From positions 1 to 33,253 of the forward strand of contig JAHENZ010000153.1 of assembly GCA_018609755.1 (NCBI GenBank): DNA of 33,253 bases, written 5' to 3'. A program made the translations under genes and the position numbers. Positions 1 through 33,253 of the stretch are shown one piece after another. The notes under the pieces were generated by a model. It made no database searches. It was not told the origin of the DNA and was given only the letters and a program-made list of their open reading frames with translations. The first letter of the stretch is position 1; each line of letters opens with the position of its first letter. Source of the stretch: Salinivenus sp. (lineage in GTDB: Bacteria > Bacteroidota > Rhodothermia > Rhodothermales > Salinibacteraceae).

Positions 1-423
1 CCTACGTCGAGAAATATTCTTGGCGAAGCTGCTCGCTTCTGGGAGGCTCCTCAATTACACTCGGAGCGACCTGCCTGGGGAATTTTGAGATCGTTTGGGA
101 TTCCAAGACACCAAAATGACGTGTAACAGACCACTAGTGGTGCGTCAAGTTTTCCATGTCGAGTAGAGCCCCGATCAATGAATGGTATTCAGGCCGTTGA
201 AGTGACATTCAAGCGGGCGTATTCAATTCGGCACCCGACACCTTCGGCTTGACTGACCACTAGCGGGGAAACCGTACGGCAATTGAGCAGGAACGGCCTT
301 CGGAAACATCTTCGCGGATCGGTAGCTCCCATCCCGTTTTCACGAATCCCCCCTTCAATAATTAGGGAGGAGACGCTCACTGGTAGGAAAAGGGGTTTCG
401 GGGAGACCGGAGGGCAGTCACGA
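1..423. other. Intergenic stretch without a recognised gene
   Basis: No ORF here has convincing protein character; the short frames look like chance readings. The stretch contains the perfect 12-bp palindrome ACCACTAGTGGT near 130-142, and a related GACCACTAG near 254-263. It lies downstream of the minus-strand protease gene. I see no convincing terminator with a T-tract; CCTCCC and GGGGGG on the minus strand around 345-375 could form only a weak hairpin. Confidence 0.5.
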
Positions 424-2133
424 TTACTGCTCACTCAACTCGGCGGCACGCTGGAGCGCCGCGTTGGCATTGACGATGGCGCCGGTGCGGGAGAGGTCGC
501 CAAAGGCAATAGACTCCGAGCCTCCAGGCTTCGTGACCTGAGTGTCAGCGTACGAGGTTGCAGTATCTAGGATAATGTCCCGAACCTGCATTGCGGAGAG
601 GTCCGGGAAGTAGGCCATAATGAGTGCCGCTACGCCCGACACCATCGGGGCCGCCATACTTGTGCCTGAGTTGCGCTCGTATTTGTTTCCAGGCACTGTG
701 GAGTAAATCGCGTGGCCCGGAGCGAACACGTCCACTGTTTCGTCGCCGTAGTTGCTGAAGGGGGCCGCCAGGTTCGACTCTCCCTTCCAGGATGAAGCTC
801 CCACTTCGATCCAACGTTGCGCCTGCCCGCCGTCCAGATACCGTCGGGTCGGAAAGTTGTCCGTCGTATCCACATTGGCCCCGTCGTTGCCCGCGGCGTG
901 CACCATGAGCACGTTCATCGAGTCGGCGTAGCGCACGGCGTCATCCACGACCTCTTTGTACGGAGAATAGCCTTTGCCAAAGCTCATGTTGATTACGTCG
1001 GCACCGTTGTCTACGGCGTAGCGAATGGCGTTGGCTACGTCCTTGTCGCGCTCGTCGCCGTTCGGAACGGTGCGAACCGACATGAGGCGAACCGCGGTCG
1101 CCACGCCTTCGATGCCGATGCCGTTGTTACGGGCAGCCCCCACAATGCCCCCCACGTGTGTGCCGTGCTGCGCGTCGGGGCCGGTCACGTTATTGTTGCC
1201 GTATCCCCGTTCATCTTTGTCGGAGTAGTCATCCCCCACGATGGAGCGCGGGTTGAAGTCCGAGTTGTAGTTGTATTCCACCTTTCGCTCCAGGTGGTCG
1301 TAGTACTCGTAGATGTCCCCCGGACTGAGCTCCTGTTTATAAAAATACTGGAGGATGTCCCGAGCGCGCGTGACTTCTTGGCGGGACGACGAAATGGTAT
1401 CGACGGCGGCACGAGACAGCGAGTCCGTCCCGAGATGTTCGGTGAGGATCTTTTCCGAAAACTGGACGGCATCCCGAGCCTTGCGGACATTCTTGAGTTC
1501 CTGCTGTGCCTGTTTGCGCTTCCGCTGGAATTTGGTCTTCAGGGTTTGGAACCGCTGGTACGCGTCCTGCTGGTCGGAGGGGACGGCTGCAGAGTCCATC
1601 TCGGCAAAGCGCTTACGATACTTTACGTAGAGACGGGTAAGCTCGTACGTGTCCTGATTCACGTTCTTGCCGTTCGGGCCCCCGATGAAATTCCAGCCCT
1701 CCACGTCGTCCACGTAACCGTTTCCGTCGTCGTCTTTGTCGTTGCCGGGCACCTCGTCGTCGTTCGTCCAGGTGGTGACGTTCAGATCCTCATGGTCCAC
1801 GTCGATGCCGGAGTCGATGATGGCGACGACCACAGTGTCCTGCGGCGAGCGGTCCGCGAGCACCGTTTCGTAGGCCGTGCGGGTGGCCATCCCCGGAATG
1901 CGGCCCGATTCTTTATTCAGGTGGAACCAGTCCTGCGGGGCCTTCGCCGGAAGCGCCGCCTCATCGGCAGACGTGCTCGGTTGCGAATCCGTCGATTCCG
2001 TCTGGGTAGTCGGCTCGGATTGCGAGCCCGCCGATTGCTCCGGGGAGGAGGACGTCGTCGTTGGTTGACTGGACGAGCACCCAATCAGGAAAAGGGCGCA
2101 GACGAGGGCAACAGCCGTGTTGGGATACGTCAT
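424..2133 (-). CDS. S8 family (subtilisin-like) serine protease lipoprotein
   Basis: This is a secreted subtilase anchored as a lipoprotein. From the ATG at 2133, a hydrophobic signal peptide ends in a lipobox (LFLIGC, Cys about 19), followed by a Ser/Thr/Gln-rich linker to about residue 58. The catalytic triad is visible: Asp about 107 in AIIDSGIDVDHEDL, His about 323 in AQHGTHVGG, and Ser about 492 in SGTSMAAP, with the oxyanion Asn about 416 in AAGND. An Asp-rich segment (NDKDDDGNGYVDD, about 131-143) resembles a calcium-binding loop. Between the Asp and His motifs lies an insert of roughly 170 residues rich in Lys, Gln and Glu, probably helical or coiled coil. The GTG at 2139 adds only two residues, so the ATG is preferred. 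The gene lies 92 bp downstream of the zinc-ribbon gene on the same strand. The substrate is unknown; a role in envelope protein turnover is inferred. Confidence 0.93.
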   Translation of the reverse strand: MTYPNTAVALVCALFLIGCSSSQPTTTSSSPEQSAGSQSEPTTQTESTDSQPSTSADEAALPAKAPQDWFHLNKESGRIPGMATRTAYETVLADRSPQDTVVVAIIDSGIDVDHEDLNVTTWTNDDEVPGNDKDDDGNGYVDDVEGWNFIGGPNGKNVNQDTYELTRLYVKYRKRFAEMDSAAVPSDQQDAYQRFQTLKTKFQRKRKQAQQELKNVRKARDAVQFSEKILTEHLGTDSLSRAAVDTISSSRQEVTRARDILQYFYKQELSPGDIYEYYDHLERKVEYNYNSDFNPRSIVGDDYSDKDERGYGNNNVTGPDAQHGTHVGGIVGAARNNGIGIEGVATAVRLMSVRTVPNGDERDKDVANAIRYAVDNGADVINMSFGKGYSPYKEVVDDAVRYADSMNVLMVHAAGNDGANVDTTDNFPTRRYLDGGQAQRWIEVGASSWKGESNLAAPFSNYGDETVDVFAPGHAIYSTVPGNKYERNSGTSMAAPMVSGVAALIMAYFPDLSAMQVRDIILDTATSYADTQVTKPGGSESIAFGDLSRTGAIVNANAALQRAAELSEQ

Positions 2134-2225
2134 GAACACAGAAAGTACGTTCGCGAGAGACAGGAATCAGGCCACGGGCCACCGAGGAGTTCCACACGTC
2201 CGTTTTTCTCCAACGTTGCGGGGCG

Positions 2226-2798
2226 CTACGCAAGCACCGGGCCCTGTGGGTTGCTTTTCAATTCGGGCGGAAGTCCAAAGTACTCGTCCCGGAAGCCGCC
2301 AAGCTCGTCGAGAGTTTCGTTCGAAAGACGCTGCACGAGATCATCCACGGCAGTACCACCAATCATGAGCGGGAGGTGGGTTAGCAGTAAATCGTCTCCT
2401 TGACAGTGGGCGAGAATCTGATACTCCTCCAACTCCTGCTTCGGGGTGTCGTGCACGATGCAGTGTTCGGTCCAGCGGGTCGGGTCGAGAGCGTCCCGGT
2501 CGAGGAGGGCCGCGGTACGCTGGGGAAGGTCGACGTGTTTATCCAGATAGGCCGTGCAGCGTCGTTTCGATTCCGAGGAAAAGGATTGGCTTAGCGTTGT
2601 GTGGCAGTCGAGACAAAGTGCATATCCGAAGACCGTTTCTTGCACGTCGTATGCCGCGAAGGAGTGATAGCCCTTTTCGATTACGTACTGGGTATCGTCT
2701 TCGAGCAGCGACCGGTCGCAGGCAAGGCACGTCTCGAAGGGGGCCTCCGTATCCTCAGCGTAGAAGGAGGGGGGGATGGGAACCCGTTGGGGAAGCAC
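2226..2798 (-). CDS. Hypothetical protein with paired CxxC (zinc-ribbon-like) motifs
   Basis: I do not recognise a named family. The 190-residue protein has two CxxC pairs, CLAC at about 24-27 and CLDC at about 62-65, spaced as in a zinc ribbon or zinc-binding knuckle. The rest is acidic and soluble-looking, without a signal peptide or membrane segment. A GTG at 2798 opens the frame; no internal Met gives a better start, so the N-terminus is uncertain. It precedes the S8 protease on the same strand with an 86-92 bp gap, so co-transcription is possible. The coding character is good, with acidic composition like its neighbours, but the function is not predictable. Confidence 0.7.
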   Translation of the reverse strand: MLPQRVPIPPSFYAEDTEAPFETCLACDRSLLEDDTQYVIEKGYHSFAAYDVQETVFGYALCLDCHTTLSQSFSSESKRRCTAYLDKHVDLPQRTAALLDRDALDPTRWTEHCIVHDTPKQELEEYQILAHCQGDDLLLTHLPLMIGGTAVDDLVQRLSNETLDELGGFRDEYFGLPPELKSNPQGPVLA

Positions 2799-3406
2799 AG
2801 AGAGGAAAGGGACGGTTCAGAGAAACCATTGAAGTAATCGAAAATCGTGCGCCTCCTTGTAAATATGATTCCCTTGAAAGTTCGGCATCTCCCGAGTCGG
2901 CGCCTCTCGGCAATTCATCGGTTCGCACTGTGCTGGGACGACATCCCGTGTCAGTCTGGAACCCCGAGATGAGAATTTCTGGAACTACACCTTTATTTCA
3001 TGTTGACATTTGTAACACGAGATGTAAGATTATAGTCCTAGTGACCTTGCACAACTACGCTGTCGATTTCGAGCGTCGGTCCCCTGACGCCACGATCGTC
3101 AGCGTTTGCTGGCAGCGGTCGATCCCGAGCATATTCCGCGGAGGAGATACAGACGGAACCAGCGTCACGATCTCTACGATTTCTCACGTTTCAGTTGTGC
3201 AAGTCCACTAACAGCAAAAGTTTCCGGCATTTCCGTTTCTCCCTGCCGGTTCAATGTAGTGCCAACTCTTGGGGTGGGATCCGACTTTTGTATGGTGTTT
3301 GCCGTCCAAAACGGCGTCCCGGGGTCATTTTCTTCTTCTCAAGAGGGGGCATCCGTTCACGAGTGGATTGCATCGCATGACCATTTCGAACAATTCTCCT
3401 TCTGCG
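2799..3406. other. Long intergenic region carrying a MITE-like insertion
   Basis: This 600-bp stretch separates the minus-strand zinc-ribbon gene from the plus-strand lipoprotein operon, so it should hold divergent promoters. No convincing ORF is present; the frames that cross it translate the inverted repeats of the element at 3040-3209 or run into the real gene downstream. The part before 3040 is comparatively A+T rich. No sigma-factor site could be assigned with confidence. Confidence 0.6.
3040..3209. mobile_element. MITE-like element with terminal inverted repeats (long copy)
   Basis: The left end AGTGACCTTGCACAACT (3040-3056) and the right end AGTTGTGCAAGTCCACT (3193-3209) are inverted repeats matching at 15 of 17 positions. 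CTA occurs on both sides (3038-3040 and 3208-3210) and could be a target-site duplication, although it overlaps the repeat ends as drawn. The roughly 170-bp body encodes no transposase. A related shorter copy lies at 27939-27995. The heptamer CGATTTC occurs inside both ends (3064-3070 and 3177-3183). TA-containing targets are usual for IS5-like elements, but the family assignment is a guess. Confidence 0.7.
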
Positions 3407-4948
3407 ATGCCTCGGTTTCGATTGCTTCTCATCGGCTCATTTCTCGGGGCTCTCTTTCTGCTTTGGGGATGCACGGCGTCGAAGACGGTGACGGAGACGC
3501 AGATGCACCTGCGCGGAGTGGAGAATTATCGGTCCGTGGACGTTAAGTCGATGTCGACTCTTCTCAATGAGTACCGGAAGACGGATGAGGATGAGGTGCT
3601 GTACGAGCTGGAAAGTGGGATGCTGCATCATTATCGGGGGAACTGGAAGACGAGCAGCAAGCACTTCCAGCGGGCCGACCGGGCGATCGAACGGCAGTAT
3701 ACGAAAGACATCTCCAAGAACCTGAAGTCTTTTCTCGTCAATGATTTGCAGCTTCCGTACGAGGGGGAGCCGTACGAAAGCATCTATCTCACCACGTTTA
3801 ACTGCCTAAATTACCTGCACAAGGGAGATACGCAGGGGGCTCTGGTAGAGATGCGGCGCATCAGTCACAAGCTGGAGCTGCTGAATGATCGCTACAAGGG
3901 GCTCGCCCAGTCTTTGATGAGTCGAGATACGGCTGTTACCGCAGTGAAGAAGGCTGACGAGGAGATGGAGGGGGTGGAGCTCTTGTCGAGAGGGGAGACG
4001 CCTCCGGAAATTCGCCAACACAGTGCTCTTGGACGATTTCTCACGACCGTGTTGCATGGACGGACGGGGGCTCCCGACGACGCCCACATTGAGCTACAGA
4101 AGCTTCGGACGGCCCTTGAGGATCAGGGGCAGTTGAATTTTCTCACGGAGATTGCTCGTGCCACCGGAAGCCCACGCACGACTAGTAAGGGTGCTCTTTC
4201 TCCCACCTGGGGACAAGACGAGTGGGCTGCTTCGGACATTTTGTCGTCGCTCTTCGAGATGCAGTATCCCTTTTTGGAGGAGATGGCCGGCGAGGAGAGA
4301 GCAACTGAGACGAAGGAGGCCTCGGCCGTGTCGGTGCCCGCCCCCAGCCAGCTTACGGAGGGGGAGAGGTACAATGCGGTATTTCTTGCCTTTACCGGGA
4401 GGGCGCCGGTCAAAGAGCAGAAATCCTTTCACATCCCCGTACCTTTGGAGGAAGAAGTCGTCCAATTGCACTTTGCGGTACCAATCCTGAAAACGCAGGA
4501 GTCGCAGGTGGATCGGGTCCGAGCCGTTACGGCCGGAGATACGCTGCGCGTTCCGATGGTCGAAGACATGCAGGCAGTGGCCCACGAAATGTTTGAAACG
4601 AAAAAACCTCTGATATACACCCGGGCAGTGATTCGTGCTTTTCTGAAGATGGGGGCGACCGAGGGAGCACAGGAGCTGGCCGAAGACGAAATTGGAGAGA
4701 CGGCCGGATTTCTTGCCAAGCAGGCCGGAAACCTCATGAGCTATCAGGCCGCGCAAGCCGACACGCGCGGATGGCAGACCATGCCCGGCTACGCTCACGC
4801 CGTGGCAGCCAAGCTGCCGGAGGGAGAGCATCAGGTTCAGTTCGAGTACCTTTCCGAGCGCGGCCGCGTGCTGAAGCGACGGACGCGAGCCGTGCGCGTG
4901 CGCGAAGGATCGGATCTCGCCCTCGCGGAGTCCATCTATCTGAAATAG
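3407..4948 (+). CDS. COG3014-type lipoprotein, first gene of an LpoB-linked operon
   Basis: This is a predicted envelope lipoprotein of about 513 residues. From ATG 3407 the signal peptide MPRFRLLLIGSFLGALFLLWGC ends in a lipobox Cys at 22. An in-frame ATG at 3377 would add ten polar residues and is the main alternative. The N-terminal half is helix-rich and TPR-like (chain lengths, YRG and LEL segments); the C-terminal half looks more like beta structure and ends with a hydrophobic-polar alternation. Overall organisation and context match the COG3014 proteins that occur beside LPP20-family and LpoB-family lipoproteins; I base the name partly on this context. LPP20 follows after 18 bp, so the three genes are probably one operon. 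The molecular function is unknown; a role in cell-wall synthesis control is inferred from the neighbours. Confidence 0.8.
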   Translation: MPRFRLLLIGSFLGALFLLWGCTASKTVTETQMHLRGVENYRSVDVKSMSTLLNEYRKTDEDEVLYELESGMLHHYRGNWKTSSKHFQRADRAIERQYTKDISKNLKSFLVNDLQLPYEGEPYESIYLTTFNCLNYLHKGDTQGALVEMRRISHKLELLNDRYKGLAQSLMSRDTAVTAVKKADEEMEGVELLSRGETPPEIRQHSALGRFLTTVLHGRTGAPDDAHIELQKLRTALEDQGQLNFLTEIARATGSPRTTSKGALSPTWGQDEWAASDILSSLFEMQYPFLEEMAGEERATETKEASAVSVPAPSQLTEGERYNAVFLAFTGRAPVKEQKSFHIPVPLEEEVVQLHFAVPILKTQESQVDRVRAVTAGDTLRVPMVEDMQAVAHEMFETKKPLIYTRAVIRAFLKMGATEGAQELAEDEIGETAGFLAKQAGNLMSYQAAQADTRGWQTMPGYAHAVAAKLPEGEHQVQFEYLSERGRVLKRRTRAVRVREGSDLALAESIYLK

Positions 4949-4966
4949 CACTTCTCCACGTCGTTT

Positions 4967-6031
4967 ATGCATCGTATCGCCATTCACTCGCGTCTCTACG
5001 TCTTCGTTCTTTTGGGGGGGATTGTCGTTGGGTTCATGGGCTGCTCGGGCGGAGCGACAGCTCAACAAAACGGCTCGTCGCCGCCGGAGTGGTTTTTGAC
5101 CCCGGATGAGGCGTACAGCGAAAGCCGGTACCTGACGGCCGTCGCGTCTGCCTCGTCGGCACAGGCGGCACAAGACAAGGCCTTCGGCAATCTGGCCCGA
5201 ATTTTTGAGGCCGACATTCAGGCGAGCCAGGATCTCCGTGAGGACTACCGGGAAGTGCAAGAGGGCGGGGAGGTGACGCAGAGCCGGCAGCAGACGCGCA
5301 TGATTACGCGATCAGACATTCAGTCCAATCAGAAGCTGCTGAACTCAGAGGTTCTGGAGCAAGAGCAGGTGGGCGACACGTACTATGCTCTGGTGGGCAT
5401 GGAACGCCAGGAAACGATCAGCATCTACTCCGAGGAAATTGAGAGCAACCGGAGCGACATCCAAGTCTACCGAGCGTCGGCGCAGGAGACGGACAATCCC
5501 ATCACCCGGCTTGCGTTTCTTCAGAAAGCGCTCGTGCTCGCGAAGGTGAATGATCGGCTGGTGACCCAGCGCAACATTGTGGCCAGCGGGGCCGCGCCAC
5601 GCTCAGCCTCTTCCCCCGTTACGGCATTAGAGAAAGCCGTTCGGGAGGCGCAGGCGGCGTGTCCGGTGGTGGTGAAGACGAGTTCTGACGACATTCCGTC
5701 CTCCATCGTCGACCAGGTGGGAGCCACCCTGGAGACCGCGGGCTTTCGGGTGATTGACCGGCCCGAGGATGCCATTCTGGAGGCCCTCGTGAAGTACGAC
5801 CAACGCCCGGCCCTGGAGAGCCGTGACGAAGAGTTTCTGCGTTGGACTCTCGCCATCGAGCTCACCGACCGAACGCTTCAGCAGACCCTCGAAACCTTCA
5901 CCACGGAACAGCGCGCCGGGGCCATGTCGGAGGCGGCGGTCCAGCGGCGTGCCCACAATGAGGCGCGACGAGCCGTCGAAAACGACTTCTCTACGTTTCT
6001 CAACGAGACGCTTCTCAACATCGACCCGTAA
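4967..6031 (+). CDS. LPP20 family lipoprotein
   Basis: A lipoprotein of 354 residues. The signal peptide (MHRIAIHSRLYVFVLLGGIVVGFMGC) has its lipobox Cys at 26, then a short linker and PPEWFLTPDEAYSESRYL, typical of the start of the LPP20 fold. The region about 40-180 has the family pattern of repeated Ala-rich helices (SAQAAQDKAFGNLARIFEADI) followed by YYALVGMERQE. The C-terminal part (about 210-350) is a second domain predicted to be alpha/beta. The first gene of the operon ends 18 bp upstream, and the LpoB-like gene begins within a few bases of the stop codon, so translation may be coupled. The family is named after a Helicobacter lipoprotein; the biochemical role is not established. Context suggests the outer membrane and peptidoglycan synthesis. 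Confidence 0.85.
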   Translation: MHRIAIHSRLYVFVLLGGIVVGFMGCSGGATAQQNGSSPPEWFLTPDEAYSESRYLTAVASASSAQAAQDKAFGNLARIFEADIQASQDLREDYREVQEGGEVTQSRQQTRMITRSDIQSNQKLLNSEVLEQEQVGDTYYALVGMERQETISIYSEEIESNRSDIQVYRASAQETDNPITRLAFLQKALVLAKVNDRLVTQRNIVASGAAPRSASSPVTALEKAVREAQAACPVVVKTSSDDIPSSIVDQVGATLETAGFRVIDRPEDAILEALVKYDQRPALESRDEEFLRWTLAIELTDRTLQQTLETFTTEQRAGAMSEAAVQRRAHNEARRAVENDFSTFLNETLLNIDP

Positions 6032-6043
6032 GTGGACCTACTC

Positions 6044-6676
6044 ATGATGAAATCTAACACCATGCTTCGTAGTCTTCGTGTCTCCTCTCTTTTTGTCTTT
6101 GCCCTCTGTTTTCTGGTGGCCTGCGGGCCTTCGCGCGAGGTTAGTCGCGAGGATCCAAACACGCAAACAGATCTCTCTGGTCGCTGGAACGAGACCGACG
6201 CCAAGATGGTGGCCGACGAGATGATCGGCGGAATGCTCGAGAGCGCGTGGCTGCAGCGCTGGAATCAGAATCACGACGATCGTCCGACGTTGATCATCGG
6301 TCCCATCCGCAATAAGACGATGCAGCACATCGACGAGGAGATCTTTATCAAGGACATTGAGCGCAACCTCGTGAACTCCGGGAGGGTCCGCTTCGTGGCG
6401 GCGGCCGACGAACGGGAGGCGCTCCGTGCGGAGCGATCCGACCAGCAGACGCACGCGACGATGGAGTCGGCGGCGCAAATGGCGCAGGAGATCGGGGCCG
6501 ACTTTATGGTGTACGGCACCATCAGCTCAAACGTCCAGGAAAATCTGGAAGGGGATAAAGCCAGCATGTTTTACACGGTCAATCTGGAACTGCTGAACAT
6601 TGAGTCCAACGTGAAGGCCTGGCTGAACGAAAAGGAGATCAAGAAGATTGTGGAGCGAAGCAAGGTAAGCATGTAG
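6044..6676 (+). CDS. LpoB-like penicillin-binding protein activator lipoprotein
   Basis: LpoB is an outer-membrane lipoprotein that in Enterobacteria stimulates the bifunctional synthase PBP1b. This protein (about 210 residues) has a signal peptide with a lipobox Cys at 27 (FALCFLVAC), then a family-typical core: RPTLIIGPIRNKTMQHIDEE, then NSGRVRFV, then AQEIGADFMVYGTISS, and the terminal beta strands FYTVNLELLNIESN. Start options are ATG 6044, 6047 or 6062; a GTG at 6032 is less likely. It lacks the long disordered linker seen in E. coli LpoB, so how it would span the periplasm is open. It is the third gene of the lipoprotein operon. A terminator at 6721-6763 follows 45 bp downstream and may serve it in part. 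Confidence 0.88.
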   Translation: MMKSNTMLRSLRVSSLFVFALCFLVACGPSREVSREDPNTQTDLSGRWNETDAKMVADEMIGGMLESAWLQRWNQNHDDRPTLIIGPIRNKTMQHIDEEIFIKDIERNLVNSGRVRFVAAADEREALRAERSDQQTHATMESAAQMAQEIGADFMVYGTISSNVQENLEGDKASMFYTVNLELLNIESNVKAWLNEKEIKKIVERSKVSM

Positions 6677-6720
6677 TGTGTGTCACTACTCCAACCATCC
6701 GGCGGACACAGCCCCCTACG

Positions 6721-6763
6721 AAAAAGAAAAAGGGGACGGCATGAAGACCATGCCGCCCCCTTT
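6721..6763 (-). terminator. Rho-independent terminator of aspS
   Basis: Stem GGGGACGGCATG (6732-6743) pairs with CATGCCGCCCCC (6749-6760) across a 5-nt loop. The single mismatch on the plus strand becomes a G-U pair in minus-strand RNA. The minus-strand transcript then runs into TTTTTCTTTTT, which is the complement of the A-tract at 6721-6731. It lies 40 bp past the aspS stop codon. On the plus strand only a short T run follows, so use by the lipoprotein operon would be weaker. Confidence 0.85.
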
Positions 6764-6803
6764 CTGTAAGGGAGCGTTCTGCAAAGGGGGAGCTACGGCT
6801 GGA

Positions 6804-8693
6804 TTAGGAGGCCAGCCGGCTGCGATGGGCGACCTGTGCGGGCGGCTCCACCTCCGGCGGAAGGTCGAGCTGGATGTGAAGGGCCTCCAGCTGCTCCGGG
6901 TCGACCCAGTCGGGCGACTTCACCATCGGTTCCTGCCCGCTCTGGTTTTTGGGGAAGGCGATGACGTCGCGGAGCGAGTTGGCCCCGGCCAGCAGCATCA
7001 CCAGGCGGTCGAGCCCGAGGGCGATGCCCCCGTGGGGCGGAGCGCCGTGTCGGAAGGCGTCCAGCAGGAATCCAAACCGCTCCTGTGCTTCTTCGGGGGC
7101 GATGCCGAGGAGGTCGAACATCTGCTCCTGCGTCTCACGGTTGTGGATTCGGATCGAGCCTCCGCCGATCTCGTTGCCGTTGAGCACGAGGTCGTAGGCG
7201 CGGGCCTCGACGTCCTCTGGATGGTCCTCCAGTCGGTCCAAGTGCTCCGGCTTCGGAGCGGTGAAGGGGTGGTGCATCGAGACGTAGCGCCCGGCGTCCT
7301 CGTCGTATTCCACGAGCGGGAAGTCGGTAATCCAGACGAACTGGTCCGGCCCCTCGCCCGGGTCGGGGCGCAGGCCGAGCTTTTCGCCGAGGTAGAGTCG
7401 GAGTTGCCCGGCCTGATGATAGACGGTGGGCGCCTGGCCCGCGAGGACGAGCATGAGGTCGCCGGTGTCAGCCCCAATTTGTTCGGCGGCGGCCTGGCCG
7501 TACTCCTTCGGCATGGCGTCGGTGCTCAGGTTCTGCTCCATTTCGGAGCCGTCGGACGGGAACTGGAAGTAGATGAGCCCGGCGGCGCCAATTTCTTCCG
7601 TCACGTGCTCTTCGAGGCGGTCCATGGCGGCGCGGCCCGTGTCACCCGCGTCCGGCACCCGGATCGCAAGGATGTGGCCGCCGTCGTCCACGATGGACTC
7701 GAACACCCGAAATCCGCTGCCCGCGAAGGCGTCCGACACGTCATTGAGCTCAAGGTCGAAGCGGAGGTCCGGCTTGTCGGTCCCGTAGGTGCGCAGCGCC
7801 TCGTCGTAGCTCATGCGAGGGAAGGGCGTGTCCAGGGTCGTGTCCTCCAGGTCGGCCCAGAGGTCGGCCATGAGGCCCTCGGTCAGGTCGTAGACCTGCT
7901 CCTCCGTCGCGAACGTCATCTCCACGTCAATCTGCGTGAATTCCGGCTGGCGGTCGGCCCGCAGGTCCTCGTCGCGAAAGCACTTTACGATCTGGAAGTA
8001 GCGGTCCATGCCCCCCACCATCAGCAGCTGCTTGTAGGTCTGGGGCGACTGCGGCAGGGCGTAGAAACGGCCCGGCTGCAGGCGGCTGGGGACGAGGAAG
8101 TCGCGGGCTCCTTCCGGCGTCGACTTCATGAGCACCGGCGTTTCGACCTCCACGAAGTCGTTCTGGTTGAAGTACTGCCGGGTCGTCTGGTAGAGGTCGT
8201 GGCGCAGGATGAGGTTCTCCTGAAGCGCCGGACGTCGGAGGTCCAGGTAGCGGTGCTTGAGGCGCACGTCCTCGCCCGTGTCCATTTGCCGTTCCTCGTG
8301 CGCACTGACGAGGAAGGGGGGCGTCTCGGCCGTGTTGAGTACGTTCAATTCCTGCACCTTCACCTCAATCTGCCCGGTGGCCAGATCGGGATTCACCATC
8401 TCCTCGCCCCGAGGGCGAACGACGCCACGGATGCTGATCACGTCTTCGCGGCGCAGGCGGCCCGCGGCCTCGTAGGCCTCCTCGTTGTCCTGGGGCGAAA
8501 AGACGACCTGCGTGAGGCCGTACCGGTCGCGCAAGTCGATGAAGATGAGGCCGCCGTGGTCGCGGCGGGTGTCGACCCAGCCCTTGAGGGTCACTTGCTC
8601 ATCCTCGTGGTCGGACCGCAGGTCGCCACACGTGTGAGAGCGGGACCCGTGGGTGTCGGGGGAAATGAGATCGGCGCGGGGTTGCTCGGCCAT
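6804..8693 (-). CDS. aspS: Aspartyl-tRNA synthetase
   Basis: A class II aminoacyl-tRNA synthetase charging tRNA-Asp, cytoplasmic, about 629 residues. The start at ATG 8693 (MAEQPRADLISPD) is chosen because the bacterial AspRS anticodon-binding OB fold begins soon after (RSHTCGDLR, VTLKGWVDTRRDHGGLIFIDLRDRYG); upstream in-frame residues look non-coding. Class II motif 2 is seen in CFRDEDLRADRQPEFTQIDVEM and motif 3 in GIALGLDRLVMLLAG. A GAD-type insertion domain lies between them, as in bacterial enzymes. The protein is somewhat longer than E. coli AspRS (590), mainly at both termini and through acidic loops, as expected for a salt-in halophile. It stands alone on the minus strand with its own terminator. 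Whether it is discriminating cannot be decided here. Confidence 0.98.
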   Translation of the reverse strand: MAEQPRADLISPDTHGSRSHTCGDLRSDHEDEQVTLKGWVDTRRDHGGLIFIDLRDRYGLTQVVFSPQDNEEAYEAAGRLRREDVISIRGVVRPRGEEMVNPDLATGQIEVKVQELNVLNTAETPPFLVSAHEERQMDTGEDVRLKHRYLDLRRPALQENLILRHDLYQTTRQYFNQNDFVEVETPVLMKSTPEGARDFLVPSRLQPGRFYALPQSPQTYKQLLMVGGMDRYFQIVKCFRDEDLRADRQPEFTQIDVEMTFATEEQVYDLTEGLMADLWADLEDTTLDTPFPRMSYDEALRTYGTDKPDLRFDLELNDVSDAFAGSGFRVFESIVDDGGHILAIRVPDAGDTGRAAMDRLEEHVTEEIGAAGLIYFQFPSDGSEMEQNLSTDAMPKEYGQAAAEQIGADTGDLMLVLAGQAPTVYHQAGQLRLYLGEKLGLRPDPGEGPDQFVWITDFPLVEYDEDAGRYVSMHHPFTAPKPEHLDRLEDHPEDVEARAYDLVLNGNEIGGGSIRIHNRETQEQMFDLLGIAPEEAQERFGFLLDAFRHGAPPHGGIALGLDRLVMLLAGANSLRDVIAFPKNQSGQEPMVKSPDWVDPEQLEALHIQLDLPPEVEPPAQVAHRSRLAS

Positions 8694-9037
8694 TGGTGAG
8701 GTTCTGCTACTGAAGATCGAGTTCTGAATCGTTAGGGACACGCCTCCCTGTTGGTTTCGGGGTGACGTGAGTCATGAAGCGTGAGGCGTAATCCGTGAAA
8801 CGTGATTTGTGAGGCGTGAGCATGTCATTCCGGCCCTCTGCTCGTACTTCACGCATCACGATTCACCCATCACACAGAAAGCTACGAACGGCAACGACAG
8901 AGTCAATCCCCGGTTCGTCCTCACGGTGAATTTAGACATGAAATTAGACAGAGCGAGGGCCAACTCCTATCTTCGTTTCGTTCCGATTTGATCGTGCCGT
9001 TTCGTGCGGCTCTTTTTTCACGAACCCGAGGCAGGTC
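8694..9037. other. Divergent intergenic region between aspS and the peptide transporter
   Basis: This 344-bp region separates divergent genes and must contain promoters for both. Most of 8767-8873 is taken up by heptanucleotide repeats described as a separate feature. The remainder (8874-9037) shows no ORF of coding character and no sigma-factor or operator site that I can assign. Confidence 0.55.
8767..8873. repeat. Head-to-head degenerate heptamer repeat (GTGANNC)
   Basis: Eight consecutive 7-nt units run from 8767 to 8822 (GTGAGTC, ATGAAGC, GTGAGGC, GTAATCC, GTGAAAC, GTGATTT, GTGAGGC, GTGAGCA). After a short spacer, units of the opposite orientation run from 8839 to 8873 (TGCTCGT, ACTTCAC, GCATCAC, GATTCAC, CCATCAC). 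The two arms together can form an imperfect cruciform or hairpin. The 14-mer GCATCACGATTCAC recurs exactly at 26691-26704. Confidence 0.8.
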
Positions 9038-10945
9038 ATGGCTACGAGTGAAACGTCAGGCGATTCGTTGCAAGACGGGGCAGGAAGCTCTTCTGCAGGG
9101 ACGGCCGCGATGGCACAGCAGCAGGACTTCTTCGGGCATCCCCGAGGGCTGGCCACGCTCTTCTTTACCGAGCTGTGGGAACGATTCAGCTACTACGGGT
9201 TGCGGGCTCTGCTCGTCCTCTTTATGACGGCGCCGGCCGGGGCGGCTGCTACGAATCCGGGGCTCGGCTTTAGTACGGGCAAGGCCACGGCGATCTACGG
9301 CCTCTACACGGCCTTCGTCTATCTGTTGGCCCTGCCGGGCGGCTGGGTGGCGGACAACATCTGGGGACAGCGACGGGCTGTGTTCGTAGGGGGCTGTGTG
9401 ATTGCAGGAGGACACTTCAGCATGGCCCTTCCCGCCGTTGGGCTGCCGGAAACGACGTTCTTTTACCTCGGGCTCGTCCTCATCGTGATTGGGACGGGGT
9501 TGTTGAAGCCGAACATCAGTACGATGGTTGGCGATCTGTATCCGGAAGGGGGCGCGCGCCGGGACGCCGGCTTTTCGGTGTTCTACATGGGCATCAACTT
9601 TGGGGCAATCCTCGGGCCCACGCTCTGTGGATGGCTCGGAGAAGGATACAGCTGGCACTGGGGGTTTTCGCTTGCGGGCTTCGGCATGCTGATCGGATTG
9701 ATCTCCTACAAACTTGGAGTGGACAATCTCGGGGAGGCCGGCACGCTGGACGCCGACGACGAGGAGGCCGTCCAACGCAAGAGCCGAAACTTCTATCTCG
9801 GGACGGCGGTGGTCGCGGCGGCCATCGTGGCGTTCGGCGGACTTGCCATGTCCGGCGTACTTGACGTTACGCTGACGGCCGTAGCGGAAGCCGTAGGCGT
9901 GGGCATCGTCATCGTAACGGTGCTCTTCTTCGCTTATCTGACCCTTGGCCTGAACGGAGCGGTAGGGATGGGGGCGTTTTTCGGAGCGGCCACTGTCGTG
10001 GTCAGTCAGTTTGTGGACGGAACTGCCTTTGCCTCACAGATTGGGGTTGGGGCCACGGTGCTGTTCTTTATCCTCGTGAGTATTGGGCGACTCGTGGCGC
10101 CGCAGGTGGACGTCCCCCTGAAGAAAAAACGACTGCTCGTCATCTTCTGGTTGTTCATTTTATCGGCCCTCTTCTGGTCCGGGTTTGAGCAGGCCGGCTC
10201 GTCGCTGAACCTGTATGCCCGAGATCTCACGGCGCGGAGCTTCGGGCCGTACGGGGGTTCGCCGTTCATCGCTCTTCTCATTACGCTGTTCGTCGTAGGC
10301 GTCCCTGCCGTCTACATCGGCTATCGGATGTTTCGGCGAGAGAATCTGTGGTGGGTGGGCAAGGCCGGGGTGAGTTTGCTTGGCGCCCTGGTCGTCGGGT
10401 TTCTCGGCTATCTCACGTACCAGATCGTTGGAGGATGGACGGTGCCGGCCAGCATGTTGCAGAACATCAATCCCACCTTTATCGTCCTGCTTGCTCCGGC
10501 TTTTGGGGTGATGTGGACGTGGCTTTCCAGCCTGAACGCCAACCCGTCCATCCCGGTCAAATTTGCCCTCGGACTCTTTGGGCTCGCGGCCGGATTTTTT
10601 GTCGTATCCTGGGGGGCGGCGCAGGCCACTGCGGAGAACCCAGTGGGAGTGCACTGGCTCGTCGTCACGTACTTTCTTCACACCTGCGGGGAGCTGTGCC
10701 TCTCACCGGTTGGGCTTTCGTCGATGACGAAGCTTGCCCCGGAGGATCGGGTGGGGCAGATGATGGGCATCTGGTTTGTCTCGACCGCTCTGGGGAACCT
10801 GTTCGCTGGGCTCATTGCCGGGCGCCTCGAAGGCCTCAATCCGTCGAGTCTGTTTTGGGTTGTGGCCATGATCGTTGGGGGGGCGGGCGTCGTGGCGTTG
10901 TTGGCCGCGCCGCCGGTGAAACGCCTCATGGGCGACGTGGAGTGA
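9038..10945 (+). CDS. POT/PTR family proton-dependent oligopeptide transporter
   Basis: An inner-membrane MFS symporter that takes up di- and tripeptides with protons. A long polar N-terminus precedes FFGHPRGLATLFFTELWERFSYYGLRALLV, which carries the proton-coupling ExxERF motif (Glu 45, Glu 48, Arg 49, Phe 50). The PTR2 signature region FSVFYMGINFGAILGP is present, and so is the C-terminal SPVGLSSMTKLAP motif of the family. About 14 membrane segments are expected. At 635 residues it is longer than typical bacterial members (about 500), with extra hydrophobic segments in the middle (about 245-330). The ATG at 9038 is used; a Met at residue 25 is an alternative. The gene is monocistronic, divergent from aspS, and is followed by a strong terminator at 11082-11125. 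Confidence 0.95.
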   Translation: MATSETSGDSLQDGAGSSSAGTAAMAQQQDFFGHPRGLATLFFTELWERFSYYGLRALLVLFMTAPAGAAATNPGLGFSTGKATAIYGLYTAFVYLLALPGGWVADNIWGQRRAVFVGGCVIAGGHFSMALPAVGLPETTFFYLGLVLIVIGTGLLKPNISTMVGDLYPEGGARRDAGFSVFYMGINFGAILGPTLCGWLGEGYSWHWGFSLAGFGMLIGLISYKLGVDNLGEAGTLDADDEEAVQRKSRNFYLGTAVVAAAIVAFGGLAMSGVLDVTLTAVAEAVGVGIVIVTVLFFAYLTLGLNGAVGMGAFFGAATVVVSQFVDGTAFASQIGVGATVLFFILVSIGRLVAPQVDVPLKKKRLLVIFWLFILSALFWSGFEQAGSSLNLYARDLTARSFGPYGGSPFIALLITLFVVGVPAVYIGYRMFRRENLWWVGKAGVSLLGALVVGFLGYLTYQIVGGWTVPASMLQNINPTFIVLLAPAFGVMWTWLSSLNANPSIPVKFALGLFGLAAGFFVVSWGAAQATAENPVGVHWLVVTYFLHTCGELCLSPVGLSSMTKLAPEDRVGQMMGIWFVSTALGNLFAGLIAGRLEGLNPSSLFWVVAMIVGGAGVVALLAAPPVKRLMGDVE

Positions 10946-11081
10946 CGAGTGTGGAATTCGGAGTGTTGGAGGAAAGGGGGGGGCGCTCACGTTTTGTCGC
11001 CTTTCCACATTTAGGGGTTCAGGAGAAGTGGCCCTCTTCTTACCCTATGGCCGTGTCGATTCCGCATCCCGACCACCTGAC

Positions 11082-11125
11082 CGTAAAGGCGTCCCGACCG
11101 GGGCGCCTTTACGATCGTCTTTTTT
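11082..11125 (+). terminator. Rho-independent terminator upstream of dut
   Basis: A perfect outer stem CGTAAAGGCG / CGCCTTTACG (11082-11091 and 11104-11113) continues inward through a G-U pair and three C-G pairs to a GACC loop. It is followed by ATCGTC and six T residues (11120-11125). It lies 137 bp after the peptide transporter stop and 25 bp before dut, so it most likely ends the transporter transcript. An attenuator role for dut cannot be excluded. Confidence 0.8.
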
Positions 11126-11149
11126 GATCCTACTGTATCTTGTACTCTG

Positions 11150-11602
11150 ATGCTTGACGTAGCCATCACCCGCCTGCCGCACGCTGACGGGCTCGGCCTG
11201 CCCTCTCACGAGACCGACGCGAGCGCGGGCCTCGACCTCCGCGCGGCCGTGCCCGAGGGGGAGCCGGTCACACTCGATCCCGGGGCGCGCGACCTTCTGC
11301 CCACCGGCCTTAAGATTGCACTGCCGAAGGGCTACGAGGGACAGGTGCGCCCGCGCAGCGGACTGGCGTACCGCCAGGGTGTGACCGTCCTCAACAGCCC
11401 CGGGACCATCGACGCCGACTACCGGGGCGAGGTGAAGGTGCTGCTCATCAACCACGGGACGGAGGCGTTCACCATCGAGCGTGGGATGCGCATTGCGCAA
11501 CTCGTCGTCGCCAAGCACGCACACGTCTCCTGGGTGAAGCAGGAGGCGCTGGAGGAGACGGTGCGCGGTCCGGGCGGTTTCGGATCTACCGGTACGGAGT
11601 AG
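11150..11602 (+). CDS. dut: dUTP diphosphatase (dUTPase)
   Basis: Hydrolyses dUTP to dUMP and pyrophosphate, keeping uracil out of DNA and feeding dTMP synthesis. The 150-residue protein has all five motifs of the trimeric dUTPase family: ASAGLDLRA (24-32), RPRSGLA (67-73), the uridine-binding hairpin [13 protein letters not shown] with the catalytic Asp 90, RIAQLVV (114-120), and the C-terminal P-loop-like arm [10 protein letters not shown] (139-148). Length matches the family. It begins 25 bp after a strong terminator, so it should have its own promoter in that short gap; a leaderless or near-leaderless transcript is possible. A 410-bp gap follows before ispE. Confidence 0.97.
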
Positions 11603-12012
11603 TTCGCATTCGTTGCTTCCGCTCCAGGAGGGAAAGGATTAGGTCGGGAGAGTATTTTGTGGCGTTTCGACGGCTCGGTGGACCATTGTAATTTTTCGAG
11701 TGCGCGTCTGCCTGTGTACCTGTAGGCTAAGCCCGTTGACACCATGCTCCGTCGGGTTCGATTCTGTCGGTTTGCTGCTCACCGGTAGTCGGCGTGCCAC
11801 AGTACACAGTACGCTCCTTCTACCCCCGTGCGCGCTGTGATCTGAATTTCGGCCGAAGGAGACGGTTGCCTGCTGGTGCACGAGAGCACTGGGGAGCTTG
11901 GCATATCTGGGCCTTGACAGGCGCATTGCGGACGAAGGAAAACGGCCTGAACCGACCGACGGACACCACGTGGAACGGAGTGTCGCTCTCTCATAATCCC
12001 TCGCGTGCATGA
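11603..12012. other. 410-bp gap between dut and ispE without a recognised gene
   Basis: Frames on both strands in this gap have irregular composition and no recognisable motif; they read as shadows or chance ORFs. A string resembling a tRNA T-loop (GGGTTCGATTC near 11754-11764) is not flanked by pairing arms. No hairpin with a T-tract stands out. The gap is long enough to hold the ispE promoter and a small RNA, but nothing specific can be supported. Confidence 0.5.
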
Positions 12013-12885
12013 ATGCCCCTCGTCGAACGTGCCCCCGCCAAAATCAATCTCGGCCTCCACGTTCTCCGCAAGCGCCCAGACGGATACCACGACGTGGAAA
12101 CGGTACTCCATCGCATCGACTGGGCCGACACCATCACGGTGGAGCCGGCAGAGTCCCTGTCGATGACGTGCTCGGATCCGGACCTTCCGACTAACTCGAA
12201 CAACCTCTGCCTGCAGGCGGCTCAGGCACTGAAAGACGCGTTTGACGTGTCCGCGGGGGCTGCGCTTCATCTGGACAAACAGGTGCCCTACGGGGCTGGG
12301 TTGGGGGGCGGGTCCAGCGACGCAGCGGCTACGCTCCGGCTGCTGACCCAGCTCTGGGACCTGGAGGTGAGTGACGAGCAGCTGCACGCCCTTGCGTCCG
12401 AGATCGGGGCGGACGTGCCGTTTTTTCTTGGCGAATCGCCAGCCGCGCTCGCGACCGGACGGGGGGACGAACTGACTCCCCTTCGGTTGAAGGGGGAGCC
12501 GTATGAGGTGCCCTATCCGATCTTGATTGTGGTCCCATCCGCCGAAATTTCGACGCCGGAGGCCTACGCACAGGTGATCCCCGACGAGGACTGGCGCCCG
12601 CCGCTGCGAGCGCTCGTGCAGTCGAACGACCTTGAGGCGTGGCGGCGGTCCCTCGTCAACGACTTCGAGCGCCCGATCCGGCGCACGCATCCAGCGGTGG
12701 AATCGGCGCGGAATTGGCTTTTGGAAGAAGCCAAGGCTGATTACGTGTCACTCTCGGGCTCGGGAAGCGCGCTGTATGGGGTGTTTGAGAGAGAGGAAGC
12801 GGCTCAGGCCGCCCGTCGGCGGGGACAGAACCGAGACGAACGAATGCACCTCACAGGAGCGTCCAATCTTCGGAACGACGACTGA
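12013..12885 (+). CDS. ispE: 4-(cytidine 5'-diphospho)-2-C-methyl-D-erythritol kinase
   Basis: A GHMP-family kinase that phosphorylates CDP-ME in the non-mevalonate (MEP) isoprenoid pathway; cytoplasmic. The 290-residue protein has the N-terminal APAKINLGLHVLRKRPDGYHDVET motif with Lys 10, the ATP-binding glycine-rich loop VPYGAGLGGGSSDAAA (91-106), the catalytic Asp 134 in GADVPFFL, and the C-terminal LSGSGSALYGVF motif. The length is normal. The start ATG 12013 gives the expected short N-terminus; an ATG at 12009 is out of frame. The next gene begins 114 bp later on the same strand. The presence of ispE implies that the host uses the MEP route. Confidence 0.97.
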   Translation: MPLVERAPAKINLGLHVLRKRPDGYHDVETVLHRIDWADTITVEPAESLSMTCSDPDLPTNSNNLCLQAAQALKDAFDVSAGAALHLDKQVPYGAGLGGGSSDAAATLRLLTQLWDLEVSDEQLHALASEIGADVPFFLGESPAALATGRGDELTPLRLKGEPYEVPYPILIVVPSAEISTPEAYAQVIPDEDWRPPLRALVQSNDLEAWRRSLVNDFERPIRRTHPAVESARNWLLEEAKADYVSLSGSGSALYGVFEREEAAQAARRRGQNRDERMHLTGASNLRNDD

Positions 12886-12999
12886 TCGTGACTCGAAATT
12901 CAACTGCGTAGGGGCGCCGAAGCGCTTCGGCTGTGAAACCGCTCCGCAGACCCGCAGGTAGACATTCTGGAACGTTCCTTCCAAGATACTCCATTCCAC

Positions 13000-13986
13000 A
13001 TGTTCGACGTCGTCATCATCGGAGCCGGTCCCGTTGGGCTGGCTGCAGGCATTGAAGCGCAGCGGAAAGATCTCGACGCGCTCATTATCGAGAAGGGCGC
13101 CCTCTGCAACTCCTTTCTCGGGTACCCGACGCGAATGGAGTTTTTCTCCACGCCCGAGCGGTTGGAGATTGGCGGGTACCCGTTCTCGACGCGGGACTAC
13201 AAGCCCATTCGGGAAGAGGCGCTCGACTATTACCGGCGCGTGGCCGTGGCTGAAGACCTGAATCTGAACCTCTACGAGGCGGTGACGGGCCTTCGGGGTC
13301 GCGACGGCAACTTCACGGTGGAGACGGAGAAGGACACCTACGAGGCTCGGAAGGTGGTGGTGGCCACCGGCTTCTACGACATTCCCAACCGGATGGACGT
13401 GCCGGGGGAGGACCTCGACAAGGTGCGTCATTATTATAAAGAGCCGTTCCCGTACGCGCTCACCGATCTCGCCATCATTGGAGGGGGGAATTCGGCGGCG
13501 AAGGCGGCACTGGCCTGTTACCGGCACGACGCCAACGTCACGATGATTGTACGAAGCGAAGAGATCGACGACGGGGTGAAGTACTGGATCAAGCCCGACG
13601 TGGAAAACCGAATTGAGGAGGGCTCCATCGAGGCGTACTTCAATACGACGGTGGATGCCATCGAAGACGACTCGCTTCATCTCGACACCCCGGAGGGGCC
13701 CGCGCAGATCGAGAATGACTTCGTTCTTGCCCTGACCGGGTACAAGCCGAACTACGATCTGCTGGATCGGCTGGGCATTGCCATTCGGGACGACGAGGCG
13801 CGCACGCCGGTACACGACGAGGAAGGAGAAACCTTTGAGACGAACCGGGACGGCGTCTATTTGGCTGGGACCATCTGCGGCGGGTGCGACACGAGCCGCT
13901 GGTTCATTGAGAACGGCCGGTTCCACGCCGAGAAAATTGTGAATCACATGATTGCTCGCCTCGACGCCGAGCCCGTGACTGCGTAG
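13000..13986 (+). CDS. ypdA: YpdA/Bdr-like flavoprotein (putative bacillithiol disulfide reductase)
   Basis: A thioredoxin-reductase-fold FAD/NADPH oxidoreductase. YpdA (Bdr) in Firmicutes reduces bacillithiol disulfide. The 328-residue protein has an FAD dinucleotide motif GAGPVG (8-13), the family-specific segment IIEKGALCNSFLGYPTRMEFFSTPERLEIG, an NADPH-binding GGGNSAAKAAL motif (161-171) and the C-terminal AGTICGGCDTSRWFIENGRFHAEKI. The cysteine that follows GxGP in Staphylococcus YpdA (Cys14) is replaced by Val 12 here. Instead the protein has Cys 36, Cys 173 and a CGGC pair (293-296) near the flavin end of the sequence. This suggests a different redox-active Cys arrangement, but the position in the fold cannot be proven from the sequence. 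No bacillithiol biosynthesis gene is in the window. Confidence 0.9.
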   Translation: MFDVVIIGAGPVGLAAGIEAQRKDLDALIIEKGALCNSFLGYPTRMEFFSTPERLEIGGYPFSTRDYKPIREEALDYYRRVAVAEDLNLNLYEAVTGLRGRDGNFTVETEKDTYEARKVVVATGFYDIPNRMDVPGEDLDKVRHYYKEPFPYALTDLAIIGGGNSAAKAALACYRHDANVTMIVRSEEIDDGVKYWIKPDVENRIEEGSIEAYFNTTVDAIEDDSLHLDTPEGPAQIENDFVLALTGYKPNYDLLDRLGIAIRDDEARTPVHDEEGETFETNRDGVYLAGTICGGCDTSRWFIENGRFHAEKIVNHMIARLDAEPVTA

Positions 13987-13987
13987 C

Positions 13988-14181
13988 TGCGTGGGTGCGT
14001 ATGTGAGTGTGGGCGTTTGGGAGTATCGACCCGTTTTGTCCTATATGAGCGTCAGTGGTCGCATGCTGGGAGCTGCAGCTGACGTGAGAGGGGATTGTTG
14101 AGCAAGCAGTCAAAGGAATTACCTACTCGAATGCTCACACTCCCGTACCCACAAACGCCCATACTCGCACACGCCCACACG
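13988..14181. repeat. Head-to-head degenerate hexamer repeat (GNGNGN)
   Basis: The left arm near 13990-14024 reads in 6-nt units GCGTGG, GTGCGT, ATGTGA, GTGTGG, GCGTTT, GGGAGT. The right arm (about 14132-14180) is the opposite orientation, with units such as GCTCAC, ACTCCC, GTACCC, ACAAAC, GCCCAT, ACTCGC, ACACGC, CCACAC. Aligned on one strand, the arms share GTGTGGGCGT and GGGAGT. About 100 bp of unrelated DNA lies between the arms. It sits between the ypdA and serA stop codons. Confidence 0.7.
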
Positions 14182-14218
14182 AAACCCCCAACCCGTGGAG
14201 CACACAGGTTGGGGGTTT
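14182..14218. terminator. Hairpin between convergent ypdA and serA, likely bidirectional terminator
   Basis: A perfect 12-bp stem AAACCCCCAACC / GGTTGGGGGTTT (14182-14193 and 14207-14218) encloses a 13-nt loop. The T residues of the stem end form a short U run on either strand. It is 33 bp past the serA stop on the minus strand and about 200 bp past the ypdA stop, so it mainly serves serA. Confidence 0.75.
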
Positions 14219-14251
14219 GACTATTCGCCAATACGGAGGCTTCGGGCGGGA

Positions 14252-15847
14252 CTACTGCACGTTCACTGCGCGGACCCCTTCAACGCCGTCGAGGTTCGCG
14301 ATTTCGGACAGGATGCTCTCGGGAATCTCCTCGTCGACGTTCACTGCCGTGAGGGCCATTTCGCCGCGGCCCTTCCGACCCAGGGCGAGGGCGCCGATGT
14401 TGATGTCGGCATCTGCGAGAATGCTTCCGACCTTGGCCAGCATGCCGGGCCGGTCGATGTTTTGGTAGAAGAGCATTTCGCCCTCCGGGGCCGCCTCCAG
14501 GTCGTACTCGTTGACGCGGACGAGGCGTAGGGCCTTGCCTTCCAGCAGCGTACCGGCCACGACGTGCTCGTCGTCTTCCGTTTCGGCCACGACCTCAATG
14601 AGGGTCGTGTAGCTGCCGCCTTCGGCTTCTCGTTCTTCCCGAAACCGCAGCCCGATTTCCTCTGCCATCACCGGAGCGCTAATGAAGTTCACCGGTTCGT
14701 CGGTCCACTGGTTGAGTGCCCCACGCAGGGCCGCGACCGAGAGGACCTCGGCGTAGCGGCTTGGCACGTCGCCGCGGCAGCGCACCGTGAGGCTCTGCAC
14801 ATTCTGGTCGCTCAGCTGGTATGCAATCTGGCCGAGTTTGTCGGCGAGTTGCATGTACGGTTGCACTTCCGCCTTGCCGGCCATCTTCAATGCCATGCCA
14901 TTGACCGGTGTGTCCACCGGCTCCCCGTTCAGGGCGCTCACCACCTGTTGGGTGATCTGTTGGGCCACCTTCGCCTGAGCAGCCCCGGTCGTGGCGGCGA
15001 TGTGCGGCGTGGCCACGACGTTGTCGTGCGCGATGAGCTCGTGAAGGAAGTCTGATTCCGGCGGCTCTTCGGAATACACGTCGACGGCCGCCGCGGCCAC
15101 CTCGCCGTCGTTGAGGGCGTCGAGCAGATCCTGCTCGTCCACGATGCCGCCCCGGGCGCAGTTTACAATGCGGACCTCGTTCTTGCACTGAGCCAATTCG
15201 TCGGCCCCAATCATGCCCCGAGTTTCTTCATTCATCGGGGCGTGGATGGTAATGAAGTCGCTCTGTTCCAGCATCTCGTCGAGCGAGACGAGCGTCACGT
15301 CAAAGCGATTGGCGACTTCCTCCGACACGATCGGGTCGACGCCCAAGAGGTCCATGCCGTAGCCCTGCATCCGGTCGGCCACCTCGCGCCCCACCTTGCC
15401 GATGCCGACGATGCCGAGTGTCTTATCGTGGAGCTCCGCCCCGGCAAACTTGCTCTTGTCCCAGTTTCCGTCCCGCAGCGAGCGGTTGGCCTGTGGAATG
15501 GTGCGGGCCATCGACTGAAGCATGGCGCAGGCGTGCTCGGCAGTGGAGATGGTGTTGCCGTCTGGGGCATTACACACGAGAATGCCCCGGCGCGTGGCGG
15601 CATCAAGGTCAATGTTGTCCACCCCGACGCCCGCTCGACCAATCACCTCCAGATTTTCGGCGTGCTTGATGAGCTCCGGCGTGACGGTGGTACCACTGCG
15701 CACGATCCAGCCGTGAGCATCCGCCAGGTGCTCCTTGAGCGTCGCCTCGTCGTAGTCGTAGAGTTCGACGATCTCCACGTCGTTCTCGGACAGAATTTCA
15801 TGCCCGAGGGGATCAATGGGATCGGTGATGAGAACGGTGTGAGACAT
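14252..15847 (-). CDS. serA: D-3-phosphoglycerate dehydrogenase, long form
   Basis: Oxidises 3-phosphoglycerate to 3-phosphohydroxypyruvate with NAD, the first step of serine synthesis. The 531-residue protein is the long (type 1) form. It has a D-isomer-specific 2-hydroxyacid dehydrogenase core with the Rossmann motif GIGKVG (148-153) and Asp 171, catalytic Arg 232 (NCARGG), Glu 261 (YSEEPP) and His 282 (TPHIAATT). An intervening allosteric substrate-binding domain follows (about 315-450), then a C-terminal ACT domain (about 455-531, NIDRPGMLAKVGSILADADINIGALALGR). The ACT domain suggests feedback control by serine, as in the family. The ATG at 15847 gives a standard N-terminus (MSHTVLITDPID). 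It is transcribed in the same direction as engB, 231 bp further downstream. Confidence 0.97.
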   Translation of the reverse strand: MSHTVLITDPIDPLGHEILSENDVEIVELYDYDEATLKEHLADAHGWIVRSGTTVTPELIKHAENLEVIGRAGVGVDNIDLDAATRRGILVCNAPDGNTISTAEHACAMLQSMARTIPQANRSLRDGNWDKSKFAGAELHDKTLGIVGIGKVGREVADRMQGYGMDLLGVDPIVSEEVANRFDVTLVSLDEMLEQSDFITIHAPMNEETRGMIGADELAQCKNEVRIVNCARGGIVDEQDLLDALNDGEVAAAAVDVYSEEPPESDFLHELIAHDNVVATPHIAATTGAAQAKVAQQITQQVVSALNGEPVDTPVNGMALKMAGKAEVQPYMQLADKLGQIAYQLSDQNVQSLTVRCRGDVPSRYAEVLSVAALRGALNQWTDEPVNFISAPVMAEEIGLRFREEREAEGGSYTTLIEVVAETEDDEHVVAGTLLEGKALRLVRVNEYDLEAAPEGEMLFYQNIDRPGMLAKVGSILADADINIGALALGRKGRGEMALTAVNVDEEIPESILSEIANLDGVEGVRAVNVQ

Positions 15848-15940
15848 GTAGGGTCAGGGGGCTAATTGGTGAAGAGATCTGGGCAGTAGGCCACCCTGTA
15901 ACTAAGGCGTGGGCCGGTGTGAATTGCAGGAGTGCACCGT

Positions 15941-15963
15941 AAAAAACCGGCCAAGTCTCCCGG
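15941..15963 (-). terminator. Weak terminator candidate between engB and serA
   Basis: In minus-strand RNA, CCGG (15963-15960) and CCGG (15950-15947) could pair across a 9-nt loop and are followed by six U residues (15946-15941). The stem is only 4 bp, so this is marginal. It lies about 115 bp downstream of the engB stop. Confidence 0.3.
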
Positions 15964-16078
15964 AAGGTAGGATGGAGGGGCGAAGGGCGAGAGGGAGAAT
16001 GGGAGCGTGGGCGGCGGAGTGTCCCATGGACTGAGGACGAGGGGACAGAGGAGGGCAGGAGGCAACCGCCCAGAGGAG

Positions 16079-16666
16079 CTACTTCTCCAATTGAGTCTGT
16101 ATCCAGCGGCGGAGGGCCCCGATGCCGCGGTTGGTCTCTGCGGAGGTGAGGACGACCGGCCGATCCAGTCCCATCTCGCTCAGGGATTCGTCGATGCGGC
16201 GCTGGGCCTGTGTGCGGCCGTTGCCCGAGAGCTTGTCTGCTTTGGTGAGGGCCAGGAGGTGGGGACGACCAAGCGCAGAGAGCCGTTCGATCAGCTCCAC
16301 GTCGCTGTCCATGGGCGGGTGGCGACTGTCAACGAGCTGTACAACGCCGCGAAGGGAGCCCCGCTCGGCCAAGTAGCGTTCCTGCAATTGAGCCCACTGT
16401 GCACGGTTCGACTTGGGGGCTTTGGCGTAGCCGTAGCCCGGAAGATCGACGATGTAAAAGCGGTTGTCGACCAGAAAGAAGTTGAGCTGCTGTGTCTTGC
16501 CCGGTGTTTTGCTCGTGTACGCCAGGTTTTTGCGTCCGAGCAGGGCATTGAGCAGTGAGCTCTTGCCCACGTTTGACCGTCCGACAAAGGCAATTTCCGG
16601 CCAGCCGGAGTCGGGGAGTTGGTCCCAGTGGGCGACGCCGATTCCAAAGGTGGCTTGATCGAGCAT
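16079..16666 (-). CDS. engB: Ribosome biogenesis GTP-binding protein EngB (YsxC/YihA)
   Basis: A small essential GTPase needed for assembly of the large ribosomal subunit. The 195 residues contain the P-loop GRSNVGKSSLLN (29-40), the switch I Thr in SKTPGKTQQLNFF, the G3 motif DLPGYGYAKAPK, the G4 motif TKADKLS, and a G5 TSAE near the C-terminus. The length and N-terminus (start ATG 16666) fit the family. No partner gene overlaps it; a 324-bp gap separates it from sucD upstream on the same strand and 231 bp from serA downstream, so it probably has its own promoter. Confidence 0.97.
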   Translation of the reverse strand: MLDQATFGIGVAHWDQLPDSGWPEIAFVGRSNVGKSSLLNALLGRKNLAYTSKTPGKTQQLNFFLVDNRFYIVDLPGYGYAKAPKSNRAQWAQLQERYLAERGSLRGVVQLVDSRHPPMDSDVELIERLSALGRPHLLALTKADKLSGNGRTQAQRRIDESLSEMGLDRPVVLTSAETNRGIGALRRWIQTQLEK

Positions 16667-16990
16667 CGTTTGAGAGTGGGCGCGTGGGCATTGATAGCGT
16701 GGGCGGGGGAGAAGAGTGACCGTGCGCGGCTGAATGAGACAGGAAGCCCGCGGGGGCTATAAAACGGCTCCTTATACGGAATCCAACGGTCGAGGACGGG
16801 TTGAACGTTCTCGAAAATGGCGTTCTATGCCATTCGGAGTCAACTCTGACCTCCAGTGTCCCGACATCCTGAGTTGGATTTTGTATTCCCCCACGAACGC
16901 CCATACTCCCGAACTCACATACGGGGGCGCAGCAAGGAACGAAATCGGCACTGAGCCCCCGTCGCTCAAATGAGGCAGACTGCCTGGAGG
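16667..16990. other. Intergenic region between sucD and engB with hexamer repeats and hairpins
   Basis: No convincing gene. A GT-rich arm near 16672-16712 (GTGGGCGCGTGGGC) and an AC-rich arm near 16893-16926 (ACGAACGCCCATACTCCCGAACTCACATACG) resemble the hexamer family at 13988-14181; GAGTATGGGCGTT (in reverse complement) is shared by both loci. ACGGGGGC (16921-16928) pairs with GCCCCCGT (16955-16962) over a 26-nt loop, and AGGCAG-T-CTGCCT lies at 16973-16985. Neither has a T-tract, so a sucD terminator is not assigned. Confidence 0.55.
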
Positions 16991-17860
16991 CTACCCCATC
17001 ACGTCCTTCACCGTCTCGCCGATGAGCGCCGGATTCTTCACGACGGTAGCGCCCGCTGCTTCGAGCGCCTCAAACTTCGCCTCGGCCGTGCCGGAGCCGC
17101 CGGACACGATGGCGCCGGCGTGGCCCATCCGTCGTCCCGGAGGCGCCGTTCGCCCCGCGATGAAGCCGAAGACGGGTGTGCTCATGTGGTCTCGGATGTA
17201 CTTGGCAGCTTCCTGCTCGTCGGAGCCGCCAATTTCGCCAATCAGCACCACGCCTTCGGTGTCCGGATCGTCCTCGAACATCTCCAAGGCGTCGATGAAG
17301 CGGGTGCCGATGACCGGGTCGCCACCAATCCCGACGGCGGTGCTTTGCCCGTAGCCGGCCCGGGTGAGCTGGTCCACGGCCTCGTAGGTGAGGGTGCCAG
17401 ACCGTGAGATGAGGCCGATGGGGCCCGGCTCGAAAATCATGGCCGGCATGATGCCCACTTTGGCCTCCCCCGGCGTAATGGCGCCCGGGCAGTTGGGACC
17501 AATGAGGTGGGCGCCCTGCTTTTTCACGTAGTGATAGGTTGGCTTCATGTCCGCCTGCGGAATGCCCTCGGTGATGCACATAATCACGTCGATGCCGGCG
17601 TCGGCGGCCTCCTGAATGGCGTCTGCCGCAAACGGAGGGGGGACAAAGATGATCGAGGCGTTGGCGTTTTCATGCTCCACGGCCTCCGCCACGGTGTCGT
17701 ACACCGGACGGTCGAGGTGGGTCTGGCCGCCCTTCCCGGGCGTAACGCCGGCCACCACGTTGGTGCCGTACTCGATCATCTGCTCGGCGTGGAAGGAGCC
17801 TTCCGAGCCGGTCAGGCCCTGAACCACGAGGCGCGTGTCGTCGTCGACGAGGATGCTCAT
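16991..17860 (-). CDS. sucD: Succinyl-CoA ligase (ADP-forming) subunit alpha
   Basis: The alpha subunit of succinyl-CoA synthetase, which converts succinyl-CoA to succinate with nucleotide triphosphate synthesis in the TCA cycle. The 289 residues start at ATG 17860 ([21 protein letters not shown]), which matches the conserved CoA-binding N-terminus; the longer frame upstream has no family similarity. The CoA domain shows [18 protein letters not shown], the ligase domain [19 protein letters not shown], and the phosphorylated His is 247 in [14 protein letters not shown]. The partner beta subunit (sucC) is not adjacent, so the two genes are unlinked here or lie outside the window. Confidence 0.97.
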
Positions 17861-18046
17861 GCGATTGGGGGGTTTTTGCGTGACACGTTCAGCAGGAGAC
17901 GAAGCCGGTCGTTCCGAGACGGAGACGACGCAGCCCCATAGCACGGGTGAGGGTAGGAGCCAGCGGGCGCAACCGCAAGATCTTCGTGCATTTCTATTGT
18001 GCCGATCCGGGGAAGCGACCGTAAAAATCGGGTGGCAAAAGCGAAA

Positions 18047-18271
18047 CTAATTGAGGTGCTCCACGTGGCGGAGCGTCGTGGGCTCCAGCAAGCGGTTGAT
18101 TTCGTACTCCAGCAGGTCTCGGAGGCGCCACCCGGTTGGCAGTTCGCCCTGCGTGACTTCTACGAACAGCGAGATGCGGCCCCGCGTCGCTCGCATTGCG
18201 TGCTTTTCGGAGCCGTGAGGAGAGGGGTGGAAGACTTCGAACGTGAAGCCACGGTAGGAGTCGTCATTCAT
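18047..18271 (-). CDS. Small hypothetical acidic protein (74 aa)
   Basis: I do not recognise the family. The ORF from ATG 18271 encodes 74 residues (MNDDSYRGFTFEVFHPSP...). Its codons show the strong G/C preference at third positions seen in neighbouring genes, which favours this strand over the overlapping plus-strand frame. There is no signal peptide, membrane segment or Cys motif. It contains an amphipathic segment (LRDLLEYEINRLLEP) that may be a helix. It lies 186 bp upstream of sucD on the same strand and is divergent from holB. Confidence 0.6.
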   Translation of the reverse strand: MNDDSYRGFTFEVFHPSPHGSEKHAMRATRGRISLFVEVTQGELPTGWRLRDLLEYEINRLLEPTTLRHVEHLN

Positions 18272-18454
18272 GGGAATCAACGTCGTGCGTAGAGATGGGG
18301 ACGGCGGCAGACCCGACGTTCCAATTTTGGACGAGAACGGACCGTCATTTCTTCACAACGTCCGGCCCCAAATCGAGTTCAGTGTTGTGACCGTGGCTTC
18401 TGACTCATAGCTTATGTGCGGTATTGTGCAGAATCTTTAGAGACTCGTTTTGTC

Positions 18455-19639
18455 ATGGCCTGGAGCACTATTCTCGATCAGGAGCGGGTGGTGCAGACCT
18501 TGCGCCGTGCGCTTTCACAGGACCGCGTGGCGCACGCCTACCTCTTTCACGGGCCGGAGGGCGTGGGAAAGCGAGCCGTGGCACTCGAGATGGCCCGCGC
18601 GCTCCAGTGCACCGAGCTGGAAGATGAAGCGTGCGACCAATGCCAGGCTTGCCGTAAGACCCGTCGCATGGTGCACCCGGACGTGCACATGCACCTCCCC
18701 CACCCGTGGAGTGAGGAGGCCGACCGGGACGAAGAGGACATCGGCCAGCGCATTCAGCGTCTCGGGGAGAATCCCTATGCTGCGGTCGACTTTGTGCGTC
18801 GGCCCTCGCTCTCGGATCCAACGGAAACCTCAAACAAGCAGGTGCTCTACCGCATCGATCAGGTGCGGCAGGATCTGATCAAGCCCATGAGTCTGGCCCG
18901 AGGGGAGGGGAATTACAAGGTGAATATTCTCATGGACGTGGAGAAAATGCGGGAGGAGGCGGCCAACGCCTTCTTGAAACTGCTCGAAGAGCCCCCGCCG
19001 CAGACGGTGTTTCTCCTCACCACGAGCCGGCCGGAGCAGCTTCTGCCTACGATTCTGTCGCGGTGCCAGCGGCTTCGGTTCGACCCCTTGCTTCCGGAGT
19101 CGATCGAGGAGGCCCTCGTCGAACGCAACGAGATGGAGCCGGACGCCGCGGCGATGCTCGCCCGCATGGCGGACGGCTCGTACAGCCACGCCCTAGAGCT
19201 CGCTCACAATGAGGCGCTGATGACGAGCCGGGAGCTCGTGCTCGATTATTTTCGGGCCGCCTACACGCAGAAGGTCGAGTCGCTTACTGGAGTCATCCAA
19301 ACGCTTTCAAACAAGGGTCGCGAGCAGGTAAAGACGGTCCTCCAGCTGATGCTCCGGTGGGTGCGAGACCTCTTGTTGTACCGATCGATGGGGGAAGACG
19401 CACCGCTCGTGAATGTGGATCAGAAGGAGGCCGTGGCTCGCTTCTGCAAAAACCTTCCGGAGGCCGACCTGGAGGGAATGGTGGGGCTCGTGGAAGAGGC
19501 GATTCACCTTACCGAACGCAACGTGCAGGTGTCGCTGGTGCTCACCGCTCTCGGACAGTCCCTGGGGCGTGCGATGCGAGGAGGAACCGTCGATTCGCTG
19601 TACGTTCCCCTCCCCGAGGCGGAGCTCCGGACGGCATAG
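18455..19639 (+). CDS. holB: DNA polymerase III subunit delta'
   Basis: A clamp-loader subunit of the replicative polymerase. The 394 residues from ATG 18455 (MAWSTILDQERVVQTLRRAL) contain a degenerate P-loop GPEGVGKR (33-40), a four-Cys zinc module (Cys 52, 60, 63, 66) spaced like that of E. coli delta', and the SRC arginine-finger motif in PTILSRCQRLRFDPL. KMREEAANAFLKLLEEPP is the conserved sensor-side helix. An acidic insert (about 80-130) follows the zinc module. The C-terminal collar domain extends to 394. An in-frame Met upstream (18416) lacks family similarity. The next gene begins 48 bp later on the same strand, so an operon is possible. Confidence 0.95.
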   Translation: MAWSTILDQERVVQTLRRALSQDRVAHAYLFHGPEGVGKRAVALEMARALQCTELEDEACDQCQACRKTRRMVHPDVHMHLPHPWSEEADRDEEDIGQRIQRLGENPYAAVDFVRRPSLSDPTETSNKQVLYRIDQVRQDLIKPMSLARGEGNYKVNILMDVEKMREEAANAFLKLLEEPPPQTVFLLTTSRPEQLLPTILSRCQRLRFDPLLPESIEEALVERNEMEPDAAAMLARMADGSYSHALELAHNEALMTSRELVLDYFRAAYTQKVESLTGVIQTLSNKGREQVKTVLQLMLRWVRDLLLYRSMGEDAPLVNVDQKEAVARFCKNLPEADLEGMVGLVEEAIHLTERNVQVSLVLTALGQSLGRAMRGGTVDSLYVPLPEAELRTA

Positions 19640-19687
19640 CTTGCGGTCTCGGTCGTTCATTTCTTTCTCCAAACCGTCAAACGTATC

Positions 19688-20044
19688 GTGTCCGGTTCTC
19701 CGCTACTGTCCAACCGTTGCCGTCTTGCCCGACGAACGCTCTGGTTTGGACGCGCCCTGTTGTTTACGGACCGAGTCTGCATCCGGGGATGGACGTGGCG
19801 GGGACGATACGAACGGGTCGTTCCCCTGGAGCGCATCGAGCGGGTGCAGTGGTGGGCCGTAGACGATGACGTTAACTTTCTGATTCACTTGAGGGAGGGA
19901 GGCGCCGTTCCCCTGCAGTTGATGAGGCAAGCCGGAACCTGGAACGTGAAGCTCCACCGGCTCCTAGGGCAAAGCCTCATGGCACATCATTCGCCGGTCG
20001 ACGTTCACCCATCTGATTCGTCTACGACGTCCACTGTCCCGTAG
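19688..20044 (+). CDS. Small hypothetical protein, PH-like fold suspected
   Basis: No family is recognised with certainty. The frame opens with GTG at 19688 and gives 118 residues; no useful internal Met exists. The core (about 15-95) has alternating hydrophobic and polar strands (TLWFGRALLFTDRVCIRGW, VVPLERIERVQWW, VNFLIHLREGGAVPLQ) and a terminal helix (NVKLHRLLGQ), a pattern like bacterial PH-domain proteins of about this size. The tail is Ser/Thr-rich and probably disordered. It follows holB by 48 bp and precedes the TPR gene by about 60 bp on the same strand. Confidence 0.6.
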   Translation: MSGSPLLSNRCRLARRTLWFGRALLFTDRVCIRGWTWRGRYERVVPLERIERVQWWAVDDDVNFLIHLREGGAVPLQLMRQAGTWNVKLHRLLGQSLMAHHSPVDVHPSDSSTTSTVP

Positions 20045-20105
20045 GCGACGGTGTGACTGTACGTTTCAATCTCTCCTGGTACGTTCCGATTCGGGATCAG
20101 TAGAC

Positions 20106-20909
20106 ATGATGCGATCATCGTCGATCCGGCTCTCGTTCTGTGCGCGGCTCGTTTCATTTCTTCTGTTTGGAGCCTGTGTGGCGATGCCGGCCAACGCGCA
20201 GTCCACGACGGACACCAGTCCCCCGGAGAGTGCACTTGCGGCGGTCGATTCCCTGCGTCAATCCGGAAACTTTACCGACGCGCGCTCCCGCCTGTCGACG
20301 CTACGAGATGAATACGGGGACTCCGTGGAGATCCTTTGGCGACAATCCCTCACGACGACCGACGTAGCGAAGACCCTCGACGACGAAGACACAGTGGCCC
20401 AGCGGTATCGAACGGCGCTGGAGCTCGCAGACGCGGCCCTTGCGGCGGACAGCACGAATGCGCACGCACACCTCGCGAAGGCGGTGGCGGAAGGGCGCAT
20501 TGCACTGGATGCCGGCACGAGAGAACGGGTCCAGCGCTCGCGGGCCGTCAAGAGGCACGCGGATCGGGCCATTGAGCTGGACGACACCCTTCCGGGGGCA
20601 TTCCACACGCGAGGACGCTGGAACCGAGAAGTCTCCGATCTCAATTTTTTCGAGCGGGCCATCGTTAAAACGGTATACGGCGGGCTTCCCGAATCCTCGT
20701 TCGAGAAGGCGGTGCAGGACTTCCAGCGGGCCATTGCGCTCGAGGATGTCCGTTTTCATCACCTGGAGCTGGCGAAGACGTACCTCAAGATGGACCGGAC
20801 GGCGGACGCAAAAGCCGAATTGCAAACCGTCCTCGAATTGCCGGCCCGGGAGCCGTTTGCTGAGAAGTACAAAGAGGAGGCACAAACTCTGTTGAATGAG
20901 CTCGACTGA
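20106..20909 (+). CDS. Exported TPR-repeat protein
   Basis: A predicted periplasmic or secreted protein of 267 residues. A signal peptide (MMRSSSIRLSFCARLVSFLLFGACVAMPANA) ends in an AxA-type site before QS. The mature part is helix-rich with TPR-like units: SALAAVDSLRQSGNFTDARSRLSTL, then a long segment with ALELADAALAADSTNAHAHLAKA, and a C-terminal FHHLELAKTYLKMDRTADAKAELQTVLEL. The layout resembles single-domain TPR proteins of Bacteroidetes-like bacteria that lack a known function. No partner gene can be named; the neighbouring genes on the same strand are unrelated in function. Confidence 0.85.
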   Translation: MMRSSSIRLSFCARLVSFLLFGACVAMPANAQSTTDTSPPESALAAVDSLRQSGNFTDARSRLSTLRDEYGDSVEILWRQSLTTTDVAKTLDDEDTVAQRYRTALELADAALAADSTNAHAHLAKAVAEGRIALDAGTRERVQRSRAVKRHADRAIELDDTLPGAFHTRGRWNREVSDLNFFERAIVKTVYGGLPESSFEKAVQDFQRAIALEDVRFHHLELAKTYLKMDRTADAKAELQTVLELPAREPFAEKYKEEAQTLLNELD

Positions 20910-21074
20910 GGGGCCTCATGAGATGATGAGCATGAGTCGGGGGATTCGTTCGGTTTAGGAAAGAGGACCATCCTGCTGGTGATTTGCGGCTCATTTACAT
21001 CCGAGACGGAACGTCGCCCGGAATGGGGAATGCGACTTCTGTTCGGTTCTGGTTCGTGATGTTCGTCTGAGTGC

Positions 21075-21941
21075 ATGCCCTACTCCGCCGAAATTAGTCG
21101 CCAACAGCCCACGGCGTTCCTTTTTCTCCTCGACCAGTCGGCCTCCATGCAAGACCCGTTTGGGGGCGCGGAGCAGAAAGGCGATGCGGCCCCGAGCAAG
21201 GCGCGCGTGCTGGCCGACACGGTCAATCAGCTCCTGCAAAATCTCGTGCTGCGCTGTGCGAAGGAGGAAGGGGTGCGCGACTACTTTCACGTCGGCGTCA
21301 TCGGATACGGGGAGCGGGTGCAACGTCTCATTCAACCGACGGACGAGTACGACACCGGCACCGGACTGGTGCCGATTAGTCACCTGGCGGACCGGCCCCG
21401 CCGCATGGAGCAGCGCGTGAAGGAGGTGGCGGACGGGGAGGGGGGCACGACGGAGCAGCGCGTCAAGACCCCCATCTGGTTCGATCCGCAGGCGAAGAAC
21501 GGCACGCCGATGTGTCAGGCACTCGACCTCGCCGCGCAGACCGTGCGCGAATGGATCGACGAGCATCCGACCAGCTTTCCCCCCGTGGTGGTGAACGTGA
21601 CCGACGGAGAGGCGACGGACGGGGAGCCGCTTCGGTACGCCCAGCAGCTCCGCGAGTTTGCGACTGACGACGGGGAGGTTCTTCTCTTCAACGTCCACCT
21701 TTCCGAGTCGGAGGCGACGCCCGTTGAGCTCCCGTCGAGCCGCGCCGAACTGCCCCCCGACGACGAGTACGCCGAAACCCTCTTTCAGATGTCGAGTCGC
21801 CTTCCCTTTTCTATGCGATCGGCCGCCGAGCAGGAGGGGTACACGGTCGACCTTGACACGCGGGGCTTCGTGTTCAATGCCGATCCAACGGCGCTGGTGG
21901 CATTTCTAGAAATTGGAACGCGGCCGAGCAATCTTCGGTGA
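21075..21941 (+). CDS. Von Willebrand factor A (VWA) domain protein
   Basis: A cytoplasmic-looking protein of 288 residues with no signal peptide. The MIDAS metal-site motif DQSAS (Asp 20, Ser 22, Ser 24) follows the first beta strand AFLFLL. The conserved Thr of the second MIDAS loop is probably in NGTPMCQALDLA, and the Asp in VVVNVTDGEATDGEP. This arrangement matches VWA proteins of the TerY/COG4245 type, which often accompany PP2C phosphatases or kinases, but no such gene is adjacent here. It therefore probably acts with unlinked partners as a metal-dependent protein-binding module. Confidence 0.9.
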   Translation: MPYSAEISRQQPTAFLFLLDQSASMQDPFGGAEQKGDAAPSKARVLADTVNQLLQNLVLRCAKEEGVRDYFHVGVIGYGERVQRLIQPTDEYDTGTGLVPISHLADRPRRMEQRVKEVADGEGGTTEQRVKTPIWFDPQAKNGTPMCQALDLAAQTVREWIDEHPTSFPPVVVNVTDGEATDGEPLRYAQQLREFATDDGEVLLFNVHLSESEATPVELPSSRAELPPDDEYAETLFQMSSRLPFSMRSAAEQEGYTVDLDTRGFVFNADPTALVAFLEIGTRPSNLR

Positions 21942-22117
21942 GGGCCGCCTCTCGATGGATTTTTTTCGGATATCGTTGGCTCCCTGCTTGTGGTCTTTTC
22001 GGTTGTGATCGTAGTGTGGGCGTGGGCCCGTCGGCGCGCGAGATTCCCGATGCCGTGCGTGGGTTTTGGGGCTGATCCATTCTATTCTCATTGCACTCTG
22101 CTTTTTCTACGGTCGAG

Positions 22118-23311
22118 ATGATGACATCTAACGGAGGGGCTACCGCATCGCCAACCCCGTCTCCCAAGCGGATTGCCGTCGTGGGGCCGGTGCATCCGTA
22201 CCGGGGCGGCATTGCCCACTTTACCGAAATGACGGTTGAGGGGCTGGCGGAGCGAGGGCACGACGTTCGTCCTGTGAGTTTTTCCCGGCAGTATCCGGAG
22301 TTTCTCTTTCCGGGGAAGACCCAGTTTGAGCCGGATGACGATGCGCCCGTGGCCGTTCGAGGCGCGCCGCGCCTCCTCGACTCCCTGAATCCGCTCTCCT
22401 GGCTCCGAACGGCGCAGTGGCTCCGCGAGCAGTCGCCCGACGCGGTCGTGTTTCAGTACTGGATGCCGTTCTTTGCGCCGGCCTACGGCATCATCGCCTG
22501 GATCCTGCGGTGGGCCGGCATTCCGTCGTTCGCCGTCGTTCACAACGCCCTGCCGCACGAACGCCACGTTGGGGACGCTTGGCTGAGTCGCGTCTTTCTG
22601 AAAGCCTGCGAGGGGCACGTCGTGATGTCCGACGCCGTGGCCGACGATCTGCGGCCCCTTCGAGCCCCCGACGCGTCGGTGCGTCGGATCGAGCATCCGG
22701 TCTACGAGCGGTTCGGGGATCCGGTATCGAAGGGAAAGGCCCGGGCGGCGCTCGGACTCCCGATGGACGCGCCGGTCCTCCTTTTTTTCGGATTTGTGCG
22801 AGAGTACAAGGGCCTGCACGTGTTACTGAAGGCGATGCCGGACGTGTTGGAGGGGCTGCCGGACGCGCATCTCGTGGTGGCGGGAGAGCCGTACGACGAC
22901 CCGGAACGGTACCGACAGTTGATCCGATCCCACGGCCTCTCGGATCGCGTTCACTGGTATGACGACTACATCCCCTCCGAAGCGGTGCCCGCCGTCTTCT
23001 GTGGAGCCGACCTCGTGGTACAGCCGTACGTGTCGGCCACTCAGAGCGGCGTGGCTCAGATTGCGACACACTTCGAGGTGCCCATGATCGTAACAGACGT
23101 GGGCGGGTTGGCAGAGACGATCCCGCACGAGGAGGTGGGATTCGTGGTCCCGCCCGAAGATCCCGCGGCGCTGGCGGACTCGATCATTCGGTTTTTCGAC
23201 GACGACTGGAAGGATCGGCTCGTCGACGGGGTCCGCGACCTCAAGCAGCGCCAACATCCGGACCGGTTGTTTGAGGCGATCGAGTCGCTGATCGCAGAGC
23301 CTGGGCGCTGA
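22118..23311 (+). CDS. Glycosyltransferase family 4 protein
   Basis: A GT-B-fold sugar transferase using a nucleotide-sugar donor; acceptor unknown. About 397 residues from ATG 22118 (an ATG at 22091 is also in frame). The N-terminal domain begins with RIAVVGPVHPYRGGIAHFTEMTVEGLAERGHDV, a typical acceptor-side glycine-rich loop. The C-terminal domain has the family pattern LLFFGFVREYKGLHVLLKAM, then VVAGEPYDDPERYRQLI, and ends with the E-x7-E-like region QSGVAQIATHFEVPMIVTDVGGLAETI and GFVVPPEDPAALADSI. It has no signal peptide; a hydrophobic stretch around 115-135 (APAYGIIAWILRWAG) may mediate membrane contact. A product such as envelope polysaccharide or glycolipid is inferred only from the family. 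Confidence 0.93.
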   Translation: MMTSNGGATASPTPSPKRIAVVGPVHPYRGGIAHFTEMTVEGLAERGHDVRPVSFSRQYPEFLFPGKTQFEPDDDAPVAVRGAPRLLDSLNPLSWLRTAQWLREQSPDAVVFQYWMPFFAPAYGIIAWILRWAGIPSFAVVHNALPHERHVGDAWLSRVFLKACEGHVVMSDAVADDLRPLRAPDASVRRIEHPVYERFGDPVSKGKARAALGLPMDAPVLLFFGFVREYKGLHVLLKAMPDVLEGLPDAHLVVAGEPYDDPERYRQLIRSHGLSDRVHWYDDYIPSEAVPAVFCGADLVVQPYVSATQSGVAQIATHFEVPMIVTDVGGLAETIPHEEVGFVVPPEDPAALADSIIRFFDDDWKDRLVDGVRDLKQRQHPDRLFEAIESLIAEPGR

Positions 23312-23486
23312 ATCTTGGAACGTCTGTTCGCGTCTGTCTTCGTCCGATTCCCCCGCCCCGTCGACCGTTCATGAACGCATGCAGCGAATGTGGGGGAGAT
23401 CGTCTGCCCCATTTGGCTTCAGTGAGTCTCGACGATCGATGAGAAAAGCCTCAACTGTGGGCCGATCTTGCAGATGGGATGCGATA

Positions 23487-23517
23487 CTCGACCGACTTTC
23501 GTCTCTAAAGGGTCGAG
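23487..23517 (+). other. Stable hairpin in the leader of the iron-binding gene
   Basis: CTCGACC (23487-23493) pairs with GGTCGAG (23511-23517), and the inner CTTT pairs with AAAG, leaving a 2-nt bulge and a 7-nt loop. It is followed by AAAATTG rather than a U-run, so it is not a classical terminator. It may be an mRNA structure if the transcript starts upstream, or belong to the end of the glycosyltransferase transcript. Confidence 0.45.
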
Positions 23518-23625
23518 AAAATTGAAGATGAGGTGGGGACCCGTTCTCGGCGGACGGGTTCTGTGGAGTTTATTACAATTTGAAGCATGTCTGCCATGCA
23601 GGCCTGTCATCTTTGGGGACATGTC

Positions 23626-23642
23626 TTTAGAATAGATCTAAA
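23626..23642. promoter_or_regulatory. Palindromic operator candidate upstream of the iron importer
   Basis: A perfect inverted repeat TTTAGA-ATAGA-TCTAAA lies 31 bp before the ATG at 23673. Outer halves extend the symmetry: GTCTT (23623-23627) and AAGAC (23644-23648). The TTAG...CTAA character is reminiscent of metal-regulator boxes of the DtxR/MntR type. The position before a ferric-iron binding protein supports an iron-responsive repressor site. The actual regulator is not in the window. Confidence 0.5.
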
Positions 23643-23672
23643 CAAGACTCAAACCGGTCCCGATTCCCACCC

Positions 23673-24749
23673 ATGTCCCGTTTTTTCCGTCTATTCTCCG
23701 TTCTCTTTCTCGGTGTTGTCCTCCTCGGCTGCGGTGGGGGCGAGCCCGACGAGCTCGTGATTTATTCTGGGCGTAGCAAGGCCCTCGTCGATTCGCTCGT
23801 CTCCATGTATCAGGAGAAGGCCGACGTGCCGGTCCGCGTGAAGTATGGCTCCGACGCCCAGTTGCTGGCTGCGCTGCAGGAAGAGGGCGACCAGAGCCCG
23901 GCGGACGTGTACTGGGCCAACACGACCGGCGCCCTCGGCAATGCCGTGAACAACGATCTGCTGGTCGAGCTCCCGGATTCCGTTGCGAACACCCCCGCTC
24001 GCTTCGTCCCGTCGAACCAGCAGTGGACGCCGGTGACGACCCGGTTCCGGGTGCTTGCGTACAACAGCGATCAGATCGATCCTGAGGATCTGCCCGAGTC
24101 GGTCCGCGACCTCCCCAAAAATCGAGATCTGGAGGGGCGCGTGGGGTGGACGCCGTCCTACTCCAGCTTTCAGGACTTTGTGACAGCGATGCGGGTGACG
24201 CAGGGAGCCGATGCCACGCGGTCCTGGCTCCAGGGCATGCAGAACCTGAATCCGAACAGCTATACGTCGAACACGCCGATGATCCGGGCGCTGGCGGCGG
24301 GGGAGATCGACGTGGCGCTTACGAATCACTATTACGTCCTTCGCCTCAAGCACGGCGGGGCTGAAGGAGAATACGAGGGCGACGAAGAAGAAGAGGAAGA
24401 GCACGAAGAAGAGGAAGAAGAACAGACGCGGGCGTCCGCTCCGGTCGAAACGTACCGGTTTTCGGAAGGCGACCTGGGGAACCTGGCGCTCGTTACGGGG
24501 GCCGGAGTGCTTCAGACGAGCGATCAGAGTGCGGCCGCGCAGCGATTTCTCCAGTTCCTGCTGTCGGAGCAGGCGCAGTCCTTTGCCGCCAACCGTGTGA
24601 ACGAGTACCCGGTGGTGTCTGGAACGGAGGTGCCGCAGTACATGGTGCCGGTGGACAGTGCCCTTGGGCTCAGTCCCGAGTTTGAGCTGGAGCGGCTGCA
24701 GGAGATGGATCCGACGCTCGATCTCCTCCGCGACGTCGGCCTGCTATAG
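23673..24749 (+). CDS. Ferric-iron ABC transporter substrate-binding lipoprotein (FbpA/FutA type)
   Basis: Captures Fe(III) in the periplasm and passes it to the permease. The 358 residues begin with a signal peptide and lipobox (GVVLLGC, Cys 20). ELVIYSGRSKALVDSLVSMYQEKADVPV is the typical start of this periplasmic binding family. The paired tyrosines 220-221 in ALTNHYYVLRL correspond to the iron-ligating Tyr pair of FbpA. Just after them (about 231-251) lies an almost pure Glu run with one His, encoded by a GAAGAA-type repeat; it is an insert relative to the usual fold and may be a surface loop or metal-binding tail. The C-terminal part (GNLALVTGAGVL, QYMVPVDSALGL) is conventional. The permease follows after 266 bp. 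Confidence 0.93.
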   Translation: MSRFFRLFSVLFLGVVLLGCGGGEPDELVIYSGRSKALVDSLVSMYQEKADVPVRVKYGSDAQLLAALQEEGDQSPADVYWANTTGALGNAVNNDLLVELPDSVANTPARFVPSNQQWTPVTTRFRVLAYNSDQIDPEDLPESVRDLPKNRDLEGRVGWTPSYSSFQDFVTAMRVTQGADATRSWLQGMQNLNPNSYTSNTPMIRALAAGEIDVALTNHYYVLRLKHGGAEGEYEGDEEEEEEHEEEEEEQTRASAPVETYRFSEGDLGNLALVTGAGVLQTSDQSAAAQRFLQFLLSEQAQSFAANRVNEYPVVSGTEVPQYMVPVDSALGLSPEFELERLQEMDPTLDLLRDVGLL

Positions 24750-24830
24750 TTTCGAGTCGTAGAGGGGCGGGAGGGCTGCGATGGGGGGCCACACGCGAGC
24801 ATTCGTTGTGCATGTCGATTCTCTCGTTCG

Positions 24831-24891
24831 TGTAGGGCCGCATCGCGGGCTGAGCGAGACGAGGTCATCCCTTGTGGTATGCGGCCCTACA
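24831..24891. repeat. REP-like long inverted repeat between iron-transport genes
   Basis: A perfect 13-bp inverted repeat, TGTAGGGCCGCAT (24831-24843) and ATGCGGCCCTACA (24879-24891), encloses 35 nt. It lies between the binding-protein and permease genes. The arm starts with TGTAGSGCCG like the palindrome at 30694-30724, which suggests a shared REP-type family. Confidence 0.65.
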
Positions 24892-25015
24892 TTCGCGTTT
24901 TGATTTTTAATACCGACGGAAAGAGTCGCCGGTGATCGAGAGAAAGACGTACATCGGACATTCACAAAGGGTGTTATTCGATATTTCTCCAGCCTGTGCG
25001 GACGTATAGTCGAAG

Positions 25016-26617
25016 ATGACCGTCACGCGAGCAGTCGACATTCTGCGGACGCGCTGGTATGTGACCGTGCCGGTGGCGTTTGTTCTCGCTGGCGTGCTCG
25101 TGCCGCTGGGGTACCTTTTCGTGCGAGCCCTTCAGGCCGATCCGCAGACGCTCTGGGACCTCGTGGTTCGATGGCGGAATCTGCGGCTGTTGGGGAATAC
25201 GATCGGGTTGGCGATTGGTGTGCTTGGGGTCACGACGCTGATTGCGTTTCCACTGGCATGGCTCACGACTCGAACGGACCTTCCGGGTCGGGGCGTGCTC
25301 ACACTGCTCGGCGTCCTGCCCCTCGCGGTGCCGGGCTACGTCATGGCGTATGTTCTGTTGGCAACCACGGGAACGTACGGCACTCTCGCCCAGACCCTCG
25401 GCCTGGTGTGGCCGCGCCTGAGTGGCTACAGTGGAGCTCTCCTCGCTCTAAGCCTCTGCACGTATCCGTACCTCTTTTTGAACCTGCGGACGGCCCTCCT
25501 CGGCGTCGATCCGGCCCTAGAGGAGTCGGCCCGAGCGCTCGGCTACAGCCGCTGGCAGGTGTTCTGGCGCGTGGTGCTTCCTCAGTTGCGACCCGGGTTT
25601 TTGGCGGGAGGCCTGCTGGTGGGACTCCACGTGCTGGGGGATTTTGGGGTGGTGTCCCTGATGCGATTTGAGACGTTCAGCTACGCGCTGTACCTCCAGT
25701 ATGCAGCCTCCTATGACCGCATCTACGCCGCGTGCCTGGCGTTGATGCTGCTGGCCCTCACGGTCGCCGTGTTATTTCTAGAGGCTCGTCTACTGCGTGG
25801 TCTGCTGCTGCACCGGACCGGGAGTGGGACGGCCCGTCGCTCGGTGCCGCTTCAGCTGAGGGCGGGGCGGTGGATTGGATACGCGTTCGGCGGCGGTGTG
25901 GCCCTGCTGTCCGTCGGGCTGCCGGTGGGCACTGTGGGCTACTGGATGGCCGACCGCGTGGCCTCGGGCCTTCCCTGGGCGAGCCTCGGCTCCTCGCTTT
26001 GGGCGTCGGTGTCCGCGTCGGTGCCGGCGGCCGGGCTCGCGGCGCTTCTGGCCACCCCCATTGCCTACCTCGGCGTGCGGTATCAGAGCCGGTGGACACA
26101 GACCATCGAGCGGGTCGCGTACCTCGGCTACGCCACGCCCCCCTTGGCCTTCGCGCTCGCCCTGATCGTGTTTACTCTTGGCGTCGTTCCGTTTGGGTAT
26201 CAGACCCTCGGTCTGCTCGTGACGGCCTACGCCCTCCACTTTATGGCCGAGGCCATTGGGCCCATTCGGAGTGCGCTCTACCAGGCCCCTCCCAATCTCG
26301 AAGAGGCCGCCCGGTCGCTGGGGCGCTCGCCGATGGGGGCGTTCGCGAGTGTCACTTTCCCGCTGATGCGACGAGGGCTCCTCGTGAGTGTCGCGTTCGT
26401 CTTCCTCTCGGCCATGAAAGAATTGCCGATCACGTTCCTCCTGGCCCCGGTGGGGTTTGAAACGCTGGCCCTCAACACGTGGAGCTACGCAGAAGAGGCC
26501 ATGTTCGGGGAGGCTGCTCCGTACGCCCTCACGATTATGTTCTTCTCGGCGTGCTTCGTGGGGCTTTTGTTGATCCGGGAGCAGACCGCCACGGGACAGC
26601 GGACGGAAGCCGCGTAG
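25016..26617 (+). CDS. Iron ABC transporter permease (FbpB type, two fused halves)
   Basis: An inner-membrane permease of 533 residues with about 12 membrane segments, consisting of two tandem permease domains. Each has a cytoplasmic EAA loop that contacts the ATPase: EESARALGYSRWQVFWRVVLPQ (about 168-190) and EEAARSLGRSPMGAFASVTFPL (about 428-450). This double architecture is normal for ferric-iron permeases of the FbpB/SfuB group. The start is ATG 25016. The ATPase gene follows after 141 bp. Together with the binding lipoprotein and the ATPase it makes a complete importer. Confidence 0.94.
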   Translation: MTVTRAVDILRTRWYVTVPVAFVLAGVLVPLGYLFVRALQADPQTLWDLVVRWRNLRLLGNTIGLAIGVLGVTTLIAFPLAWLTTRTDLPGRGVLTLLGVLPLAVPGYVMAYVLLATTGTYGTLAQTLGLVWPRLSGYSGALLALSLCTYPYLFLNLRTALLGVDPALEESARALGYSRWQVFWRVVLPQLRPGFLAGGLLVGLHVLGDFGVVSLMRFETFSYALYLQYAASYDRIYAACLALMLLALTVAVLFLEARLLRGLLLHRTGSGTARRSVPLQLRAGRWIGYAFGGGVALLSVGLPVGTVGYWMADRVASGLPWASLGSSLWASVSASVPAAGLAALLATPIAYLGVRYQSRWTQTIERVAYLGYATPPLAFALALIVFTLGVVPFGYQTLGLLVTAYALHFMAEAIGPIRSALYQAPPNLEEAARSLGRSPMGAFASVTFPLMRRGLLVSVAFVFLSAMKELPITFLLAPVGFETLALNTWSYAEEAMFGEAAPYALTIMFFSACFVGLLLIREQTATGQRTEAA

Positions 26618-26683
26618 AGGACACATTTCTCTGGGGTCTGACGTGTTGCGTAGAACCCGATTCATGAAGGTGCGCCGGATTGA

Positions 26684-26711
26684 CAATTACGCATCACGAT
26701 TCACTCCTCAC
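26684..26711. repeat. Heptamer repeat, single arm (related to 8767-8873)
   Basis: Four 7-nt units CAATTAC, GCATCAC, GATTCAC and TCCTCAC run from 26684 to 26711. GCATCACGATTCAC is identical to 8853-8866. No clear partner arm of opposite orientation is found next to it. It lies between the permease and ATPase genes of the iron importer. Confidence 0.65.
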
Positions 26712-26758
26712 GAGACGATCCGGGAACGACCACCAAGTGTGCACGTGCCGCATGCGTC

Positions 26759-27862
26759 ATGAGTGAACCGCTTCTCTCCGTTCAGCACCTGACAAAACGG
26801 TTTGGGCCGGACGCCCCACCCGTCGTACACGACGTGTCGTTCGACGTGGGCGGGGGGCCGTCGGCCGAGATTTTTGCCGTTCTCGGGCCCAGTGGCTGTG
26901 GCAAGACGACGACACTTCGCTGCATTGCCGGGTTCGAGCACGCCACGGAGGGCACGGTCGTCGTGCAGGGGCGTACGATGGCGGGGCCGGACGTGCACGT
27001 GCCGCCGGAGCAGCGGGGGGTGGGCATCGTCTTTCAGGATTACGCGCTCTTTCCGCACCTCACGGTCCTCGAAAATGTGGCCTTCGGGCTGCGAGAGGGC
27101 ACGTCCGCCGAGCAGACGGCACGCGCCCGTGAGGCGCTGGAGATGGTGGGGCTCGACAGCTTTGAGGAGCGGCGCCCCCAGCACCTCTCGGGGGGGCAGC
27201 AGCAGCGGGTGGCCCTGGCCCGCACCCTCGCCCCGGAGCCGGATCTCATTCTGCTGGATGAACCCTTCTCGAACCTTGACGCGCTGCTGCGGGAAGAGAC
27301 GCGGCAGGAGGTGCGGCAATTGCTGAAAGACAAGGGCATCAGTGCCGTCCTCGTTACGCACGATCAGGAAGAGGCCCTGTCGTTTGCCGACCGACTGGCC
27401 GTGATGCGGAGCGGGCAACTCGACCAGGTGGGCACGCCGGAGGACGTGTACTACCGGCCCCGCACGCTCTTCGTCGCGCAGTTTCTGGGCCGGACCAATC
27501 TGCTGCTTTCGCAGGCGTCCGGTCGCGAGGCCGACACACCGCTGGGCCGCGTGCGTCTGGACCGCGAGGCGGACGGGACCGTCCTCGTGTCGCTGCGCCC
27601 GGAGCACCTGACGATTGCCGCTCCGGAAACGGTCGACGGCCCCATGGGCACTATTGTCGATCGGGCCTTCAAGGGGCACGACATTACGTACCTGGTGTCC
27701 TGCGAGAATAACGAGTACCTCGTTCACACCGACAACCGGGAGCTCTACGAGGCCGGGGACACGGTGGCGCTTCAGCCGCTGGAGCCCGCCGTGGTGCTGG
27801 AGCGGAAGTCTACGCCCGCCGACGTGCCGAGTGGGGTGACCCCGGAGCCGTCTGAGCCCTAA
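26759..27862 (+). CDS. Iron ABC transporter ATP-binding protein (FbpC type)
   Basis: The ATPase of the iron importer, cytoplasmic, 367 residues. It has the Walker A motif GPSGCGKTT (43-51), Q-loop VFQDYALFPHLTV, signature LSGGQQQRVALARTL, Walker B LILLDEPFSNLD and H-loop LVTHDQEEAL. A C-terminal regulatory TOBE-type domain (about 245-350: PETVDGPMGTIVDRAFKGHDITYLVSCENNEYLVHTDN) follows. The gene order binding protein, permease, ATPase is the standard fbpABC order. The start ATG 26759 gives MSEPLLSVQHLTKRFG, typical of the family. The final 15 residues are a Pro-rich tail. Confidence 0.95.
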   Translation: MSEPLLSVQHLTKRFGPDAPPVVHDVSFDVGGGPSAEIFAVLGPSGCGKTTTLRCIAGFEHATEGTVVVQGRTMAGPDVHVPPEQRGVGIVFQDYALFPHLTVLENVAFGLREGTSAEQTARAREALEMVGLDSFEERRPQHLSGGQQQRVALARTLAPEPDLILLDEPFSNLDALLREETRQEVRQLLKDKGISAVLVTHDQEEALSFADRLAVMRSGQLDQVGTPEDVYYRPRTLFVAQFLGRTNLLLSQASGREADTPLGRVRLDREADGTVLVSLRPEHLTIAAPETVDGPMGTIVDRAFKGHDITYLVSCENNEYLVHTDNRELYEAGDTVALQPLEPAVVLERKSTPADVPSGVTPEPSEP

Positions 27863-28321
27863 CGGACTGTGTCGATTCATGGATCGGGGTACCCTCGACG
27901 TTGCTCCCATTTGCCCTGCGGGCATGTAGCGGGCTTCTAGTGACCTTACACAACCACTCTGGCGGTTTCTCGCGTTTTAGTTGTGCAAGTCTCCTGGGCA
28001 AGAAGACCCGTTCACTTCCACCGGCCCGCCGTCGTGACGGGATGTTCTTGGACGGACGTGTCGAGTCAACACAGGCTCTAGAATGGTTCCACCGGATCAT
28101 AGCCATCTTCCTAAGAGGCAGCGGGTTCGCGCTTCGGGGAAATAGTATTGTGTGCTCGCAGCAAGTGTGAAGACGTCTTGACTGCGCCCCCGGCAGTCCT
28201 TAGCTTCCCTTGAACCTCAAAGTCGGGGCCTCCCGCGCGCCACACGACGGATTGGCGCACGTCGGGTCTGATCGGACGGCTCCGCCGGTGCGCGATTTCG
28301 CTCATTTCCCTATGATCGTCC
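27863..28321. other. 459-bp intergenic region with the second MITE-like copy
   Basis: No convincing gene. The frame at 27901-28170 translates the inverted repeats (its segment FSRFSCAS also appears in the frame across the copy at 3040-3209), which shows that it is element sequence rather than a conserved protein. Apart from the element at 27939-27995 the stretch must contain the promoter of the DUF350 gene; no site can be assigned. GCCC-TGC-GGGC near 27913-27923 is a short hairpin without a T-tract. Confidence 0.55.
27939..27995. mobile_element. MITE-like element, short internally deleted copy
   Basis: The left end AGTGACCTTACACAACC (27939-27955) and right end AGTTGTGCAAGTCTCCT (27979-27995) match the ends of the 3040-3209 element. 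Similarity with that copy continues inward on the left side through CTG-CG-TTTC, and then joins directly to the right-end sequence (TTTCTCGCGTTT versus TTTCTCACGTTT). This is what a deletion between the two CGATTTC repeats of the long copy would produce. Confidence 0.65.
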
Positions 28322-29188
28322 ATGGACGCGCTGAATCTTTCTCTGCTGACCGACGCGATGCAGGCCCTCCGGGATCCGGCCGCGTTTCTCGGCCTGTTCA
28401 TCGTTCTCTTTTTAGTGGGCAAATGGATCAACGATTTCGTAACAGACCATGCCCTCGACGAAGAGCTGACCCGAGAGGACAATCCTGCTATTGCCATTAG
28501 TACGGCGGGCTACTATCTCGGGATCATCATCGTCTTCATTGGGGCGGTGATCGGGCCGTCGACGACGCTGCTTTGGGATCTGCTACTGGTGGGCGGGTAC
28601 GGGCTCGGGGGGATCGTCCTGTTGCTCCTGTCGCGTGTCATCAACGATCGACTTATCCTGCGGGGCTTTTCTGCGCAGCAAGAACTCATTGAGGATCAGA
28701 ACCCGGGCACCGGGGCGGTCCTCTTCGGCAGCTACGTGGCGTCGGCGCTCATCGTGGCGGGGAGCATCCAGGGGCAGGGCGGCGGCCCCCACACGGCCCT
28801 CGTCTTCTACGCGATTGGGCAGGTGGCCCTGATCGTGTTCACGTGGCTCTACGACTGGATGGCCCCGTACTCGCTCCTCGAACAGATTGAACAGGACAAT
28901 ACCGCGGCCGGCGTCGGCTTTGGGGGCGCGCTCATCGCCATCGGCATTATCGTGATGCGGGCGGTGTCGGGGGACTTCCTGGGATGGGTCGCGGACCTGC
29001 AGTATCTGGGCTGGAATGTGCTCCTGGTGTTCGTCTACCTGGTGGTCGTGCGCCTCTTCTTCGACCGGATCCTGATTCCGAAGAGTGACCTCAGCGTGGA
29101 AATTACCCGGGACCGGAACGTCGGGGCGGGCCTGCTGGAAGGCGCCGTCTCGATTGGTTTTGCTGCCGTTCTGTTTTTCGTACTGTAG
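28322..29188 (+). CDS. DUF350 family integral membrane protein (two DUF350 units)
   Basis: An inner-membrane protein of 288 residues with about eight hydrophobic segments, in two blocks of four. Representative segments are FLGLFIVLFLVGKWI, YYLGIIIVFIGAVIG, LLLVGGYGLGGIVLLLL and GSYVASALIVAGSIQG, and then again GQVALIVFTWLYDW, GGALIAIGIIVMRA, VLLVFVYLVVVRLF and AVSIGFAAVLFFVL. Both blocks include the family pattern of an acidic loop with N/D residues before a Gly-rich helix (LTREDNPAIAIS; QDNTAAGVGFGG). DUF350 (E. coli YjfL-like) has no established function. It is the first of five consecutive plus-strand genes; the DUF4178 gene starts 73 bp later. Confidence 0.88.
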   Translation: MDALNLSLLTDAMQALRDPAAFLGLFIVLFLVGKWINDFVTDHALDEELTREDNPAIAISTAGYYLGIIIVFIGAVIGPSTTLLWDLLLVGGYGLGGIVLLLLSRVINDRLILRGFSAQQELIEDQNPGTGAVLFGSYVASALIVAGSIQGQGGGPHTALVFYAIGQVALIVFTWLYDWMAPYSLLEQIEQDNTAAGVGFGGALIAIGIIVMRAVSGDFLGWVADLQYLGWNVLLVFVYLVVVRLFFDRILIPKSDLSVEITRDRNVGAGLLEGAVSIGFAAVLFFVL

Positions 29189-29261
29189 CGGATGCCGCCG
29201 GGCCGGACGGCGCGGTTGTTTCGTTTCTGAGCTTCATTTCTGACGACCTTTCCCCTCAGTC

Positions 29262-30623
29262 ATGGCTGCAGACGACACAGGTGATTCGGAGAGCGCAGGA
29301 TGTCAGCAGTACGGGTGCGGGTGCGCCGGCATTGGGGCGGTGGCCCTCACGATTGCCATATCAGTGGCCGTGGCGGACTCAGCGTCCTTCTCGCTGATGA
29401 CCATTGTCTTCTTCCCCATCTTTCTCCTCATTGCGGGGGCCATCGTCGGGGTGGCGTTCAGCAAGCTTTCGTGGCTGGGCGAGGCCCCCGACTGGCTGGG
29501 CACGGTGGGGAAATACACGCTCGGGTTTGGAATTTTGTGTCTGGTGAGTGCGGTTGGGCTCACCCTGCGGCCGGGCGGGTTCTCCTTTTCCGACCAGGTT
29601 CCGGCAGACGGAGGCACGGTGGGACCCATTGAAATCGAGAAGCCGGACATGCGGCTGGGGGTAGAGGTAGAACAGCACATCGACGAGGGCGGGGGGAGTC
29701 GCTACCAGCGCTGGAGTTTCGTTACGATCGAGTTGCTGGACGAGAATAAAGAATACCTCTCGAGCTTTGGCGGAGAGTTTTGGCACTATGCCGGGTACGA
29801 CGACGGATACTGGGAAGAAGAGGACGACGAATACGAGGCGACGCTTCAGGTGCCCTCGCCCGGCACGTACTATCTGCAGCTCCAGACGGAGGCGAACGTC
29901 GACATGTCGGAGTTGTCCCCCGTAGAGATTTATTTGGAGGAGCAGCTGTGGTGGGGAAATCCTGTGCCCCTGCAGATGGCGGGATACATTGCTTTCTTCC
30001 TCGGTGTCGTTCTGGTCGTTATTCCCGCGCAGGGAGGCGGCTCGCTGGGGGGGACGCCCCTTGCGTATGAACTGAAGGAAGGGACGGAGTTCGATTACCG
30101 CGACCGGACGTGGACGGTCCGGGGGCACGCGGATTACGACTATGGCGACTGGAAGGCCGAGGAGTGGACGGTCCAGTCCGACGATGTCGCCGTGAAAAAG
30201 CCCCGATACCTGGAGCGTGAGTACGAAGCACACAGCGATTGGGAGGCGTGGTTCTGGTCCACTCCCATCGACCTGGACGAGATCCACTGCAGCGATGCTG
30301 ACGGCGTCGACGTGGCCGTGGCCGAGTACGTTGCCGCGGAAGGCATCTTCCCGGACCGCATTCACTTTGAGGACACCAATTTTCGCCTAGACGACTCCGG
30401 CACGACGCAGCGCGACGGTCGCGCGCTTCGCTATCACACCTACAAAGAGATGTGGGACTCCGGCAGCCGATCCATTACCATCGAGGGCGAGCCGTCCGAC
30501 GACCTGAGTGCGGTGGTGACGGAGTCCATTCAGGCCAATCACATTGTGACGAACACGGGCACGCAGGACGAGGACCGGGAGCTTGAATTTGAGAGTGAAG
30601 ACGGCTTCGGGGATGATTTTTAG
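29262..30623 (+). CDS. Membrane-anchored DUF4178 protein with an extracytoplasmic domain
   Basis: A 453-residue protein. A Cys-rich N-terminus (CQQYGCGC, 14-21) precedes three hydrophobic segments (about 22-40, 44-66, 83-101). An acidic extracytoplasmic domain with beta-sandwich character follows (about 110-232, RWSFVTIELLDENKEYL, GTYYLQLQTE), then a fourth TM segment (about 236-256). The rest (from about 268) is a DUF4178 domain, with ELKEGTEFDYRDRTWTVRGHADYDYGDWKAEEWTV. A similar segment begins the partial gene at 33069. DUF4178 has no proven biochemical activity; it often co-occurs with DUF350 and spermidine-synthase-like proteins. The topology placement of the middle domain is inferred from the hydrophobic segments. 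Confidence 0.85.
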   Translation: MAADDTGDSESAGCQQYGCGCAGIGAVALTIAISVAVADSASFSLMTIVFFPIFLLIAGAIVGVAFSKLSWLGEAPDWLGTVGKYTLGFGILCLVSAVGLTLRPGGFSFSDQVPADGGTVGPIEIEKPDMRLGVEVEQHIDEGGGSRYQRWSFVTIELLDENKEYLSSFGGEFWHYAGYDDGYWEEEDDEYEATLQVPSPGTYYLQLQTEANVDMSELSPVEIYLEEQLWWGNPVPLQMAGYIAFFLGVVLVVIPAQGGGSLGGTPLAYELKEGTEFDYRDRTWTVRGHADYDYGDWKAEEWTVQSDDVAVKKPRYLEREYEAHSDWEAWFWSTPIDLDEIHCSDADGVDVAVAEYVAAEGIFPDRIHFEDTNFRLDDSGTTQRDGRALRYHTYKEMWDSGSRSITIEGEPSDDLSAVVTESIQANHIVTNTGTQDEDRELEFESEDGFGDDF

Positions 30624-30693
30624 CGTAGGGTGGTCTGGTGCAGCGTCGACTATGATTTATCCAGTAGGTCAACTTCGGACGAGCGACACGTTT

Positions 30694-30724
30694 TGTAGCG
30701 CCGTTGGACTCCAACGGCGCTACA
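30694..30724. repeat. REP-like perfect palindrome
   Basis: A 14-bp perfect inverted repeat, TGTAGCGCCGTTGG (30694-30707) and CCAACGGCGCTACA (30711-30724), has a 3-nt loop ACT. It lies between the DUF4178 gene and the small membrane protein gene. There is no downstream T-tract on the plus strand, so it is not a typical terminator, though it could stabilise or end the upstream mRNA. The arm resembles that of the 24831-24891 repeat. Confidence 0.75.
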
Positions 30725-30862
30725 GGGGCGATTTCGGACGGAGTCGGTAAACACGCAAGCGGCGTGTCGCGACTCTTCATGTCCGAACATTGACAGTTGA
30801 TGTAGCAGTAGGGAGAAGGGGATTGACTTGGTTCTACTTTCGGACAGACCCATTCCATCGGT

Positions 30863-31099
30863 ATGAGTGACCGAGGCATTCGAATTGCGACGGCTGTGGT
30901 TCTGGGGGGATTGTACGCGGGATTGCTCGGGTACAGTGTTATGGGGGCGGGGGAGCCGGACCCGGATACGGACCGGCAGACGACCCGTAGGACGGTGCCG
31001 CCGCGGGTGATGTATCACGATAACGACGTAAACGTGTATTCTCGCCGCAGTGTGCGCTCCAGCGGCCAGCGGGGTGGGGGGCTGCGGGGCGGGAAGTGA
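30863..31099 (+). CDS. Small single-span membrane or exported protein of the DUF350/DUF4178 cluster
   Basis: The 78-residue ORF from ATG 30863 has a positively charged start followed by a hydrophobic segment (IATAVVLGGLYAGLLGYSVMGAG, about 8-30), then a polar, Arg/Thr-rich tail with HDNDVNVYSRRSVRSS and a Gly/Arg-rich C-terminus (QRGGGLRGGK). It could be a signal peptide or a membrane anchor. No family is recognised. It is placed between the DUF4178 and the spermidine-synthase-like genes, on the same strand, so a role in the cluster is likely but unproven. Confidence 0.6.
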   Translation: MSDRGIRIATAVVLGGLYAGLLGYSVMGAGEPDPDTDRQTTRRTVPPRVMYHDNDVNVYSRRSVRSSGQRGGGLRGGK

Positions 31100-31137
31100 T
31101 TGTTTGTTGGTTAGGGGATTGTTTTCTGGTGATTGTT
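31098..31137. repeat. Short degenerate GATTGTT repeat
   Basis: The 7-mer GATTGTT occurs three times (31098-31104, 31117-31123, 31131-31137), interleaved with TGTTGGT and TTCTGGT. It lies at the end of the small membrane protein gene and overlaps its stop codon. It is compatible with the heptamer class of intergenic repeats, but has one orientation only. Confidence 0.45.
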
Positions 31138-31314
31138 GGGGAAGCGATTTCTGCACCGGGTACGGGAGTGTCAGAGCAATTGGTATGTCAAAGCGTAGCA
31201 TCGAGGAGCGGCGGCTCTTTTGATTACTCCTCTCCGAGGTGCGTTAGGATTCTGTGTTGAGCGTTGGGGGAAGGGCTGCCGACTCGAAGTGGTCATTTCA
31301 TAGCGTGAGGTGGA

Positions 31315-32841
31315 ATGCGACGGGTGTTGAGCAACAAGAACGTGGTGATCTTCTCGGTCTTCGTGGCCGGGCTGTGTTCGCTCGTCTACGAGCTGCTCAT
31401 TAGCACCACGGCGTCGTACTTTCTGGGAGACAGCGTGCAGCAGTTCTCCATCACCATTGGGCTCTACCTCGCGTCGATGGGGTTGGGCTCGTACGTGTCG
31501 CGGTTCGTGAAGACGAAGCTGCTCCGCTCGTTCGTCGTCGTGGAGATCCTGCTCGGGCTCATTGGCGGGCTGGCCGTGCCGCTCCTGTACCTGGCCTACG
31601 CGTACGGCGCGGTATTCTGGCCCGTGGTGGTAGGCCTCATCATGGTGATTGGGGCGCTCACGGGACTGGAGATTCCGCTGCTCACCCGCATTATGGACGG
31701 GGAGGAGTCGCTGGACGTGAATCTCGCGAACGTCCTGTCGTTCGACTATCTGGGGGCGCTGCTCGCCACGCTGGCGTTCCCGTTCGTGCTGCTGCCGGTG
31801 CTGGGCACGTTTCGGGCGTCGCTCACGCTCGGCCTGTTCAATCTCGTGGTCGGCGTGGTGAACCTGTGGTGGTTTGCCGACCGGCTGGACCGACGGTCGC
31901 AGTGGCAGGGGTACGCCCTCTCGGCGGGAACGGCGCTGCTACTGGGGGGACTGCTGGTCGCCTCGGGGCCTCTCATGGATCGGTGGAGCGACGACGTGTA
32001 CGAGGATCGGGTCGTCTTTCGAGAGCAGACGCCGTACCAGAAAATCGTGATGACGCGGTGGCAGGAGGACCTGCGCCTCTTCCTGGACGGCAACCTGCAG
32101 TTTTCGTCGCTCGACGAGCCGCGCTACCACGAGCCGCTCGTGCACGTTCCGATGAGTCAGGTGCACGCCCCGCGCCGCGTGCTCGTGCTTGGCGGGGGCG
32201 ACGGGCTGGCGGCGCGGGAGGTGCTGAAGTACGAGTCGGTGGAGCAGGTGACGATCGTCGACCTCGACCCGAAGATGTTCGAGATTGCGCGGACGCACCC
32301 GGCCCTCACGCGCCTCAACGACCGCAGCCTCCACAGCCCGCGGGTGCAGACGGTGGCGAAGGACGCGTTCGTGTTTTTAGAGGAGACGAACCAGCGCTTC
32401 GACGTCATCCTAGCCGACCTGCCGGATCCCAACAACGTGTCCCTGGCCCGCCTCTACAGCCGCACGTTCTACGGCCTCGTGCGCAGTCACCTGACCGAAG
32501 AGGGTGTCTTCGTCGCGCAGGCGACGAGCCCGTACTTTGCTCGCGAGGCGTTCTGGACGATTCACGAGACGATGGGCGCGGGGGGCTTTGCGCACACGTA
32601 TCCGTTCCACGTCAACGTGCCGTCGTTTGGGGAGTGGGGATTCATTCTGGCCGCCGAACGCCCGCTGGACCCAGCCGCCGCGGTGCCGTCGGTCGAAACC
32701 CGGTTTCTGAACGGGGATGTCCTGCCCGGACTCTTTCGTTTTCCAAAGGACCTGCAAGCCCCCCCGGACCTCCAGCCCTCAACCCTCGACCGGCCCCGCG
32801 TGCTGGACGCCTACCTCGACGGCTGGCGGTACTGGAATTGA
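31315..32841 (+). CDS. Seven-TM spermidine-synthase-like (SpeE-like) membrane protein
   Basis: A 508-residue fusion of an N-terminal membrane region of about seven segments (to about 218) and a cytoplasmic SpeE-type domain (about 228-470). The enzyme domain shows SPYQKIVMT-like TPYQKIVMTRW, LDGNLQFSSLDEPRYHEPLVHVP, the AdoMet-type nucleotide motif VLGGGDGLAAREVL (GGGDG 293-297), VDLDP (314-319), KDAFVFL (349-355) and ADLPDPNNVSLARLYSRTFY (Asp 368 at the place of the catalytic Asp). Canonical SpeE has SDPxGP at this last site; here it is LPDPNN. The natural substrate is therefore uncertain and may not be putrescine. No AdoMet decarboxylase gene is in the window. It is flanked by DUF4178 genes. 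Confidence 0.88.
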   Translation: MRRVLSNKNVVIFSVFVAGLCSLVYELLISTTASYFLGDSVQQFSITIGLYLASMGLGSYVSRFVKTKLLRSFVVVEILLGLIGGLAVPLLYLAYAYGAVFWPVVVGLIMVIGALTGLEIPLLTRIMDGEESLDVNLANVLSFDYLGALLATLAFPFVLLPVLGTFRASLTLGLFNLVVGVVNLWWFADRLDRRSQWQGYALSAGTALLLGGLLVASGPLMDRWSDDVYEDRVVFREQTPYQKIVMTRWQEDLRLFLDGNLQFSSLDEPRYHEPLVHVPMSQVHAPRRVLVLGGGDGLAAREVLKYESVEQVTIVDLDPKMFEIARTHPALTRLNDRSLHSPRVQTVAKDAFVFLEETNQRFDVILADLPDPNNVSLARLYSRTFYGLVRSHLTEEGVFVAQATSPYFAREAFWTIHETMGAGGFAHTYPFHVNVPSFGEWGFILAAERPLDPAAAVPSVETRFLNGDVLPGLFRFPKDLQAPPDLQPSTLDRPRVLDAYLDGWRYWN

Positions 32842-32910
32842 ACCGTGATAGGACCTGCGTACGGTTGGCTCTCGTTGTAACCAAAAACTTCCGCGAACTT
32901 CGTTGATGCA

Positions 32911-32983
32911 TGTAGGTCTGGAAGTGTGGACGTATGGACGTAGTCCCTACATACCTCCACACGTTCATACTTCCATCCTCACA
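32911..32983. repeat. Head-to-head degenerate octamer repeat (TGGANGTA)
   Basis: Four consecutive 8-nt units run from 32911 to 32942 (TGTAGGTC, TGGAAGTG, TGGACGTA, TGGACGTA). After one G, five units of the opposite orientation run from 32944 to 32983 (TCCCTACA, TACCTCCA, CACGTTCA, TACTTCCA, TCCTCACA). When the second set is reverse complemented it fits the same consensus. The pair can form an imperfect long hairpin. It lies between the SpeE-like gene and the second DUF4178 gene. Confidence 0.85.
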
Positions 32984-33068
32984 ACCGACCAACGTCCGAC
33001 GGACGCAGTCCCTTTAGCAACAGCATTCGGCATCACCTAATTCTTTTTCCACACATCCGATCAGTCCC

Positions 33069-33253
33069 ATGGGCTTTTTCGATTCCCTCTTTGGAAGCAG
33101 CGACGACGAGTCGTCAGCGTCGGACGAGCCGATTGACGACCCCTCGCTCGACCAGCTCCGCGAGGGCTACATGCTCGACTACGAGATGCGTACCTGGGAG
33201 GTCACCAAGCACGCAAAGTACGACTATGAGGGCTGGCCGGCCGACGAGTGGAC
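33069..33253 (+). CDS. Second DUF4178 protein (partial, cut by window end)
   Basis: The first 61 codons of a gene starting at ATG 33069. After a short amphipathic start (MGFFDSLFGSSDDES) and an acidic linker, LDQLREGYMLDYEMRTWEVTKHAKYDYEGWPADEWT matches the start of the DUF4178 domain in the 29262 gene (LKEGTEFDYRDRTWTVRGHADYDYGDWKAEEWT) position by position. It has no membrane segments in the visible part, so it is likely a soluble or peripheral counterpart. The remainder is outside the window. Confidence 0.8.
   Translation, partial: MGFFDSLFGSSDDESSASDEPIDDPSLDQLREGYMLDYEMRTWEVTKHAKYDYEGWPADEW

Follow-up and report, generated by a model that had tools for sequence, protein, structure and literature searches.

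The window analysed here, a stretch of 33,253 nucleotides from a Salinivenus sp. contig, carries an array of short repeats at positions 8766-8874, in the intergenic region between two genes, the minus-strand aspS and the plus-strand gene of a POT/PTR2 peptide transporter. The array therefore sits between divergent genes. It is made of CGTGANN heptads arranged in two arms that face each other. The left arm (8766-8821, plus strand) contains eight heptads of alternating 14-mer character (CGTGAGT, CATGAAG, CGTGAGG, CGTAATC, CGTGAAA, CGTGATT, TGTGAGG and CGTGAGC), six with an exact GTGA core and two with one change, all in one register. The right arm (8847-8874, minus strand) contains four reverse-complement heptads of the TCACGNN class. 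Between the arms lies a spacer of 25 nt (8822-8846) devoid of any ORF, a place occupied in full-length relatives by an ORF for S23, the 23S-rRNA-intervening-sequence or four-helix-bundle protein (PF05635/TIGR02436). A previous sequence-only reading had described two opposed arms between aspS and the peptide transporter, which is confirmed by the unit calls and the flanking genes; it had counted thirteen units, and the count is 12 (8 + 4), the additional GTGA at 8762-8765 being 5 nt off the left-arm register. No run of at least four units arose in Markov shuffles of the window, and runs of three numbered 0.5. A known RNA family was also considered and rejected, an Rfam scan having returned no match in the window.

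Other arrays are found in the same window. A solitary right-arm-like CGTGANN array of four units lies on the minus strand between ABC permease and ATPase genes (26685-26712), and the 14-mer GCATCACGATTCAC is found exactly at 8853 and 26691, as noted before. The octamer loci, previously credited with the same arm logic, do have the same layout, G-rich then C-rich: a sister family of identical architecture has its left arm at 13965-14030 (plus strand) and its right arm opposite at 14126-14186 (minus strand), and a head-to-head octamer array of the GTNTGGAN class occupies 32903-32993. A G-rich octamer array forms a single arm at 15970-16019 (plus strand), and a C/A-rich octamer array, solitary and right-arm-like, is located at 16890-16923 (minus strand). 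Two of these octamer loci are clearly head-to-head.

At the genome level, GCATCACGATTCAC occurs 5 times in 5.0 Mb and its reversed control 0 times, while the three-unit pattern GTGANNCGTGANNCGTGA, with at most one mismatch, gives 90 matches vs 4 for the reversed control. The sequence-only reading had proposed a dispersed head-to-head family, to be abandoned if the 14-mer were restricted to two loci and absent from related genomes; since the 14-mer lies at more than two loci and the family is present in relatives, this proposal stands. The polarity of the arms is fixed, as 19 of the 20 two-arm loci in 645 kb of the genome face one way, the single opposite one being overlapping and probably spurious. 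In this 645-kb sample, which was picked mainly around heptad matches and is thus enriched in heptads and not selected for octamers, period 7 was detected in 39 intergenic regions (1.0 in shuffles), period 8 in 28 (1.6 in shuffles) and period 14 in 20 (1.2 in shuffles). The intergenic excess concerns periods 7 and 8 as well as sums of the two, with the remaining periods at or near background, so that the search for 7-nt periodicity suggested earlier brings out two periods, 7 and 8. The CGTGANN family thus consists of many-copy, intergenic, tandem heptamers, which is what characterizes STRR-type repeats. Heptads are also abundant elsewhere: GTGANNC yields 311 four-unit matches in the 3.7 Mb genome of a member of another family (G330), and AGTGCNN, the reversed control pattern, has dozens of matches in G055, G146, G261, G405 and others of the phylum, where it represents another heptamer family.

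In the same genome, an octamer pair (L074) surrounds a small S23 / 23S rRNA IVP / four-helix-bundle ORF. A PF05635 search retrieved S23 genes in all 13 of the 13 genomes of the genus, with 12 matches in the genome of the window. In most cases, an S23 gene of the genus is immediately adjoined by an array of 7- or 8-mers on one side or both. With fixed criteria, opposed period-7/8 arrays are present on both sides of 23 of 68 S23 genes in the genus and of 31 of 76 across many phyla, vs none of 107 other genes from array-rich DNA, comparable in size, that served as controls. Detectable arrays on both sides are thus lacking in more than half of the S23 genes. The scan across phyla, performed on named genomes with a closer S23 alignment because the diverse one was too diverged, includes Planctomycetota, Verrucomicrobia, Chloroflexi, Flavobacterium and cyanobacteria, and here 30 of the 76 genes carry arrays vs 0.05 in shuffles. 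The arrays are oriented: those upstream of S23 are richer in G than in C (31/38 in the genus, 38/44 across phyla), and those downstream richer in C than in G (32/33 and 34/42, respectively). Among six S23 genes of cyanobacterial plasmids, the arms are clearly opposed in four (L315, L316, L318, L320); L317 has long arrays of the same orientation on both sides, and L319 has none.

The two arrays of a locus belong together: over 63 loci, the left array resembles the inverted right array of the same locus (0.220 vs 0.138, with a median rank of 4 of 63). Where sites are not orthologous, loci with more similar S23 also have more similar units, a modest correlation (r = 0.32, 0 of 2000 permutations). 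The dN/dS ratio between S23 pairs is 0.07-0.17, and S23 is thus under purifying selection. Variants of the arrangement were noticed as well. L091 and its relatives have period-15 (7 + 8) arrays around S23 genes, upstream of an RND-type-transporter-like gene, and at this one site the unit differs from species to species; a divergent four-helix-bundle subfamily (MSDLRPRTKRFTLNVIHL...; L136, L139, L140, L141, L143, L151) has TTCGAAN-type arms of its own.

The unit found in the window itself flanks an S23 gene in relatives. At one site, adjoining a leuC/leuD-like gene, an S23 ORF with CGTGANN arms is present in five of them (L138 of G010, L142 of G011, L147 of G006, L150 of G001 and L152 of G003). 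This ORF matches TIGR02436 (2e-19) as well as the pentamer 2GSC, the S23 fold being already given by structures 2GSC and 2RLD. In G009, G008, G012 and the genome of the window, a related S23 gene is found at the leuC/leuD-like site with GCGTATT arms; in the last case (L066, 8545-8835), it has a 46-residue internal deletion and lies between GCGTATT heptads. This genome is rich in GCGTATT-type arrays (116 matches), and no intact CGTGANN-type S23 was found in the parts of it that were examined. Between the S23 type at the leuC/leuD-like site and the genome array counts there is a trend only, with G001 as an exception. The window array has opposed period-7/8 arrays, G-rich then C-rich, and its unit flanks S23 in relatives, all features of the S23-array element that we propose below.

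The arrays turn over rapidly. At the aspS/POT site, most relatives are array-free; heptads are present there in the window, in G009 and in G002, and G011 has an octamer array. For 22 CGTGANN sites of G010 compared with G003, the coding flanks are for the most part 93-99% identical. Classified by eye, about 12 of these sites have the same family with a changed copy number, about 8 have another unit family in G003, mainly GCGTATT, and 2 are empty in G003. At one of the empty sites the stop codon is TAG, where in G010 it is a TGA that belongs to the array. Presence and absence at orthologous sites, as in MITEs, is therefore observed; a search for target-site duplications gave no clean case, the empty sites being too diverged beside the array. 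At site 1127734 (L193/L227), both arms differ between G010 and G003 at once, by about two 14-mers. In G010, CGTGANN arrays without S23 cluster around the S23 locus, with 5 within 20 kb (0.27 expected, P 9e-6) and 10 within 110 kb (1.47 expected), and in the closest ones the inner boundary is CGTGAGGCT, as in the full element. In G003, the clustering of S23-less arrays near S23 is not significant.

The opposed 7-letter repeats resemble the two ends of a tiny, probably self-spreading genetic element. Our favoured interpretation, which we consider fairly likely, is that the window array represents a small S23 element reduced to its two opposed ends of tandem repeats and lacking its S23 gene, and that such copies spread through recognition by a cognate S23.

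The best of the alternatives, although unlikely, is that the arrays are post-transcriptional binding sites through which S23 regulates itself, the S23-less arrays forming a regulon, for instance in 3' UTRs or leaders. The purifying selection on S23 would fit, as would the pattern of conservation: when only CGTGANN units with a core-bearing neighbour on both sides are counted, positions 2-5 (GTGA) reach 1.3-1.5 bits each, position 1 has 0.63 bits, and positions 6-7, the spacer bases, about 0.4. The same can be said of the placement of the arrays, which often begin at stop codons. According to gene positions from a simple gene finder, which are approximate, 19 of 23 arrays between co-directional genes are closer to the stop of the upstream gene than to the start of the downstream one, usually only a few bases away from the stop codon. 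In eight arrays the first GTGA unit includes the stop codon TGA. The window array departs from this placement because its flanking genes are divergent. However, sister genomes gain, lose and switch array families at orthologous sites far too fast for a regulon, and no functional theme emerges among the few neighbouring genes inspected.

A bidirectional transcription terminator in the form of a hairpin or cruciform is highly improbable; tests for cruciform formation or transcription termination had already been suggested for this locus. The arms are inverted, many copies lie directly behind stop codons, and a few lie between convergent genes. Nevertheless, variable bases in one arm are less complementary to those facing them across the spacer (0.294) than to shuffled partners (0.371), and this mismatch indicates that base pairing of the arms is not the conserved property. 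RNA folding of the window array is no better than that of shuffles (z -0.81), and none of the examples inspected has a U-run after the stem. With the variable bases unpaired and the window copy between divergent genes, such a role is not favoured.

Identity of the variable bases between units of CGTGANN arrays is 5.4% for the next unit (11.6% expected), 22% for the second-next (10.7% expected), 2.4% for the third-next (10.7% expected) and 33% for the fourth-next (15.6% expected). The variable bases thus alternate between neighbours, and the true repeat is a 14-mer of two unlike heptads. A passive degenerate microsatellite grown by slippage, as the differing copy numbers of G003 and G010 at shared sites might suggest, can practically be dismissed given the fixed polarity of the two arms, the core conserved against variable positions, the tendency of adjacent units to differ (identity 0.054, with 0.116 expected) and of second neighbours to agree (0.222, with 0.107 expected), the recurrence of one unit around S23 and at dozens of unrelated sites, and the S23 association, which slippage hardly accommodates.

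Returning to the S23 element, its full layout would be a G-rich 7/8-mer array, the S23 ORF and the reverse-complement array. The pentameric S23 protein may recognize its own tandem units, with one conserved core for each S23 contact and the variable bases serving as spacers. TRAP (trp RNA-binding attenuation protein) is a ring protein that binds regularly spaced cores, the NAG repeats, separated by variable spacer bases; the likeness is by analogy, TRAP being unrelated to S23. Such recognition could let full and S23-less copies reach intergenic sites, often directly behind stop codons, or alternatively overwrite arrays already present there. The window copy, which would descend from an S23-bearing one, lacks the S23 gene and can thus be viewed as a non-autonomous, MITE-like copy. 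The earlier interpretation is partly supported; the main point, the link to S23 genes, was out of its sight. In the literature searched, we found no earlier description of a link between S23 and tandem repeats.

Like MITEs, the elements are short and non-coding, have two inverted ends and many copies, and possess a coding parent with the same ends; they differ in that these ends are degenerate tandem arrays and that neither a transposase nor a target duplication was seen. The accessory protein Avd of diversity-generating (DGR) systems belongs to the same superfamily as PF05635 (PMC10053308); in contrast to DGRs, an unsystematic look at the surroundings of S23-array elements revealed neither a reverse transcriptase nor a TR/VR pair.

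S23 / four-helix-bundle proteins are widespread and their pentamer structure is solved, yet they have no known function, and intergenic heptamer repeats have been reported for years without explanation. With the S23-array link, the unit flanking an S23 gene becomes a ligand that can be tested for its protein, and heptamer repeats acquire a parent. It would also unite scattered reports of unexplained bacterial 7-letter repeats. These comprise unexplained intergenic TAACTGA heptamer arrays in Beggiatoaceae (PMC4679880), intergenic GGGAATC heptamers with 70 convergent pairs in Xanthomonas, and intergenic GGGGA(T/C)T heptamers in Nostoc (both PMC4692102). The orphan heptamers, including cyanobacterial STRRs, are likewise intergenic, tandem, dispersed and lineage-specific, the convergent Xanthomonas pairs being a further likeness, and they fit the S23-element picture; they differ in that the relevant passages make no link to S23 and mention no four-helix-bundle gene. 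The solved S23 pentamer XCC0516 comes from Xanthomonas campestris, the species with 70 convergent GGGAATC pairs. Whether all these repeats are remains of pan-bacterial minimal mobile elements, with tandem 7/8-mer ends, a cognate pentameric S23, co-changing specificity and families that overwrite each other, is for us an evenly balanced question, extending to the orphan heptamers of cyanobacteria, Beggiatoaceae and Xanthomonas.

The closest known system is the intervening sequence (IVS) of 23S rRNA in Leptospira and Coxiella, where an S23 ORF lies between terminal inverted sequences and which has been described as selfish. S23-array elements differ in lying outside rRNA, between protein genes, as does the window copy at aspS/POT, which is not within an rRNA gene; in having ends made of tandem 7/8-mer arrays instead of a 28-bp stem; and in that most copies were found without S23, S23 itself being here under purifying selection. 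IVS ends pair into a long stem that RNase III cuts; for the arrays, the observations on this point are the lack of complementarity between variable bases of the arms and the folding z of -0.81. In the Coxiella 23S IVS, tandem GACAGAT heptamers are located directly upstream of the S23p ORF and vary between strains (PMC4990558), which supports a relation of S23-array elements to the rRNA IVS. The S23-array link suggests that rRNA intervening sequences could be just one instance of a far wider family.
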